DNA from: an uncultured Pelagibacteraceae bacterium
GTDB taxonomy: Bacteria > Pseudomonadota > Alphaproteobacteria > Pelagibacterales > Pelagibacteraceae
Reading direction: 5' to 3'
NCBI GenBank assembly: GCA_902524535.1
Contig: CABZDR010000002.1
Span: forward strand, 62,001-126,000
Length of the DNA: 64,000 nucleotides
The position numbers and the translations under genes are program-made. Positions 1 to 64,000 of this stretch are shown here, piece by piece (the stretch's first letter is position 1; every line of letters begins with the position of its first letter). Under the pieces are notes generated by a model. That model was not told the origin of the DNA. It worked only from the letters and a program-made list of their open reading frames with translations, and ran no database searches.

Positions 1-16
1 CTGTATTGAACCTTCA

Positions 17-1057
17 TTATAAGAAAAATTTAATAAACTTTAAAAATTTCTGTTTTACCGATGATCTATGACTAGATCCACTTGCATTTAAAGTATTTCT
101 ATTTTCTTTATACCAATTAAACGCTTCACAAATCATGTCCACATTAGAATATTTTGGTCTCCAAGAAAGTTTCTTAAAAGTTTCAGTTAAATCATAATGA
201 AAATTCCAATCATAAGATAGATAGTGCCAACTAGATAAGGGTGAAAGCTTCAATTTATCAAGTATAAAAAGGGGGGCTATACAAAGATTTCTGTTAATAG
301 GTAAAACCTTAGATTTTGAACCTACCTTTTCAAATGCTTTATTTAAATCGTTTTGAAGAGTTGAATATTTATCTGTGCCAATATTAAAATATCCAGAAAT
401 ATTTTTTTCTGCAGTTTCAATGGATACATCGACTAAATCATCCAAATGTGCAAATTGAAATACATTTTTTCCTGATCCAATAATTGGTATTTTTTTATCA
501 TCGATTACCCAATCAAATAAAATCTGAAAAATTCCCAATCTTTCTTTCGCAACAACCGGTCTAGGTCTGATGATAGAGCAAGATTTAAAATATTTATCTT
601 TATCATTAAATGTTTTATTCACTTCAAGTTCTGCAAGATGTTTTGATATTCCATAAATGCCAGTTGGATTATACTTTTGATAATCAACATTCTCATTTTT
701 TTTCGGCCTACCAAATATAGCAGATGAACTCATATGACTAAAATGTACAACATTGTGTTTAATTGCTTGAGCTAATATATTTTTTGTGCCGAGGACGTTT
801 ACTTTATGAAAGTTCTTTCCGGCCTTGGTTAATGGAACTAAAGCTGCATTATGATGAACACAATCTACACAATTAAACATTTTTTTGTAATCTAAATTTG
901 TATCAGAAATATCAATTTTATAAAAATTTGAAATCTTAGATATTTCTTCATCCTCTATAATATCAATAGAAACTACTTCATGATTTTGGCTATGTAGTTT
1001 TTTAACAATAGCTGAGCCTAAAAATCCACTTGATCCTGTCACTAAATGTTTTGTCAT
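17..1057 (-). CDS. NAD-dependent epimerase/dehydratase (extended SDR)
   Basis: Predicted nucleotide-sugar epimerase or dehydratase of the extended short-chain dehydrogenase family, 346 aa. The Rossmann motif GSSGFLG is at residues 8-14. The catalytic YGISK (Tyr135, Lys139) follows a serine cluster at 110-112, as expected for this family. The family acts on NDP-sugars or sterol-like substrates; the exact substrate cannot be read from sequence. The ATG start at 1057 has an AAAGAG-type ribosome site just upstream. It lies directly downstream of the truncated tRNA-Leu 3' half, so it is the chromosomal gene bordering the inserted element. Its tail is basic and poorly conserved. Confidence 0.85.
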   Translation of the reverse strand: MTKHLVTGSSGFLGSAIVKKLHSQNHEVVSIDIIEDEEISKISNFYKIDISDTNLDYKKMFNCVDCVHHNAALVPLTKAGKNFHKVNVLGTKNILAQAIKHNVVHFSHMSSSAIFGRPKKNENVDYQKYNPTGIYGISKHLAELEVNKTFNDKDKYFKSCSIIRPRPVVAKERLGIFQILFDWVIDDKKIPIIGSGKNVFQFAHLDDLVDVSIETAEKNISGYFNIGTDKYSTLQNDLNKAFEKVGSKSKVLPINRNLCIAPLFILDKLKLSPLSSWHYLSYDWNFHYDLTETFKKLSWRPKYSNVDMICEAFNWYKENRNTLNASGSSHRSSVKQKFLKFIKFFL

Positions 1058-1105
1058 CTCTTTTATTTTTTATTTTACTTATTAAATCTTTTTAAAATTA
1101 ACCAG

Positions 1106-1161
1106 TGGTGCCCTCGGCCAGACTCGAACTGGCACTCCGCAAGCGGCAAGGATTTTAAGTC
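1106..1161 (-). pseudogene. tRNA-Leu 3' half (displaced, att-like)
   Basis: The 51 bases 1106-1156 are identical to the 3' exon of the complete tRNA-Leu at 1969-2019: variable arm, T arm, acceptor strand and encoded CCA. Unlike that copy, the match continues through TTTTAAGTC (1153-1161), the spliced anticodon-loop sequence without intron. No D arm or 5' acceptor strand is attached, so it cannot make a tRNA. With the 5' half at 2453-2491 it would form an intact intronless 86-nt tRNA-Leu(UAA). It is therefore read as one border of an insertion into that gene. Confidence 0.9.
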
Positions 1162-1217
1162 TACTCCCATAGTTGTTAAGCCAGTCATATCAAGTCTTTT
1201 AATTTTTTGTTTTTTTT

Positions 1218-1247
1218 CAATGCACACAAATGCACTATAAATGCACA
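1218..1247. repeat. Clustered AATGCAC repeats (possible arm sites)
   Basis: Three close direct copies of (A)ATGCAC occur here, at CAATGCACAC, AAATGCACTAT and AAATGCACAT. A related cluster, GTGTGCATTAGTGTGCAC, lies at 2317-2334 near the other border of the 1,300-bp element. Short repeats just inside both att cores are what integrase arm-binding sites look like. That role is inference. Confidence 0.45.
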
Positions 1248-1252
1248 TAATA

Positions 1253-1960
1253 TTATTTCCATTTCTGAATAAATGTTATTTGACCATTATTATACTCATT
1301 TTCACATTTAAGATGCATTTTATTGTACTTTTTTAATTCAAGTTTCTCCTTAATAGACATATTTGAAAAAAATAGAGCTTTTGACTTGTCTGTAGCTGTC
1401 AAACGAGCTGTTAAATTTTTTAATTCCCATTCCATATGTTCATCAATTTGTTTATTAATTTTTATTAGTTCTACAGACTTAATATCTTTGGATGCCTCTT
1501 GGAATAACTTACCCTTATCAGATGAATATGAGGGATATGCTTTATAAATTGTATCAAAATAATCTGAAGTTTCTTTTGCTTTTGCTAATTTTTCATCTGC
1601 TTTTTTTTCAAAGTCAGAAATCTTTTGAATATAAAAATCACTAGTTTTACTCAATACATAATTATAATAGTTGTTATATAGAGTTTCTCTTTTTTTTATA
1701 ATTTCATCTCTATTTTCAATCCAATTAATTGGCCACTTTTTTAAATATTCTTTTATATATTTGTCATTAATTTTTGGGTAGATAGGTGACTCTATGCTTT
1801 CCCATTGTGGAATTTTTGCATGACTCCAACGATTGTGGCTTTCTTCAAATTTTAAATCAGCACAATTGGATAAAGCTTTGCTAGCATCTTTAAAAGAGGC
1901 TCCATAAACTTTTGAAATAGTTAAATAAAAGAAAAATAAAAAAATAAATAATTTTTTCAT
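1253..1960 (-). CDS. Secreted protein of unknown function (element cargo)
   Basis: The protein is 235 aa. A longer open frame runs back into the tRNA, but the ATG at 1960 starts a clear signal peptide: MKKLF, then a hydrophobic run to about residue 20 (VYGA). The mature part is lysine-rich and mostly helical in composition, with one Cys near residue 33 and one near the C-terminus that could form a disulfide. I recognise no domain. The start codon is only 8 nt after the CCA of tRNA-Leu and has no Shine-Dalgarno sequence, so it is probably expressed from the tRNA transcript after 3' processing. It is the only protein gene inside the 1,300-bp element. Confidence 0.7.
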   Translation of the reverse strand: MKKLFIFLFFFYLTISKVYGASFKDASKALSNCADLKFEESHNRWSHAKIPQWESIESPIYPKINDKYIKEYLKKWPINWIENRDEIIKKRETLYNNYYNYVLSKTSDFYIQKISDFEKKADEKLAKAKETSDYFDTIYKAYPSYSSDKGKLFQEASKDIKSVELIKINKQIDEHMEWELKNLTARLTATDKSKALFFSNMSIKEKLELKKYNKMHLKCENEYNNGQITFIQKWK

Positions 1961-1968
1961 TACAAGTT

Positions 1969-2245
1969 TGGTGCCCTCGGCCAGACTCGAACTGGCACTC
2001 CGCAAGCGGCAAGGATTTTCGTACCACTATAGCTTTCGCTACACTTTCGTTTTGTGGTCTGGACTATACCTTAAGCAGTTAAGCTTCCCAGTGTCTAGTC
2101 TCTACACCTTACATTCCTCGAATGTCTTGGCTCGGTATTAGCAGTCAAGCCTTCACCGAATTTACCAGGTTCTACTTTCAGGTTTTCACCTGAAGCACTC
2201 AAATAAATTTAAGTCCTTTGTGTCTACCAATTTCACCACGAGGGC
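1969..2245 (-). tRNA. tRNA-Leu(UAA) interrupted by a group I intron
   Basis: On the minus strand the 5' exon is 2245-2211 (35 nt; acceptor GCCCTCG, D arm, anticodon stem, ending CTT). The 3' exon is 2019-1969 (51 nt; AAAATCC, long variable arm CCGC/GCGG, T arm, CGAGGGC, then ACCA). Joined, they give an 86-nt class II tRNA with a 7-bp acceptor stem and anticodon loop CTTAAAA, anticodon UAA. The interruption lies between the first and second anticodon bases, the same place as in cyanobacterial and plastid tRNA-Leu(UAA). This is the only complete tRNA-Leu in the window. Confidence 0.93.
2020..2210 (-). ncRNA. Group I intron of tRNA-Leu(UAA)
   Basis: This is a 191-nt intron with no ORF. It starts AAATTTATTTGAG after exon CTT and ends with G (GGTACG) before AAAATCC, as group I introns do (U before the 5' site, G at the 3' end). 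The core elements appear in order: a P-like CCTGGTAAATT, Q as TACCGAGCCAAG, R as GTGTAGAGACTAGACACTGG, and S as AAGGTATAGTCC. The order and wording resemble the Anabaena-type tRNA-Leu intron. Self-splicing is expected from the complete core but is not shown by sequence. Confidence 0.92.
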
Positions 2246-2316
2246 TTCCAAACAATATTCTTTTAGACCAAAACCTAAATAATTGCATCATAAATTAGAA
2301 GAAATTATTGTAGTAA

Positions 2317-2334
2317 GTGTGCATTAGTGTGCAC
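2317..2334. repeat. GTGTGCATT/AGTGTGCAC repeat (possible arm site)
   Basis: Two tandem GTGTGCA copies lie about 120 bp inside the right border of the tRNA-Leu element. They match the TGCACAC-type repeats at 1218-1247 near the other border. A recombinase arm-site role is inferred from position. Confidence 0.4.
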
Positions 2335-2452
2335 ATCTACTACGCTAGTGTAGACCAGGGCAATCTAATATATTTTCAAAAAACTGCCCTGTATCTAATT
2401 TTTTTAACTTCGCTTAGGTAGTTAATACGGTGACGAAGTCCTTGTACATAGT

Positions 2453-2491
2453 TTTTAAGTCCTTTGTGTCTACCAATTTCACCACGAGGGC
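2453..2491 (-). pseudogene. tRNA-Leu 5' half (displaced, att-like)
   Basis: The first 35 nt (2491-2457) are identical to the 5' exon of the complete tRNA-Leu at 2245-2211: acceptor strand, D arm and anticodon 5' stem. The match to the spliced tRNA continues for four more A residues to 2453, then ends. No 3' half follows. It is complementary in content to the orphan 3' half at 1106-1161 and marks the second border of the insertion. Confidence 0.9.
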
Positions 2492-2538
2492 ATTAATGAA
2501 TTTCATGAGTGTTTATGCCAATATTTATAATTGAACAA

Positions 2539-2575
2539 GATGAATAAGTAAATTTTTTTTATTTTATCTCCCTAG
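2539..2575. repeat. Intergenic repeat, copy A
   Basis: These 37 bases match 4871-4907 with one mismatch (GATGAATAAGTAAA, then a T-rich stretch to CTAG). Weaker similarity continues for about 40 bases (AGTTATCC, then ATCCTATA). Copies A and B bracket the autotransporter gene in the same orientation. Confidence 0.85.
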
Positions 2576-2631
2576 GTTCTAGTCTAGTTCAAGTTATCCC
2601 ATATTATCCTATAGAGTTTTAGTTAAATTTA

Positions 2632-4776
2632 CTAAAATGTATTTACAATTTCTAGGGTTGCACCATATTCAGGTATTTGACTCATCAAGCTATAATTCGA
2701 ACTCATTCTGATATCGAAACCATTTAAATCTCTCTCATAACTCAAAGATACTTTGTCATTATCTAAAGTCATAGCATATTCGGTGTCATCTGTTCTCATA
2801 TAACCAAATCCTAAATATAAAGTATCACTATGAGCATTATCACTTTGATTTCTCTCATAAATAGTCATTATAGAAAAACCATTATCAGTTACTAAATCAA
2901 ATCCAATATTTGCTATTAAGTTTTTAGAATCTTGACCGATAGATTTTGTATATTCTGTAGTTTCCGATAGGTAACGATATGTTGCATCTGAAGACGGACT
3001 AAAATCTACTCCAAGCTCTAATCCACCATTTGGTTTAAACGTAAAAGAATTATAATCTAAAATATCACTGATGGTAAAACCAGTAGATATCATTCCAGTT
3101 TCAATTGTTTGAGCTTTGTAAACTAGTGCTGCAGGGCCTTTTTCTCTATATTTGGACAATTCTGTATAGCTTAAATCAATTCTTAAATTAGGAGTAATAT
3201 TAAAATTTTCTTTTTTATATGTTGATAAGTAATTTAGTGAGCCAAATATTTGAGCACCATCTCTCTCTCCTGTTCTAGTGCTACCTCCCCCTTTTCTAAC
3301 ATGATCAGTCTTCAATGTGCTCACTCCAATGATGCCCTCGGTAAATTTTTTATCATCATGAGGAAAAGTTCCATAAACAGATAAACTAAAAGACTCAGTA
3401 TCTAAATTAGTCCCGGATGTGCCTACATCAACATCATCATTACCAAATCTAAGAGCATAACCATATAATCTATTTTTGCTTATCTTTTTGTCCATTCCAA
3501 GTGTAATACCCTTGGTATTAATTTTTTTAGATGATGAAGTAGATGTATCTCCAGTTCTACCAATACTTACGCTACCCTCACTCCAAAATGACCAATCATC
3601 TGATAATTTGTCTAGAACTTCATTTGTTTTATTTGATATAGGAATAATGTTAGAAAGCGATGCTATCATTGAATTTGAAAAATTTAATCTAATATTTTGA
3701 TCACTTAATTGATCATTATTTCTATGTCTTCTTAACCAATACATACGGTTAAGGACTGGAGTGCTTGCTTGAATAGCAATTTGTTTTGCTGTTGCAGTTT
3801 GAGACTCGATTAAACTTAAAATATCTTTACCCTCATCAGAAGTAGTTATTGGATCATCACAAGTACCGTCGATTATGCTCCAATTACAACTTAAATTAAA
3901 TTCAAAAACAACTTCAGCCTCATCAACTACAAACATTTTACTTCCATCGGAACTAAATGCTGTTTCTCTTGCATTTCCTAAGCCGCTGTAGTTAGATAAA
4001 TCAAGAGTTCCCTCAAGTGATAGAGTGGAGGTATCAAAAGCTGTTGTTAGTTTATATTGATTAATTACATTATCTTCACTGTCAGTTGTATACATTTTAG
4101 TGCCGTCGTAATTAAAGACAATTCCGTCTATATAACTGTGATCAGAACTTAGGTCTTCAGTATTAATATGAGTAACTCCTGATGTAATGACAAATGGGGT
4201 GTCAAGTGTGTATTCATTCACTTCACCAGGATTGGCATCACTTTTTTCATTTCCAGCAACATACATTTTAGTTCCATCATTATTAAACGCAACTGAGGTC
4301 GGTCTTTTTTCTTGACCGCCTGTATCAAAACTTTGACCTAAATTAAAAGTAGTACTTGCAGTATCAATTTCATATGGTGTAGTTAACGTCCATTCAATAA
4401 TAGTTTTATTATGATCAGCAATAAACATTTTTGTACCGTCATTATTAAATACAACTTGCATAGCTCCATGATTACCAGTGTTTGAAGGTCCTGGTTCGGG
4501 ATATGAACCTACATCTAAACTGGTTCGTAAGGTTGCAGTAGAAATATCGTAAGCTGTTGTTAAATCATACTCGTAAACCTTATCTCCTGTTTGTGCTGCT
4601 CTCATCGATGATGTATACATTTTGGTACCATCATTATTAAAAGTCAATGCAGATGCAAAGAAGTTAGTTATAGCTTCCACCGCTTTAGTTTGTACAAGAG
4701 TTGGCTCCGCTATAGCTTTAGAAAAAAATAAAGCTAAAAAAAATACAATGTAATGAATTTTATAAATATTTTTCAC
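2632..4776 (-). CDS. Autotransporter-like outer membrane protein with beta-propeller repeats
   Basis: The protein is 714 aa with a signal peptide ending at about residue 23 (SKAIA). Five repeats carry the motif FN.DGTKM at about residues 47, 111, 165, 222 and 275 (the last is SSDGSKM). They are spaced 53-64 residues apart, as in a YVTN/NHL-like beta-propeller. Cys297 and Cys306 end the passenger. From about residue 395 the sequence becomes alternating aromatic/polar with glycines and ends in Phe, typical of an autotransporter barrel of about 300 residues. Likely surface-exposed and involved in binding or adhesion, by inference. It is an isolated gene flanked by intergenic repeats on both sides, suggesting an accessory locus. 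Confidence 0.8.
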   Translation of the reverse strand: MKNIYKIHYIVFFLALFFSKAIAEPTLVQTKAVEAITNFFASALTFNNDGTKMYTSSMRAAQTGDKVYEYDLTTAYDISTATLRTSLDVGSYPEPGPSNTGNHGAMQVVFNNDGTKMFIADHNKTIIEWTLTTPYEIDTASTTFNLGQSFDTGGQEKRPTSVAFNNDGTKMYVAGNEKSDANPGEVNEYTLDTPFVITSGVTHINTEDLSSDHSYIDGIVFNYDGTKMYTTDSEDNVINQYKLTTAFDTSTLSLEGTLDLSNYSGLGNARETAFSSDGSKMFVVDEAEVVFEFNLSCNWSIIDGTCDDPITTSDEGKDILSLIESQTATAKQIAIQASTPVLNRMYWLRRHRNNDQLSDQNIRLNFSNSMIASLSNIIPISNKTNEVLDKLSDDWSFWSEGSVSIGRTGDTSTSSSKKINTKGITLGMDKKISKNRLYGYALRFGNDDVDVGTSGTNLDTESFSLSVYGTFPHDDKKFTEGIIGVSTLKTDHVRKGGGSTRTGERDGAQIFGSLNYLSTYKKENFNITPNLRIDLSYTELSKYREKGPAALVYKAQTIETGMISTGFTISDILDYNSFTFKPNGGLELGVDFSPSSDATYRYLSETTEYTKSIGQDSKNLIANIGFDLVTDNGFSIMTIYERNQSDNAHSDTLYLGFGYMRTDDTEYAMTLDNDKVSLSYERDLNGFDIRMSSNYSLMSQIPEYGATLEIVNTF

Positions 4777-4841
4777 AACAAATAATCATCAATACCTCAT
4801 AAAAATTAGAGAAATGAGTGTTAAAATTTAAAACATTACAG

Positions 4842-4907
4842 TTGAAAAGTCTAGGTAGGACAAAATTCATGATGAATAAGTAAATTTTTTTTATTTTATC
4901 TCTCTAG
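4842..4907. repeat. Intergenic repeat, copy B (composite)
   Basis: Positions 4842-4879 match copy C (5651-5688) at 35 of 38 bases, including TAGGTAGGACAAAATT. Positions 4871-4907 match copy A at 36 of 37. It sits between the autotransporter and sodB. Copy B joins parts of both other copies, so the three probably descend from one longer unit. Confidence 0.8.
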
Positions 4908-4995
4908 ATCCGAGAATTATCTGAGTTATCCTATAAGATCCTATAATAATATGATATAAACTCTAGGTATTGCACATGGCAACAGAACGCTCCAT

Positions 4996-5589
4996 TTAAT
5001 CGAGTTGAGATTCTACAAATTCCCAATTTATTAATTTTTCGTAAAAATTCTCTAAATACTGAGGCCTTCTATTTTTATAATCTACGTAATAAGAATGTTC
5101 CCACACATCACAACCTAAAATAGGTTTCATATTTTGTATTAAAGTATTTTCAGCGTTTGGAGTTTTACTGACTACTAATTTACCGTTGTTAATTGATAAC
5201 CAACACCATCCAGAACCAAATTGAGTAATTCCAGCTTGAATAAACTGTTTTTTAAATTCATCTGTACTTCCAAAGTCTTTTTCAATTCTTTTTTTTAACT
5301 TTTCAGGCATTATACCTCCACCATTTGGCTTCATGCATTTCCAGAACATTATGTGGTTCCAGTGTTGACTAGCATTATTAAAAATACCTGCTTTAGATTT
5401 ATCTTCAGAAGAACTAATTATAATTTCCTCTAATGACATTTTAGACATCTCAGTGTCTTTAATAAAATTATTTAAATTAGTTATATAAGTTTGGTGATGC
5501 TTGCCATGATGAAGATCAAGAGTTTCCTCAGACATTATCGGAGCTAGTGCCGATTTTGAATAATCTAATTTTGGTAATTCAAATAACAT
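4996..5589 (-). CDS. sodB: Superoxide dismutase, Fe type
   Basis: Converts superoxide to oxygen and hydrogen peroxide. It is 197 aa, a normal length, with no signal peptide, so cytoplasmic. The four metal ligands are visible: His27 (LHHGKHH), His79 (QHWNH), Asp161 and His165 (DVWEH). The Gln in ASQHWNH is the position used by iron-type enzymes. The conserved WGSGW-like segment is FGSGWCWL. It is a single gene with intergenic repeats on both sides, and I see no obvious operator. Confidence 0.95.
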   Translation of the reverse strand: MLFELPKLDYSKSALAPIMSEETLDLHHGKHHQTYITNLNNFIKDTEMSKMSLEEIIISSSEDKSKAGIFNNASQHWNHIMFWKCMKPNGGGIMPEKLKKRIEKDFGSTDEFKKQFIQAGITQFGSGWCWLSINNGKLVVSKTPNAENTLIQNMKPILGCDVWEHSYYVDYKNRRPQYLENFYEKLINWEFVESQLD

Positions 5590-5650
5590 GCGAGAAGATA
5601 TAATTCTTTATTACTTTTTTAAATGACTATTATGACGCTGATATTTATAA

Positions 5651-5688
5651 TTGAAATGTATAGGTAGGACAAAATTAATGATGAATAA
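5651..5688. repeat. Intergenic repeat, copy C
   Basis: This is the third member of the repeat family, upstream of sodB. It shares TTGAAA, TAGGTAGGACAAAATT and ATGATGAATAA with copy B. The preceding ATATTTATAATTGAA (5641-5655) is also found just before copy A (2521-2535). Confidence 0.75.
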
Positions 5689-5716
5689 ATATCTTAAATA
5701 ATTATGATAATATTTA

Positions 5717-5926
5717 ATGAAAAAAAATATTGTTAAATCTCACTTAAAAAAAAAATCTCAGGCAAAACTTGCTTTATCAATCAGCCTATTTATTGTGCTT
5801 TTAACTTCAACTGGATACCTCTTTAATTCTAAAGAAATAATTTTTCTATTTTATATTTCTTGTTTTGTATTTTTCTATAATTTAGTAATCCAATTTTTAT
5901 TAGAAAGGTTTGATATTAAATCATGA
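5717..5926 (+). CDS. Small membrane protein, unknown
   Basis: The protein is 69 aa. A basic N-terminus (about residues 1-16, many Lys) precedes two hydrophobic segments at roughly 17-35 and 40-58, so it is probably a two-pass inner membrane protein with the N-terminus inside. I do not recognise the family. Its stop overlaps the start of the next small ORF (ATGA at 5923), indicating translational coupling. Confidence 0.55.
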   Translation: MKKNIVKSHLKKKSQAKLALSISLFIVLLTSTGYLFNSKEIIFLFYISCFVFFYNLVIQFLLERFDIKS

Positions 5927-6060
5927 TCAAAACACTTATTAAATTAAAGATATTAAAATTAATACTAATTGGTGGGGTATCAACAGCTTATGCTTTTAAA
6001 AAATACTGTGATCAAAAAAATGAAATGAAAAGTAAAAAAGATAAAAAACTTTTAAATTAA
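5923..6060 (+). CDS. Small protein coupled to upstream gene
   Basis: A 45-aa ORF starting in the ATGA overlap with the preceding gene. One hydrophobic segment (about residues 3-24, ending VSTAYAFKK) is followed by a lysine-rich tail. It could be a single-pass membrane protein. The last 9 bases overlap the 3' end of the convergent DUF4149 gene. Support is the overlap and membrane-like composition only. Confidence 0.45.
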   Translation: MIKTLIKLKILKLILIGGVSTAYAFKKYCDQKNEMKSKKDKKLLN

Positions 6061-6441
6061 AAGAAACACCAAACAAATCATTTGAACAAAATTAATTACT
6101 ACTGAGATAAAGTGTGAATATTTAAATTTTTTATCCTGTCTTTCATCTCTATATTTATTAATTAACGGCATTAATAAATAGTTTGATGTAGCGAATAAAA
6201 TTGTGATTAATAAGATCAAATAAAAATCAACACCTAATTTACTTAAAAATAAAAATGTTAGTAGTACAACAAAACTAATCGCTAAATTAACATTATAATA
6301 AAAAGGAAATATTCTTCTAATAAACTTTCTAGCATTATCTTCATCTAAAGTAGTAAATACTACTGGAGCAATCACAAACGAGAAAAATAACATTATCCCT
6401 AGAATCATTGCTATTAAATAAATACTAACTTGTTCAATCAT
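6052..6441 (-). CDS. DUF4149-like membrane protein
   Basis: The protein is 129 aa with four hydrophobic segments (about 5-30, 50-68, 71-90 and 110-128). The pattern of small residues in TM1 followed by FVIAPVVFTTL and a basic FIRRIFP loop fits the DUF4149/TMEM205 family of four-helix membrane proteins, whose function is not settled. It is probably last in a minus-strand run with the DUF6492 and cyclase genes, although a 70-nt gap precedes it. Confidence 0.65.
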   Translation of the reverse strand: MIEQVSIYLIAMILGIMLFFSFVIAPVVFTTLDEDNARKFIRRIFPFYYNVNLAISFVVLLTFLFLSKLGVDFYLILLITILFATSNYLLMPLINKYRDERQDKKFKYSHFISVVINFVQMICLVFLLI

Positions 6442-6444
6442 AAT

Positions 6445-6525
6445 TTAATTTTCAATTAAATTTTCTTCCTTCATTAATATTGATCTTCCATCATCAACAG
6501 TATTAAATCTTTTAATCTCTATCAT
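6445..6525 (-). CDS. Possible 26-aa ORF between DUF6492 and DUF4149 genes
   Basis: The ATG at 6525 overlaps the last 14 nt of the upstream DUF6492-like gene in another frame, and the ORF ends 3 nt before the DUF4149 start. The product (MIEIKRF...LIEN) is short and acidic/basic mixed with no recognisable domain. The only support is that it fills the gap and is coupled at both ends; it may be chance. Confidence 0.25.
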   Translation of the reverse strand: MIEIKRFNTVDDGRSILMKEENLIEN

Positions 6526-7492
6526 AAACTTTTTCTCTCCAAATAGATCTTTTTTCTTCGAGATGGATATTCTCATCTTTTTTCTTTGTGTGTCTAATAT
6601 TCGTTTCAAATGATAAAGAGGAAGGAGGAAACTGATAATTTTTATCTATAAAATTTATTATAGACGAATAGGACGGATAAAAGTCTTTTTTTTCGTCAAA
6701 ATTACTAAATTTCTTGTATTTTCTTGAAAATAAACCATTGCCATCATCATAAAATCTTTCTGTGGTTAAACCATATTTTTCATAAGGATAATAATTTAGA
6801 TCATCTTTATTTATATGATTTACCCAACTGGCATAAGTCCAATATTCACCAAAAGAACCATATATATTTGCAGCTTTTATTACTAACTCAATCCAATTTT
6901 GATCTGATTTGAAATGATCTTTAAATTTTAACTTAAGACTTTTTAAATACTTTTTATTAAAAACCATATGATGTGAAGTAAATGTTCCTCTGACGTCCTC
7001 AACAGGATTTATTTCCAATATATTGGTAATTAAATTTTTCCATGAATTTAAAATATCTTGATTTCCATATGATTTATCCTGTAATAAAGCAAACTTTTCC
7101 TTTTTTTTATCAAGTATAGGCCATGATCTTACTGGTAATAAATCTGCATCCCATATTAAAAAAACATCGTCTAATTCATCTATAATATCACTAGCTCCTA
7201 ATTTAATAATCTGTTGATACAACCATCCAGGAGAGTAATTAGGTTTGTTTTGAGTAATTTGAGAAACGATATCTTTTTTTGTTAAACCATATTTATTTAA
7301 AAAAAAATTATCCTCATCCAGCAATGTTAAATTTTCAATATCCCAAGAATTAGATTTATCTTTAAAAATTTTTATCTCATGATCCGATGTTACGACATAA
7401 ATTTGTTTAGGTTTATATTTTTGAGAAATTCCCTCGAGAACTGATCTTGTACTCCAATTCACATGGTGAATTGGAATCACAAATTGGTACAT
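6512..7492 (-). CDS. DUF6492-like putative glycosyltransferase
   Basis: The protein is 326 aa, soluble, without a signal peptide. The N-terminus (FVIPIHHVNW) and the aspartate motif in FLIWDADLLPV at about residue 115 look like a GT-A fold nucleotide-sugar binding core, as in DUF6492 proteins. The family assignment is from pattern memory and moderately sure. It starts 4 nt after the stop of the upstream cyclase gene, so the two are almost certainly co-expressed. Together they may build and attach an unusual cyclitol or sugar; that is inference. Confidence 0.6.
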   Translation of the reverse strand: MYQFVIPIHHVNWSTRSVLEGISQKYKPKQIYVVTSDHEIKIFKDKSNSWDIENLTLLDEDNFFLNKYGLTKKDIVSQITQNKPNYSPGWLYQQIIKLGASDIIDELDDVFLIWDADLLPVRSWPILDKKKEKFALLQDKSYGNQDILNSWKNLITNILEINPVEDVRGTFTSHHMVFNKKYLKSLKLKFKDHFKSDQNWIELVIKAANIYGSFGEYWTYASWVNHINKDDLNYYPYEKYGLTTERFYDDGNGLFSRKYKKFSNFDEKKDFYPSYSSIINFIDKNYQFPPSSLSFETNIRHTKKKDENIHLEEKRSIWREKVYDRD

Positions 7493-7496
7493 TTTA

Positions 7497-9236
7497 TTAA
7501 TTTAATTTCGCTTCTTTTTCTATATTTTCATCTGCTTTAAAAACAGTGACTGGATCTTCAAGACCTGCGTCTGAACAAAGAGGTTCAACACCCAATCCTT
7601 TTCTAGGGTATTTTAAAACTACTTGTTTATATTCTTGTATAATTTCTTTTAATTCAGGTTTTGTTAAATCATTAATATATTTACATTTTCCGATAGCAAT
7701 TGGAACTGGAATAGCTAGGTTGCCTCCTCTTTTTTGAAGTATCTTATCAAAACCTTCATTCATGCATTTTTCGTCTAACAATATGTCATGCCATAAACTT
7801 AATTCATATTCACTAAATAATTTTAAAATTCTATGCAAATCTTTTTCACTTAACCAGCCTCTTTTATAAGACATAAAAGAGCTTAAGGTCATTTCAACAC
7901 TAATGGCATGACCATGTAATAATCCTGCTTTAAGTTCAAAGTTTGCACTTAATCCATGGCCAAATGCATGATCTCTGATGCTGTGAACTTCGTGTAAATT
8001 ATCATATTCACTCTCAACATAGCTCTTTAAAGACAGTCCAATAATTTTTTTTGATTTAGATACTATTTCATCTTGAGAATTACAATTTATTGTACCAAAG
8101 TGAGTTTTCATCAAATCAAGTCCTGTATCCTCAAGTAAAGTAAATAATTCTTCGTCTCTAATAACTGCCATTTTATGAATTTCCGCAATCCCGTGTCTAA
8201 CCCAAGAAGTTTTTAAACTTTTAAAGAATGATCGATCAGATATATTTAGCACTGGAGCATGAAAAGAGCCTAAGAGGTTTTTAAATCCACCAGCATCACA
8301 ACATGATCTTGGACTGGGTCCACTATCTATTGCACTCACAACTGATGTTGATAACATTATATACGGAGTACTTCGATGATAAATAGATGCAGCAAAAGCT
8401 CCAATATCTCCAATAACTCCTCCTCCAACTATTAAAATAGGTTCATTTCTATTTACACCTAATTTTCTAAAATCCTCTACTATTTTTTCCACATTTTTAA
8501 TATGCTTATCAACCTCCATAGCTCTATAAACCAATTTCTCTAATATAATAGAATGATGATTAAAATAATTTTCAATTTTTGATCCATAGTTATCCTCAAT
8601 ATTTTGATCTATTAAACAAACACATCTTCCAAATGATTTGTAATTATCTCTTAAGAGGTGATTATCGACATTTAAGGTGTCCTCTTCCACTTTAATTGAA
8701 GTAAATGTATTCAAGTTCATTGTTGCTTCTATTTGTTGATAATCATTCGAGCTAACAACATGTCCATTTGAATTTCTATAACTGGAAGTTGGATACAAAG
8801 CTAAGGGATTTTTCTGCTCATAATTTAAAATAAGGTGTTTATAAAAATCATGTTTGGAGCTATTAAGTAAATTTGAAATTAATTTAGAGTTTCCAAACTC
8901 TGTACCGCTAATATTTGAAGATAAAAAATTTAAATTTTTTGATAAATTTTTATTAAAGGGTAAAACTAAATGTGAAAGTTCAAGAAAAAATCTTTCAGTT
9001 GTTAAATTTAGAGAAGTTTTTAAAATTCTTAAATGAGGTAGTGAGGAAATAGCATTTAATTTTGAAAACTCATTTGCTATTCTTTCATCATAGGGATTTA
9101 TTTTTGTAAGATCTATCAACAAATTTTCAAAATAATTATTATTTACAAAATTTTCTATTAAATCTTTATTAATTACAAAATTTTTTTTACCTAAAATAAA
9201 ATGTTCTGAAAATTTATTAATCGAACTTAAAATCAC
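7497..9236 (-). CDS. Sugar-phosphate cyclase of DHQ synthase/EEVS superfamily, divergent
   Basis: The protein is 579 aa (GTG start), far longer than AroB (about 360) because of an N-terminal extension of about 180 residues of unknown fold. From about residue 195 it is a DHQS-like enzyme: NAD-binding GGGVIGD at 271-277, YHRSTPYI at 286-293, GGFKNLLGSFHAP at 316-328. The metal ligands Glu352 (AEIHK), His423 (RDHAFGH) and His441 (LLHGH) are kept. RSTPYI and LGSFHAP resemble the sedoheptulose-7-phosphate cyclases (2-epi-5-epi-valiolone synthase, desmethyl-4-deoxygadusol synthase) more than AroB. The usual GGKT.VN pocket reads SPRSCCD, so the substrate may differ. The product is unknown. It pairs with the DUF6492 gene downstream. 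Confidence 0.75.
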   Translation of the reverse strand: MILSSINKFSEHFILGKKNFVINKDLIENFVNNNYFENLLIDLTKINPYDERIANEFSKLNAISSLPHLRILKTSLNLTTERFFLELSHLVLPFNKNLSKNLNFLSSNISGTEFGNSKLISNLLNSSKHDFYKHLILNYEQKNPLALYPTSSYRNSNGHVVSSNDYQQIEATMNLNTFTSIKVEEDTLNVDNHLLRDNYKSFGRCVCLIDQNIEDNYGSKIENYFNHHSIILEKLVYRAMEVDKHIKNVEKIVEDFRKLGVNRNEPILIVGGGVIGDIGAFAASIYHRSTPYIMLSTSVVSAIDSGPSPRSCCDAGGFKNLLGSFHAPVLNISDRSFFKSLKTSWVRHGIAEIHKMAVIRDEELFTLLEDTGLDLMKTHFGTINCNSQDEIVSKSKKIIGLSLKSYVESEYDNLHEVHSIRDHAFGHGLSANFELKAGLLHGHAISVEMTLSSFMSYKRGWLSEKDLHRILKLFSEYELSLWHDILLDEKCMNEGFDKILQKRGGNLAIPVPIAIGKCKYINDLTKPELKEIIQEYKQVVLKYPRKGLGVEPLCSDAGLEDPVTVFKADENIEKEAKLN

Positions 9237-9363
9237 AAATCTTATTTAAAATATATAAAATTTTAGTCAAACTGCACTATGTCTCATGTTTGTATATCTC
9301 AACTCACAAATTCGTCCTCTACTAGAAATTATTAATAGTTAATAATATTTTGATTGATTAGTA

Positions 9364-10557
9364 TTACTCTTTTACACTACCAGCTGTTAGACCACTGACT
9401 AAATATTTTTCAAAATATATGAAAATAAAAAGGACAGGTAAAGTTACAATTACTGAACCTGCCATTAAGTATTGACGCGGTGTTTCTGCATCCCCGCTTA
9501 GATATTGAATGGCTCTTGATAAGGTAAATGATTTAGGACTATCCAAAAACATCAAAGAAAAAAGGAATTCATTCCAAGCAATCATAAATACATAAAGTGC
9601 AACGGATGCAATAGCTGGCAAACTTAAAGGAATAATAATCTTTAAAATTATACCAAACCAATTTTGACCATCCATGATGCCAGCATCTTCAATTTCTTTT
9701 GGAATACTTTTGAAATATCCTTGCAACATATAAATAGCAACCGGCAGGGTTGTGGCCGTATAAACAATCAATAGACCAAAGATTGAGTTTCTTAATCCCA
9801 GTTGACTAAACACAGTATATAAAGGGATCACTAAAACAATAGCTGGAAACATGTAAATAATTAAAATCGATGTTGATAAAAAATTTTTGCCAAAGAAATT
9901 TAATCTAGCTACTGCATAAGCTGCAGGGATTGCAAATAATAATGTGACAATAACAGTTCCGATAGAAACTACTGAGCTTATTAAGATGTATCTGCCAAAA
10001 TTATAAGTTTCAAAGATTACAAAATAAGATTTGAATAACTCAGTTAAACTTTTTGTGAAATCAAGACTAAAGTCTAAAGGATTAACTAATAAAGCTATTT
10101 GAGTTTTAAAACTTGTAACCAACATAATGTAAAACGGAAATAAGATTACAAATGTAAAGAAAACAATGCCAAATAAAGTGATAAAATCAAAAATAATTTT
10201 TTCAGATATAAAATCTTCCTTTAGAGATTGGATACTGTATTTCTTGAGTTTGTTGGTAAAAAATAAAGTGATTAAGAAAACTCCAAGAATATACCAGTAT
10301 GGAGATGCTTCATCTAAGTAAAAATATAAAATTGAAAATATAAATGATAATGAAAAAATCTTTATTAAGTGATTAATCTTATTACCAATTAAGACAAATG
10401 CTAAAGATAATAGAATACCAATCAAAAAAATAGGAGTGACGTTTAGATTGGTAAAACTTAAACCTTGCAGTGTAGCCATGATTTTCCAAATTGACAAAAT
10501 ACATGTCAGAAAAAAAGATGAAATGATCAAAAAAATTGCAAGAGATTTAAACCTCAT
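9364..10557 (-). CDS. Sugar ABC transporter permease, MalG/GtsC type
   Basis: The protein is 397 aa. The ATG at 10557 is chosen over a TTG 15 nt upstream because GGAAAGAGGG lies just before it; it overlaps the upstream permease stop by 11 nt. The C-terminal ~280 residues are a standard MalG-like inner membrane permease with the EAA-type loop (IEDAGIMDGQNWFGIILKI). The first ~120 residues add about four hydrophobic segments that ordinary MalG proteins (about 280 aa) lack. It works with the MalF-like permease, binding protein and ATPase nearby to import a sugar or glucoside. Confidence 0.9.
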   Translation of the reverse strand: MRFKSLAIFLIISSFFLTCILSIWKIMATLQGLSFTNLNVTPIFLIGILLSLAFVLIGNKINHLIKIFSLSFIFSILYFYLDEASPYWYILGVFLITLFFTNKLKKYSIQSLKEDFISEKIIFDFITLFGIVFFTFVILFPFYIMLVTSFKTQIALLVNPLDFSLDFTKSLTELFKSYFVIFETYNFGRYILISSVVSIGTVIVTLLFAIPAAYAVARLNFFGKNFLSTSILIIYMFPAIVLVIPLYTVFSQLGLRNSIFGLLIVYTATTLPVAIYMLQGYFKSIPKEIEDAGIMDGQNWFGIILKIIIPLSLPAIASVALYVFMIAWNEFLFSLMFLDSPKSFTLSRAIQYLSGDAETPRQYLMAGSVIVTLPVLFIFIYFEKYLVSGLTAGSVKE

Positions 10558-11806
10558 TAGCCCTCTTTCCAATTAATCTGAAATAAATAATCATAAAACT
10601 TAGAAGTAACATGACAATAACTATTGAAACAGCAGAGCCCATCCCAATATCTGATACTGCAAAGCCTTGTTGATAAACATTGATAGGTAAAGTTCTTGTT
10701 CCTGATGCCCCACCCGTTAATAAAAAAATATCTTCAAATTTATTAAAGTTCCAAATAAACCTAATCATAAATAATATAGAAATTATTGCTGTAATTTGAG
10801 GCAGTGTAATATGGATAAATTTTTGAATTGGACTTGCTCCATCCACCTCCGCTGCTTCATACAAACTTTGTGGTATTGCTTGTAATCTTGCTAAAATAAA
10901 AAGAAAAGCGAGTGGGAAATAGCGCCAAATTTCAAAAAAGATAACTGTCGTTAAAGCCAACCTTAATTTAAATTCAAATCCTAAAATACTCATTGTTATG
11001 TATTTTTGGCCTAATAAATTTATTGGTTGTTCAATAATATTAAAATTCACTAATAATGCATTTAAAGTTCCACTATTAGGATCCAATAATAAAGTCCAAG
11101 TATAAGCTAAAGCAACTACAGGGCCTACATAAGGAAAAAGTAAAATACCTCGCATATAGGTTCGACCTTGAATGTTTTGATTAACTAATTGTGCTGCCAA
11201 AATTCCAAAGATAATTGCACCTACTGTGCCAAAAAAAGTGAAGTAAAATGTTGTTAAAAGTAATTCAACAAAATTATTTTCATAAAAAACTTTTTTAAAA
11301 TTTTCTAAAGTAAAATTTGTAGTCAGTAGTGGATTATCTGCTTTCCCACTTAAAATTGGTTTTTGAGATTTAATTATTTTTTTGTCAATTATTTCACCAT
11401 TGTTACTCTGAATAATTATCTCAAAATTTTCTCTATATTTTGCCTGCCAATTACCAAAATTACAAATGATCTTTTTGGATTGAAAATTACATCTTGGATC
11501 AAGATTAATTGGTGAAACATTTGTAGGAAGTTTATCTTGAAACTGAACATTTCTTATTTCTTGAATTAATGAACTATTTCTTAATTTATAGATAATTTTT
11601 AATTCTGATTGATTTTCTGAAATTGATTTAACAATTTTCTTTGCTCTAGGTTCTGGAATTCTAATATCTTTTAATTCGATGTCTTTGAAACTAATCCAAA
11701 CATTTGCAAATATAGGAAATAATACAATAGCAAAAACTAACAGGACTGCAGGTAAAACTAAAGTGTAAGCAGTTCTTTTTTCTAATTTTGATAATGAATC
11801 ACTCAT
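10547..11806 (-). CDS. Sugar ABC transporter permease, MalF type, with extra periplasmic domain
   Basis: The protein is 419 aa. TM1 is about 13-37. Residues about 52-150 form a periplasmic insertion, after which the usual MalF core runs to the end with the EAA loop (YEAAEVDGASPIQKF). The insertion has the order RNSS..NV.F.DKLP...C106...C115NFG.W...F.I, which resembles a DUF11/CARDB-type Ig-like repeat with a possible disulfide. It lies second in a binding protein-permease-permease operon. A hairpin between the binding-protein gene and this one probably lowers its expression. Confidence 0.9.
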   Translation of the reverse strand: MSDSLSKLEKRTAYTLVLPAVLLVFAIVLFPIFANVWISFKDIELKDIRIPEPRAKKIVKSISENQSELKIIYKLRNSSLIQEIRNVQFQDKLPTNVSPINLDPRCNFQSKKIICNFGNWQAKYRENFEIIIQSNNGEIIDKKIIKSQKPILSGKADNPLLTTNFTLENFKKVFYENNFVELLLTTFYFTFFGTVGAIIFGILAAQLVNQNIQGRTYMRGILLFPYVGPVVALAYTWTLLLDPNSGTLNALLVNFNIIEQPINLLGQKYITMSILGFEFKLRLALTTVIFFEIWRYFPLAFLFILARLQAIPQSLYEAAEVDGASPIQKFIHITLPQITAIISILFMIRFIWNFNKFEDIFLLTGGASGTRTLPINVYQQGFAVSDIGMGSAVSIVIVMLLLSFMIIYFRLIGKRANEV

Positions 11807-11808
11807 AA

Positions 11809-11838
11809 TAAAAAGCGGATAATAAAATATTATCCGCT
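11809..11838 (-). terminator. Hairpin between binding protein and permease genes
   Basis: AGCGGATAATA/TATTATCCGCT forms an 11-bp perfect stem with a 3-nt loop (11814-11838). On the minus strand it is followed by TTTTTATT. It sits 18 nt after the binding-protein stop and just before the permease start, so it likely acts as a partial terminator or 3' stabiliser giving more binding protein than permease. Confidence 0.7.
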
Positions 11839-11855
11839 CTTTATAAATTTATTAT

Positions 11856-13184
11856 TTAAAACTTAGCTAATTCAGCGTTAATTTTCTTAACTGCTTCATC
11901 AACTGAGATTTGATCATCAATATATTCTCTTGTGATTCTGTTCAAGAATTGAGAATTAATGATTTTTGATGCTCGAGATAGTTCACCTTCTTTAACACCC
12001 CATCTGTTTGCAGTATCTAGACCTGCAACGATGTTATCAATAACATCTGCAGAATAAAGATCAGTTAAAGGAGCTTTTCTATCAACACCTACTGGTAATT
12101 TACTCCAAGCTTTAGTGTAAGCACTAGGATCACTCTTATTTCCTCTTCTTACTGGAAATTTTCCCTCTGGAGCAATTCCTAATGTAGCCGTATATCCTTC
12201 ACTCATAGAGAACTCTATGAATTTTTTAGCTTCATCAGTGTCTGCATCCGCAGTTATTCCAAAGTATCTTACATCGGCCCAAGCAGCTCCTTTTCTATTG
12301 TTAGGTCCACTAAAATTTGTAATGAAACCTGTTTTAGAAGCTAACTCTGATGATGTTGGATCACTGTTTATTGTTGGTGGAGCAGAATCTCTTAAGCCTG
12401 CTAGCTCATCCATAATAAATGGCGACCAAATAATCATTGGTGTTTTGCCAGCAAAGTATAAAGCTCTTGATTGTTTCCAGAATAATTCTCCTGGAGGACT
12501 TGCTTTAGCGATTACTTTATAAAATTCTAAAGAATTCTTTAAAGCTTTCCCTTGCTTTTTAGTTCCACCTTTTTTAACAAAATTAACTCCATTAGCTAAA
12601 AGTACATGCTCAAGCACTTGGCTCATAAAGTTTTCATCTGTTTTAGTAGCAGCAACAAAGCCAAACATATCATTACTTGATAATGCGTTAACTGCTTTAA
12701 CTATGTTTGCATATGAAGTTGGTGGCTCTAAACCAGCTGCAGCAAATAGATCTTTTCTATAAACAACCATTTGTGTCCAGCCATCAACTGGTACAGCTGC
12801 AATTTTTCCACCCTTCTTAGCCATATTTAATGCACCCGGCGCAAATGTTTTCTTACCTAACGATTTAACTACAGCGTTATTTGCATCCACATCTAAGATA
12901 CCTGCTTCTGCCCATGGTAAAACATATTGTAGAGTGTGATAAATTACATCTGGCAGATCTCCCGCTGCTGCAGCTGCAGTAGCTCTTGTGCCAAGATCTT
13001 TCTCTTCAATAGGAATGACTTCAACTTTGATGCCTGTTTTAGCTTCAAAAGCTTTTGCCATCTCCTCTTGTTTTGCCATTCTTGCTGGTTGGACCTCTGT
13101 AGTCCAAAATTTAATATCTGCAAAACTAGTGTTAGAAATTAGAAATACTAGAGCAAATATATTAATTATGATTTTTCTAATCAT
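11856..13184 (-). CDS. ABC transporter sugar-binding protein (family 1)
   Basis: A periplasmic solute-binding protein of 442 aa. The ATG at 13184 is chosen because it is preceded by GAGGGGGGAA and begins a signal peptide (MIRKIIINIFALVFLI...SFA, cleavage at about residue 22). A longer frame to 13238 has no such support. The mature start DIKFWTTEV and the KAFEAKTGIKVEVIPI segment are typical of MalE/UgpB-like proteins. First gene of the uptake operon, divergent from the ATPase and glucosylglycerate genes. Its substrate is likely a glucoside such as glucosylglycerate, glucosylglycerol or a disaccharide; context is the only support. Confidence 0.92.
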   Translation of the reverse strand: MIRKIIINIFALVFLISNTSFADIKFWTTEVQPARMAKQEEMAKAFEAKTGIKVEVIPIEEKDLGTRATAAAAAGDLPDVIYHTLQYVLPWAEAGILDVDANNAVVKSLGKKTFAPGALNMAKKGGKIAAVPVDGWTQMVVYRKDLFAAAGLEPPTSYANIVKAVNALSSNDMFGFVAATKTDENFMSQVLEHVLLANGVNFVKKGGTKKQGKALKNSLEFYKVIAKASPPGELFWKQSRALYFAGKTPMIIWSPFIMDELAGLRDSAPPTINSDPTSSELASKTGFITNFSGPNNRKGAAWADVRYFGITADADTDEAKKFIEFSMSEGYTATLGIAPEGKFPVRRGNKSDPSAYTKAWSKLPVGVDRKAPLTDLYSADVIDNIVAGLDTANRWGVKEGELSRASKIINSQFLNRITREYIDDQISVDEAVKKINAELAKF

Positions 13185-13324
13185 ACGTTCCCCCCTCTTA
13201 TAATGTTCCTCTCTGATATTTAATTTTATCTGATGCACGCGATTTTTTCATTGCGATAAATCTAGCAGTGTAATAAATTTTTAACAACACCAATGATTAG
13301 TCAAAATCCTTTTAAATCTCACAA
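13185..13324. promoter_or_regulatory. Divergent control region of the solute module
   Basis: These 140 nt separate two divergent operons (binding protein-permeases and ATPase-gpgP-gpgS-phosphorylase), so promoters for both must lie here. I see a GCGAT repeat in GCGATTTTTTCATTGCGAT (about 13239-13258) and a TTTATC/GATAAA pair around it that could be an operator. No regulator gene is adjacent. Confidence 0.4.
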
Positions 13325-14377
13325 ATGTCAAAAATTATTATTAAAAATTTAGAGAAATCTTTTGGTAATAATAAAGTCATTGATAATTTTAACATAGATA
13401 TAAAAGATCAAGAATTTATTGTATTAGTAGGTCCGTCTGGTTGTGGAAAATCAACTTTATTAAGGATGATATCTGGACTAGAAAGTATTGACGAGGGAGA
13501 AATTTTTTTAGACGGTAAATTAATTAATAATTTAATTCCCTCTAAACGTAAAATCGCAATGGTCTTTCAATCCTACGCTTTATATCCGCACATGAATGTT
13601 TTCGAAAATATATCTTTTGGATTAAAGATGGAAAAAATTTCAAAAGATGAGATTAACAAAAAAGTAAATCAAGCAGCTAATATACTTCAAATTCAAGATT
13701 TACTTGAGAGAAAACCAAAACAGCTTTCTGGAGGTCAAAAACAAAGGGTTGCGATTGGTAGAGCGATAACAAGAAGCCCTAAAGTTTTTTTATTTGATGA
13801 GCCCTTATCTAATCTTGATGCAGCTTTAAGATCAGAAATGAGAGTTGAAATATCTAAACTTCATAAAAAAATCAATTCGAACATGATTTATGTAACTCAC
13901 GACCAAGTGGAAGCAATGACATTAGCTGATAGAATAGTGGTCTTAAATAAAGGAATTATTGAACAATTTGGAACGCCTAATGATATTTATACAAATCCAA
14001 ATAATATTTTTGTAGCTGAATTTATTGGATCTCCAAAAATGAACATTCTAAAAGTTGAAAAAGAACAAATTATTAATTCAAACACTTTAAACTTATTCAA
14101 TAATAATATTAATTTTAGTAATCATATTTTTAATGATGAAATTTATCTTGGCATCAGACCTGAAGATATAAGTCTTAGAGATAATCATGAAATTAAATTA
14201 GAGGTAAAAATAGAACATACAGAGAATTTAGGATTTGAAAAAATTATTCATACAAAAATTTCTGATAATGAGATCGTAATTAAATCTTCAGAAAATGTGA
14301 ACAAACACTCCCTAAAAATTTCTTTCGCAAAAGATAAAGTGTTATTTTTTGACAAATCTAAAAATAGGATGAGATAG
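13325..14377 (+). CDS. Sugar ABC transporter ATPase, MalK/UgpC type
   Basis: The protein is 350 aa. Walker A GPSGCGKST is at 36-44, signature LSGGQKQR at 134-141, Walker B VFLFDEP at 154-160, and the switch His in YVTHDQVEA. A C-terminal TOBE-like domain of about 110 residues (GIRPEDISLR) is normal for MalK-type ATPases shared by several importers. It should energise the two divergently encoded permeases, which have no ATPase in their own operon. It heads the operon that also encodes glucosylglycerate metabolism, 5 nt before the phosphatase gene, and ends with TAG. Confidence 0.93.
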   Translation: MSKIIIKNLEKSFGNNKVIDNFNIDIKDQEFIVLVGPSGCGKSTLLRMISGLESIDEGEIFLDGKLINNLIPSKRKIAMVFQSYALYPHMNVFENISFGLKMEKISKDEINKKVNQAANILQIQDLLERKPKQLSGGQKQRVAIGRAITRSPKVFLFDEPLSNLDAALRSEMRVEISKLHKKINSNMIYVTHDQVEAMTLADRIVVLNKGIIEQFGTPNDIYTNPNNIFVAEFIGSPKMNILKVEKEQIINSNTLNLFNNNINFSNHIFNDEIYLGIRPEDISLRDNHEIKLEVKIEHTENLGFEKIIHTKISDNEIVIKSSENVNKHSLKISFAKDKVLFFDKSKNRMR

Positions 14378-14382
14378 ATCCG

Positions 14383-15189
14383 TTGAGAAAAAAATTTTCA
14401 CTTATTATTTTTACTGATCTTGATGGCTCGCTATTACATAGGGAAACCTTTAAATTTGATTCAATTAAAGATTACATCAAAAATCTTGTTGAAAGTGGAA
14501 TAATCATAATCCCAAATTCTAGTAAAACTGAAAAAGAAATAGATAAATTCAATGAAGAACTAGGTATTAAACTTCCATATATCTCAGAGAATGGATCCTC
14601 GATACATGGATTAAATTTAATTAATTCTAATTTTCCTAATAAAATTATTCTTAGCAGAGAAAAAGAGGAATTATTAAAAGTATTTGAGTCAAAAGTACCA
14701 GAAAATATAATAAATAAATGTCTCTTAATTTCAAAACTAGACAAAAAAAAACAGGAAAAAATATTTGGCCAGAAAGATAAAAAACTTAAAGATGTTTTAG
14801 ATAGAAAATATACTTTACCTTTTTTATTTACTGGAGAAAAAAAAGAGAAAAATAGATTATTAAAAATTTTAAATGCTAACTCATTAACGCTACAGGAAGG
14901 TGGACGTGTTTCAAATCTTTGTGACAATGTTGATAAAGTAAAATCTATGAACAAAGTTATTAGAATTTTAAAAAAAACTGAAGATAAAATAAAAACAATT
15001 GCAGTTGGTGATAATTATAATGATTTAGATATGCTTAAAAATAGTGATGTCCCTTGTTTAGTATTCAATGATCAATTTAAACTTGATCAAATTAATATTG
15101 CTAATCTTGTATTTTCTAATCAGCCATCTCCAGAGGGCTGGGCTGATGTGATTAAAATGGCTCTAGCTAAATTAAATTATAATGTCTAA
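14383..15189 (+). CDS. Glucosyl-/mannosyl-3-phosphoglycerate phosphatase
   Basis: A HAD superfamily (type IIB) phosphatase of 268 aa with a TTG start. Motif I is FTDLDGSLL (Asp12 nucleophile, Asp14), motif II IPNSSKT, motif IV AVGDNYNDLDML. The sequence ISENGSSIHG after motif II is characteristic of mannosyl-3-phosphoglycerate phosphatases. Because the next gene is a GT81 glucosyl-3-phosphoglycerate synthase, the physiological substrate is probably glucosyl-3-phosphoglycerate, giving glucosylglycerate. Sequence alone does not separate the two sugar specificities. Cytoplasmic. Confidence 0.85.
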   Translation: MRKKFSLIIFTDLDGSLLHRETFKFDSIKDYIKNLVESGIIIIPNSSKTEKEIDKFNEELGIKLPYISENGSSIHGLNLINSNFPNKIILSREKEELLKVFESKVPENIINKCLLISKLDKKKQEKIFGQKDKKLKDVLDRKYTLPFLFTGEKKEKNRLLKILNANSLTLQEGGRVSNLCDNVDKVKSMNKVIRILKKTEDKIKTIAVGDNYNDLDMLKNSDVPCLVFNDQFKLDQINIANLVFSNQPSPEGWADVIKMALAKLNYNV

Positions 15190-15197
15190 ACTTTATT

Positions 15198-16418
15198 ATG
15201 AGTGAATTTTCTCAAAATGGAATAATTTCTACCCTACACGACTTTGGAACTAGATCTACAGCCGAAATTGAAAAAGACTTATTAAAATTTTCTAAAGAAA
15301 GAAAAATGGAATTAATTTTACCTTGTCTTTATTCAGAATTAGAGGGGAATGCTTTACCAAATATTGTAGAGGAAATCAGCAAAACAAAATATTTAGATCA
15401 TATTATAGTTGGTCTTGATAAGGCGAATGAAAAGCAAGCAAAAAAAGCCTGGAAGTTTTTTAAAAAATTAAAAACACCCTTTTCTTTATTATGGAATGAT
15501 GGACCTGCATTAAAAAAACTTGATAAAGAATTAAAGAAAAAAGATCTTTCACCGAGCGAACTTGGCAAAGGAAGAAATGTTTGGTATTGCATAGGAATGT
15601 CTATAGCAAGAGACACAGCACGATCTGTTGCTCTTCACGATTGTGATATAAAAACTTACGATAGAAGAATGCTGGCAAAACTATTTTATCCGGTTGTAAA
15701 TCCTCTTTTTAACTTTGAATTTTGTAAAGGATATTATCCAAGAATTGCCAATGGAAAGATGAATGGTCGTGTTGCAAGATTATTAGTTTTTCCATTGTTA
15801 ACAGCTTTAGAGAAGACAATTGGCACAAGTGATTACTTGGAGTTTATGAAATCTTTTAAATATCCGTTAGCTGGAGAATTTTCATTTAGACGGAACGTTT
15901 TACCTGAATTAAGAATTTCATCAGATTGGGGTATTGAAGTTGGGATTTTATCTGAAATGCAAAGAAGCTTTTCTCCACAAAATATTTGTCAGGTAGATTT
16001 AGCTGACACTTATGATCACAAACACCAGATTTTATCTAGTGATGATGAGACTAAAGGTTTATCTAGAATGTCAATTGATATTATTAAAACATTTATAAAA
16101 AAGTTAGCCACTCAGGGAAATACTTTTAGTAGAGAAAAGTTTAGATCTCTTAAAGCAACTTATTATAGATCAGCTTTAGATTTGATAGATATCTATAGAA
16201 GTGATGCTTACATGAATGGTCTAAAATTTGACTCTCATATTGAGGAAAAAGCTGTTGAATTATTTGCAGTTAATATTATGAAAGCAGGTGAAGCTTTTAT
16301 TCTTAATCCAATGGATACACCTTTTATACCTACGTGGAGTAGGGTTAAAAGCGCAATACCAGATTTTTTATCAAGATTAAAAGAAGTTGTTAATGAAGAT
16401 AACAAAAAATATTCTTAA
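15198..16418 (+). CDS. gpgS: Glucosyl-3-phosphoglycerate synthase (GT81)
   Basis: Transfers glucose from an NDP-glucose to 3-phosphoglycerate, the first step to the compatible solute glucosylglycerate. It is 406 aa, as usual for GT81. The metal-binding motif is HDCD (Asp148, Asp150), within ALHDCDIKTYDRRMLA, followed by the acceptor-side FEFCKGYYPRI and SDWGIEVGILSE, and a conserved HKHQ near residue 273. It lies between the phosphatase and phosphorylase genes with tiny gaps (8 nt before, 1-nt overlap after). Osmolyte synthesis that needs no nitrogen fits a marine oligotroph; that point is inference. Confidence 0.9.
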   Translation: MSEFSQNGIISTLHDFGTRSTAEIEKDLLKFSKERKMELILPCLYSELEGNALPNIVEEISKTKYLDHIIVGLDKANEKQAKKAWKFFKKLKTPFSLLWNDGPALKKLDKELKKKDLSPSELGKGRNVWYCIGMSIARDTARSVALHDCDIKTYDRRMLAKLFYPVVNPLFNFEFCKGYYPRIANGKMNGRVARLLVFPLLTALEKTIGTSDYLEFMKSFKYPLAGEFSFRRNVLPELRISSDWGIEVGILSEMQRSFSPQNICQVDLADTYDHKHQILSSDDETKGLSRMSIDIIKTFIKKLATQGNTFSREKFRSLKATYYRSALDLIDIYRSDAYMNGLKFDSHIEEKAVELFAVNIMKAGEAFILNPMDTPFIPTWSRVKSAIPDFLSRLKEVVNEDNKKYS

Positions 16419-18139
16419 TGGTCATTCAAAAGGATCAAAAAAAAATTATATCTATACTAAAAAAAATCTATCGACAGATTTTAACTAAAAAAAATATAGA
16501 TTTATTAAAGAATGAAGTAGTACAATTAATCGAAGGCTTTAATAAAAAAAATCGAGTAAAGAAGATAAATATCTCTGAAAAAACTTCACTAGTTATCAGC
16601 TATGGAGACAATATTTATTCAAGTCAATCAAGTTCAATGAAAATTTTTCAAAAATTTTTTCAAAAAAATTTAGAAAAATTATTTGATACAATTCATTTCC
16701 TACCCTTTTATCCTTCAAGCAGCGATAGTGGTTTTGCCGTAAAAGATCATTACCAGATTGATAGAAAAATTGGAAATTGGTCTGATTTAAAAAAAATTTC
16801 TAAATCAAAAAAAATTATGGCTGATGTGGTTATTAACCATGCTTCAGCGAGAGGTTTATGGTTCAAAAATTTTTTAAAAAGAAAAAAACCTGGTAAAGAT
16901 TATTTTTTAACAGTCAACTCAAAGTTTAATACTTCTAAAGTAGTAAGGCCAAGAGACCACAAATTACTAAAAAAAATTAAAATTTTTGAAAAAAATGATT
17001 ATCTTTGGCGTACTTTTAGTCCAGATCAAATAGATCTAAATTTTAAAAATCCCTCTGTGTTGCTAAGATTTATTAAAATTATAATCCATCTTATTAATAA
17101 TGGTGTTACAATTTTTAGACTAGATGCTATTGCTTATCTATGGAAACAAAATGGCACTAAGTGTATTAATTTAAGTCAAACCCATGAAATCATAAAACTT
17201 TTAAGAGTTGTAACTAGTCTTCTTAATATACAAACATTAATTATTACAGAAACAAACTTACCTGAAAAAGAAAATTTAAGTTATTTTGGAAAAAATAATG
17301 AGGCAAATTGGGTTTATAATTTTTCTCTGCCACCGTTGTTAATTCACGCATTCCTATTTGAAAATAGCTCATATTTAAATCAATGGAGCAGAAAACTTCC
17401 ATCTACAAAGTATGGAAATTGTTATCTAAATTTTATTGCTTCACATGATGGTATAGGTATTAGGCCTACTGAGGGAATACTTAATGAAAAAACATTAAGC
17501 AGTTTCCTAAAAAGATTAAAAAAAAATGGATCAAAATTTTCTTACAGAAAAGTTCAAAATAAATCAAAAAAAGTATACGAAGCTAATATTACGGTTTTTG
17601 ATGCATTAAAAAAATCTGATTTTGATCCAAAAGGTTTGTTTTTTTTAGAAAGGTACATCTCTGCGCACGCTATAATGGTCTCTTTTGAGGGTGTCCCAGC
17701 GGTTTATTTCAATTCCTTATTTGGAAAATCCAATGATGAAGCAAAATATATAATTACTGGGAACAATAGAGACGTAAATAGGTATAAGTGGAATTTTAAT
17801 AATATTACTACAAAGCTTAGGGATAAAAAATCTAAACAAAGTATTTTCTATCGAAATATTGGAGCTTTATTAGAAATAAAAAGAAAACAAAAAGCTTTTC
17901 ATCCCAATGCCTCAAGAATTAATATCAGTCTTGGACCAAAAATATTTTGTTTTAAAAGAATAAGTAAAGATAAAAAACAATCAATTATTTGTATAACTAA
18001 CTTATCATCAAAGATACAAAATCCAAATTTTAAAAAAATAGGTAGTTATAGGGATCTGTTAAATTCAAATTTAAAATTTAGAGAAGGAAACTCATTAATT
18101 TTAAAACCGTTCCAAACGGTATGGTTAACAAATAACTAA
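16418..18139 (+). CDS. GH13_18 phosphorylase, probably glucosylglycerate phosphorylase
   Basis: An alpha-amylase superfamily protein of 573 aa related to sucrose phosphorylase. GH13 landmarks: FLPFYPSSSDSGF at about 94-106, DVVINHAS around 136-143, nucleophile Asp236 in FRLDAIAYLWK, acid/base Glu278 in ITETNLPE, and stabiliser Asp344 in SHDGIGIRP. No signal peptide, so intracellular. The family phosphorolyses sucrose, glucosylglycerate or glucosylglycerol to glucose-1-phosphate plus the aglycone. Position after gpgP and gpgS (start overlaps gpgS stop) favours glucosylglycerate, making a make-and-recycle unit. Substrate not proven by sequence. Confidence 0.85.
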   Translation: MVIQKDQKKIISILKKIYRQILTKKNIDLLKNEVVQLIEGFNKKNRVKKINISEKTSLVISYGDNIYSSQSSSMKIFQKFFQKNLEKLFDTIHFLPFYPSSSDSGFAVKDHYQIDRKIGNWSDLKKISKSKKIMADVVINHASARGLWFKNFLKRKKPGKDYFLTVNSKFNTSKVVRPRDHKLLKKIKIFEKNDYLWRTFSPDQIDLNFKNPSVLLRFIKIIIHLINNGVTIFRLDAIAYLWKQNGTKCINLSQTHEIIKLLRVVTSLLNIQTLIITETNLPEKENLSYFGKNNEANWVYNFSLPPLLIHAFLFENSSYLNQWSRKLPSTKYGNCYLNFIASHDGIGIRPTEGILNEKTLSSFLKRLKKNGSKFSYRKVQNKSKKVYEANITVFDALKKSDFDPKGLFFLERYISAHAIMVSFEGVPAVYFNSLFGKSNDEAKYIITGNNRDVNRYKWNFNNITTKLRDKKSKQSIFYRNIGALLEIKRKQKAFHPNASRINISLGPKIFCFKRISKDKKQSIICITNLSSKIQNPNFKKIGSYRDLLNSNLKFREGNSLILKPFQTVWLTNN

Positions 18140-18146
18140 AATTTTT

Positions 18147-18548
18147 TTAACCTACTAATGCCTTTTCTAGATACTTTTTATCTAAATCACAATCCTTGTA
18201 GCCACGCTTAACCACATTCAAATATCTTTCTGTTGGAAACCTAAATGGAGTTTTTTCTACCATTGTATAAGTCATTACTTTTTTTCCATTATAATTAAAA
18301 TAAAATTTTTTATATAGAATTGGAAAATCTTCATAAATATCTAATTTCTTTTCATCACTTTTAGAAATTTCGAATAATCCTCCTGGCACAACTGAATTTT
18401 TATTCGGCTCAATATCAGCTGCGCGGTATTTGCTCCTAAAAGTCAATCTGAAATCTTTCAAATTTATCTTTTTGAGAAAGATGCTATCTTTACATCTTTT
18501 TTTCATTTGAAAATGATGAAGATTACTGCCGTAAGCAAAATAAAGCAT
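18147..18548 (-). CDS. Gamma-glutamylcyclotransferase-like protein
   Basis: A 133-aa GGCT/AIG2-like protein. It opens with LYFAYGSNL, the substrate-loop motif of the fold, and has a Glu in DIYEDFPILYKK that fits the usual catalytic acid. The family cleaves gamma-glutamyl amides to 5-oxoproline, though many bacterial members are uncharacterised. It directly follows the cinA-like gene on the minus strand with no gap, so the pair is probably co-transcribed. Convergent with the phosphorylase gene, separated by 7 nt. Confidence 0.85.
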   Translation of the reverse strand: MLYFAYGSNLHHFQMKKRCKDSIFLKKINLKDFRLTFRSKYRAADIEPNKNSVVPGGLFEISKSDEKKLDIYEDFPILYKKFYFNYNGKKVMTYTMVEKTPFRFPTERYLNVVKRGYKDCDLDKKYLEKALVG

Positions 18549-19298
18549 CTAGCGATCTACGATTTCTATTTTTTTTTCTTTAATAAATTCTAAAATTTGA
18601 GAACTGCAATTATCTATTTTGGATTTGTTTTCAGATCTAAGAACAACCGACACTCCTAATTTTCCAGCGTGAAAAAAAGGGTAACTACCAATTTCAACAT
18701 CTTGATTTTGATTTTGAACTTGTTTTAGTGATTTTGCAATTTCACTTTCTACGGTTTTAAAATTTAATGTATGACTTAATATAGGTTCACCTCCAACAAT
18801 CTTATTTGTTAAGCCACCTAACATAGATTTCATTATTGAAGGTACACCTGGTAAACAAAATACATTTTTTACACTAAATCCTGGAGCACCACTTGTTGGA
18901 TTTAAGATCAACTCAGCATTCTCAGGCATCCAAGCCATTCTTTGTCTACCTTCATTAAATTCACCAGGTTGATAGTAAGATTCTAAAATTTTAAAGGCCT
19001 CTTTATGTATCTCATACTTTATCCCAAAAGTTTTAGCCACAGACTCAGCGGTAATATCATCATGAGTAGGTCCTATCCCACCAGTTGTAAAAACATAATT
19101 ATTTTCGTTTCTCAATACATTAAGGGTATCAATAATAATTTTTTCAACATCAGGTATAACTCGTACCTCGTTAACTTTTACTCCAATTGAATTTAACCAG
19201 GTTGCTAAAGTACTAGTATTAGTATCTTGTGTTCTACCAGAAAGAATTTCATTACCTATAATTAGGATAGCAGCATTTACTTTTGTGTTTTTTGTCAT
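18549..19298 (-). CDS. CinA-like molybdopterin-binding domain protein
   Basis: A 249-aa protein with the MoCF_biosynth (MoaB/CinA N-terminal) fold. Landmarks are IGNEILSGRTQDTNT near the N-terminus and FTTGGIGPTHDDITAE around residues 72-87. It then has GAPGFSVKNVFCLPGVP, typical of CinA/YfaY N-domains. The C-terminal nicotinamide-nucleotide amidase domain of full CinA (about 410 aa) is missing. Single-domain versions are common in Alphaproteobacteria, so this is not a truncation. Likely ADP-ribose or nucleotide pyrophosphatase activity, by family. Its start overlaps the upstream flank of sfsA on the other strand. Confidence 0.88.
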   Translation of the reverse strand: MTKNTKVNAAILIIGNEILSGRTQDTNTSTLATWLNSIGVKVNEVRVIPDVEKIIIDTLNVLRNENNYVFTTGGIGPTHDDITAESVAKTFGIKYEIHKEAFKILESYYQPGEFNEGRQRMAWMPENAELILNPTSGAPGFSVKNVFCLPGVPSIMKSMLGGLTNKIVGGEPILSHTLNFKTVESEIAKSLKQVQNQNQDVEIGSYPFFHAGKLGVSVVLRSENKSKIDNCSSQILEFIKEKKIEIVDR

Positions 19299-19318
19299 TT
19301 TATATGTATAATTTGAAA

Positions 19319-20017
19319 ATGAAATTTACCAAGTCTTTATTAAAAGGTAAACTAATCAAAAGATACAAGCGTTTTTTTGTTGATGTACAATTAAATAAAG
19401 AAATTGTTACGGCTCATTGTCCAAATACTGGCTCTATGAAAGGCCTTCTCGATGAAGGTAATGAGGTTTATTTACTAAAAAATGACGATCCAAAAAGAAA
19501 ATTAAAATATGGCCTAGAAATCATTAAAGCTAAAAATAATTTAGTTGGAGTTAATACTCATATGGCTAACAAGATTGTAAATCATGGATTATCTAATAAT
19601 TTAATTAAAGAATTGAATAAAAATGACACAATTAAATCTGAGGTTTTTTATAATAAAGAAACTAGGTTTGATTTCTTAGTCGAGAAAAATAAGCAAAAAA
19701 GCTTTATTGAAGTAAAAAATGTAACCCTTTTTAGAGATAAAAAAACTGCTGAATTTCCTGATGCAATTACAACAAGAGGCTCTAAACATCTTCTTACCCT
19801 TATTGATGCCATAAAAAAGGGGTATAAAACATATTTAATATTCCTGGTTCAAATTCAAAATATGGAATATTTTAAAATAGCTAAAGATATTGATGATGAA
19901 TATCATAAGAATTATTTGAAAGCTAAAAAAGCAGGTGTTAATTTTTTAGCTTATAGGTGTAAAATTAATTCAAAAGAAATTTTAATAGAAAAGAAATTAA
20001 AAATTATTAATGGCTGA
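19319..20017 (+). CDS. sfsA: SfsA family protein
   Basis: A 232-aa protein of the SfsA family (sugar fermentation stimulation protein; predicted nucleic-acid binding or nuclease-like, role unclear). The ATG at 19319 is preferred over one 36 nt upstream because family members start MKF...LIKG.L..RYKRF. Motifs present are HCPNTGSM near residue 37 and SFIEVKNVTL around 126, the latter resembling a PD-(D/E)XK core (E-V-K). Its last 8 nt overlap the map start. Confidence 0.9.
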   Translation: MKFTKSLLKGKLIKRYKRFFVDVQLNKEIVTAHCPNTGSMKGLLDEGNEVYLLKNDDPKRKLKYGLEIIKAKNNLVGVNTHMANKIVNHGLSNNLIKELNKNDTIKSEVFYNKETRFDFLVEKNKQKSFIEVKNVTLFRDKKTAEFPDAITTRGSKHLLTLIDAIKKGYKTYLIFLVQIQNMEYFKIAKDIDDEYHKNYLKAKKAGVNFLAYRCKINSKEILIEKKLKIING

Positions 20018-20783
20018 TTATTCAGAAAAGTTTGAAAAGATGAGGATTGCTGGAAAGCTTGCTGCTCAAACACTTGATATGCTTACAGAAAATATCAAAG
20101 AAGGTATTTCAACAGCTCAAATTGATAAACTTGGATACGAGTTCATAAGAGACAACGGTGGTTACTCTGCTCCTCAATACTATCGAGGATTTACTAAATC
20201 ATTATGTACATCTCTTAATCATGTTGTTTGTCATGGTATACCTTCAGAGGATAGAATTTTAGAAGAAGGCGATGCAGTTAATGTTGATGTAACGGCTATA
20301 GTTAATGATTACTATGGGGATACAAGCAGAATGTTTTGCATTGGGAATATTTCTGTAAAGTTAAACAATCTTATTAATGCAACTTATGACTCAATGATGA
20401 AAGCTATTAAAATTTTAAAACCTGGAATTAAGATGGGAGACATAGGTTATGAAATTCAATCGAATGTTGAGGAAAAAGGTTTTTCTGTGGTAAGAGATTT
20501 TTGTGGACACGGAATTGGTTCTGTTTTTCATGAGCCACCAAATGTTTTACACTATGGCAAAAAAAACACTGGTATGGAATTAAAGCCTGGAATGACTTTT
20601 ACAATAGAACCTATGATTAACGAAGGTAAATTTGATACAAAATTGCTCAATGATGGTTGGACTGCAGTTACTAAAGATAAATCTTTATCTGCGCAATTTG
20701 AGCATACAGTTGGAATTACAGAAAATGGTTATGAAATCTTTACAGAATCTGCTAAAGGTTATTCAAAGCCCCCATACTTATAA
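20010..20783 (+). CDS. map: Methionine aminopeptidase, type I
   Basis: Removes the N-terminal Met from nascent proteins. It is 257 aa, the normal length. Metal ligands are visible in VNVDVTAIVNDYYGDTSRMF (Asp pair), CGHGIG (His), TIEPMI (Glu) and QFEHTVGIT (Glu). CHGIPS and GFTKSLCTSLNHVVCHG are standard. It overlaps sfsA by 8 nt and is followed 3 nt later by purB, so it is in the same transcript. Confidence 0.97.
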   Translation: MADYSEKFEKMRIAGKLAAQTLDMLTENIKEGISTAQIDKLGYEFIRDNGGYSAPQYYRGFTKSLCTSLNHVVCHGIPSEDRILEEGDAVNVDVTAIVNDYYGDTSRMFCIGNISVKLNNLINATYDSMMKAIKILKPGIKMGDIGYEIQSNVEEKGFSVVRDFCGHGIGSVFHEPPNVLHYGKKNTGMELKPGMTFTIEPMINEGKFDTKLLNDGWTAVTKDKSLSAQFEHTVGITENGYEIFTESAKGYSKPPYL

Positions 20784-20786
20784 TTA

Positions 20787-22079
20787 ATGATAAAAAGATA
20801 CTCAAGAAAAGAACTCACTGATATTTGGTCAGAGGAAAATAAATATAAAATCTGGCTAGATGTTGAGATTGCGGCAGCTCAAGCAATGGAAAAGCTAGGT
20901 CAAATACCAAAAGGTGTATCATCAGTTGTTAGGAAAAAAGCAAGAATTAATGTCAAAAGAATTCATCAAATTGAAAATCAAGTAAAACATGATGTAATTG
21001 CTTTTTTAACTTCGGTTACTGAAAAAGCAGGAATTAAAGCAAGATATCTTCATCAAGGCATGACTTCTTCTGATGTTTTAGATACAAGTTATAATATTCA
21101 ACTAGTGCAATCAGGAAAAATAATCCTTAAAGACCTGGACCAAATTTTAAAAGTTCTAAAAAAACAAGCAAAAAAATATAAATTCACACCTTGTATGGGA
21201 AGAAGTCATGGAATTCATGCTGAGCCAATTACATTTGGTTTAAAACTTGCATCTTTTTACGAGGAATTTAAAAGAAATAAAAAAAGATTAATAAGTGCAA
21301 TAGATGAAGTATCAACATGTGCAGTATCAGGTGCTGTAGGAACTTTTGCAAACATTCATCCAAATGTTGAAAAATATGTTGCCAAAAAACTTAATCTAAA
21401 AATTGAACCGATTTCAACTCAAGTGATCCCTAGGGATAGACATGCTTTCTATTTCTCAGTTTTAGGAATTATCGCTGGTTCGATAGAGCGAGCTGCTACT
21501 GAAATAAGACATCTTCAAAGAACAGAAGTTTATGAGTTGCAAGAATTTTTTTCAAAAAATCAAAAAGGTTCTTCAGCTATGCCTCATAAAAAAAATCCAA
21601 TCTTAAGTGAAAATTTAACAGGTCTTGCAAGAATGATTAGAAGCGCAGTTGTTCCTGCGTTAGAAAATATAGCTTTATGGCATGAAAGAGATATTTCTCA
21701 CTCAAGTGTAGAGAGAAATATCGGCCCAGATGCCAACATAACTCTAGATTTTGCGTTGGTTAGATTAGCAAATATTTTAGACAATATGATTGTTTATCCA
21801 AACAAAATGCTTGAAAATTTAAATATCACAAAGGGTTTAATTTTTTCTCAAGAATTAATGCTTGAGCTTACGAAAACTGGTTTAACTAGAGAAAAATCTT
21901 ATAAAATGGTTCAAACATATTCAAAAAGATGTTTTTCTGAAAATCTAAATTTGTATGAAGCTATTCAATCCGATAAATATATAATGAGTAAAATCTCATC
22001 AAAAAAATTGAGATCTATTTTTAGTTACTCTAAGCATTTTAAGAATATAAATTTAATTTTTAGAAGAGTTTTTAAATAA
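20787..22079 (+). CDS. purB: Adenylosuccinate lyase
   Basis: Cleaves SAICAR to AICAR plus fumarate and adenylosuccinate to AMP plus fumarate. It is 430 aa. The fumarase-superfamily signature [11 protein letters not shown] is at about residues 262-272, with catalytic residues in MTSSDVLDT and [10 protein letters not shown]. It is first of five consecutive purine genes (purB-C-S-Q-L), each spaced by 3 nt or less. The stop TAA shares its last base with the purC ATG. Confidence 0.97.
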
Positions 22080-22861
22080 TGAAAAAAGGAAAAAAATTAT
22101 ACGAGGGTAAAGCAAAGATTATTTATGCAACACAAGATAAGAATTTGGTAATACAATATTTTAAAGATGACGCTACTGCGTTTAATAACCAAAAAAAATC
22201 TACAATTGAGGGAAAAGGAGTTTTAAATAATAGAATTTCAGAACATATTCTCTCAAATCTCTCACAAATAGGAATTAAAAATCACTTAGTCAAAAGATTG
22301 AATATGCGTGAACAAGTAATAAAGTTGGTTGAAATTTTACCAATCGAATTTGTTGTCAGAAATGTTGCTACTGGTTCGTTAACCAAAAGACTTGGTATAG
22401 AAGATGGAACTGTTCTTAAAGAACCCTTAATTGAGTATTGCTTGAAAGACGACAAACTTGGAGATCCATTGATAGCTGAAGAGCATATTTATGCTTTTGA
22501 ATGGGCAACAAAAAAAGAGATAGATAAAGTTAAAAAAATGATACTAAGAATAAACGATTTCATGATTGGTATGTTTAGAGGGGTTGGCATCAACCTTATT
22601 GATTTCAAATTAGAATTTGGAAGAATAAAAATTAATGGAAAAAATGAAATAATTTTAGCTGATGAAATAAGTCCAGATACTTGTAGATTGTGGGACTCAA
22701 TAACTGATAAAAAACTCGATAAAGATAGATTTAGAAAAGATTTAGGAGGATTAATACCTGCTTACACTGAAGTTGCTAAAAGATTAGGGATATTGCATGA
22801 ACAGTCTAATATATCTGCTGTGAATGTAACAAAATTATCATCCGTAAAGAAAAAAAAGTAA
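22079..22861 (+). CDS. purC: SAICAR synthase
   Basis: ATP-dependent ligation of aspartate to CAIR in purine synthesis. It is 260 aa. Landmarks are [12 protein letters not shown] at the N-terminus, [26 protein letters not shown] and [12 protein letters not shown]. Length and motifs are standard. It starts on the last base of purB and abuts purS. Confidence 0.97.
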
Positions 22862-23104
22862 ATGAAAATATCAGCAATAATAACATTAAAAAAAGATGTT
22901 TTAGATCCTCAAGGAAAAGTAATACATCAAACTTTGGAAGATATGAATTTTAAAAATGTTAATGAGGTCAGACAAGGAAAATATTTTGAAATTGATGTTA
23001 ACGAAAATGATCCAAAAAAAGCTAAAGAGATTGTAGAAAATATGTGTGAGAAACTTTTAGCTAATCTTGTCATTGAAAATTATAAAATTATTGAGATACA
23101 ATAA
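22862..23104 (+). CDS. purS: FGAM synthase subunit PurS
   Basis: Small structural subunit (80 aa) that bridges PurL and PurQ in the three-part formylglycinamidine ribonucleotide synthase. The pattern I.LKKDVLDPQGK at the N-terminus and VRQGKYFEI match PurS. It is placed between purC and purQ as in other Alphaproteobacteria and Gram-positives. Confidence 0.95.
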   Translation: MKISAIITLKKDVLDPQGKVIHQTLEDMNFKNVNEVRQGKYFEIDVNENDPKKAKEIVENMCEKLLANLVIENYKIIEIQ

Positions 23105-23107
23105 TTA

Positions 23108-23791
23108 ATGAAATCATCAGTAATTACCTTTCCTGGTTCAAATTGCGATAGAGATATGGATGTTGCTTTAAAAAAGTTTGGTTTTAAAAATAAAATGATT
23201 TGGCATAACGATAATGAACTACCTAAAAGTGATTTAGTTGTTTTACCGGGTGGCTTCTCATATGGAGATTACCTGCGTTGTGGAAGTGTTGCTTCTAAAT
23301 CCAAAATTATGCAATCAGTAATTAATTTTGCTAAATCAGGAGGTTTAGTTATGGGTATTTGCAACGGTTTTCAAATATTAGTTGAAACTGGTCTAGTCCC
23401 AGGAGTTTTATTAAGAAATAAATATTTAGAGTTTATTTGTAAGAACGTATTTGTAAAACTCGATAATAAAGATAATCCCTACTTCAAAAATCTTGAAAAA
23501 GATATTTTTGAACTTCACATTGCACACAACGAGGGAAACTATTTTTGTACTGAAGACCAATTAAAAGAAATTAAAGATAATAATCAGGTAGCAATCTATT
23601 ATTGTAATAATGATGGCAAAATAGAGGAAGAATTTAATCCAAATGGCTCAATTAAAAATATTGCTGGAATTTTAAATAAAGAAAAAAATGTATTAGGAAT
23701 GATGCCTCACCCTGAGCGAATGATTGATAGTTGTTTATCTGGTGAAGATGGTTCCTTATTTTTTAAAAACCTTCTTAATAATATAAAGTAA
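23108..23791 (+). CDS. purQ: FGAM synthase glutaminase subunit PurQ
   Basis: Class I glutamine amidotransferase (227 aa) supplying ammonia to PurL. The nucleophile Cys is in GICNGFQIL, with the triad His and Glu in PHPERM near the C-terminus. The N-terminus [14 protein letters not shown] and [14 protein letters not shown] are diagnostic. The stop overlaps the purL ATG by one base. Confidence 0.97.
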
Positions 23792-25980
23792 TGCAAGTAA
23801 ATGAAAAATTAGCAGTGGAACATGGACTTAAAGTTGAAGAATACAAACTTATTTGTGAATTACTTAAAAGGACTCCTAATCTTACAGAGCTTGGCATATT
23901 TTCAGCGATGTGGAACGAGCATTGCTCGTATAAATCTTCTAGACTCCATTTAAAGAAGTTACCCACTAAAGGAAAAAAAGTTATTCAGGGACCTGGTGAA
24001 AACGCTGGAGTAATTGACATCGAAGATGGAGATGCAATTGTTTTCAAAATTGAAAGTCATAATCATCCCTCTTTCATTGAGCCTTATCAAGGAGCAGCAA
24101 CTGGCGTAGGAGGAATAATGAGAGACGTATTTACAATGGGAGCAAGACCGATAGCAAACTTAAACTCTATTCACTTTGGATCTACACAACATAAAAAAAC
24201 CAAAAACTTATTAAGAGGTGTGGTTCATGGTATTGGAGGGTACGGAAATTGTATGGGTGTTCCTACTATTGGAGGTCAAACTTGTTTTGATAGATCTTAT
24301 AATGGAAACATTTTAGTTAATGCAATGACTTTAGGATTAGTTAAAAAAAATAAAATTTTTTATTCTAAGGCAGCAGGGCTTAATAAGCCTGTTATATATG
24401 TTGGTTCTAAAACTGGAAGAGATGGAATTCACGGTGCAAGTATGGCATCTGCTAGCTTTGATGATAAAATTGAGGAAAAAAAACCTACCGTGCAAGTGGG
24501 AGACCCTTTCACAGAAAAACTTTTATTAGAAGCTTGCTTAGAACTAATGGCAGGAGACTCTATAATAGCTATTCAAGACATGGGGGCTGCTGGATTGACA
24601 TCATCTAGTATTGAAATGGCATCTAAGGGTAGATTAGGAATTGAAATTAATTTAGATAAAGTTCCGTGTAGAGAAACCAAAATGACACCATATGAAATCA
24701 TGTTATCTGAAAGCCAAGAAAGAATGCTAATTGTATTAGAGAATGGAAAAGAAAATTTAGCCAAAAAAATATTTGATAAATGGGGTTTAGATTTTGCAGT
24801 CATTGGAAAAACTACAAACACAAAGAACATAGAACTATTTTTTAATTCAGAACAAGTGGCAAAAATACCTATTAATATACTAGTAGAAAATTCCCCAATG
24901 TATGATCGCAAATGGAGAAAAACAAAATTACCGAAAAAAAATAAAATTCAAAAAAAAGACCTTAATAATTTAAAAATTTTAGACGTTTTAAAAAAGATGA
25001 TATCAAATCCAAATGTATGTAGCAAAAAATGGATATGGGAACAATATGATCATACTGTGATGGGTGATACAATTCAAAAACCTGGGGGTAATTCTGGTGT
25101 TGTTAGGGTTCATGGAACAAACAAAGCTATAGCCGCAGCTGTAGACTCTTCTGCAGTTTATTGTTGGGCTCATCCACTCACTGGTGGAAAACAGATAGTG
25201 TGCGAAAGTTGGAGAAACTTAATTTCTGTTGGCGCTAAACCTGTGGCAATTACAAATTGTCTTAATTTTGGAAGTCCTGAAAAAGAGGAAAATATGGGTG
25301 AGTTTGTCGAATGCGTTGAAGGTATTGGCGAGGCTTCAAAATACTTAGCTTTTCCTGTGGTCTCAGGAAATGTTTCTTTTTACAATCAAACTAAGGAAAT
25401 TGGAATTAAACCAACTCCTGTAATAGGTGGAGTGGGATTAATAAAAGATTACACTAAAATGATTACGATGAATTTTAAAAGTGAGGGAAATCTGGTTTTG
25501 GTCATAGGTAAAACAGAAGGTCATTTAGATCAAAGTTTATTTGCTAGAACAATTTTAGATGAAAAAAATGGCCCACCTCCCGAGATAAACTTGTTTAATG
25601 AAAAAAATAATGGCGAAATTATTTTAAAATTAATTGAAGATAATTATATTAAAAGTGCCCATGATGTATCTTTAGGAGGAATTTTAATGGGAGTTTCAAA
25701 AATGTGTATTGAGGGAAATATAGGGATTGAGATAAAAAAACCTAATTCTTTATTAAATGAATTTGAATACTTTTTTAGCGAAGACCAAGGAAGATACATT
25801 ATAGAAATTTCAAAATCTGATATAAAAAAGGTAACTAGTATTTTAGAAAAAAACGCAGTTCATTATGATGAAATTGGAACATTAATTGGAAAATCAGTAA
25901 GTTTTAATGAAAAGACAATTGTTCCAGTTGACGAATTAAAGTCATACAATAATAATTGGCTTAAAAATTATATGAGATAA
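23791..25980 (+). CDS. purL: FGAM synthase large subunit PurL (small form)
   Basis: The ATP-dependent synthase subunit, 729 aa. This is the short PurL that works with PurS and PurQ, rather than the ~1,290-aa fused form. [11 protein letters not shown] and [20 protein letters not shown] are the AIR-synthase-family catalytic and ATP-binding segments, and the domain pair repeats in the second half ([15 protein letters not shown]). It ends the purine cluster and is followed after 4 nt by a bolA gene. Confidence 0.97.
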
Positions 25981-25984
25981 TAAA

Positions 25985-26215
25985 ATGGCAATGGATTTAA
26001 AAGAAATTGAAAGATTAATAAAAGAGGCCTTTTCGGATGCCACTGTTGAAATACAAGATTTGGCTGGTGATGGTAATCATTATTCAGCGACAGTTACTTC
26101 GTCAAAATTTTCTGGTAAAAGTAAGATTGAACAACACAAAATGGTATATAACTCTCTTAAAGGTAAAATGGGAAATGAGTTGCATGCTTTAGCACTCAAA
26201 ACTAAGGAACAATAA
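25985..26215 (+). CDS. BolA-family protein
   Basis: A 76-aa BolA fold protein. The segment DGNHYSATVTSSKFSGKSKIEQHKMVY carries the family's conserved region with the invariant His (QHKMVY). BolA proteins form [2Fe-2S] heterodimers with CGFS glutaredoxins, and the next gene, overlapping by one base, is exactly such a glutaredoxin. The pair probably serves iron-sulfur trafficking or iron sensing. Confidence 0.93.
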   Translation: MAMDLKEIERLIKEAFSDATVEIQDLAGDGNHYSATVTSSKFSGKSKIEQHKMVYNSLKGKMGNELHALALKTKEQ

Positions 26216-26547
26216 TGGATGAACAAGTAAAATCTTTAATACAGAATCACATAGACAATAATGAGGTTTGTTTGTTTATGAAAGGAACTCCTGATGCTCC
26301 TCAATGTGGATTTTCTATGGCGGTTGCAAATATACTTAAAATTCTTGAGGTAAATTATAAAGGTATAAATGTTTTAGAGGATCAAAAAATTAGAGAAGGA
26401 ATTAAAGTTTTTAGTGATTGGCCGACTATTCCTCAACTATATGTAAAAAAAGAATTTGTTGGTGGATGTGATATTATTAAAGAAATGTTTGAAAATGGTG
26501 AACTAAAAAAAGCTTTTGATGACAAGGGTATTAATTACAAAAAATAA
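26215..26547 (+). CDS. grxD: Monothiol glutaredoxin (Grx4 family)
   Basis: A 110-aa monothiol glutaredoxin with CGFS active site (PQCGFSMAV, Cys at about residue 31), glutathione-binding WPTIPQLYV and GGCDII. The family carries a bridging [2Fe-2S] cluster, often with BolA. Its start overlaps the bolA stop, and it ends 2 nt from the convergent rpsD. Confidence 0.95.
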   Translation: MDEQVKSLIQNHIDNNEVCLFMKGTPDAPQCGFSMAVANILKILEVNYKGINVLEDQKIREGIKVFSDWPTIPQLYVKKEFVGGCDIIKEMFENGELKKAFDDKGINYKK

Positions 26548-26549
26548 TT

Positions 26550-27167
26550 TTATCTAGAATAATACTCAATTACTAAATTTGGCTCCATGACTATTGGATA
26601 AGGAACCTCTTCAAACTTAGGTACTCTTACAAATTTAAGTTTTTTATTTTTTTCATCCATTTGAATGTATTCAGGGATTTCTCTTTCTTTATTTGCCATA
26701 GCTATATCTATAATTGCTAGCTGTTTTGATTTGTCCTTAATCTCAATTAAGTCCTCCTCTTTTACTAAGTAACTAGAAATGTTTACTCTTTTACCATTGA
26801 CCTTAACATGTCCATGATTAATTAGTTGTCTCGCAGAAAAAATAGTAGTTGCAAATTTTGCTCTATAAATAATTGCATCTAATCTTCTTTCTAATAAACC
26901 TATTAAATTTTCACCGGTATCACCTCTTTGCATACTTGCTTTTTTATAAATATTTCTAAATTGTCTCTCGTTAATATTACCATAATATGCTTTAAGTTTT
27001 TGTTTAGCTTGTAATTGAATTCCATAATCTGAGGGCTTAGAAGTTTTTGTTTGACCATGTTGACCCGGGCCATATGCTCTTGTGTTAAATGGACTTTTGG
27101 GTCTTCCCCATAAGTTAACTTTTAATCTTCTATCAATTTTATGTTTAGAGTTTAATCTTTTTGTCAT
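26550..27167 (-). CDS. rpsD: 30S ribosomal protein S4
   Basis: A primary 16S rRNA-binding protein of the small subunit, 205 aa. The N-terminus [22 protein letters not shown], and the S4 RNA-binding domain ([31 protein letters not shown]) are standard. It is a lone gene here, outside any alpha-operon. Confidence 0.98.
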
Positions 27168-27207
27168 TTAGTAAAAGGTTTTATAAACTTACTCATTATT
27201 TTGTCAA

Positions 27208-27921
27208 TCAGCGTTTTTTACCAAGACTTGCAAATACACTTGATAAAATACGAGTTTCTTTATCTGAAAGTTCCATTCTATAAAAAATATTTCTTAAATT
27301 CTCAAGCATTATAGGTTTTTTTTCTTTTGGTTTAAAAAAGTTTATTTCGTTGAGATTATTAAGACATAAATTAATCATAGATTGAATTTCTTTTTTTGAG
27401 GCTTTCTTTACTTTTTTGGATTTTTTAAACTGGTTTGATTTAGAGCTTAAAAAACTTGATATAAATTGTGCAATGATAATAAGGCTGTGAGATAAATTCA
27501 AAGATTTAAAATTAATATTTGTTGGAATTTGTAAAGTGTAATTTGCATAACTAACTTCTTTATTTGATAAACCTGATGCTTCTGAGCCAAATAAAAATCC
27601 AATTTTTTTTCTAAAATCTATCTTTTTTAAACCTTCAAGATTAATATGTTTCAAATTTTTATTTCTAAATCTTGCAGATGTAGCAATCAATATATCGATA
27701 TCTCCTAAGGAACTTTCTAAATTATTAAACACTTTACTTTTTTTTATAATATCTTTCGCCCCAACGGATGTCGCTAATATCTTATCATTAGGAAAAATAG
27801 GTTTTGGATCAATCAAATAGAGCTTTTGAAAATTAAAATTCTTTAACGCTCTTGCGCAAGCACCAATATTTTCTGAAAGTTGTGGTTTGTGTAAAATAAA
27901 TGTAACTTTATTTTTGTTCAT
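27208..27921 (-). CDS. TrmJ-like tRNA 2'-O-methyltransferase (SPOUT)
   Basis: A 237-aa SpoU/TrmH-family methyltransferase. Motif 1 is LHKPQLSENIGACARALKNF, motif 2 GFLFGSEASGLSN, motif 3 LNLSHSLIIIAQ, together forming the SAM-binding knot. LSENIG and length match TrmJ, which methylates position 32 of tRNAs. It is last of a tight minus-strand run nadE-cysS-cimA-DUF1989-trmJ, starting at the preceding gene's stop. Confidence 0.88.
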   Translation of the reverse strand: MNKNKVTFILHKPQLSENIGACARALKNFNFQKLYLIDPKPIFPNDKILATSVGAKDIIKKSKVFNNLESSLGDIDILIATSARFRNKNLKHINLEGLKKIDFRKKIGFLFGSEASGLSNKEVSYANYTLQIPTNINFKSLNLSHSLIIIAQFISSFLSSKSNQFKKSKKVKKASKKEIQSMINLCLNNLNEINFFKPKEKKPIMLENLRNIFYRMELSDKETRILSSVFASLGKKR

Positions 27922-28782
27922 TTATTTGATGCCGTGATTTCTATCATAATTAGACAATTTAGATGGATTAATTCCTTGTAGAAATTTTTGGTCAACATCC
28001 CATATAGAAACCTTTAACGGATAACACTTTGCAACATCAGATGAATGTTCTGATCCACAGTCTCCACCTGGGCAAGCAGATAAGGCTCCTAATAAATCTG
28101 TGTCTGCAAAAAATTCTAAATAGTCGCCAGGTCTTACTGGGCTAGATTTCATAAAGTATTGTTTAGTATCATTGGTAAAACCAGTAAGCATAAATACATT
28201 TAAGACATCGTGTACAATTTTTTCTGCATCGTCTAATTTGACATTTTTCTCCTTAACTAAAGCTCTAGTTAAGTTCGAATGACAACAATAATGGTAATCG
28301 TTATTTGATGTTAGCTTATACGTATAAGGATCACATCTAGTACCAATGACATCATGAACTGAGCCCCCATCTTTATCATAACCATACCAATCTAATGTAT
28401 CCCACGTAATTGTAGCCAATGATCTTAAATACGGAAAACTGCTGAACATTTTATCGCCAACTGAAATATGTGTTCCATATAGAGCTCTAGTTTTTCCAGA
28501 ATAAAACTTTTCATTTAAATTATCAGCTTGAAATAAGTTTAAATCTCCAACTTGTGGTCCTTCAACACTCTCAATTCTAAAAAAATTACCTGATTTGACA
28601 TTAAAAGTTTTAGCATCTCTCGGGGGGACCATAACTTCATCGATTTGTTTAATATGTTTTCTCGCTTCATGTAATATTTCAAGATTATTATTTATGCTAT
28701 CATTGGGGTAACAAACGATGGGATCTGCTCCTACCCTACTTTCTATATCAGTAGGTATCTTTGAAAACTTCTTAATTTTCAT
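27922..28782 (-). CDS. DUF1989 (urea carboxylase-associated-like) protein
   Basis: A 286-aa soluble protein with the DUF1989 pattern: KSGNFFRIESVEGPQVGDLNLF, YGTHISVGDKMFS, DVIGTRCDPYTY, CCHSNL and CPGGDCG. These Cys/His clusters could bind a metal. Family members lie beside urea carboxylase or amino-acid genes and are proposed to act on small amides or carboxylates; the reaction is not known to me. Here it is tightly packed between cimA and trmJ, with no urea carboxylase visible. Confidence 0.8.
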   Translation of the reverse strand: MKIKKFSKIPTDIESRVGADPIVCYPNDSINNNLEILHEARKHIKQIDEVMVPPRDAKTFNVKSGNFFRIESVEGPQVGDLNLFQADNLNEKFYSGKTRALYGTHISVGDKMFSSFPYLRSLATITWDTLDWYGYDKDGGSVHDVIGTRCDPYTYKLTSNNDYHYCCHSNLTRALVKEKNVKLDDAEKIVHDVLNVFMLTGFTNDTKQYFMKSSPVRPGDYLEFFADTDLLGALSACPGGDCGSEHSSDVAKCYPLKVSIWDVDQKFLQGINPSKLSNYDRNHGIK

Positions 28783-30384
28783 TTATTTACTTGCAGGTGC
28801 TTTATCCTTAAATAACTTAAAATCTAAACTATCGATAAGAGCTTTAAATGATGCATCAATTATGTTTGGAGATACGCCAATAGTAAACCAATTTTTTCCT
28901 TGAGAGTCTGTGCTTTCAATCGATACTCTTGTTGTGGCTTCAGTTCCTGTGTTTAAAATTCTTACCTTATAGTCAACTAGTTTTAAATCTTTTAAATATT
29001 CAGAGTATTTTTCTAACTTAGTAACATTTTTTCTTATAGCGTTGTCTAAAGCATGAACGGGTCCATTACCCTCACCTTCGCAGACTATTTGTTCACCATC
29101 AACTTCTAATTTTGCTTTTGCTCTAGAAACTATCTTATCTTGATTGTTTTTTGAAACTGAAACGTCGTATTCTTTTATTGAAATATATCTTGGAATTTCT
29201 CCCATTACTCTTCTAGCCAATAATTCAAATGATGCATCGGCTCCATCATAACTGTAACCAATGAACTCTCTATCTTTAACTTCCTCTAATAGTTTTTTAA
29301 CTTTAGGATCATTTTCCTTAATATCAATTCCAATAGTTTTAAGTCTAGACAGGATATTCGATTTACCTGACTGATCAGAAACAACTATATTTCTGTTATT
29401 ACCAACTTCTTCAGGATTTATGTGCTCATAAGTTTTAGGATCTTTTTGAACGGCAGACACATGTAAACCACCTTTATGTGAAAACGCAGCAGCGCCCACA
29501 TATGGTAAATGTTTATTTGGTTTTCTATTAAGTATCTCATCAAGCAACCTTGAACATTGTGTAATATGTTTGATATTCTTTTCTTTAATACTTATTTCAA
29601 ATTTATCTGATAACTCTTTCTTAAGATGAAAAGTTGGAATAATTGACATTAAATTAGCATTACCACATCTTTCACCTAAGCCATTTATAGTGCCTTGAAT
29701 TTGTCTCGCTCCAGATAAAACAGCTGCTATTGAGTTTGCAACAGCGTTACCAGTATCATTATGTGCATGAATACCTAAATTTTCACCAGGTATGTGTTCA
29801 GAAACTTCTTTTACAATCTTTGTTACTTCATGAGGAAGTGTGCCGCCATTAGTATCACATAGAACTATCCATTTAGCTCCGTTATCATAAGCAGCTCTGA
29901 TACAGGCTAAAGCATATTCGGGGTTTGCCTTGTAGCCATCAAAGAAATGTTCTGCATCAAACATGAACTCTTTATTGTTTTTTACAAAATGCTTTGTTGT
30001 TTCTTTAATGTTTTCTAAATTTTCCTCTTTAGATATTCCTAAAGCAACATCGACATGAAAATCCCAAGACTTTCCAACTAAACAAACAGATTTAGTATTA
30101 GAATTTAAAATTGCTGACAAACTTGGATCATTTTCAGCACTTCGTCCCGCTTTTTTTGTCATTCCAAAAGCGGTAAAGGTAGAGTTCTTTAGATTTAAAC
30201 CTTTCTGAAAAAATTCCGTATCAGACGGATTAGCACCTGGCCAACCTCCTTCAATGTAATCTACACCAAGATCATCTAAAGCATGCGCAATTTTTGCTTT
30301 TTCATCAATTGAAAAATGCACACCTTGAGTTTGTGCTCCATCTCTAAGTGTTGTGTCAAATATGTATAATCTTTCTTTACTCAT
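28783..30384 (-). CDS. cimA: (R)-citramalate synthase
   Basis: Condenses acetyl-CoA with pyruvate to citramalate, entering isoleucine synthesis without threonine. It is 533 aa. The HMGL-like/DRE-TIM catalytic domain starts FDTTLRDGAQTQG and has HAHNDTGNAVANS and GLGERCGNANL; a LeuA-type allosteric domain fills about residues 400-530. GGWPGANPSD distinguishes CimA-like proteins from isopropylmalate synthase. Its end abuts the DUF1989 gene and its start overlaps the cysS stop by 4 nt. Confidence 0.93.
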   Translation of the reverse strand: MSKERLYIFDTTLRDGAQTQGVHFSIDEKAKIAHALDDLGVDYIEGGWPGANPSDTEFFQKGLNLKNSTFTAFGMTKKAGRSAENDPSLSAILNSNTKSVCLVGKSWDFHVDVALGISKEENLENIKETTKHFVKNNKEFMFDAEHFFDGYKANPEYALACIRAAYDNGAKWIVLCDTNGGTLPHEVTKIVKEVSEHIPGENLGIHAHNDTGNAVANSIAAVLSGARQIQGTINGLGERCGNANLMSIIPTFHLKKELSDKFEISIKEKNIKHITQCSRLLDEILNRKPNKHLPYVGAAAFSHKGGLHVSAVQKDPKTYEHINPEEVGNNRNIVVSDQSGKSNILSRLKTIGIDIKENDPKVKKLLEEVKDREFIGYSYDGADASFELLARRVMGEIPRYISIKEYDVSVSKNNQDKIVSRAKAKLEVDGEQIVCEGEGNGPVHALDNAIRKNVTKLEKYSEYLKDLKLVDYKVRILNTGTEATTRVSIESTDSQGKNWFTIGVSPNIIDASFKALIDSLDFKLFKDKAPASK

Positions 30385-31742
30385 TTAATTTTCCACAGTG
30401 TTTTACCATCTTTATCTTCTATTAAAACACCTTTGTGTAACAACTCATTTCTAATTTTATCAGCTAATTCATAATCTTTTTTATCTCTCGCTAGATTTCT
30501 TTCTTCAATTTTTTTTAAAATATCTTTTTCAGAGAGTTTTAAATTTTGTTTCTTAAAATTATCCCATTCCTCTTTAGACTGACACAATAGACCAATAAAT
30601 TTACAAGCAGTTGTAAATTTTTGTTTTTTCTCTTGATTACCATCTTTAGCTTTATCATAAAGTTTATGTAATACAGCAATATATCCTGGTGTATTTAGGT
30701 CATCATACAAGGGTTTTAAATCATCATCTTCTATCAAAATCTTTTCTTTAACGGGCGTATAACAATTATACCATTTGTTAATAGTTTTTTCACAATTATC
30801 CATAAGTTTTTCGTTCCAGTCGAGAGGCTGACTATAATGAGAGCTAATTAATGCCAGCCTTAAAACTTGGCCATTAAATTTTTTTTTAAACTCACTTATC
30901 TTTAAAATGTTTCCTTGTGATTTAGCCATTTTTTCTTTTGACATTGTGATGAAATTATTATGCACCCAATAATTTGCAAATTTTTTTGTTTTATTGGCGC
31001 AAACCGACTGTGCTATCTCATTTTCATGATGTGGAAATATTAAGTCTCTACCCCCACCATGAATGTCAAATGTATTTCCAAGATATTTTTTTGACATTGC
31101 TGAACATTCTAAATGCCAACCCGGTCTTCCCTTGCCCCAGGGCGAATCCCATGAAGGCTCATTATTTATAGATGGTTTCCATAATACAAAGTCCTCTGGA
31201 CTTTGCTTTTTATCTGATGGTTCGATTCTTGAGCCTGCAATCAAATCATCAATATTTTTATTTGATAGCTTCCCATAATCCTCAAATTTTTTCACCTTAA
31301 AATATACATGTTTTTCATTTTCATAGGCAAATTGACCTTTGATTAATTCATTTATCATATCAATCATTAATTCGATATTTTCTGTAGCCTTAGGTTCATA
31401 AGTTGGAGGTTCACAATTTAAATAATTACAATCCTCATGAAACTTTTTTGTAACATTAGTAGTCAATTCAGTTATAGAAATTTTTTTTTCTTCAGATGAC
31501 TTGATAATTTTATCGTCAATATCTGTAATATTACGCACGTAGGTAACAGATTTATGTCCGTACTTGCATTTTAATACTTTAAATAAAATATCAAAAACTA
31601 TTAAAGGTCTTGCATTTCCAATATGTGGATCATCATAAACTGTAGGACCACAAACATACATTCCAATATTTTTTGGATCAATCGGATTAAATTTTTCTTT
31701 TTTATTTCCTAAACTATTAGATAAGAATATATCTTGATTCAT
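30381..31742 (-). CDS. cysS: Cysteinyl-tRNA synthetase
   Basis: Class I aminoacyl-tRNA synthetase for cysteine, 453 aa. CGPTVYDDPHIGNARP holds the HIGN motif and a zinc Cys; MAKSQGN is the KMSKS-like loop (here reading KEKMAKSQGN). GWHLECSAM and GGGRDLIFPHHENE supply the remaining zinc ligands. Length is normal. It directly follows nadE with no gap. Confidence 0.97.
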   Translation of the reverse strand: MNQDIFLSNSLGNKKEKFNPIDPKNIGMYVCGPTVYDDPHIGNARPLIVFDILFKVLKCKYGHKSVTYVRNITDIDDKIIKSSEEKKISITELTTNVTKKFHEDCNYLNCEPPTYEPKATENIELMIDMINELIKGQFAYENEKHVYFKVKKFEDYGKLSNKNIDDLIAGSRIEPSDKKQSPEDFVLWKPSINNEPSWDSPWGKGRPGWHLECSAMSKKYLGNTFDIHGGGRDLIFPHHENEIAQSVCANKTKKFANYWVHNNFITMSKEKMAKSQGNILKISEFKKKFNGQVLRLALISSHYSQPLDWNEKLMDNCEKTINKWYNCYTPVKEKILIEDDDLKPLYDDLNTPGYIAVLHKLYDKAKDGNQEKKQKFTTACKFIGLLCQSKEEWDNFKKQNLKLSEKDILKKIEERNLARDKKDYELADKIRNELLHKGVLIEDKDGKTLWKIK

Positions 31743-33401
31743 TTAGTTCCAATTTCTAAATCCACTTGTAAGCGGAAATCTTCTATCTCTACCGAAAGCT
31801 TTTGATGTTACCTTTGGTCCAGGTGCTGCTTGAAACCTTTTATATTCAGATCTAGCTAATAATTGAGCTGTTTTTTCAACAATTTTTCTTTCAAAACCTT
31901 TTGATATAATCTTTTCTACTGAAATTTCTCTTTCTACTAAACCTTTTAAAATTTCATCTAAGATTTCATACTCTGGCAAGTTATCAGTATCTTTTTGGTT
32001 TTCTTTTAATTCAGCTGTCGGAGCCTTAGTAATTATATTATTAGGAATAACTTTTCCTTTAGGTCCTTTAAATAACTCAGAAAAATTTTCATTTCTCCAC
32101 TTACATAACTTAAAAACATCTGTTTTCCATACATCTTTGATAGGGGCAAAACCTCCACACATATCACCATACAATGTTGAATACCCAACGGCATACTCGG
32201 ATTTATTCCCAGTTGCAAGTACCATGTAACCATATCTGTTTGACAGGGCCATAAGCAATAATCCTCTTAACCTTGATTGAATATTTTCCTCTGTAACACC
32301 AGGTGAAAAATTTTTCCCATTAAATTTTCCTAAAGTTTTATCAATAATTTTCATGGCTTCATTTATTTCTATATTAGAAAATTTAATTTTCAAAAAATTA
32401 GCAGTATCATTTGCGTCATTTAAACTCTCTTTTCCTGTAAAAGGGCTTGGAAGCATAATAGCTTGCACTTTTTCAGGTCCAAAAGCATCAGTTGCTATTG
32501 CTGCAACAAGAGCAGAGTCAATTCCACCAGATAAACCTAAAACAACACCAGAAAATTTATTATTATTAACATAATCCCTTAATCCAAGAACTAGAGCTTT
32601 ATACAGTCTTTCTATATCAGAGGTATTTTTATTTAGATTTCCACTACCAACCCATTTTTCATTTTGTTTTTCAAAATTTATAAATGAAACTTCCTCTTTA
32701 AACTCTGAGGAACAAAAAAATTTATTTCCATCATGATTTAAAGCAAAAGATGAACCATCAAATATTAGCTCATCTTGTCCGCCTGTTCTATTAAGGTAAA
32801 TTAGTGGAAGTTCAGTTTCTTTTACTCGCGATAAAGCTATACGCTCTCTTTCAAAACTCTTAGTAATGGTAAATGGCGATGCATTTATTGCAATAATAAT
32901 CTCTGCTCCAGATTTTGATAGTTTTTCGAGAACTTTTTTTTCCCAAATATCTTCACAAATTGGTAATCCGAACTTAATATTTTTTATGTCCGCACAATCC
33001 TCCAATTTACCTTGAGTGAATATTCTTTGTTCGTCAAAAACTCCAGTATTTGGAAGTTCAAATTTATCTTTAATTGCAACTATTCTACCGTTTTCGACAA
33101 CATAAACTGAATTTTTTATTGATATCTTGTCTTTTCTGGGTGCCCCAAATATCAATGCTGATTTTCTATCTTTTGTAATTTCTACAAGTCTTTTTATTTC
33201 ACTTTCAACTAAATTTAAAAAATCCTCTCTTAAAACTAAATCATCTATAGGGTATCCAGAAACATAAAGTTCTGGTGCAACTAATAAATCGACATCACTA
33301 TCTAATTTTGATCTGATAGTTATTAATTTATTTACATTACCAGTAACATCACCCACTAAAGGATTTAATTGTGCTAGTGCAATTTTTAGTTTTTTAGTCA
33401 T
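31743..33401 (-). CDS. nadE: Glutamine-dependent NAD+ synthetase
   Basis: Amidates deamido-NAD to NAD using glutamine. It is 552 aa in two domains. The N-terminal nitrilase-type glutaminase (about 1-260) has catalytic Glu in VAPELYVSGYP, Lys in KFELPNTGVFDE and Cys in GLPICEDIWE. The C-terminal synthetase starts near 285 with the P-loop LGLSGGIDSALVA. It is first gene of the nadE-cysS-cimA-DUF1989-trmJ run. Confidence 0.96.
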   Translation of the reverse strand: MTKKLKIALAQLNPLVGDVTGNVNKLITIRSKLDSDVDLLVAPELYVSGYPIDDLVLREDFLNLVESEIKRLVEITKDRKSALIFGAPRKDKISIKNSVYVVENGRIVAIKDKFELPNTGVFDEQRIFTQGKLEDCADIKNIKFGLPICEDIWEKKVLEKLSKSGAEIIIAINASPFTITKSFERERIALSRVKETELPLIYLNRTGGQDELIFDGSSFALNHDGNKFFCSSEFKEEVSFINFEKQNEKWVGSGNLNKNTSDIERLYKALVLGLRDYVNNNKFSGVVLGLSGGIDSALVAAIATDAFGPEKVQAIMLPSPFTGKESLNDANDTANFLKIKFSNIEINEAMKIIDKTLGKFNGKNFSPGVTEENIQSRLRGLLLMALSNRYGYMVLATGNKSEYAVGYSTLYGDMCGGFAPIKDVWKTDVFKLCKWRNENFSELFKGPKGKVIPNNIITKAPTAELKENQKDTDNLPEYEILDEILKGLVEREISVEKIISKGFERKIVEKTAQLLARSEYKRFQAAPGPKVTSKAFGRDRRFPLTSGFRNWN

Positions 33402-33482
33402 TTTTAAGATATAGTCACTTTTAATTAATATTGTATAGAATTAATAGTCATACTTAATAAGCCAATTCAATTAAATAAGCTT

Positions 33483-34862
33483 TTAAGAAGCTGCTTTAAT
33501 AATGTTTTTTGCGTAATTAGAGTTTTTCTTAATTTCATCTGAAATTAAAAAAGCCATTTCTAGTGCTTGGTCTGAATTAAGTCTTGGATCACAATGAGTA
33601 TGATATCTACTTGATAAATCTGCATCAGATATTTTTCTTGCTCCACCTGTGCATTCAGTCACATCTTGTCCAGTCATTTCTACATGTAATCCACCAGCAT
33701 ATGTTCCCTCTGATTGGTGTATACCAAAAACGTTTTTAACTTCTGCAACAACATTATTAAATGGTCTAGTTTTAAAACCAGTGGTTGATACAATAGTGTT
33801 ACCATGCATAGGATCGCAAGACCAAATAACATTTAAACCCTCTTTTTTTATACCTCTAATTAATTTTGGTAAAAACTTCTCTACATTCTGATGACCGAAT
33901 CGGGAAATTAAAGTTATTTTACCTTTTTCATTTTTCGGATTTAAAACTTCGCAAATTTTTGCAATTTCATCTGGTTTAGATGTTGGACCACATTTAATTC
34001 CTATCGGGTTTTCAATACCTTTACAAAATTCAACATGACCCCCATCAAGTTGTCTTGTTCTATCACCAATCCAAACGAAGTGAGCCGACGTATCATGATA
34101 TTCTCCAGTGGTTGAGTCTACTCTAGTCATGCTTTCCTCAAAAGGTAGGTGCAAGGCTTCATGTGAAGTCCAAAAATTAACTGTGTATAATCTATTATTG
34201 AAGTCTGAAGTTATTCCACAAGCTTCCATAAAAGCTAGAGCATCAGCAATTTTATCCTCTAAGTCCTTAAACTTTTTAGCCTGGGGGCTTTTTTTAATAT
34301 AATCTAAATTCCATAAATGAACTTTATTTAGATCTGCAAATCCACCTTTTGAAAATGCTCTTAATAAGTTAAGTGTAGATGCTGATTGAGAATAAGCTTT
34401 AAACATTCTTTTTGGATCTGGTCTTCTGGCTTTTTCATTAAAATCGATTGCGTTAATGTTATCTCCTAAATAACTTGGTAATTCTTTATCACCTTGTTTT
34501 TCTGTGGGCGCACTTCTAGGTTTTGAAAATTGTCCAGCAATTCTTCCAAGTTTAACAACTGGTAGTGATGCTGAATAAGTTAATATTAAAGACATTTGAA
34601 GGATAACTTTAAAAGTATCTCTAATATTATCCGGATGAAACTCTGCAAAACTTTCAGCACAGTCTCCTCCTTGTAGAAGGAATGCTTTACCATCAACAAC
34701 TTTGGCTAATTGTTCTTTTAGGTGTCTCGTTTCGCCTGCAAATACAAGAGGAGGAAAAGTTTTAAGTTTATTTAAAACAGTATTTAATTCCTTCTCGTCA
34801 TCATACGTAGGTATGTGTTTGACAGGAAACTTTCTCCAGCTATTAACTTTCCAGTTTTTCAT
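33483..34862 (-). CDS. 3-deoxy-7-phosphoheptulonate synthase, class II
   Basis: First enzyme of the shikimate pathway, condensing PEP and erythrose-4-phosphate. It is 459 aa from the ATG at 34862 (a TTG 6 nt upstream is possible). It is the plant/actinobacterial class II type: LLQGGDCAESF, GRIAGQFSKPRS, SHEALHLPFEESMTR, WIGDRTRQLDGGHVEF and CDPMHGNT are all present. Single gene between nadE and glmS with short gaps. Confidence 0.96.
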   Translation of the reverse strand: MKNWKVNSWRKFPVKHIPTYDDEKELNTVLNKLKTFPPLVFAGETRHLKEQLAKVVDGKAFLLQGGDCAESFAEFHPDNIRDTFKVILQMSLILTYSASLPVVKLGRIAGQFSKPRSAPTEKQGDKELPSYLGDNINAIDFNEKARRPDPKRMFKAYSQSASTLNLLRAFSKGGFADLNKVHLWNLDYIKKSPQAKKFKDLEDKIADALAFMEACGITSDFNNRLYTVNFWTSHEALHLPFEESMTRVDSTTGEYHDTSAHFVWIGDRTRQLDGGHVEFCKGIENPIGIKCGPTSKPDEIAKICEVLNPKNEKGKITLISRFGHQNVEKFLPKLIRGIKKEGLNVIWSCDPMHGNTIVSTTGFKTRPFNNVVAEVKNVFGIHQSEGTYAGGLHVEMTGQDVTECTGGARKISDADLSSRYHTHCDPRLNSDQALEMAFLISDEIKKNSNYAKNIIKAAS

Positions 34863-34897
34863 ATTCAACTCATGATTGTTGTAGCAGAGTTTTTATA

Positions 34898-36718
34898 TTA
34901 TTCAACGGTTACAGATTTGGCTAAATTTCTAGGCTTATCTATATCATAACCTTTTTTTAATGCAGAATAATAAGCAAGTTTTTGTAAAGGCACTGTTAAA
35001 AGAAAAGGTAAAAGATCTGCACCTGTAGTTTCAACCTCAATCGTTTCCCAAATATTTTCTGAAATAATTTCATCCTTACTCTTATTTGTAATTAGTAAGA
35101 CTTTCGCACCTCTAGCAATTACTTCCTGCATGTTAGAAATAGTTTTTTTATAGTAATCATCCCTAGGGGCTAGAACAACTACTGGCATACCCTCCTCGAT
35201 GAGTGCTAGCGGTCCATGTTTCATTTCACCTGCAGGATAACCTTCTGCATGAATGTATGATAATTCTTTAAGCTTCAATGCCCCTTCAAGTGCAATCGGA
35301 TAAGAAAAGCCTCTACCTAAAAACATTGATCCTTTTGCGTCATTAAAAGTTTTGGATATTGTTTGAATTTTATTATCAATTGATAAAGTCTGTTGGACTA
35401 AATCAGGCAACTCTTTTAAATCTTTGAGTTTTTTGTTGAATAATTCTCTCTTGAGATCCTTTCTCAATAAACCAAGCTTTAAGGCTAATATATATAGTAT
35501 CAAAATTTGTCCTAAAAAAGCTTTAGTCGAAGCAACACCAATTTCAGTGCCACAATGAATTGGCATTACAAATTCCGAATCTCTTGCAATTGAGCTTTCA
35601 ATAACATTCACGACTGAACATGTTTTCATTTCCTTAGATTTACATAAGCTTAAGGCCGCATAAGTATCAGCTGTTTCACCTGATTGAGAGACAAATACGT
35701 ATAGAGTATCTTTTTTAAATCTATTTTTTCTATATCTAAACTCTGAGGCTATATCTACATTAACATTTAAAGTCGTTAGCTCCTCAAACCAATACTTTGC
35801 CATCATGCATGAATGATAAGCTGTACCACAACCTATTAATGTAATTGATGAAATTTCATTTGTTTTCCAGGGAAAGTTAAAGATATTAATATCATTATTT
35901 GATGCATCTACGTACTCCTTAATTCCATTTTTGAGAGTAGTTGGTTGTTCCTCAATCTCTTTTGCCATGAAATGCTTATAATCACCTTTGTCATGTTTTT
36001 CCTCCTCCGATGACAATTCTAAAACTTTTTTATTAATTTTTATTCCATCTTCATTAAAAAATTCTACATGATCTTTTTTAATTACACAAAATTCTCCATC
36101 ACTTAAGTAAGTTATTTTATTAGTCATTGATTTAAGAGCATAAGAATCTGAACCTAGATAATTTTCATTTGGACCGTAACCCACGGCCAAAGGTGATCCC
36201 CTTCTAGCTCCAATAATTAAATCTGGTTGATCTTTAAATATAATTCCTAAAGCAAAACTGCCATGAAGAGATTTTAAAGTTTTTGTAATTGAGTTAATAA
36301 TATTTTCAGTCTTTAAATTCTCTGTAATTAAATGAACTATTACTTCAGTATCTGTTTGTGATTTAAATTTATGGCCCTTACTTACCAAAAATTTTTTTAA
36401 CAACGTAGAATTTTCAATTATACCATTATGAACAACTGAAACGTTTTGAGAAGAGTGAGGATGAGCATTTATACTATTAGGTAGACCATGTGTTGCCCAT
36501 CTTACGTGACCGATCCCGATCGTACCTACCATATTTTGAACCACTGAATTTTTTTCAAGATTGTCAACTCTGCCTTCTGATTTTACCTCATTAATAGATC
36601 CAGCATGAAGAGTTGCGATACCTGCTGAGTCATAGCCCCTATATTCCAACTTTTTAAGAGAATTAATAATTGAGGCAGAAACCGATTTATTGCTATTGAT
36701 GCCAATAATTCCACACAT
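34898..36718 (-). CDS. glmS: Glucosamine-6-phosphate synthase
   Basis: Makes glucosamine-6-phosphate from fructose-6-phosphate and glutamine. It is 606 aa. The N-terminal glutaminase begins MCGIIGI (Cys2 nucleophile), with RGYDSAGIA and GHVRWATHG. Two SIS domains follow (GCGTAYHS, SQSGETADT, GRGFSYPIALEGALKLKELSYIHAEGY), ending NLAKSVTVE. No glmS ribozyme is visible upstream: the preceding gene stops 2 nt away, and the two form a glmU-like/glmS unit. Confidence 0.97.
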   Translation of the reverse strand: MCGIIGINSNKSVSASIINSLKKLEYRGYDSAGIATLHAGSINEVKSEGRVDNLEKNSVVQNMVGTIGIGHVRWATHGLPNSINAHPHSSQNVSVVHNGIIENSTLLKKFLVSKGHKFKSQTDTEVIVHLITENLKTENIINSITKTLKSLHGSFALGIIFKDQPDLIIGARRGSPLAVGYGPNENYLGSDSYALKSMTNKITYLSDGEFCVIKKDHVEFFNEDGIKINKKVLELSSEEEKHDKGDYKHFMAKEIEEQPTTLKNGIKEYVDASNNDINIFNFPWKTNEISSITLIGCGTAYHSCMMAKYWFEELTTLNVNVDIASEFRYRKNRFKKDTLYVFVSQSGETADTYAALSLCKSKEMKTCSVVNVIESSIARDSEFVMPIHCGTEIGVASTKAFLGQILILYILALKLGLLRKDLKRELFNKKLKDLKELPDLVQQTLSIDNKIQTISKTFNDAKGSMFLGRGFSYPIALEGALKLKELSYIHAEGYPAGEMKHGPLALIEEGMPVVVLAPRDDYYKKTISNMQEVIARGAKVLLITNKSKDEIISENIWETIEVETTGADLLPFLLTVPLQKLAYYSALKKGYDIDKPRNLAKSVTVE

Positions 36719-36720
36719 AT

Positions 36721-37344
36721 TTATTTTTTCTTTCTTCTATAATTTTTAATCTCTGATTGTAAGGTTCTTGTTAGAGCTAGTGTCTTTTTTTTTACATTTT
36801 TTGTTATGACTGAGCCTGCACCAACAACACTTTTTTCACCTATTATAATTGGAGCAACCAATGATGAATTAGAACCAATAAAAGCACTATCCTTAATTAT
36901 TGTTTTATTTTTTTTTGTTCCATCATAATTACATGTAATAGTTCCGGCTCCAACATTAACTGACTTACCTATAGTGCTATCGCCGATATATGATAAATGA
37001 TTTACCTTAGATTTTATTCCTAGTGTAGATTTTTTTATTTCAACAAAATTACCAACTCTAGATCCTTTTTTTAAAGTTGTGCCAGGTCTTATTCGTGCAT
37101 AAGGACCAATCTCAACACTGTTCTCAATTTTACAATTTTCAAGATGTGAAAAAGATTTAATAACAACATTATTACCAATTTTAACTTTTGACCCAATCAC
37201 AACATAAGGCTCAATAATTACACTTTTTCCAATTTTTGTATCATCCGAAAAAAAAATAGTGTCAGGTCCTGACATTTCAACACCTGATTTCAAAAACTTT
37301 TTTCTAAGTTTATCTTGTAGCTTTTGTGAATTTATTTGTTTCAT
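36721..37344 (-). CDS. Stand-alone GlmU-type acetyltransferase (left-handed beta-helix)
   Basis: A 207-aa protein equivalent only to the C-terminal half of bifunctional GlmU (about 456 aa): the linker helix ([12 protein letters not shown]) and the hexapeptide beta-helix. Residues matching E. coli GlmU acetyltransferase sites are present: Arg86 (R333), Lys104 (K351), His116 (H363), Tyr119 (Y366), Lys145 (K392). It should acetylate glucosamine-1-phosphate. The N-terminal uridylyltransferase is absent; the region upstream is a divergent gph gene, so there is no missed frame. A separate uridylyltransferase must exist elsewhere, or this protein has another role. It abuts glmS. Confidence 0.85.
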
Positions 37345-37415
37345 CTAGGAAATTCTTTATATTAAGTATATATTTTTCTTAATTCACAAATTATTTCTTA
37401 AAAATACTTTTGATT

Positions 37416-38099
37416 ATGAGCCAACAATATACAATTCTTTTTGATTTAGATGGTACCTTAGTGGATACAGCACCAGATTTAATGCGTGCTCATAATCATG
37501 TCATGAAAAAATTTGGATACCCTACAAAATCTACAGAGGAAATAAGAAATTTAGTTGGTCAAGGTGCGGGCGCTATGCTTGGTAGATCTATTTGGGGACA
37601 AGCTAAAAAAGAATTTGGCAAAGTTCAGGATAAAAATGTTAAAGAAGAAATGGTTAAAGATTTTGTAGACTTTTACGGTAAAAATATTGTCAATGAAAGT
37701 ACATTAATTAATGGTGTTAAAGATTTTTTAATTTGGGCCAAAGAAAAAAATATATCTATGGCTGTTTGTACAAATAAACAAGAGCATCTAGCAGTTGATC
37801 TATTAAAAAAAATTGGCATTTATGACTTTTTTGAGTATGTTGCTGGACACAACACTTTCGATTATTGTAAACCAGATCCAAGACACCTAACCTCAGTTAT
37901 AGAGATATTAAATGGAGATATAAAAAAAAGCCTGATGATTGGTGATAGTGAGACAGACGCCAATGCTGCTAAAGACGCTGGAATACCAGTTATTCTACTA
38001 GAAGACGGATATACAGAAAAAAAAATAACAGAAATTTATCACAATCACTTAATAAAAGACTTTGTAGGTATTGAAAAAATTGTATCAAAATATCTTTAA
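37416..38099 (+). CDS. gph: HAD phosphatase, phosphoglycolate phosphatase-like
   Basis: A 227-aa HAD hydrolase. Motif I FDLDGTLVDTAPDL, motif II VCTNKQ, motif III Lys in CKPDPRH, motif IV MIGDSETDANAAKDAG. It matches Gph-type phosphoglycolate phosphatases, which remove 2-phosphoglycolate, although HAD specificity is hard to read. The ATG at 37416 is preferred over a TTG 6 nt upstream. Divergent from the glmU-like gene. Confidence 0.85.
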   Translation: MSQQYTILFDLDGTLVDTAPDLMRAHNHVMKKFGYPTKSTEEIRNLVGQGAGAMLGRSIWGQAKKEFGKVQDKNVKEEMVKDFVDFYGKNIVNESTLINGVKDFLIWAKEKNISMAVCTNKQEHLAVDLLKKIGIYDFFEYVAGHNTFDYCKPDPRHLTSVIEILNGDIKKSLMIGDSETDANAAKDAGIPVILLEDGYTEKKITEIYHNHLIKDFVGIEKIVSKYL

Positions 38100-38153
38100 G
38101 ATTGATTATTTTTTTTTAACTATTAAAAACTAAATCGTAAATAAGGAGTTTTT

Positions 38154-39656
38154 TTGATAGTTCATAATGTTAAAGTTTATCCATCCAAAATCCATCTACC
38201 GAAAAAAAAACAGCTCGCCTGGAAATTAGCTGAAATAGCAAGCGATAACGTAAAACTTAACAAAGATTGTATTGAAATGGTTATTAATAGAATAATTGAT
38301 AATGCATCTGTAGCGATAGCATCATTAAATAGAGGACCAGTAATTTCGTCTAGAGAGATGGCCTTAAAACATTCTAGAAAAAATGGAGCCACATTATTTG
38401 GAGTAAATAGTAAGCTAAAGTTTGATTGTGAATGGGCAGCATGGTCAAACGGTACAGCAGTAAGAGAATTAGATTTTCATGATACTTTTTTAGCAGCTGA
38501 CTATAGTCATCCTGGAGATAATATACCTCCACTTATAAGCGTGGCTCAACAAAATAAAAAAAGTGGTTTAGATCTTTTAAAAGGAATCATCACTGCATAT
38601 GAAGTTCAAGTAAATTTAGTAAAAGGAATTTGTTTGCATAAGCATAAAGTTGATCACATTGCCCATTTAGGTCCAAGTGTTGCTGCTGGATTAGGAACAA
38701 TGCTTAAATTAAACATTGAAACTATTTATCAAGCTATACAGCAAGCGTTGCACACAACTATTTCTACCAGACAATCAAGAAAGGGAGAAATATCAAGTTG
38801 GAAAGCTTATGCTCCTGCTCATGCAGGAAAACTTGCGATAGAAGCTGTAGATAGAGTCATGCGAGGTGAAGGAGCCCCAAGTCCAATTTATGAAGGTGAA
38901 GACAGTGTAATAGCAAGAATTTTAGATGGAAAAAAAGCTTTGTACAAAGTCCCTTTGCCTAAAAAAGGTGAAACCAAAAAAGCAATATTAGAAACGTATA
39001 CAAAAGAATATTCGGCTGAATATCAATCTCAAGCTTTAATAGATTTAGCAAAGAAACTAAGAAAAAAAATAGATAATTTAAGTCAAATTAAAAAAATAGA
39101 TATTTATACAAGTCATCATACCCATTACGTTATTGGAACAGGCGCAAATGATCCTCAAAAAATGGATCCAAATGCAAGCAGAGAAACTTTAGATCACTCA
39201 ATTATGTACATATTTGCTGTCGCTTTAGAGGATGGTGATTGGCATCATATAAAGTCTTATACGAAAGCTAGGGCGAAAAGGAAAAGTACCTTGAAAATTT
39301 GGAGATCAATTAAAACTCACGAGGATAAAAAATGGACTAAAAAGTACCACAATCCAAACCCTAAAAAAAAGTCATTCGGTGCTAAAGTTGTTATTACTCT
39401 AAAAAATGGAAAAAAAATATCAGAGCAACAAGATAGAGCGGATGCACATCCCTATGGATCTCGACCATTTAAAAGACTGAACTATATAAACAAATTTTTA
39501 ACTTTAACTGAGAATATTATTGATAAAAAAGAGAGTGATAGGTTTTTAAAAACTGTTCAAAACTTAAAAAAATTAAAATCTGGACAACTAGATAAGCTCA
39601 ATATTGAGATAAAAAGAAATAAAATTAAAAAAAATCTAAAGAAAGGTATTTTCTAA
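38154..39656 (+). CDS. prpD: 2-methylcitrate dehydratase
   Basis: A 500-aa MmgE/PrpD family protein that dehydrates 2-methylcitrate in propionate oxidation. It has a TTG start with AAGGAG 7 nt upstream, the clearest ribosome site in this stretch. Motifs are [34 protein letters not shown] and [12 protein letters not shown]. It is first in prpD-prpB-prpC, whose stop and start codons overlap by one base each. Confidence 0.94.
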
Positions 39657-40552
39657 TGCATTTTGTTGAAAAAGAGCCTCCACAAAAAAGAATGGATTTG
39701 GATGATAAACTTAAATCTAATAAAATTTTAAGAGTTCCTGGAGCATATAACCCTCTGACTGCTAAATTAATTGAAGAAATAGGCTATGATGCGGTTTATG
39801 TCTCTGGCGGTGTGATGGCTAATGATCTTGGTTTTCCAGATATTGGATTAACCACATTACAAGATGTCAGTACTAGATCATATTTAATTTCAAGAGTTAC
39901 AAATTTACCTACAATCGTTGACATTGATACAGGTTTTAGATCTTGTAAAGAAACTATTGAAACTTTTGAGCAATTTGGGATTTCAGCTGTACATTTAGAG
40001 GATCAAATTGAAAGGAAAAGATGTGGTCATCTTGATAATAAAGAATTAATTTCGACTGATGCAATGGTTAAAAAAATTAAAGAATGTGTTTCTGCAAAAA
40101 AAGACAAAAATTTTAAAATCATTGCAAGATCAGATGCAAAAAGTGTTGAGGGGATCGATAAGATGATAGAGAGATGTAAAGCATACATCGATGCTGGAGC
40201 CGAAATAGTTTTTCCAGAAGCATTAAGTGATGAAAAAGATTTTGAGAAAGTTAGAAAAGAATTGTCTTGCTACTTATTGGCGAATATGACTGAATTCGGT
40301 AAATCAAAATTATTTAATTATAAAGAATTAGAGCAATTAGGTTACAACATAGTGATTTATCCTGTTACCACTCAACGGTTGGCTATGAAAAATGTTGAGG
40401 ATGGGTTGAGAGACATTTATGCAAATGGACATCAAAATAATATTATTGATAAAATGCAAACAAGAAAAAGATTATATGAGCTTGTTGACTACGAAAAATA
40501 TAATAGTTTAGACGAAAAAATATATAATTTTAGTACTGAAGGACATGAATAA
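39656..40552 (+). CDS. prpB: 2-methylisocitrate lyase
   Basis: Splits 2-methylisocitrate into pyruvate and succinate. It is 298 aa, an ICL/PEP mutase family TIM barrel: VPGAYNPLTAKLIEEIGYDAVYVSGG, DIDTGF, HLEDQIERKRCGHLDNK (catalytic Cys in KRCGH), ARSDAKSVEG. It overlaps the prpD stop by one base and prpC follows directly. Confidence 0.96.
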   Translation: MHFVEKEPPQKRMDLDDKLKSNKILRVPGAYNPLTAKLIEEIGYDAVYVSGGVMANDLGFPDIGLTTLQDVSTRSYLISRVTNLPTIVDIDTGFRSCKETIETFEQFGISAVHLEDQIERKRCGHLDNKELISTDAMVKKIKECVSAKKDKNFKIIARSDAKSVEGIDKMIERCKAYIDAGAEIVFPEALSDEKDFEKVRKELSCYLLANMTEFGKSKLFNYKELEQLGYNIVIYPVTTQRLAMKNVEDGLRDIYANGHQNNIIDKMQTRKRLYELVDYEKYNSLDEKIYNFSTEGHE

Positions 40553-41676
40553 TGAGTGATGATATAAAAAAAGGTCTACTTGGAATTGTAGTCGATGAAA
40601 CAGAAGTTTCAAAAGTCATGCCTGAAATTAATTCTCTCACTTATAGAGGATACGCTGCTCAAGATTTGTGTGCTAAATGTAAATTTGAAGAAGTAGCATA
40701 TCTAATTCTAAATGGAGAGCTTCCAAATAAAAAACAATTAAGAAAATTTGAAAAGCAAGAGAGAAAAGAGAGGAAATTATCTAAAACTTTACTTGAAGAT
40801 ATCAAAAAATTTCCAAAAAAAGCTCATCCCATGGATGTTGCAAGAACAGCTGTGAGTATTATGGGGCTTGAGGATAAAGAGACAAAAGACAACTCACCAA
40901 AAGCTAACATGCGGAAAGTGATGCGAATTTTCGCAAAAATGCCTGTCGCTCTTGCAGCTTTTTATAGATCAAGAAAAGGTAAAAAAATTATTCCTCCAAA
41001 AAGTAATTTATCCTTTTCGGAGAATTTTTTTCATATGTGTTTTGGTAAAGTGCCTAATAAAGATATTGTAAAAGCTTTTGATGTATCTTTAATTCTTTAT
41101 GCTGAACATAGTTTTAATGTCTCAACTTTTACAGCAAGAACAATTACCAGCAGTTTGTCAGATATTCATGGTGCAATCACTGGGGCAATTGCAAGTTTAA
41201 AAGGTCCGTTACACGGCGGTGCAAATGAAGAGGTGATGCATATGATGAATAAAATTAAAAAGCCAGAAAATGCACTTAAATGGATTAATAAAGCACTTGA
41301 TAATAAAGATGTTGTTATGGGATTTGGCCATAGAGTTTACAAAAGTGGAGACTCAAGAGTGCCAACTATGAGAGAGTATTTTGGCAAAGTAGCAAAAATT
41401 AAAAAAGATAAAAAATTTGAAAAAATTTACGACATAGTTGAAAAAGTGATGATCGACAGGAAAAACATTTACCCCAACGTTGATTATCCGACTGGACCTA
41501 CTTACCATTTGATGGGTTTCGATACTGATTTTTTTACACCCATTTTTGTGATATCAAGAATAACTGGTTGGTCAGCTCATATTATCGAACAACACGCTGC
41601 AAATAAACTTATTAGACCACTTGCTAGTTATAAAGGTAGTCAACATCGTAAAGTGGTTCGATTAAACCAAAGATAA
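40552..41676 (+). CDS. prpC: 2-methylcitrate synthase
   Basis: Condenses propionyl-CoA with oxaloacetate. It is 374 aa, the short citrate-synthase form. Catalytic His residues are in LYAEHSFNVSTFTART and GPLHGGANEEVM, with GFGHRVYKSGDSR further on and a catalytic Asp in FDTDFFTPIFVISRITGWSAH. Placement after prpD and prpB supports methylcitrate rather than citrate synthase. Propionyl-CoA could arise from DMSP-derived acrylyl-CoA via AcuI (gene at 56364), by inference. Confidence 0.95.
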   Translation: MSDDIKKGLLGIVVDETEVSKVMPEINSLTYRGYAAQDLCAKCKFEEVAYLILNGELPNKKQLRKFEKQERKERKLSKTLLEDIKKFPKKAHPMDVARTAVSIMGLEDKETKDNSPKANMRKVMRIFAKMPVALAAFYRSRKGKKIIPPKSNLSFSENFFHMCFGKVPNKDIVKAFDVSLILYAEHSFNVSTFTARTITSSLSDIHGAITGAIASLKGPLHGGANEEVMHMMNKIKKPENALKWINKALDNKDVVMGFGHRVYKSGDSRVPTMREYFGKVAKIKKDKKFEKIYDIVEKVMIDRKNIYPNVDYPTGPTYHLMGFDTDFFTPIFVISRITGWSAHIIEQHAANKLIRPLASYKGSQHRKVVRLNQR

Positions 41677-41685
41677 AGTAATTAT

Positions 41686-42453
41686 TTATGACTTAATGTT
41701 GTAACCTTTTTTCAAAAGTATTGTTACGACCATCACACAAATCACCAAAAACGAAATCATTGTCCCAATACTAATCCAAATATTAAAATCTGAAACACCG
41801 TAAAATGAAAATCGTAATCCATTAATTAAATAGACTACAGGATTAAAATATGTAACCATTTGCCAGAATTCTGGCAACATATCTAACGAATATAAACTTC
41901 CGCCTAAGAAGACCATCGGTGTAATCACCAAAGAGGGTATGATAGACATTTGTTCAAAATTTGTGCTCATCAAACCAATTAAAAATCCAAATAATGCAAA
42001 AGTAAATGAAACTAGAACTAACAAAAAAATCATTAATAATGGATGCTTAACTTCAACATCAACAAAAAACATCGATGTTATAAATATCATTACACCTACA
42101 ATTAATGTTTTAGTTGCTCCAGCTCCCACGAAAGCCAAAACTACTTCAAAGGTAGAAATAGGTGCAGCTAAAATTTCATAAATTGTTCCATTAAATTTAG
42201 GAAAAAAAATTCCAAAAGATGTATTACTGATTGATTGTGTTAGTAAAGTTAACATCAATAAACCAGGAACAATATATGATCCATAACTTATACCATCGAT
42301 TTTTTGAACATATCCTCCAATTACTGAACCAAAAACAATAAAATATAATGATGTAGATAAAACAGGTGATAATAGTGATTGAGTTAAGGTTCTTCTAAAC
42401 CGATCCATTTCATGTAAATAAATTGCTTTCAACGCTTGAAAATTAAATTTCAT
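41686..42453 (-). CDS. ABC-2 type exporter permease (YadH-like)
   Basis: A 255-aa ABC-2 membrane component with six hydrophobic segments and the family's FSFYGVSDFN near the C-terminus. YIVPGLLMLTLLTQSISNTSFG and EILAAPISTFEVVLAFVGAGATKTL are typical of the YadH/DrrB group. Substrate unknown. Its start overlaps the upstream ATPase stop by 11 nt. Confidence 0.88.
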   Translation of the reverse strand: MKFNFQALKAIYLHEMDRFRRTLTQSLLSPVLSTSLYFIVFGSVIGGYVQKIDGISYGSYIVPGLLMLTLLTQSISNTSFGIFFPKFNGTIYEILAAPISTFEVVLAFVGAGATKTLIVGVMIFITSMFFVDVEVKHPLLMIFLLVLVSFTFALFGFLIGLMSTNFEQMSIIPSLVITPMVFLGGSLYSLDMLPEFWQMVTYFNPVVYLINGLRFSFYGVSDFNIWISIGTMISFLVICVMVVTILLKKGYNIKS

Positions 42454-43378
42454 TGTTCTCCCTAACTAATGATACGAATATTTTTTCAAGATTACTTTGT
42501 TCAGTTTTAAGGTCTCTGAGCTTCAAGCCAGTATCTTTAATATCTTGTAATAAATTTGTTATACCAGTTTGCTTTTCGTGAAGATTGTAAGTGTAAATTA
42601 ATGACATTTTGTTAACACCAAAATTTAGACTATATTTATTTAGAGACTCAGGTATTTTTATAATTTCATCTTGTAATTCAATAGTTAAAGTTTTTTGCCC
42701 CATCTTTTTTAACAATTCTTTTTTTTCCTCAACGACGATGATTTCACCTTGATTTATAACACCAACTCTATCAGCTATAGCTTCTGCTTCCTCAATGTAA
42801 TGAGTGGTTAAAATAACTGTCACTCCTGTCTCTCGTAAATTCTCGACCACCTTCCACATTTCCTGTCTTAATTCTACATCTACACCTGCTGTCGGTTCAT
42901 CTAAAAATAATATTTGAGGTTCATGAGACAAAGCTTTAGCAATCAAAACTCTCCTTTTCATTCCTCCTGATAACTGACGGAGTATTCGATCCTTTTTATC
43001 CCATAAACTTAACTGTTTTAAAACTTTTTCAATATGGGCAGGATCTGGTTTTTTTCCATACAAACCTCTTGAATAAGATACATTGTTAAAAACTGTTTCA
43101 AATTGCTCTAAAGTTAATTCTTGAGGAACTAAACCAATTCTAGATCTTGTTTCTCTATAATCATCAATAATATCGAAACCTTCTACAGCGATTTTACCAC
43201 TGGTAGGTTTTACAATACCACAAATAATATTAATCAAAGTAGTTTTACCAGCTCCATTTGGACCTAGCATTGCAAAAATCTCACCTTTTTTTATATAGAG
43301 ATTAATATTTTTTAAGGCAGTTAAACCATTTTTATAAACTTTCGAGAGATTATTAATCGCAATTTGATTGTCTAGCAT
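42443..43378 (-). CDS. ABC exporter ATPase (YadG-like)
   Basis: A 311-aa ATPase: Walker A GPNGAGKTT at about 39-47, Q-loop VPQEL, signature LSGGMKRR, Walker B ILFLDEP, switch HYIEEAE. The C-terminal ~80 residues are the usual extension of the YadG/DrrA class. Pairs with the overlapping YadH-like permease to make an exporter of unknown substrate. Confidence 0.92.
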   Translation of the reverse strand: MLDNQIAINNLSKVYKNGLTALKNINLYIKKGEIFAMLGPNGAGKTTLINIICGIVKPTSGKIAVEGFDIIDDYRETRSRIGLVPQELTLEQFETVFNNVSYSRGLYGKKPDPAHIEKVLKQLSLWDKKDRILRQLSGGMKRRVLIAKALSHEPQILFLDEPTAGVDVELRQEMWKVVENLRETGVTVILTTHYIEEAEAIADRVGVINQGEIIVVEEKKELLKKMGQKTLTIELQDEIIKIPESLNKYSLNFGVNKMSLIYTYNLHEKQTGITNLLQDIKDTGLKLRDLKTEQSNLEKIFVSLVRENNEI

Positions 43379-43424
43379 GAAGCCAGATATATAACTATTA
43401 ATTCACTTAATACAATCTTGTATA

Positions 43425-44864
43425 TTAAAAGCTTTTAGCTTTAAGAACTAAGAATGGTAAAAAAGTTGCAATTATAAAAGATAAAAATAACAAAGACTGT
43501 GACACAATAGGTGCAAATAATTCTTTAGAAAATATAACACCAACTAATATACTTTTTGAAAAATCAGGAGCTGGAAACATCAAAAATCCCCCAATTAATC
43601 CAGCAAAAATTGAAACATAAGCAGTTTTTTCATTTATGTGCTTATTATAAAAACTATAGAAGACCGTTAAGACAAATGCACAACAAAATAAGTCAGCCAA
43701 TAAAAAAAGGTATAATATATCAAATCCTTTTGATGCAATAATAAAAGATATAAGAGATAAAAATAATATTATATATTTTGAAAAATTTAGACTTTTCTTT
43801 TTATCTAGATTAAAAGCTGCATTTCCATCAACTACAATAAGGCTTGATATTGCATTTACTAAGGTATCAACGGTGGAAATAGTAAGCGCTAAACCTAGTA
43901 CAATCACAAAAAAAGATAAAAATTTTGTCTGTTCTTTTAAAAGTAATGTGAAAAATCCAAGATCAGGGCGAATAGTTGGGTCTAATGAAAAGGCGACCAT
44001 TCCTGTAAAACCCATAAAAAAAACTATCGGTACGATAATAAAAAATGAAATTACTAAACTTTTTTTTAAAGTTTCAAAATTTTTTGCTGCATACACTCTC
44101 TGCCAATTACCTTGATGGAATAGATTTGTTGCAGCAACGGCAATAAAAAAAGTCAAACCTGCTGTATAACTAGGAACATACGATAAACTTAAAAGCTGAG
44201 GATTTTTTTCTTTTACAAAGTCTATTGAAAAGTCAGATCCTGTGAAAATGTTAATATATATTAAAGAGATCAATAATAAAATTCCAATAACTATCATTTG
44301 AATATTATCTGTGAATATCGATGCTCTTAATCCTCCATATAAGGTGTAGACAAGTGTAGATATCAATACAATCAATGCTGTTACCCAAAGTTCTGTTCCA
44401 GAAATATAATTAATCAAAACTGCTACCGCAGTAACCTCTGCGCATAAAAAAATAAACATATAAAATATTGTTAATAACAAAATAAGTTTGAATAAACTTT
44501 TTTCAAACTTTTTTCTCATAAACTCTATTAATGAAGATCCTCGAGGAAGTTCTTTTCTAATTTTTTTTCCAAGATATATTAAAAAAAACATGGGAAAAGC
44601 AGTTCCCAAAGAGTATCCTATAACAGCGCCTATACCTCCCCAAGTTGCTGCTGAAGCTGGTCCAAACAAAATCCAAGCTCCTAAAGCAGATGCAGTTAAA
44701 CTAGTAGTTAATGAGAAAACACCTATATTTCTATTAGCTGTAAGATAGTTATTTAATCCTTGATATTTATTTGAATTATATAGACCCAAAATTACAAATA
44801 TTAGACTACTAGTTATAACTAATATTAAAGATGTGGATTGTGTTAAAAGATATGTTTTTTCCAT
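43425..44864 (-). CDS. thiV: Sodium:solute symporter under TPP control (ThiV-like, HMP or thiamin precursor uptake)
   Basis: A 479-aa sodium:solute symporter family protein with about 13 membrane segments: NKYQGLNNYLTANRN, GAWILFGPASAATWGGIGA, YTLYGGLRASIFTDNIQM (family signature region) and ATNLFHQGNWQRVYAAKN. A TPP riboswitch immediately precedes it and includes its ribosome site. In SAR11 an SSS transporter with this arrangement (ThiV) is the proposed importer of the thiamin pyrimidine precursor HMP, since these cells cannot make HMP. Substrate is inferred from riboswitch plus family. Confidence 0.85.
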   Translation of the reverse strand: MEKTYLLTQSTSLILVITSSLIFVILGLYNSNKYQGLNNYLTANRNIGVFSLTTSLTASALGAWILFGPASAATWGGIGAVIGYSLGTAFPMFFLIYLGKKIRKELPRGSSLIEFMRKKFEKSLFKLILLLTIFYMFIFLCAEVTAVAVLINYISGTELWVTALIVLISTLVYTLYGGLRASIFTDNIQMIVIGILLLISLIYINIFTGSDFSIDFVKEKNPQLLSLSYVPSYTAGLTFFIAVAATNLFHQGNWQRVYAAKNFETLKKSLVISFFIIVPIVFFMGFTGMVAFSLDPTIRPDLGFFTLLLKEQTKFLSFFVIVLGLALTISTVDTLVNAISSLIVVDGNAAFNLDKKKSLNFSKYIILFLSLISFIIASKGFDILYLFLLADLFCCAFVLTVFYSFYNKHINEKTAYVSIFAGLIGGFLMFPAPDFSKSILVGVIFSKELFAPIVSQSLLFLSFIIATFLPFLVLKAKSF

Positions 44865-44867
44865 TAT

Positions 44868-44938
44868 TCTCCCTTTCTGAATTACCGGACAGGTTCAAAG
44901 GGTTTATTCTCAGTCTATTCAGACACCCCTTAAAGTTA
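44868..44938 (-). promoter_or_regulatory. TPP riboswitch (THI element)
   Basis: Read on the minus strand: AAGGGGTG, a small P3 stem GTCT-GAAT-AGAC, the invariant CTGAGA, ACCCTTTGAACCTG, a shortened P4/P5 (TCCGGTAAT), then AGAAAGGGAGAA. AAGGG and CCCTT pair as P2. These match the thiamin pyrophosphate aptamer consensus. The final GGGAG is the ribosome site for the ATG at 44864, so ligand binding can block translation with no separate expression platform. The P4/P5 arm is a few bases shorter than usual. Confidence 0.88.
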
Positions 44939-44941
44939 TAA

Positions 44942-45229
44942 TTATACTTTGTTATCCATTATTTCAATCATACACTTAGTTGCATACTCCCTCCATTCTG
45001 TTGAGCTTTTGCCTTTAAGGCTATCTAAGTGATCTCGGTTATTTTTTATATCATTTTTATGCTTGATTTTATCTTGCTCATCTAAATTTGACTCCATTTT
45101 TGTCAAATTAGTTTCCATGGCTTTTATCCAATTATTCCCTAACTCTACACACTTTTTGTCATCTTTTTCATCACAGATCTGTTTAAAAAAATTAAAAATA
45201 ACTTCGTCAGTTTTTACAGGATTTTTCAT
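44942..45229 (-). CDS. Hypothetical helical protein
   Basis: A 95-aa charged protein, likely all alpha-helical, with no signal peptide or membrane segment. Three Cys are present (ICDEKDDKKC and TKCMIEIMDN). I recognise no family. It ends just upstream of the TPP riboswitch and may be read through into the thiV transcript. Confidence 0.55.
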   Translation of the reverse strand: MKNPVKTDEVIFNFFKQICDEKDDKKCVELGNNWIKAMETNLTKMESNLDEQDKIKHKNDIKNNRDHLDSLKGKSSTEWREYATKCMIEIMDNKV

Positions 45230-45239
45230 TTAAGAAATA

Positions 45240-45419
45240 TTATTTTTTAAAACAATTGTTAACTAAAATTGCCATTAAAATCCAAATTACAAAAACTTCA
45301 CCGTTTGTGAAGGAATAATCTGCGCCAGCAAAACCAGCAACAATATTTATAGCGTAAATAATTATTGTAGAAATTACTAAGCTAAAAATTAAATTAATTA
45401 ATCCAGTTACGTATTTCAT
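45240..45419 (-). CDS. Small two-TM protein, unknown
   Basis: A 59-aa ORF (MKYVTGLINLIF...). It has two hydrophobic helices at about 5-32 and 42-55 separated by AGADYSFTNGE, ending with a basic tail NNCFKK. It lies 10 nt upstream of the 95-aa gene in the same orientation. Support is composition and position only. Confidence 0.5.
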   Translation of the reverse strand: MKYVTGLINLIFSLVISTIIIYAINIVAGFAGADYSFTNGEVFVIWILMAILVNNCFKK

Positions 45420-45609
45420 ATTTAAAGATTATCTATATTTCTGTCTAAAGCAAATTTAAAATTTCTATTTATAAGTGATGTTTTTTTTGATGCGCGAATA
45501 TTATAAAAATATCAGGTTGTATTCAAACATTTTATTTTAATTTTAATTAAATATAATTCTTGAATACAACCTACTTAAAACTTAGTTTTTTGCTAAGGAG
45601 GTTATTCAA
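45420..45609. other. AT-rich intergenic region with long inverted repeat
   Basis: I see no convincing ORF in this stretch. Its main content is the 13-bp perfect inverted repeat at 45514-45572 and a strong AAGGAGG ribosome site at 45595-45601 in front of the interrupted small ORF. Confidence 0.6.
45514..45572. repeat. 13-bp perfect inverted repeat
   Basis: AGGTTGTATTCAA (45514-45526) and TTGAATACAACCT (45560-45572) are exact reverse complements around a 33-nt AT-rich spacer. Thirteen consecutive pairs by chance in a 340-nt gap is unlikely. It could be a transcript hairpin, a dimeric regulator site or ends of a tiny decayed element; no T-tract follows to make it a normal terminator. Confidence 0.7.
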
Positions 45610-45753
45610 ATGAATCAAAAGCCACCTGACACTTAGCTGGGTAGCTACATATCAAAAAAACAATATAAGATGAAAATCCACTTGGATTTAAAAGCCAAAA
45701 AGGCGATATAGAGGAGCTCTTTTGGTGAAAGAGCTAAAAGAGCGAACCTCTGA
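45610..45753 (+). pseudogene. Small ORF interrupted by two in-frame TAG codons
   Basis: A strong AAGGAGG lies 8 nt before ATG 45610. The frame runs MNQKPPDT, TAG (45634), LGSYISKKQYKMKIHLDLK, AKKAI, TAG (45709), RSSFGERAKRANL, TGA (45751). The three pieces together look like one basic 47-residue protein, so it is probably a gene disabled by two nonsense changes. Alternatively only an 8-residue leader is made and the rest is structured RNA: local hairpins TAGCT-AGCTA, AAATCC-GGATTT and AGCTCTTT-AAAGAGCT (45715-45735) also occur. TAG is a normal stop in neighbouring genes, so recoding is unlikely. Confidence 0.4.
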
Positions 45754-45763
45754 CAAAAAAGAT

Positions 45764-46231
45764 TTAATGTGGTGCTCTAAACTTGCTATGACAAGCCTTA
45801 CAATTCGCCCACATAAATTTACCTAAAGTACTTCTAACATCATCCGAAGTTTCAATTATTTTCGTAAGTTGTATCATATCATTTGAAGATTTAGTCATCA
45901 GAGCATTGAACTCGTCTTTATTTTCCCAAATAATTGGGAGAGCCTCTGTTTTAAATCCTTCTTTAGTATTTTCAGGAAAATATTCAATTAGTGTTTTGTA
46001 ATTTTCGCTCATCTCAATCATTAAAGTTTTCGCTTTTTCAAATTCATCTTTACTTGCTAAGGCTTGCACCCTTTTTGCAGTACTATAATTTTTGCTAAAA
46101 AGCGCTTTTCTTCCCTTAATTATCTCCTCAACTGAAAGATCAAGTTCAGATTTTACTGGAAGTGACAAAATAACAAAAAATGAAATAAAGAAAATATACT
46201 TTAATATAATAATATTATATTTTAATAACAT
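45764..46231 (-). CDS. Cytochrome c' (class II) type protein
   Basis: A 155-aa protein with an N-terminal hydrophobic signal (to about residue 28, LPVKS) and a C-terminal haem motif CKACH (WANCKACHSKFR) near residue 145, the layout of four-helix-bundle class II c-type cytochromes. Periplasmic; the family binds small ligands such as NO or carries electrons. Divergent from a cytochrome b561 gene with no spacer, suggesting the two form a redox pair. Confidence 0.85.
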   Translation of the reverse strand: MLLKYNIIILKYIFFISFFVILSLPVKSELDLSVEEIIKGRKALFSKNYSTAKRVQALASKDEFEKAKTLMIEMSENYKTLIEYFPENTKEGFKTEALPIIWENKDEFNALMTKSSNDMIQLTKIIETSDDVRSTLGKFMWANCKACHSKFRAPH

Positions 46232-46759
46232 ATGAGACTAACAAATAGCTTAACAGAATACGGCTTCATTTCCAAAGTTTTTCATTGGTTAAGTGCCGCA
46301 GTCTTGATAATTCAAATTCCCCTAGGTTTCTATTTAGTTGATATGGATTTTGGTGATAAGAGGTTAACTGTTGAAAGTATCCATGTAACTCTTGGTTTAA
46401 GTATATTTTATCTAATTTTATTTAGACTTTTATACAAAACATTAAATCCAACACCTCGACTACAAAATAGTCTTTTTCCTGGACAAAAGATTATTGCAAA
46501 ACTAAATCACATTTTTTTATATGTTTCAATTTTAGTAATAACTATATCTGGTGCTTTGAAAAAATTATTCAATGGAGAAGAGCTTGATATGTTTTTTTTT
46601 AATATTGAAATTAAAGATAATTTTGAATTAGCAGAAATCTTTTATGAAATTCATATTGTTGGGAATTATACATTAATAGCTCTTATATCGTTACATATTT
46701 TTGCAGTTATAATTCATAAAATTTTATTTAAAGAAAATTTACTAAAAAGAATTTTATAA
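46232..46759 (+). CDS. Cytochrome b561
   Basis: A 175-aa four-helix membrane cytochrome. Haem-ligating His candidates are in FHWLSAA (about 18), SIHVTLGLSIF (about 50), and EIHIVGNYTLIALISLHIF near the C-terminus. The start YGFISKVFHWLS follows the family pattern, supporting the first ATG. It transfers electrons between the quinone pool and periplasmic partners such as the neighbouring c' cytochrome. Its last 6 nt overlap the convergent methyltransferase gene. Confidence 0.9.
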   Translation: MRLTNSLTEYGFISKVFHWLSAAVLIIQIPLGFYLVDMDFGDKRLTVESIHVTLGLSIFYLILFRLLYKTLNPTPRLQNSLFPGQKIIAKLNHIFLYVSILVITISGALKKLFNGEELDMFFFNIEIKDNFELAEIFYEIHIVGNYTLIALISLHIFAVIIHKILFKENLLKRIL

Positions 46760-47464
46760 AATAATACAGATTAATTTGTCTTTAAATCTTATAATATTTT
46801 TATATTTCAACTCAATTTCTTGAACTCCAAGATCAATTTGTTCTCTCGAAAAATTTACTAAGGTAGAGATGTATTTATTTTTGATCATTTTTATATATTC
46901 TTTTTTATGAACTTTTACATCAAAAAAAAAATTTTTTTTAGTCCTATAAGAATACAGCTTGGTAACAATCTTTAATATCTCCTTATCTCTTTTAAGAGAT
47001 TGTTCTAGTTTATGTTTCATTAATTTAAAGGTTGGAATTTCATTTTTATTTGTTTCAAGAGTAAAAATTAAAATTTTGCCTTTTGCATTTAATCTTTTTT
47101 TTAAAAATCTTAATAATTTTTTAATTTCTATGAATTTCATTAAATGAATTGTTTGTTTTATCAAAATTAAATCAAATTTTTGATTACTAACTGAGGAATA
47201 ATCTAAAGCACTAATTTTTTTGAAATTTATTCTTTTATCTCTATCTTTATGATTAATAATATCTATACCTAGCGGTTTTATTTTAAACTTAAACTTTGAG
47301 TTTAAAGCACCTAAAATCTTGCCCCGACCACAGCCGATATCTAAAATTTTTGAGTTAGAATTTAGATTAAAATTTTTTAATAAAAAAGTGTTAAATGCAT
47401 TAATATATTTTTGTGAAGATAACCAAGTTTTATTATCCCAATTTCTAACATTTTTTTTTACCAT
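46754..47464 (-). CDS. Class I SAM-dependent methyltransferase
   Basis: A 236-aa protein with the SAM-binding motif ILDIGCGRGKILG at about residues 40-52 and the post-II pattern FDLILIKQTIHLM around 105. Its substrate is not evident. It lies 6 nt after the MATE transporter gene and is probably co-transcribed. Confidence 0.8.
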   Translation of the reverse strand: MVKKNVRNWDNKTWLSSQKYINAFNTFLLKNFNLNSNSKILDIGCGRGKILGALNSKFKFKIKPLGIDIINHKDRDKRINFKKISALDYSSVSNQKFDLILIKQTIHLMKFIEIKKLLRFLKKRLNAKGKILIFTLETNKNEIPTFKLMKHKLEQSLKRDKEILKIVTKLYSYRTKKNFFFDVKVHKKEYIKMIKNKYISTLVNFSREQIDLGVQEIELKYKNIIRFKDKLICIIL

Positions 47465-47470
47465 AGTTAT

Positions 47471-48796
47471 TTAAATCCTAAACTTAGAGTCAAATCTTTG
47501 ATAAATTTTATCTAAATAATAAAATAATGATAATCCTCTTAAAATCATAAATAAACAGAGTGAAATCCAAACTCCTGTATTAAATAAATACTTGGTTAAA
47601 GTTATTGAGATTAATAAATAACAAAACACTGAAAAAATCATCGCATTTCTCAACTCTTTTGTTTGAGAAGATCCAATAAAAATACCATCAAATTGATAAC
47701 AGAACGATGCAATAAATGGTAATAAGATTAACCAAATTACATAAGATGAACTTAACTTTCTGATATTTTCAATATCAGACATTAAATTAATTACATGTTC
47801 ATTAATAAAAAAATAAATAATTGAAATAAACAGACCTGTTATCGAACTTAGTAAAAAAGAATTTTTAATAATTGTTTTAAAAAGTTTTAAATCTTTTTTT
47901 CCAAGAGAGAACCCAACCATTCCTTCAGTAGAAAACGCATAAGCATCTAAAATAAATGCTGATAAGAAAACTAAATTTATTAAAATGGCATTAACTGCAA
48001 CATAATCTTCTCCTATTTGAGTTCCTAAATAAGTAAACCATAAAAAGGAAAATGTTAATAAAATGGTTCTAATAAAGATATCAAAATTTATATTAAAAAT
48101 ATCTTTCATCTTTTTTAGATTAAATAAATTTAATACATCGATTTTAATAATAGTAAATTTATTTAGATAATTAAAAGTATAAATCAAAAATATTAGAGAT
48201 GTAATTAATGCAGAAAACAAAGTGCCATATGCAACTCCTTTAATATTTAAATCAAATTTTGTAACTAAAACAACACTTAAAAATATATTTAGAATAGAAA
48301 AAAAACCTACCACTAAACTAGAAATTTTAGTTTTTTGTAAACCGACAAATAAGCCTGTAATAATATACAAAGTTAACTCACCAGGAGCTGAGTAAATTCT
48401 TATGTTAAAATACTGAATGTAAAATTCTTTTGTTAACTCAGATAAATTAAATATTTTTAAGCTTAAATTTAGAATAAACGTTTGAGATACAAAAATTAGA
48501 GCTGATACTATCAATACAAAGAATAAATTTCTTAAAACTATATTTAAAATTTCTAGATAACTGTTTTGCCCAAAAGCTTGTGAAACCATACCCACAGTTC
48601 CCATTCTTAAAAAGCCAAAACTCCAAAACAACATAGAGAATAAATTTGCTGCAACCGATGTTGCTGTTAAATAAGAAAGATTTCCAAGATTTCCCATTAG
48701 AGCTGTATCAATAATTGCAACCAATGGAATTGCTAAATTTGCAAAGAAAATAGGAATAGATAATTTTAAGATGTAAGATATTGAAGATTTTTGCAT
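47471..48796 (-). CDS. MATE family efflux transporter
   Basis: A 441-aa protein with about 12 membrane segments. IPLVAIIDTALMGNLG and GTVGMVSQAFGQ near the N-terminus are typical of the MATE/DinF subgroup. It exports cationic compounds or metabolites using an ion gradient; the substrate is unknown. Confidence 0.9.
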   Translation of the reverse strand: MQKSSISYILKLSIPIFFANLAIPLVAIIDTALMGNLGNLSYLTATSVAANLFSMLFWSFGFLRMGTVGMVSQAFGQNSYLEILNIVLRNLFFVLIVSALIFVSQTFILNLSLKIFNLSELTKEFYIQYFNIRIYSAPGELTLYIITGLFVGLQKTKISSLVVGFFSILNIFLSVVLVTKFDLNIKGVAYGTLFSALITSLIFLIYTFNYLNKFTIIKIDVLNLFNLKKMKDIFNINFDIFIRTILLTFSFLWFTYLGTQIGEDYVAVNAILINLVFLSAFILDAYAFSTEGMVGFSLGKKDLKLFKTIIKNSFLLSSITGLFISIIYFFINEHVINLMSDIENIRKLSSSYVIWLILLPFIASFCYQFDGIFIGSSQTKELRNAMIFSVFCYLLISITLTKYLFNTGVWISLCLFMILRGLSLFYYLDKIYQRFDSKFRI

Positions 48797-48823
48797 TTAA
48801 TCAACTTAATTTGTATTTTTTGA

Positions 48824-49261
48824 TTAATGGCAAGCAACACCAAATTTTTTAAGTCTCCAATAATTATATGGCCAAGGTGTTAGAAATCCAACTATAAGCA
48901 TTAATGGCACAACCCACCAAGTTAATATTGCACCACCTGTTAAAAGATAATCTGTTAAATTCATTGCAACTTCCATGCTTATCATTGAAATAAAACTCAT
49001 ACCAAGTGCTGTTCTGAGCGCATTACTAAAACTAAAATTTTGCTTAATCAAAATTATTGTCTCAAGAATTATACTAGTGATTAAACCATTAATAATTGCT
49101 AAAATCATTATCCCTAATACTGGAAATGGTATTTTTGTTAATTGAAAATATAAAATCGTACCAAAATCTCCGATAGCACAACCCAGCAAACACCATGCAG
49201 TATTTTTAGCACTTTGTTTCCAAGTTTTTGGGCAACGCCAGTCAAATGTAGTGGATTCCAT
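48824..49261 (-). CDS. DUF4396 membrane protein
   Basis: A 145-aa protein with about four hydrophobic segments, starting with a polar Cys-containing head (FDWRCPKTWKQSAKNTAWCLLGC). The central MISMEVAMNLTDYLL and the terminal PWPYNYWRLKKFG match DUF4396. Function is unknown. Divergent from the ETHE1-like gene with a 22-nt gap, sharing a promoter region. Confidence 0.78.
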   Translation of the reverse strand: MESTTFDWRCPKTWKQSAKNTAWCLLGCAIGDFGTILYFQLTKIPFPVLGIMILAIINGLITSIILETIILIKQNFSFSNALRTALGMSFISMISMEVAMNLTDYLLTGGAILTWWVVPLMLIVGFLTPWPYNYWRLKKFGVACH

Positions 49262-49283
49262 ATTTATGTGATAATATTTATTT

Positions 49284-49964
49284 ATGATTTTTAAACAAGT
49301 TTTCGATAAAAAATCTAGTACCTACACTTACATAATTGCCTCAGCAAAAGGAAGAGAGGCTTTGATCATAGACCCTGTTTTAGAAAATGTTGAGGACTAT
49401 ATAAAAATACTCAATCAATTAAATCTAAAATTAGTAAAGGTGATAGATACTCACATACATGCTGACCATGTAACTGGTGCGGGAAAATTAAGAGACAAAA
49501 CAAAATGCGTAACTATTATGGGTGAGCATACCCCAACTGATGCTGTAGAAGTAAAAGTTAAAGATGATGAAATAATTAAGTTAGATAAACTTAATTTTAG
49601 AGCAATTTATACTCCAGGACATACCTCTGATAGTTTTTGCTTTTTAATGGATAAATATTTATTTTCTGGGGACACATTACTTATCAATGGTACCGGCAGA
49701 ACTGATTTTCAAAATGGTAGCTCTACAGATGCATATAACTCAATTTTTAATAGGCTCTTAAAACTTCCTGATGATACACTTTTATACCCTGCACATGATT
49801 ATAAGGGAGAAACTGTCAGCACTATTGGTAAAGAAAAAAGATCTAACCCAAGGCTACAAGTCAGAAATGTAGATGAATATATCGAAATTATGAATAATCT
49901 AGACCTTAAGAAACCAGAAAAAATTGATTATAACGTTACGAGTAATCTTAAATTAGGAATTTAG
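49284..49964 (+). CDS. ETHE1-like metallo-beta-lactamase protein (persulfide dioxygenase-like)
   Basis: A 226-aa metallo-beta-lactamase fold protein. Metal motif THIHADHVTGAG (HxHxDH) at about 56-67, then TPGHTSDS (His), FSGDTLLINGTGRTDF (Asp) and YPAHDYKG (His). GTGRTDFQ.G and the length fit ETHE1/persulfide dioxygenase rather than glyoxalase II. It likely oxidises glutathione persulfide to sulfite. Confidence 0.87.
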   Translation: MIFKQVFDKKSSTYTYIIASAKGREALIIDPVLENVEDYIKILNQLNLKLVKVIDTHIHADHVTGAGKLRDKTKCVTIMGEHTPTDAVEVKVKDDEIIKLDKLNFRAIYTPGHTSDSFCFLMDKYLFSGDTLLINGTGRTDFQNGSSTDAYNSIFNRLLKLPDDTLLYPAHDYKGETVSTIGKEKRSNPRLQVRNVDEYIEIMNNLDLKKPEKIDYNVTSNLKLGI

Positions 49965-50356
49965 GTTTTAATCGAAGATTTGATCGCTTCGTATAGCAAA
50001 TCTTTGGTTGTTTCACCTACGCTTCTATATATTTCTTTATTATCTTTAAAAATCAAAAGTGTAGTTTGAAACTGAACTTTTAATAATTCAGCAATTTCTC
50101 CATTTGTGACGTCAAAAGAGAAGTATTCAATATTATCAAATTTAATATCTGATAATCCACCTTCTTTTTTGGCGGTTTTTAAAATTTTCATTTGTCCTGC
50201 ACAAGACGAACAATATTTAATCCAAGAACTTACAATTACAACTTTACCTTCGGATTGTGCTTTATCGAATAATTTTTTATCAAAAGTCGTTTCTTTCTCT
50301 ATTGCATTGGCGTTTATTGAAAATAAACAAATAATAATAAATAAAAGTTTTTTCAT
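49961..50356 (-). CDS. Secreted thioredoxin-like protein
   Basis: A 131-aa protein from the ATG at 50356, chosen because MKKLLFIIICLFSINANA is a clean signal peptide; an upstream ATG would add six residues and overlap azlD. The thioredoxin-like motif is YCSSC (CxxC at about residues 48-51 from this start). Likely a periplasmic thiol-disulfide protein. It follows azlC-azlD on the same strand. Confidence 0.82.
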   Translation of the reverse strand: MKKLLFIIICLFSINANAIEKETTFDKKLFDKAQSEGKVVIVSSWIKYCSSCAGQMKILKTAKKEGGLSDIKFDNIEYFSFDVTNGEIAELLKVQFQTTLLIFKDNKEIYRSVGETTKDLLYEAIKSSIKT

Positions 50357-50363
50357 AGCGATC

Positions 50364-50678
50364 TTATACAACAAAAATTAAAAACCAATAAGAAGCTAGA
50401 CCTGAAAATATTGTCGCAATGATACTTCTTGAAAAAATCCCAATTACCACAGCAATTATAGCTGCGATTATCTTTGGATTATCCTGGATTTGAAATAGTC
50501 CTGCATCATTTATGAAGATTGCTGGAAAAATGATTGCAGGAAATATCGCGGACGGTACAAAAGACAATATCTCTCTAATTCTATCATTAAACATTTCTTT
50601 TTTAATTAAAGCAATCATAGTAAATCTTGTGAGATAAGTGATTAGTCCACAATATATTATTAAAGCCCAATTACTCAT
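50364..50678 (-). CDS. azlD: AzlD-like branched-chain amino acid transporter subunit
   Basis: A 104-aa protein with about four hydrophobic segments. LTRFTMIALIKKEMFNDRIREILSFVPSAIFPAII is typical of AzlD. It overlaps azlC by 8 nt. The AzlCD pair exports branched-chain amino acids or related compounds. Confidence 0.9.
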   Translation of the reverse strand: MSNWALIIYCGLITYLTRFTMIALIKKEMFNDRIREILSFVPSAIFPAIIFPAIFINDAGLFQIQDNPKIIAAIIAVVIGIFSRSIIATIFSGLASYWFLIFVV

Positions 50679-51366
50679 TTGTTTTAATCATTTTCGTTAA
50701 AATAATTGCTGAAAGTAATCCAATTAATGCAGCAACAATTACATAAGCTTTAAATGGGATTATATTATAGCCAAGAGTAGCAACAAGTCCTGAAACAATT
50801 ATTACAAATACATTTACAAATTTTCTAAAGTCGTTAATTAGTAATGCTAAAAAAGTTAATGGAATTGCAAAACTTAATCCAAGTTTTTCTGGAATAGCAG
50901 CACCTAGTATAATTCCTAAAAAGGTTGTTGATTGCCATATTATCCAACAAGTTGCGCCACCACCAACTAAATGAAAGTATTTATTTTCATCTTTATTCTT
51001 TTTGAAGTATTCATTTGATCTAGCAAATGCCTGGTCAATTAAAAAATACGAGATAATAATTTTCCAAATTAATTTTAAATCTGATAAATGTTCAGAAACA
51101 ACAGCCCCATAAAGTAAGTGTCTTGAGTTCACGGCTCCTACTGAGCTTATAATCACCAAAGAAGAGGCGCCCCCTGAAAATAATTGTAAAAGAACTATTT
51201 GAGATGCTCCTCCAAATATAATTAAAGACATACCCATTGTTTCCATAGGTGTAAATCCAACATCAATAGCTAGAACACCAAATATTAAACCAAAAGGCAC
51301 CACAGGGATCATTAGGGGACTTACATCAATCACGCCTTTTAAAAATATCTTTAACTTACCATTCAT
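50671..51366 (-). CDS. azlC: AzlC-like branched-chain amino acid exporter
   Basis: A 231-aa membrane protein. PFGLIFGVLAIDVGFTPMETMGMSLIIFGGASQIVLLQLF and NSRHLLYGA are the standard AzlC segments. It acts with the overlapping azlD product. It is 19 nt downstream of the iron transporter ATPase gene, so it may be read from the same transcript. Confidence 0.92.
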   Translation of the reverse strand: MNGKLKIFLKGVIDVSPLMIPVVPFGLIFGVLAIDVGFTPMETMGMSLIIFGGASQIVLLQLFSGGASSLVIISSVGAVNSRHLLYGAVVSEHLSDLKLIWKIIISYFLIDQAFARSNEYFKKNKDENKYFHLVGGGATCWIIWQSTTFLGIILGAAIPEKLGLSFAIPLTFLALLINDFRKFVNVFVIIVSGLVATLGYNIIPFKAYVIVAALIGLLSAIILTKMIKTNE

Positions 51367-51385
51367 TTTATTAAAGAGGCTTTTA

Positions 51386-52447
51386 TTAGAAGCAAACTAT
51401 ATGATCAATATGAATTGGTCTTTTTATGCCAAATTTTTCATCTACTTCATGTTGATGAATATGATGAGAGTGAACAAATACAGGAATTAGAGTGTTAGTG
51501 GGAGTTTTGAGGGTGTAAATAAAGTTAGTACCTCTAAATTTTCTATCGATCACCTCAAATTTTAAATTGCTTGTATCATCATGATGTAAGTCTTCTGGTT
51601 GAATTAAAAGCTTTACACTAGATCCTATCGGGAATGGTTTAACAAAATTACCAGTGATTGTTCCAAGATCTTTATTTTCAAGACTTTTGGGGCTTGTAAC
51701 TTCTGCAGGAATTAAAATTCCTCTATTTAAAAAATTAACTACCTCTACAGAATTTGGTAAATGGTAAACATTATAAGGATCATCAAATTGTTTAAGCTCT
51801 TGATTTAAAATTATTCCACATTTTGATCCCAAGTAAAATGCTTCATAAGAATCATGGGTAACTATAATTGCTGTTATCTTTGAATTTTTAAGTATTTTTT
51901 TTAACTTTTCTTGTATCTCCTCTTTAAAACTTTGATCTACATTCGACAATGGTTCATCTAAAAGTAACAATTCAGGCTTAGTTATAAGAGATCTTGCGAG
52001 TGAAGCTCTTTGAGCTTCGCCAGCACTTATTTCATGGGGAAATTTATTCAGTATGTGAGAAATATCTAATAAGTTAATTAATTCCTCAAAATTTATTGAT
52101 TTGTCTTTTTTGATCTCATTTCTTTCAGCTCCTAATAATATATTCTTTTTAACTGTGTAGTGCGGAAATAAACTGTTTTCCTGAAAAGCTAAGGATATGT
52201 TTCTTTTCTCTGGTTCGATATTAATATTTTCTGAGGACAAAGTTTTTCCTTTGAGCGCGATTGAACCTTTATTTATATTTTCCAAACCTGCAATAGTTCT
52301 CAAAATTGTCGTTTTGCCAATACCTGAGGGTCCCAATAAACATATGATGTCCCCTTCTTTTTCTATAGAAAAGGAAACATTCTTTACCTTAACTTTATTT
52401 CCGATCTTAAAGTCAACGTTTTTAATTTCAAAAAAATTATCACTCAT
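51386..52447 (-). CDS. fbpC: Fe(3+) ABC transporter ATPase
   Basis: A 353-aa ATPase: Walker A GPSGIGKTT at about 36-44, signature ISAGEAQR (a variant of LSGGQ), Walker B LLLLDEP, switch VTHDSYEA. A C-terminal TOBE domain is present. SAGEAQR replacing SGGQ.QR is often seen in FbpC/AfuC-like ATPases. It overlaps the permease gene stop by 8 nt and serves the ferric importer. Confidence 0.92.
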   Translation of the reverse strand: MSDNFFEIKNVDFKIGNKVKVKNVSFSIEKEGDIICLLGPSGIGKTTILRTIAGLENINKGSIALKGKTLSSENINIEPEKRNISLAFQENSLFPHYTVKKNILLGAERNEIKKDKSINFEELINLLDISHILNKFPHEISAGEAQRASLARSLITKPELLLLDEPLSNVDQSFKEEIQEKLKKILKNSKITAIIVTHDSYEAFYLGSKCGIILNQELKQFDDPYNVYHLPNSVEVVNFLNRGILIPAEVTSPKSLENKDLGTITGNFVKPFPIGSSVKLLIQPEDLHHDDTSNLKFEVIDRKFRGTNFIYTLKTPTNTLIPVFVHSHHIHQHEVDEKFGIKRPIHIDHIVCF

Positions 52448-54059
52448 TATTTTCTCTTAAAATATATTTTGATGTTACTATAATAAATAAACTAGCAATT
52501 AAAATTAAAAATAAGGAAGGTACTGCTGCAGCTTCTAATAAATCTTCAGATGCAGAGATATATGCGGTGGTAGCAAAGGTTTCAAAATTAAAAGGTCTTA
52601 AAATAAGAGTTATTGGTAATTCCCTAATTATTTCTAAAGAGATAAGTATGATAATAAACAAAAGGGAATTTCTTAAAAAAGGTATGTGAATATTTGTAAA
52701 AGTTTTTCTTTTAGAATAGCCAAGTAAGTAAGCACTCTCATCGACAGAAATATTCATCTTTTCATATCCTGATTTTATTCCATTAAAAGCTAATGAATAA
52801 AATCTGATAAAGTAAACTAAAACTAATCCAAACACAGATCCTATAAATATTTTTTTGATTGAAGAAAATCCAAATGATTTAATTATACTATCATCGAACC
52901 AAGCTATAAAAGTAATGAAAGCAATTGCTAAAATCACTCCAGGTATAGCATAGCCTGAAATTGATAATGTAGATAAAAAATTGAGAGTTTTATTATTTGA
53001 AACTCTATTGCCATAATTTGATATTAAAGAAAATATTATTAAAACTAAACTAGATAATAAAACTAAGTACAAAGTATTCAAAACTAAATTAGTTATTTCT
53101 AAATCAAACAAATTTTCAGGAAATTTTATTGTCCAGTAAAGCATTTGACTTAGTGGAAATAAAAAACTCACAAAAAAAATAAAAAAACAAAAGATAAAAG
53201 CTAAATAAGCATTAATTCCAAAGAGTTTTATTTTTACTTTTTGTTTAAATCCACCTTTCGAATTAAAATGATATTTAGCTCGTCTTCTAGATAGATTTTC
53301 TAAAATAAATAATGAAAATATAAATAATAATAAAAAAAAAGATATACGATTAGCAAAAGCTAAATCATCAAAATAAATCCAAGAGTTATAAATACCTGTA
53401 GTCAAAGTATTTATTGAAAAAAAGTCAACTGCACCGAACTCTGCTAAAGTTTCCATTGCTACCAAAGATAAACCCGCAACTATAGCCGGTCTTGCTGCAG
53501 GCAATATTACTTTAAAAAAGGATTTAAATCTTGAAAAGCCTAAATTTTTTCCAAGATCAATAAGATTTTGCGACTGATATAAAAATGATGCCCTAGCAAG
53601 TATATACACATATGCATATAAAGAGAAAGATATTGATAATATCGCTCCAAACATACCATCAAATTTAGGAATATTTTTATTATAATTTGCCTCGCCAAAT
53701 AAGTTTTTTAAAATTGTAAATGCAGTTCCATAATTTTCAAAAAAGGCAGTTAAAGAGTATGCATAAATGTAGGGTGGGACTGCAAAAGATAATATCAATG
53801 CCCATTTAAAAAAATTACTTCCTGGAAATTCATAGAAAGATACCAGGTAAGCAGTGCCAGTACCAATCATGAAGGTAAGTAATAAAACTGATAACAAAAG
53901 AGTAAGTGAATTAAAAATATACTCAATTAAAAAAGTATTTTTTAATATTTCATAATAATTAGATGTAGCTTCAAAAAAACTTGCAAATACAGTTATCACT
54001 GGAATTAGCACAATTAAAGAAATTAAAAAAGATGAAACAAACCAACTATTGAATTTCAT
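52440..54059 (-). CDS. fbpB: Fe(3+) ABC transporter permease (FbpB, fused)
   Basis: A 539-aa double permease with two BPD-type membrane domains (about 12 TM): the first around 50-260, the second around 330-535, each with an EAA-like loop (LIDLGKNLGFSRFKSFFKVILP and DESAYLLGYSKRKTF). The ATG at 54059 is chosen because an upstream ATG (54104) lies in the second hairpin arm region and lacks a ribosome site. Moves ferric iron across the inner membrane with FbpA and FbpC. Confidence 0.92.
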   Translation of the reverse strand: MKFNSWFVSSFLISLIVLIPVITVFASFFEATSNYYEILKNTFLIEYIFNSLTLLLSVLLLTFMIGTGTAYLVSFYEFPGSNFFKWALILSFAVPPYIYAYSLTAFFENYGTAFTILKNLFGEANYNKNIPKFDGMFGAILSISFSLYAYVYILARASFLYQSQNLIDLGKNLGFSRFKSFFKVILPAARPAIVAGLSLVAMETLAEFGAVDFFSINTLTTGIYNSWIYFDDLAFANRISFFLLLFIFSLFILENLSRRRAKYHFNSKGGFKQKVKIKLFGINAYLAFIFCFFIFFVSFLFPLSQMLYWTIKFPENLFDLEITNLVLNTLYLVLLSSLVLIIFSLISNYGNRVSNNKTLNFLSTLSISGYAIPGVILAIAFITFIAWFDDSIIKSFGFSSIKKIFIGSVFGLVLVYFIRFYSLAFNGIKSGYEKMNISVDESAYLLGYSKRKTFTNIHIPFLRNSLLFIIILISLEIIRELPITLILRPFNFETFATTAYISASEDLLEAAAVPSLFLILIASLFIIVTSKYILRENNE

Positions 54060-54079
54060 ATTATAATCCGCCTTATGAA

Positions 54080-54129
54080 CATGAAAAAAGTAAAGTGTCC
54101 ACAATTAACTTTCACTAATAGTGGACACT
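54080..54129 (-). terminator. Hairpin between FbpA-side genes and fbpB
   Basis: AGTGTCCAC (54094-54102) and GTGGACACT (54121-54129) form a 9-bp perfect stem with an 18-nt loop. On the minus strand a T-rich run (TTTACTTTTTT) follows. It resembles an intrinsic terminator that partly stops transcription after the binding-protein gene, as seen also at 11809-11838. Confidence 0.65.
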
Positions 54130-54140
54130 ATTTAAGAAAA

Positions 54141-54320
54141 TCAAAAATTAAATACTTTTAGGATATGCGGAACCTCCTCAGTCTTAATTTCTGTTATTTT
54201 TCTTTTATTTATCCTTTCATTGATTTTTTTACACTCAATTAAACATGGGGAACATGCAACCGAAGATTTATTAAAATCAACTTCAGAAATAAATTTTTCT
54301 TTTTCTTTTTCTTTTGCCAT
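54141..54320 (-). CDS. Small Cys-rich protein in iron operon
   Basis: A 59-aa ORF from ATG 54320, overlapping the last codons of the binding-protein gene (ends 54323) closely. The N-terminus is a run of Lys/Glu; the centre has ACSPCLIECKK, a C-x2-C-x3-C cluster. No signal peptide. I do not recognise it. The position between fbpA and fbpB and the cysteines suggest a metal-related role, by inference. Confidence 0.5.
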   Translation of the reverse strand: MAKEKEKEKFISEVDFNKSSVACSPCLIECKKINERINKRKITEIKTEEVPHILKVFNF

Positions 54321-54322
54321 AC

Positions 54323-55351
54323 TTAATTCCAACCAGCGGCTGTCATAACCTCTACTGCGGCAGCTTGATTTTTTCCATAAGAATCTAGTTTAGTCTTCAT
54401 GTCTTGTTTGAAATCTAATCCTAAGTTATTAACAACTAGTGGACTTGGTGAAACACCATCAATCATTGGAAACTCAAAAGTATTATTTGTAAAATGCTCC
54501 TGAGACTGCGGAGTTAATAAAAACTCTACAAGTTTGACAGCGTTAGTTTTATTTGGTGCACCTTTTACTAAGGCTGCACAACTAACATTCATATGTGTTC
54601 CTCTGTCATTTTGATTAGGGAAAAAAGCTTTAACTTTTTTAGCTGCTTCTTGTTGTTCTGCACCTTTTTTTCCAGATAACATCAGAGCTAAATAGTATGT
54701 GTTAGCCACTGCAATATCTGCTTCACCAGCAGCCACTGCTATTATTTGAGCTCTGTCATTACCGGTTGGTGCTCTTGCCATGTTAGCGACAACTCCTTCG
54801 GCCCATGCAGCTGTTGCAGCTTTTCCATTGTTTTTTATCAATGATGCTACAAGAGATTTGTTGTAAATATTGCTAGATTTTCTAATTACTAATCTACCTT
54901 TCCATTTAGGATCAGCTAGACCTTCATAAGTCATTCCAGATAATTCAGCGCCAGTTACTCTTTCAGGTGAATAATAAATTATTCTTGCTCTTTTTGCGAT
55001 TCCAACCCACTTGCTTGTTCTAAAAGTTTTTGGAACAGCTGCTTTAATAGCAGGGGATGTTAAACCACCTTGAAGTGTGCCTTTCGCATCCATAGCACCA
55101 CACCTTCCAGCATCTGCTGTGATATATAGGTCGGCTGAAGTATCTGCGCCCTCGCTAATTATTCTTTTTTCTAAGGCACCAGATTTGCCATTAATTAAAT
55201 TTACTTTTATGCCAGTTAAATTTGTAAAATTGGAATAAAGTTCTGAGTCTGCTTTGTAATGTCTTGCATTAAAAACATTAACTTCATTTGCGATAGAAAA
55301 AGTTGATACAAATAAAGATGTGATTATTGCAAAAATCGTTACTTTTTTCAT
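54323..55351 (-). CDS. fbpA: Fe(3+) ABC transporter binding protein
   Basis: A 342-aa periplasmic ferric-binding protein. ATG 55351 is chosen because GGAGAAC precedes it and MKKVTIFAIITSLFVSTFSIA is the signal peptide. The mature start EVNVFNARHYKAD is typical of FutA/FbpA-like proteins, with a Tyr pair region later (ANTYYLALM). It is preceded by a Fur-like box and begins the operon fbpA-small ORF-fbpB-fbpC. Confidence 0.92.
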   Translation of the reverse strand: MKKVTIFAIITSLFVSTFSIANEVNVFNARHYKADSELYSNFTNLTGIKVNLINGKSGALEKRIISEGADTSADLYITADAGRCGAMDAKGTLQGGLTSPAIKAAVPKTFRTSKWVGIAKRARIIYYSPERVTGAELSGMTYEGLADPKWKGRLVIRKSSNIYNKSLVASLIKNNGKAATAAWAEGVVANMARAPTGNDRAQIIAVAAGEADIAVANTYYLALMLSGKKGAEQQEAAKKVKAFFPNQNDRGTHMNVSCAALVKGAPNKTNAVKLVEFLLTPQSQEHFTNNTFEFPMIDGVSPSPLVVNNLGLDFKQDMKTKLDSYGKNQAAAVEVMTAAGWN

Positions 55352-55403
55352 TCGTTCTCCATTTCTCCGCATTATTTAGTTGAAAATGATAACTATTCGC
55401 AAT

Positions 55404-55422
55404 GATAATGATAATCAATCGC
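55404..55422. promoter_or_regulatory. Fur-like box upstream of fbpA
   Basis: GATAATGATAATCAATCGC matches the Fur consensus (GATAATGATAATCATTATC) at 16 of 19 positions, with the first 14 identical. It lies about 50 nt upstream of the fbpA start. In Alphaproteobacteria iron control may be by Fur, Irr or RirA, so the protein that binds it is not certain. Confidence 0.65.
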
Positions 55423-55473
55423 AACAATGTCGCACACGGATAGTCTTAAAGAGAATTATCTAAAAATGCCGTA

Positions 55474-56364
55474 TTAAGCTTCCCAGTCGCCAATTTTACT
55501 GAATAAAAAATTTCTAAATGCTTGAACTCTAGCGGTATTTTTTAAGGATTGAGGATACACAAAATGGGCTTCTGTAATTGGACCTTCAGATTTTGGTAAT
55601 ACCTTTATAACTTTGTTTGAGTCACTTACCAAATATTCAGGTAATGCTGCTAAACCAACTCCAGACTCAACAGCTAAGAGTAAACCCATAACACTGTTAA
55701 CTTTCATTATAGTTTTTCTTTTTTTGCCATCGTGCATACCAAGTTTTAAAGCCCAATCTGGATTATAAACTGGAGATGGTGCTCCTTTACCAAATGAGAT
55801 AAACTTATGCTTGTTCAAATCTCCTATAGTTTTAGGCATTCCATTTTTTTCAAGGTATTTATTTGAACCATAAATATAGTATTTAATATCAACTAATTTT
55901 TTTTGAATGTAATTAAGCTGTTTAGGTCTTCTCATAAAAATACCTATATCTGCTTGTCTTGTGCTCAAATCTAATTCTTTATCATCAAATACAAGTTCGA
56001 TCTCTATTTCTGGATGAAGTCTCATAAATTCTTGTATTCTAGGAGTTAACCAATGTGTACCAAAACTTCTAACAGTGGTGATAGTTAATTTACCAGTAGG
56101 TTTATTTTTTTGATCACCTAATGAAGTTTCTACCTCTTTTAACTTGCTAATTACCTCATGTGCAGTTTTGAAAACATACTCACCATTTTCAGTAAGTGTT
56201 AATCCCCTTGCGTGCCTTTCAAATAATTGAACTTTCAAATCTTGTTCAAGGGATTGTATTTGTCTGCTTATAGCTGACTGACTTAGATTTAAATTGACAG
56301 TTGCACTAGTAAAACTACCAGCTTCTGCAACAGCATGAAAGATTTTTAATTTATCCCAATCCAT
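55474..56364 (-). CDS. LysR family transcriptional regulator
   Basis: A 296-aa LysR regulator. The N-terminal helix-turn-helix reads LKIFHAVAEAGSFTSATVNLNLSQSAISRQIQSLE (residues about 6-40), followed by a substrate-binding domain. Its start overlaps the acuI-like gene stop by one base, so it is co-transcribed with folE and acuI instead of divergent from a target, which is less usual for LysR. Confidence 0.93.
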   Translation of the reverse strand: MDWDKLKIFHAVAEAGSFTSATVNLNLSQSAISRQIQSLEQDLKVQLFERHARGLTLTENGEYVFKTAHEVISKLKEVETSLGDQKNKPTGKLTITTVRSFGTHWLTPRIQEFMRLHPEIEIELVFDDKELDLSTRQADIGIFMRRPKQLNYIQKKLVDIKYYIYGSNKYLEKNGMPKTIGDLNKHKFISFGKGAPSPVYNPDWALKLGMHDGKKRKTIMKVNSVMGLLLAVESGVGLAALPEYLVSDSNKVIKVLPKSEGPITEAHFVYPQSLKNTARVQAFRNFLFSKIGDWEA

Positions 56365-57365
56365 TATTTGTTTAAATCAATTAAAACCCTTCCAGTGATC
56401 TCACCTTTAAGTATTTTAGGATAAGTTTCAATCAATTCCTCTAAACTTATTGTTTGAATAGACTTTTCTAATAAATCAAAATCAATTAAATTAGCTGCTT
56501 CTCCCCAAATAAATTCTCTTCTTTTAATACTGCAGTTTGCAGAGTCCATGCCCCAAAGTTTTATACCTCTTAACATAAACGGAATAACATTGGTGTTAAG
56601 TTCATTTGTACTTGCATTACCACAAACTGCTATAATACCTGTTGGATTTGTTTGCACTATTGCGTTGGCTAAAATTTTTCCACCAACAGTATCAACGACC
56701 CCATCCCATAAGCCTTTATCAATTAATTTTGGATCTTTATCAAATTCAGCCCGATTTATAACGTTTTTTGCACCAAGTGATTTCAAATACTCTGTTTTTG
56801 AATCTTTTCCAGAAACAGCTGTAACCTCATAACCCATTTTATTTAAAATCATCACAGCAACACTTCCTACACCGCCTGTTGCTCCTGTGACTAAAACATT
56901 TTTTACTTTTTCACCAAGTAACAACTCTTCTCTTGCTTTTATAGCGAATGCTGCCATTAAAGATGTGAAACCTGCAGTACCTAAAGTCATAGCTTGTTTA
57001 CTTGTTAAGTTTTTTGGTTTTTTTACTAAGAAATCTCCATTGACTTTTGCAATTTGTGAGTATCCACCATAAAATATTTCTCCAACCCTAAATCCTGTCA
57101 AAATTATCTCATCACCTTCCTTAAATTTTGAATTTTGACTTTCAATTACAGTTCCTGAGAAATCGATACCAGGGATGTGGGGAAACTCTTTTACTAACCG
57201 CCCACCATTTTTTAAAATCATGCCATCTTTAAAATTTAAGTCTGAAAAATCTACTTTGACTGTAACATCCCCATGTTTTAAGAAATTTTTATCGATAGAT
57301 TTTACTTCTCTTATAAATTCTTCACCTTTTTGATCTAAAACTAATGCTTTAAATTGATCTGACAC
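56364..57365 (-). CDS. acuI: Acrylyl-CoA reductase-like (AcuI/YhdH)
   Basis: A 333-aa NADPH-dependent medium-chain reductase of the YhdH/AcuI group. NFKDGMILKNGGRL, PGIDFSGTV, GTAGFTSLMAA and the nucleotide motif VTGATGGVGSVAVMILNKMGYEVTAVSGK are diagnostic. AcuI converts acrylyl-CoA to propionyl-CoA in DMSP breakdown, with the product entering the methylcitrate cycle (prpDBC is at 38-41.7 kb). Zinc-binding residues of classic MDRs are absent, as in this group. Confidence 0.87.
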   Translation of the reverse strand: MSDQFKALVLDQKGEEFIREVKSIDKNFLKHGDVTVKVDFSDLNFKDGMILKNGGRLVKEFPHIPGIDFSGTVIESQNSKFKEGDEIILTGFRVGEIFYGGYSQIAKVNGDFLVKKPKNLTSKQAMTLGTAGFTSLMAAFAIKAREELLLGEKVKNVLVTGATGGVGSVAVMILNKMGYEVTAVSGKDSKTEYLKSLGAKNVINRAEFDKDPKLIDKGLWDGVVDTVGGKILANAIVQTNPTGIIAVCGNASTNELNTNVIPFMLRGIKLWGMDSANCSIKRREFIWGEAANLIDFDLLEKSIQTISLEELIETYPKILKGEITGRVLIDLNK

Positions 57366-57366
57366 T

Positions 57367-57981
57367 TTACTCTTTTGATATACTTATAAATCTTAGATAT
57401 CTATTTTGATAACTTAGATCATCTTTAAATTGACCTAAATAATAATTTGTAACAGTTGTAGCTTGCTCTTTTTTAATACCTCTCATGGTCATACATTGAT
57501 GAGTTGAATCTATTGTAACAGCTACTCCCTTGGCATCTAAAGATTGCATAAGGGTATTCGCAATTTGCATAGTAAGTCTCTCTTGTGTTTGAAGTCTTTT
57601 AGAGAATACTTCAACAACTCTAGCCAATTTACTTAAGCCAACTACTCTATTTTTAGGAATGTATGCAACATGTGCTTTTCCTATGATGGGTGCCATATGG
57701 TGTTCACAATGACTTTGTACGGAAATATTTTTTTGGACAACCATATCATCATAACCATCAACATCTCCAAATGTTTTATCTAAAATTTGATTAGGATCCT
57801 CATTGTATCCTTTAAAATACTCCTTAAAGGCTTTAACTACTCTTTTTGGAGTTTCCAATAAGCCCTCTCTATTTGGATCTTCACCCATCCAAGCTAAGAT
57901 TGTTTTAAAAGCGTCCTCAGCTTCTTTATCTGAGATTTTATTTTTTTGTTTATTGATATCTGTATCTTTAACAAGTTTCAT
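57367..57981 (-). CDS. folE: GTP cyclohydrolase I
   Basis: First enzyme of tetrahydrofolate synthesis, 204 aa. SVQSHCEHHMAPIIGKAHVAYIP carries the Cys and His zinc ligands; THQCMTMRGI carries the second conserved Cys. It is the first gene of the folE-acuI-lysR run and is divergent from hisI. Confidence 0.96.
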   Translation of the reverse strand: MKLVKDTDINKQKNKISDKEAEDAFKTILAWMGEDPNREGLLETPKRVVKAFKEYFKGYNEDPNQILDKTFGDVDGYDDMVVQKNISVQSHCEHHMAPIIGKAHVAYIPKNRVVGLSKLARVVEVFSKRLQTQERLTMQIANTLMQSLDAKGVAVTIDSTHQCMTMRGIKKEQATTVTNYYLGQFKDDLSYQNRYLRFISISKE

Positions 57982-58057
57982 GCAGAGTTTTATACCTATA
58001 TTTTGTTAATTTTAAAATATTTAAAATACAGCTATATGTGCTACATAATAACTGTAT

Positions 58058-58525
58058 ATGTTCAAAAAAAGAGAAAATGTAGTCGAAATCGAAGAAGGCA
58101 ATCTTCTATCTCCAAAATTTGATAATGATGGACTTATTCCAGTTATTACAATGTGTGCAAAAACAAAAGAGATTTTAATGCACGGCTATATGAATGTTGA
58201 GGCGCTAAAAAAAACAATTGAAACAAAAGAGGCTCATTATTTTAGTCGATCAAGAAATGTTATTTGGCATAAAGGAAAAACAAGTGGTTTTACTCAAAAA
58301 GTAAATGAAATAAGAATTGACGATGATCAAGATTCTATATGGTTAACTGTAGATATTGGTGATGGTGCAAGTTGTCATGTCGGTTATAGATCATGTTTTT
58401 ATAGATCAATTCCCTTAGGACCAATCGATAATGGACGTAAAGTTGAAATGAAATTTTTAGAAAAAGAAAAAAAATTTGATCCAGAAAAAGTTTATAAAGG
58501 TCAACCAAATCCTACTAAGATATAA
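58058..58525 (+). CDS. hisI: Phosphoribosyl-AMP cyclohydrolase
   Basis: Third step of histidine synthesis, 155 aa. MHGYMN, FSRSRNVIWHKGKTSG and the metal motif DIGDGASCHVGYRSCFYR are clear. The C-terminal HisE domain of fused HisIE proteins is absent. It is not beside other his genes. Confidence 0.94.
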   Translation: MFKKRENVVEIEEGNLLSPKFDNDGLIPVITMCAKTKEILMHGYMNVEALKKTIETKEAHYFSRSRNVIWHKGKTSGFTQKVNEIRIDDDQDSIWLTVDIGDGASCHVGYRSCFYRSIPLGPIDNGRKVEMKFLEKEKKFDPEKVYKGQPNPTKI

Positions 58526-58530
58526 GACTT

Positions 58531-59139
58531 ATGAAAGTGTTAAGCCCTTTTGGCCCTAAGATTGCTATAGTCAAAATTCCAAAAAAAATTATAAGTAATA
58601 TCAATTTAGAAGTAGATAAAATTATAGGTGATAAAAAGAGATTAAAAAAAAGTGATTACTCAAAAAAATTGGTTGGTCAAGTGATGCAAGAAATAAAATT
58701 AGATAATAAATTTATCAAAAAGAATCTTTTAAAATTTGTTAAAGATAATATCAAGAAATATATAAAGCAAAGTTCTAAAAGAAATGTAAAAAAGATAAGT
58801 CTTAAAAGTCTTTGGGTAGTTAGACAATTTAAAAATGAGTATAATCCAATTCATTTTCATAGTGGTAATATTTCAGGTGTCGGTTATTTAAAAATACCCA
58901 AAAATATTACCAAAAGTAAAAAAAGACTTAAAACAAATGGAACTATAGATTTTATCCATGGCTCAAAATCATTTTTAAGTGATAGTTTATTTAATCATAA
59001 TCCAAAAGTTGGTGATATGATTTTATTTCCAAACAATTTAATGCATACCGCTTACCCTTTTAAAAGAGAGGGAGAGCGAAGATCTTTTTCTTTTAATGTG
59101 GAGATTGATAAAAAAACATTTGATATTTTTAATGGATAA
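58531..59139 (+). CDS. 2OG-Fe(II) oxygenase-like protein
   Basis: A 202-aa protein resembling the small putative 2-oxoglutarate/Fe(II) oxygenase family (TIGR02466 type). The probable iron-binding part is NPIHFHSGNISGVGYLKIP at about 109-127, and the second His is in FPNNLMHTAYPF. The C-terminal ERRSFSFNVEI supplies an Arg for 2-oxoglutarate. An H.H instead of H.D pair is usual here. Its end overlaps the DUF2237 gene start by 8 nt. Confidence 0.72.
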   Translation: MKVLSPFGPKIAIVKIPKKIISNINLEVDKIIGDKKRLKKSDYSKKLVGQVMQEIKLDNKFIKKNLLKFVKDNIKKYIKQSSKRNVKKISLKSLWVVRQFKNEYNPIHFHSGNISGVGYLKIPKNITKSKKRLKTNGTIDFIHGSKSFLSDSLFNHNPKVGDMILFPNNLMHTAYPFKREGERRSFSFNVEIDKKTFDIFNG

Positions 59140-59506
59140 AATTCAAAAAAACGTTTTAGGTGAGGATTTAGAGCTATGTTCTAATAACCCTTTAACCGGC
59201 TGGTATAGAGATGGATGTTGCAATACCGATGAAAATGATCATGGTTTACACACCGTTTGTGCAAAAGTAACTACAGAATTTTTAGAATGGTGTAAAGATG
59301 CTGGTAATGATTTAATTACACCTCACCCTGAATTTGGTTTTCCAGGACTTAAAGATGGTGATGGTTGGTGTGTTTGTGCAACTTGGTACGCAAGAGCTGT
59401 AGAAGCTGGAAAAGGTTGTCCTATTTATTTAAAAAGTACTCATGAAAATACTTTAAAGTTGCTTCCAATTGAAACATTAAAAAAATTTGCAATAGATTTG
59501 TCTTAA
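59132..59506 (+). CDS. DUF2237 protein
   Basis: A 124-aa protein. ATG 59132 is chosen because it overlaps the preceding stop (ATGGATAA) and the family begins just after (NVLGEDLELCSNNPLTGWYRDG). CCNTDENDHGLHTVCA and GDGWCVCATWYARA complete the DUF2237 pattern. It is rich in Cys/His and of unknown function. Confidence 0.88.
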   Translation: MDKIQKNVLGEDLELCSNNPLTGWYRDGCCNTDENDHGLHTVCAKVTTEFLEWCKDAGNDLITPHPEFGFPGLKDGDGWCVCATWYARAVEAGKGCPIYLKSTHENTLKLLPIETLKKFAIDLS

Positions 59507-61126
59507 TTACATGTTCCCATATCTTGGTCCACCTCCACCTTCAGGAGTAACCCAAGTAATGTTTTGTGATGGTTCTTTAATATCACAAGTTTTACAGTGA
59601 ATACAATTTTGAGAATTAATTACAAATTTATTAATATTATTTTCTCTTTGAACCTCATAAACACCTGCAGGACAATATCTCTGGGCAGGCTCATCATATT
59701 CTTCCAAAGTATAACTAATGGGTAAATTTGGATCCTTTAACTTTAAGTGAATTGGTTGATTATCGGCATGATTAGTCCCTGTCAAATAGACAGAGCTTGT
59801 TTTATCAAAAGTAAGAACATTATCTGGTTTAGGATAATCAATTTTGGGCATCTCTTTAGCTGATTTTAATGTCTGATGATCTGCATGTTTATGTTTTAAT
59901 GTGAATGGAAGTTTGCCTCTAAACAGAATTTGGTCAATTCCTGTAAAAATAATCCCCAATATTAAACCCCAGCTAAAACTAGGTTTTACATTTCTAGCTT
60001 TATATAACTCATCATATAACCAACTTTGTTTGAACTTTTCCTCAAAGTTAGATAAATCCTTATCATTTTTAATGTGTTCATTAATTGCTTCAGCAGCTAT
60101 CATTCCACTTTTCATAGCAGTATGAGAACCTTTTATTTTTGGCATGTTTAATGTTCCAGCATCACATCCAATAAGTAATGCACCAGGCATAAACATTTTT
60201 GGTAAACTTTGGAAACCACCTTCAATCAATGCTCTTGCGCCATAGGAAATTCTTTTTCCTCCCTCTATCATTTTTTTTATAGCTGGATGGGTTTTAAATC
60301 TCTGAAACTCATCGAATGGGGATAAATGGGGATTTTTATAATCTAATCCAATTACATATCCTAAAAAAATTTGTTTATTTTCAGCATGATAGATAAAACT
60401 TCCACCGTAAGTGCTGTTATCCAATGGCCAACCAGCACTATGTATAACCATTCCTTCATGATGATTTTTATCTTCTATTTCCCAAATTTCTTTAAAACCA
60501 ATTCCATACTGTTGAGGATCTTTTCCTTTATCAAGTTCAAACTTTTTAATTAATTGTTTTCCTAAATGTCCTCTGCATCCTTCAGCAAATACAGTAACCT
60601 TCCCTAACAATTCTATTCCAGGTTCAAAACTATCTTTTTTATTTCCGTCTTTGTCTACTCCCATGTCTTGAGTAGCTACACCTTTAACTGAACCATCTTC
60701 ATCATATAAAATTTCACTAGCTGGAAAACCTGGAAAAATTTCGACACCTAAACTTTCCGCTTGTTCTGCTAACCATCTACACAAATTAGCAAGACTAATT
60801 ATATAATTTTTATGGTTTTGTTGAACAGACGGCAATAACCACGTTGGCCAACTTAATGATTTTGTTTTACTTAAAAATAAAAATTTTTCTTTAGTGACTT
60901 TAGTTTTAATTGGCGCATTTAATTCTTTCCAGTTTGGAAACAATTCATCTAGAGCTCTAGTTTCAAAAACATTTCCACTTAATATATGAGCACCAATCTC
61001 CGAAGCCTTTTCTAGAATACAAACATTTAAACCTGGGTTTAGTTGTTTTAATTTAATTGCAGTTGCTAATCCAGATGGACCACCACCTACAATAACAACA
61101 TCATATTCCATTTTCTCTCTGGACAT
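59507..61126 (-). CDS. Electron transfer flavoprotein-ubiquinone oxidoreductase
   Basis: Passes electrons from ETF to ubiquinone. It is 539 aa. The FAD motif VVGGGPSGLATA is near residue 12. Near the C-terminus RYCPAGVYEV and NCIHCKTCDIKEPSQNITW provide the four Cys of the [4Fe-4S] cluster. It is a monotopic inner membrane protein by family. It lies 23 nt downstream of etfA, completing the chain dehydrogenase-EtfBA-ETF-QO. Confidence 0.96.
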   Translation of the reverse strand: MSREKMEYDVVIVGGGPSGLATAIKLKQLNPGLNVCILEKASEIGAHILSGNVFETRALDELFPNWKELNAPIKTKVTKEKFLFLSKTKSLSWPTWLLPSVQQNHKNYIISLANLCRWLAEQAESLGVEIFPGFPASEILYDEDGSVKGVATQDMGVDKDGNKKDSFEPGIELLGKVTVFAEGCRGHLGKQLIKKFELDKGKDPQQYGIGFKEIWEIEDKNHHEGMVIHSAGWPLDNSTYGGSFIYHAENKQIFLGYVIGLDYKNPHLSPFDEFQRFKTHPAIKKMIEGGKRISYGARALIEGGFQSLPKMFMPGALLIGCDAGTLNMPKIKGSHTAMKSGMIAAEAINEHIKNDKDLSNFEEKFKQSWLYDELYKARNVKPSFSWGLILGIIFTGIDQILFRGKLPFTLKHKHADHQTLKSAKEMPKIDYPKPDNVLTFDKTSSVYLTGTNHADNQPIHLKLKDPNLPISYTLEEYDEPAQRYCPAGVYEVQRENNINKFVINSQNCIHCKTCDIKEPSQNITWVTPEGGGGPRYGNM

Positions 61127-61149
61127 AGGTTAATTTTTTACAGATTATA

Positions 61150-62103
61150 TTATTTTTGTATAGTGTTTAATTTGTTCAGTTCTTCTAAAAATTTTGGTAG
61201 TGCATCAAATAAATCTGCCTCTAAACCATAATCTGCAACACTAAAAATTGGAGCTTCGCCGTCCTTATTTATGGCAACAATTACTTTGCTCTCTTTCATT
61301 CCAGCTAAATGCTGAATAGCACCAGAAATTCCTACAGCAATGTATAGGTCCGGCACAACGACTTTGCCAGTTTGTCCAACTTGATGATCATTTGTTATAT
61401 AACCTGCATCGACTGCAGCTCTCGATGCACCGATAGCAGCATTAAGTTTATCCGCAACAGCAGTAATTAATTTAAAATTTTCACCACTTTGCATACCTCT
61501 GCCACCAGAAACGACTACTCTAGCAGTTCCCAATTCTGGTCTATCTGATTTGATTTCCTCTTTTTTTATAAATTTAGTGATTTCTGTTGCTTCAGCAGCA
61601 TCACCATTTTGTATTTCAGCTGACCCACCTGATGTTGGAGCGGGTTCAAAAGATGTGGGTCTGATTGTTACACACTTTATTTTATCATTGCTTTTTACCG
61701 TAGCAAATGCATTGCCTGCATAAATTGGTCTTTGAAATGTATCTTCGGATATTACTTTCGTAATGTCACTAATCTGAGAAACATCTAATAGCGCTGCAAC
61801 TCTTGGCATTAAGTTCTTTCCAAAAGTATTCGCTGAACATATTATATGAGAATAATTTCCAGAAAGTTTAATAATAACTGATGTGTAATTTTCTGCTAAA
61901 TAATTTTCATAAATTGGATTATTTACATTTATAACCTTTTTAACATTAGGAACCTGAGAAATTGATTTTGCTACTTCTTCAGAATTTGATCCAATTACTA
62001 AAACATGAACATCTTCATTAATTTGCGATGCAGCAGAAATTGCATTTAAAGTAAAAGGTTTAACCTCTTTATTGTTATGTTCTGCTATTAATAAAACTGA
62101 CAT
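61150..62103 (-). CDS. etfA: Electron transfer flavoprotein alpha subunit
   Basis: A 317-aa subunit carrying FAD. ASRAAVDAGYITNDHQVGQTGKVVVPDLYIA is the FAD-binding signature; VSGGRGMQSGENF precedes it. It overlaps etfB by one base. EtfAB accepts electrons from several dehydrogenases, here most likely the neighbouring dimethylglycine dehydrogenase-like enzyme. Confidence 0.97.
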   Translation of the reverse strand: MSVLLIAEHNNKEVKPFTLNAISAASQINEDVHVLVIGSNSEEVAKSISQVPNVKKVINVNNPIYENYLAENYTSVIIKLSGNYSHIICSANTFGKNLMPRVAALLDVSQISDITKVISEDTFQRPIYAGNAFATVKSNDKIKCVTIRPTSFEPAPTSGGSAEIQNGDAAEATEITKFIKKEEIKSDRPELGTARVVVSGGRGMQSGENFKLITAVADKLNAAIGASRAAVDAGYITNDHQVGQTGKVVVPDLYIAVGISGAIQHLAGMKESKVIVAINKDGEAPIFSVADYGLEADLFDALPKFLEELNKLNTIQK

Positions 62104-62852
62104 TATATTACTTTAGCCTCATTTTTTAATTTTTGAACTAATTCTTCAACACTTGCGACTTTAATCCCAGCCTTTCTTTTTGGGGGCTCTTCTACTTTAA
62201 TTTGTTCTATTCTTGATTTTACGTCGACTCCAAGATCACCAGCACTTACTTGCTCTATAGGTTTCTTCTTGGCCTTCATTATATTAGGTAAAGATGCATA
62301 TCTTGGTTCATTTAATCTTAAGTCACAAGTAACTATAGCAGGTACTTTCACCTCAATAGTCTCCAGTCCTTCATCTACCTCCCTAGTGACCTCCAATGAT
62401 TTTTCTTTTACTTCTATTTTTGATGCAAATGTTGCTTGTGGCCAATTTAATAACGCAGCTAACATTTGACCGGTTTGATTGCAATCATCATCAATAGCTT
62501 GTTTACCCATAAAAACTAGATCTGGCTTTTCTTTTTCAACAATCTTTTTTAAAATTTTGGAAACTGCCAAAGGTTCTATTACCCCATCAACTTTTACTAA
62601 TATACCTCTATCAGCTCCAACAGCTAATGCTTTTCTTACAGTCTCTTGAGCCTTTTCTTCTCCTACCGAAACTGCTACAACTTCTTTAGCCTTGCCTGCT
62701 TCTTTAATTTTTACTGCTTCCTCTATTGCATTATCATCTGGAGGATTTGTAGACATCTTAACATTTTCAGTAACTACCCCAGAGTTATCCTCTTTTACTC
62801 TTATTTGAACGTTATAATCAATAACTCTTTTGACTGCGACTAGGATTTTCAT
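62103..62852 (-). CDS. etfB: Electron transfer flavoprotein beta subunit
   Basis: A 249-aa AMP-binding subunit: [52 protein letters not shown] and [24 protein letters not shown] are standard. Its start shares a base with the upstream dehydrogenase gene stop (62852), so the genes are in one operon. Confidence 0.97.
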
Positions 62853-64000
62853 TAAGCTCTCAATAATTTATTTTCATTATCATAAGGGCTTTCTTCCAAA
62901 ATTGTTGCCTCGTACATTTTTCCTAGTATATCAACTTTTAGTTTTTCACCAACATTAGCTAAATCAGGTTTGACCATTGCTAGTGCGATTGATTTATCTA
63001 ATCTAAAACCATACTCACCACCTGTAGCTCTTCCAACCACTTTGTTATCTTTATAAATTGGATTGTTTCCTAAAACATCCGAGTCTGTTGTATTATGAAC
63101 CTCAAGAGTTACTAACTTATTATCAAAACCTTTTTCTCTCCATTTATTAAGCGCTTCTAAACCAATAAAGTTCCCTTTATTTGGATGAACAAATCGATCT
63201 AAACCTGACTCATATGGAGAATATTCAATTGACAATTCTGTACCTACAAGTTTGTAAGATTTCTCAATTCTTAAACTGTTCATCGCTCGTATACCAAAAG
63301 GTTTCAGTCCTAAGTCTTTACCGGCTTCCATCAACTTATCAAAAATATGATTTTGATATTCAATTGGATGGTGAAGCTCCCATCCTAACTCTCCAACAAA
63401 ATTTACTCGCATTGCATTTACTGGTGCATATCCAACATTGACATTTTTAGCAGTAAGCCATTTAAAGTTTTCATTTGAAAAATCATCTGTTGAAACTTTC
63501 TGCATCAGTTCCCTTGCTTTTGGCCCCGCAACTACAAGGACTCCAGTGCTATTTGTAAGATCCTCAAATATAACTGATCCATCTGTTGGCATCCATTTTT
63601 GGATCCAATCGTGGTCTAATCTTAAATTTGCACCTGCTGATACAAGATAGTAACTATTTTCTGCTTCTTTCATAATTGTAAATTCTGAATGCACACCACC
63701 TTTTGTGTTAAGGGCATGGCATAAATTTATTCTACCGATTTTTTTAGGTAGTTTATTTGCAACTAAATAATCTAAAAACTCCTCTGCTTTTGGACCTCTA
63801 ATTCTACATTTTGCAAATGCAGTCATATCTAATAATCCAACGTTTTTTTTCACGTTTTCACATTCTCTTTTAATTGCATCAAACCATTTAGATCTTCTAA
63901 ATGACCAATCATCTTTTTGTTCCATACCATCAGTTGCAAAAAAATTTGGTCTTTCCCAACCAAATTTTTGACCAAAAACTGCTCCAAGTTCTTTCATTCT
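62852..64000 (-). CDS. Dimethylglycine/sarcosine dehydrogenase-like protein, C-terminal part
   Basis: A partial gene open at the window edge. The visible ~382 residues are the folate-binding GcvT-like part of a FAD-dependent dimethylglycine/sarcosine dehydrogenase. The first residues read [21 protein letters not shown], the linker after the FAD domain. [38 protein letters not shown] and [12 protein letters not shown] are typical. Demethylates dimethylglycine or sarcosine (from glycine betaine), passing electrons to EtfAB and the C1 unit to tetrahydrofolate. The FAD-binding half lies beyond the window. Confidence 0.9.

Follow-up and report, generated by a model that had tools for sequence, protein, structure and literature searches.

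A 1.3-kb segment without a recognisable integrase gene splits a tRNA-Leu(UAA) gene in a SAR11 genome and carries an intron-bearing replacement tRNA next to a very probably phage-type attachment site

How does a complete tRNA-Leu gene come to lie between the two halves of another copy of itself? The question is raised by the window, that is, the whole stretch of 64,000 nucleotides analysed here from an uncultured Pelagibacteraceae bacterium, in which a 1.3-kb segment splits a tRNA-Leu(UAA) gene (minus-strand span 2491-1106). Read along the minus strand, on which all parts of the locus lie, an autotransporter gene (2632-4776) precedes the orphan 5' half of the tRNA (2454-2491), which overlaps the left copy of the att core (2453-2461; GACTTAAAA on the tRNA strand, identical to the core in phage attP). 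There follow a 207-bp left att arm (LA, 2246-2452), a complete tRNA-Leu(UAA) gene with an intron (1969-2245; exon 1, 2245-2211; intron, 2210-2020; exon 2, 2019-1969) and a cargo ORF of 235 aa from its ATG (1253-1960; searched as 1253-1963, 236 residues with a leading V). The right att arm as scored (RA, 1162-1262) overlaps the end of the ORF at 1253-1262 and leads into the right copy of the core (1153-1161) and the orphan 3' half with its CCA (1106-1156), which begins 96 bp from the ORF end. Each arm holds 3 GTGCAY motifs, so that 6 of the window's 25 fall in the 308 bp of the arms.

Both halves correspond exactly to the gene between them. The 3' half is identical to 1969-2019 (51/51) and the 5' half to 2208-2245 (38/38), the latter match being longer than the one (2457-2491) given in an earlier, sequence-only reading of this DNA. 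That reading also described a 9-bp direct repeat at the two borders and an intact tRNA upon its collapse, and both are borne out: TTTTAAGTC, which is GACTTAAAA on the tRNA strand, stands on the plus strand at 1153-1161 and 2453-2461, and joining the halves at the repeat yields an 86-nt tRNA-Leu(UAA), the same as the spliced inner gene (exons of 35 and 51 nt). The acceptor stem of the inner tRNA is paired at 7/7 positions. Searching the bacterium's own genome with this tRNA returned 3 matches (E ≤ 0.001), namely the two halves and the inner gene, in agreement with the claim that the segment brings a whole replacement tRNA and leaves both halves orphaned. As the only complete copy found is in the element, the cell would now depend on it; the draft genome has 7 contigs and is 87.8% complete, so that a second complete tRNA-Leu(UAA) elsewhere in it is possible. 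The reported lack of an integrase likewise stands, the 87.8% complete genome having no PF00589 match and three specific recombinases having no homologue in the window (E 1e-4). ARAGORN listed no tRNA in the window.

The inner gene is interrupted by a group I intron of 191 nt (2020-2210). An Rfam search over 1.8 kb matched RF00028 at 53.2 bits (cut-off 50; E 3.1e-12; model positions 1-253; 2220-2039, minus strand), and Rfam at gathering thresholds listed nothing for the whole window. The intron sits inside the att core (GACTT/AAAA), between U34 and A35. The predicted fold of the precursor is better than that of 200/200 shuffles (z -3.47), a result that says nothing on splicing. In a tree of 73 introns from viral and genome loci, the window and its own-genome copy (L236), from which other identical introns were dropped, the window intron is nested among viral introns, within a clade of 14 rows comprising 11 viral ones, one Pelagibacteraceae genome (L201), the window and the own-genome copy. 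Support for this clade is 96/99, and for nested sets 100/96 and 97/88, from a bootstrap that had not settled. In L201, Pelagibacteraceae AH-287-J18, the tRNA-Leu(UAA) that contains the related intron, also of group I, lies at 6900-7200, before an NAD kinase gene; no orphan half was found in the 8 kb examined, so the same intron type also occurs in an unsplit-tRNA setting. RF00028 exceeded its cut-off in 1 of 397 genomes of the order, the bacterium's own. Two further genomes, G317 and G387, were rejected as carriers (24.8 and 23.3 bits, below the cut-off; no nearby 5' half at up to 9 mismatches or 3' half at up to 14), and a weak match in G272 (23.8 bits) is also below it. Group I introns in tRNA-Leu(UAA) are found across many bacteria, and thus the intron type is not new. 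A different, diverged intron was seen in the tRNA-Leu(UAA) of three uncultured alphaproteobacterial genomes (L212, L218 and L227, the first and last of which are in the tree), and the intron pattern also matched in a tRNA-Leu-like gene of two very large viral contigs (L152 and L157; 223,865 and 411,604 bp).

A source for these parts is suggested by viral sequences. Scanning with a 20-nt piece of the 5' half matched 75 viral stretches, 17 of which have a tRNA-Leu(UAA) with this intron (that of L127 truncated by the contig end). In all 17 the DNA polymerase gene or the neighbouring p166 gene lies on the expected side, both being present in 13, and the tRNA is antisense to them; a scan with the intron start returned 24 stretches, which comprise these 17 and a further 7, in part non-tRNA. 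All 16 viral copies that are complete have an acceptor stem paired 7/7 (best of nine offsets), in which they differ from one another by paired changes, as fits working tRNAs. PF00589 was found in 9 of 26 viral records chosen for the search, most of the non-matching ones being short fragments, and the 9 include 3 of the 17 intron records, G426, G429 and G439 (IMG/VR). All three hold an integrase, then GTAGACTTAAAA without a tRNA half, i.e. a core-only attP, and the intron-bearing tRNA-Leu(UAA); in phage contigs with both, about 8 kb separate the intron-tRNA from attP, to which it is inverted. One of the three, G439 (38,268 bp), has genes for terminase, integrase, connector, head and tail proteins. 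We call these uncultured phages T7-like on the basis of gene content; the integrase closest to that of G439 among those found (47%) is from KT997847, which is filed under Autographiviridae.

The two ends of the window element, when joined, align with the attP of these phages. Each comparison of arms was scored against 300 dinucleotide shuffles. LA reached z of 10.9 (G439), 11.8 (G429) and 14.0 (G426), all scores being above the best of 300 shuffles; RA reached 10.9 (G439), 8.1 (G426) and 7.1 (G429), although for G429 the best shuffle (41) exceeded the observed score (38). Against arms in host genomes, RA gave 13.3 (G112), 7.5 (G852) and 7.2 (G272), and only 2.6 for G312, where the best shuffle (27) exceeded the score (25); the right arm of G729 was left out of the scoring, as its contig ends at the orphan half. 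Exact repeats of 51 and 38 nt together with two ends that align with phage attP arms are beyond chance, and the site-specific insertion into the anticodon loop proposed from the sequence is upheld, both halves ending at the core. We conclude, judging from alignment and tree, that both the att site and the intron of the element are very probably of phage type. A pattern that includes the window's joined junction matched at least 120 viral stretches; among the 80 loci listed, 4 have both arms, and all 4 encode the integrase, with integrase, core and RNA polymerase in that order. Neither an excised or circular element nor a case with a helper was seen among these 80, and the right junction GTAGACTTAAAATCCNTGCC had 0 matches in viral contigs. 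One viral contig, IMGVR_UViG_3300046167_000308 (L072, L080; G428), joins a host-like flank (67/75), the 5' half, the left arm and the intron-tRNA, and its RNA polymerase (phrog_414) is identical to that of G439.

Four other viral contigs (L068, L110, L120 and L129) were observed to have a tRNA-Leu 5' half, arms of AGTCY type and a 545-aa recombinase or a homologue of it (70-94% identical). This protein is a divergent tyrosine recombinase (Pfam 23.6 bits, below the cut-off of 27.1); a 781-aa primase-like protein is common to L068, L110 and L129, and each end of L068 (7.8 kb) bears a 5' half. These contigs are candidate satellites.

In relatives, the tRNA-Leu(UAA) gene is an insertion hotspot. 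An extra 5' half apart from the intact gene occurs in 12 of 36 same-genus relatives (hand count; 61 genomes searched). Among 20 stretches retrieved (18 from relatives at this tRNA, 1 from the own genome and 1 from a second contig of G007), the 18 relatives' stretches comprise 11 with orphan 5' halves at this tRNA (L032-L042) and 7 with none (L043-L049). In 15 host loci having orphan 5' halves at up to 4 mismatches (L032-L042, L051, L238, L249 and L252), 17 of 22 such halves are followed within 70 nt by at least 2 AGTCY motifs and 5 are not, against a background of 0.8% among 9000 70-mers drawn at random from these loci; no AGTCY motif is present in 71 nt of the window's left arm. Searches with the three recombinases against the window and 25 genome stretches, the own included (E 1e-4), matched on the host side only prophage integrases in L250 and L251; recombinases of other kinds are possible in the host loci, whose ORFs were listed in part. 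TAGACTTAAAATCCNTGCC occurs in 2 of 397 genomes of the family and HGACTTAAAATCCNTGCC, from the orphan 3' half, in 6 of 399 of the genus, own included in each case.

Of the five others with this orphan 3' half, G852 and G312 have integrases 83% and 78% identical to that of G439, adjoining the orphan 3' half, together with a terminase (88%). Their tRNA matches are limited to the 3' half and no intron was found in either genome; a G439-like layout would put the replacement tRNA about 30 kb from that end, of which contigs of 10.3 kb (G852) and 26 kb (G312) fall short. The other three, G112, G272 and G729, show an intact intronless tRNA, then a cargo gene, then an orphan 3' half, with no match to the three recombinases (E 1e-4); a phage-type right arm is present in G112 and G272. 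Other cargo is thus present at the same tRNA: that of G112 matches PDC-S36 (E 9.3e-42) and that of G272 PDC-S02 (E 2.6e-135), both PADLOC candidate defence families, and PADLOC gave no match for the cargo of G729 or the window. The host flank upstream of the window's orphan 5' half is homologous to sequence in these three genomes and in viral contig L072, not in L201. In G729 and G272 it precedes the intact intronless tRNA (112/123 and 103/116 aligned bases), in support of the sequence-only interpretation, and in G112 it precedes an orphan 5' half (101/119), the intact tRNA having a different flank. G112 was considered as another instance of the window element's layout and rejected, its tRNA being intronless and its element restoring the 3' half. 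Since all three restore the tRNA via its 3' half and are intronless, the window element is the sole example of its exact design among the loci examined. Next to the element, the window's autotransporter gene (PF03797) shares 95% identity with cargo that an element in G017 carries at the same tRNA, and is flanked by repeats with 63/78 identity (within 2531-2625 and 4861-4965); it is perhaps a second cassette.

Delivery of a whole tRNA was thought to depart from the usual case. It is indeed seen here, but it has precedents in SAR11 phages. According to the sections of PMC6811365 consulted, uv-Fonsiphage-EPL, HTVC011P and HTVC025P all integrate at tRNA-Leu(TAG), and uv-Fonsiphage-EPL, with an 11-bp core, replaces the lost tRNA-Leu by its own, so that whole-tRNA replacement by a SAR11 phage is already published; unlike the element, these are whole phages with an integrase and use another tRNA. 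HTVC011P has a whole tRNA-Leu(TAG) beside its integrase, intronless since it is 85 nt long, in which GTCTTAGGAAC is kept and recurs downstream. The Pelagibacter phages HTVC200P and HTVC119P and the uncultured KT997847 resemble the element in having a whole tRNA-Leu(UAA) and GACTTAAAA directly after the integrase gene, which we read, from the letters and not from any annotation, as a likely core-only attP. They differ in that the tRNA is intronless and its anticodon stem unlike the host's; in KT997847 it lies between the DNA polymerase and exonuclease genes, and the HTVC200P integrase is 24% identical to that of G439. G439, G429 and G426 share with the element the attP core, both arms and the group I intron in a replacement tRNA-Leu(UAA), but are phage genomes or fragments with an integrase and the inverted, distant tRNA described above. 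Pelagiphages HTVC105P, S35-C6 and HTVC109P and T7-like cyanophages (PMC8776855) also target a tRNA-Leu gene, but their attP beside the integrase bears the first tRNA half. Cluster J mycobacteriophages, as described in excerpts of PMC3706429, have group I introns and an integration site that runs from the anticodon loop of a tRNA-Leu gene onwards; they differ in their 44-bp core and in that the introns interrupt capsid and tail genes instead of a tRNA. The additive flexible genomic islands of Methylophilaceae stack cargo between repeated tRNA ends, from 330 bp, but use the last 20 nt of tRNA-Lys, and the excerpts of PMC10872708 describe no phage att site or intron in them. Tycheposons, which by the same excerpts also carry cargo beside a tRNA gene, are 4-200 kbp and by definition have a tyrosine recombinase, whereas the element is 1.3 kb and none was found in it. 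In the open-licence literature, including excerpts of PMC3706429, PMC10580990 and PMC6487183, we found no description of an intron-bearing replacement tRNA in an integrating phage; as far as that search reaches, such a tRNA and the 1.3-kb integrase-less form are new. Taken as a whole, the sequence-only interpretation is supported in part, and the points added to it are the group I intron in the crossover core and the probable phage-type att site.

Having no recognisable recombinase gene, the segment would be either a tiny hitchhiker of these phages or the remains of one. We consider it rather probable that it is a cargo element which has a phage att site but no integrase, is moved in trans, and makes up for the split tRNA with its own intron-tRNA. 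The cargo-only satellite proposed earlier is plausible, the att site being apparently phage-type and no integrase having been found, and its rival is an eroded or rearranged prophage: a G439-type phage would have integrated and lost its genes, leaving the att arms, the needed replacement tRNA and one later gene. That history is possible if on balance doubtful. The arms and the intron match the phage kind, prophages of this group occupy the same site in G852 and G312, and selection would hold on to a replacement tRNA longer than to any other part. Nevertheless, the element, which has the attP core and both arms of the G439 group, lacks its integrase and structural genes, none of 12 G439 proteins being traceable in the window (E 1e-6), and its tRNA has the opposite orientation to that in the phages. 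Moreover, the elements of G112 and G272 keep the order tRNA, ORF, right arm, 3' half without a matching integrase. As in a satellite, the window element has few genes of its own, a helper-type att site and no integrase found. With the tRNA inverted and about 8 kb from attP, the element is no plain deletion of a phage seen here.

The remaining accounts are less credible. Exact repeats of 38 and 51 nt could mislead an assembler into joining phage or other DNA to the host, and the assembly is a 7-contig draft, but such a chimera is improbable given that the left type of border (host flank, 5' half, left arm) recurs independently in L072 and the right type (right arm, 3' half) in G112, G272, G852 and G312. 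A simple tandem duplication of the tRNA region followed by decay, with no site-specific recombination, would place exact copies of both halves next to a complete gene; it is very improbable, as both halves stop at one and the same 9-bp core, beyond which the sequence aligns with phage attP arms. That the outer halves, both intact and in the same sense, are expressed and joined in trans as a working split tRNA is scarcely believable, the adjoining sequences being phage-type arms and not intron ends, and a complete gene being available.

The reading that we favour, an integrase-less element moved in trans, would work as follows. The split tRNA, the phage-type arms and the intron are visible in the DNA, and no integrase was found. 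Bearing the attachment site, with both arms, of an integrase-bearing T7-like phage group, the element would be acted on in trans by the integrase of a helper phage and inserted at the anticodon loop of tRNA-Leu(UAA), orphaning both halves and supplying what is, in this genome, the only complete copy found. The replacement tRNA would need self-splicing to work. From its position within the core, the intron may shield the replacement copy from the integrase, which would no longer recognise it. Such shielding is not required, since intronless phages bring whole tRNAs too, and as a rule for all phages that do so it fails: the tRNA of HTVC011P retains GTCTTAGGAAC, and those of HTVC200P, HTVC119P and KT997847 have no intron.

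The cargo gives few hints as to its role. At the limits used, the protein had no match in Pfam, PHROGs, PADLOC or NCBIfam, and no relative was found in the viral contigs searched. Its N-terminus looks by eye like a signal peptide. A homologue (34-38% identity) is encoded in G234 (L056, 1501-2163); by eye it sits among repeated non-coding units, and no tRNA-Leu half was found in the 3.7 kb examined there. A structure predicted from a two-sequence alignment only (mean pLDDT 69.1) had no Foldseek match in the PDB at E ≤ 0.001.

If the favoured reading is true, a very small means of moving between genomes would consist of an att site, a tRNA that the host needs and a single gene, a self-splicing intron would be tied to a phage integration site, and the locus would be a testable case of an element that its host could shed only through exact excision. 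More tentatively, integrase-free cassettes may form a class of their own in SAR11, with arms that copy those of helper integrases at a single tRNA gene; the window type, with its intron in the crossover core, would create host dependence and close the site to further integration. The hotspot suggests a route by which SAR11 bacteria may receive cargo that has no recombinase of its own, including that of G112 and G272, which matches candidate defence families.
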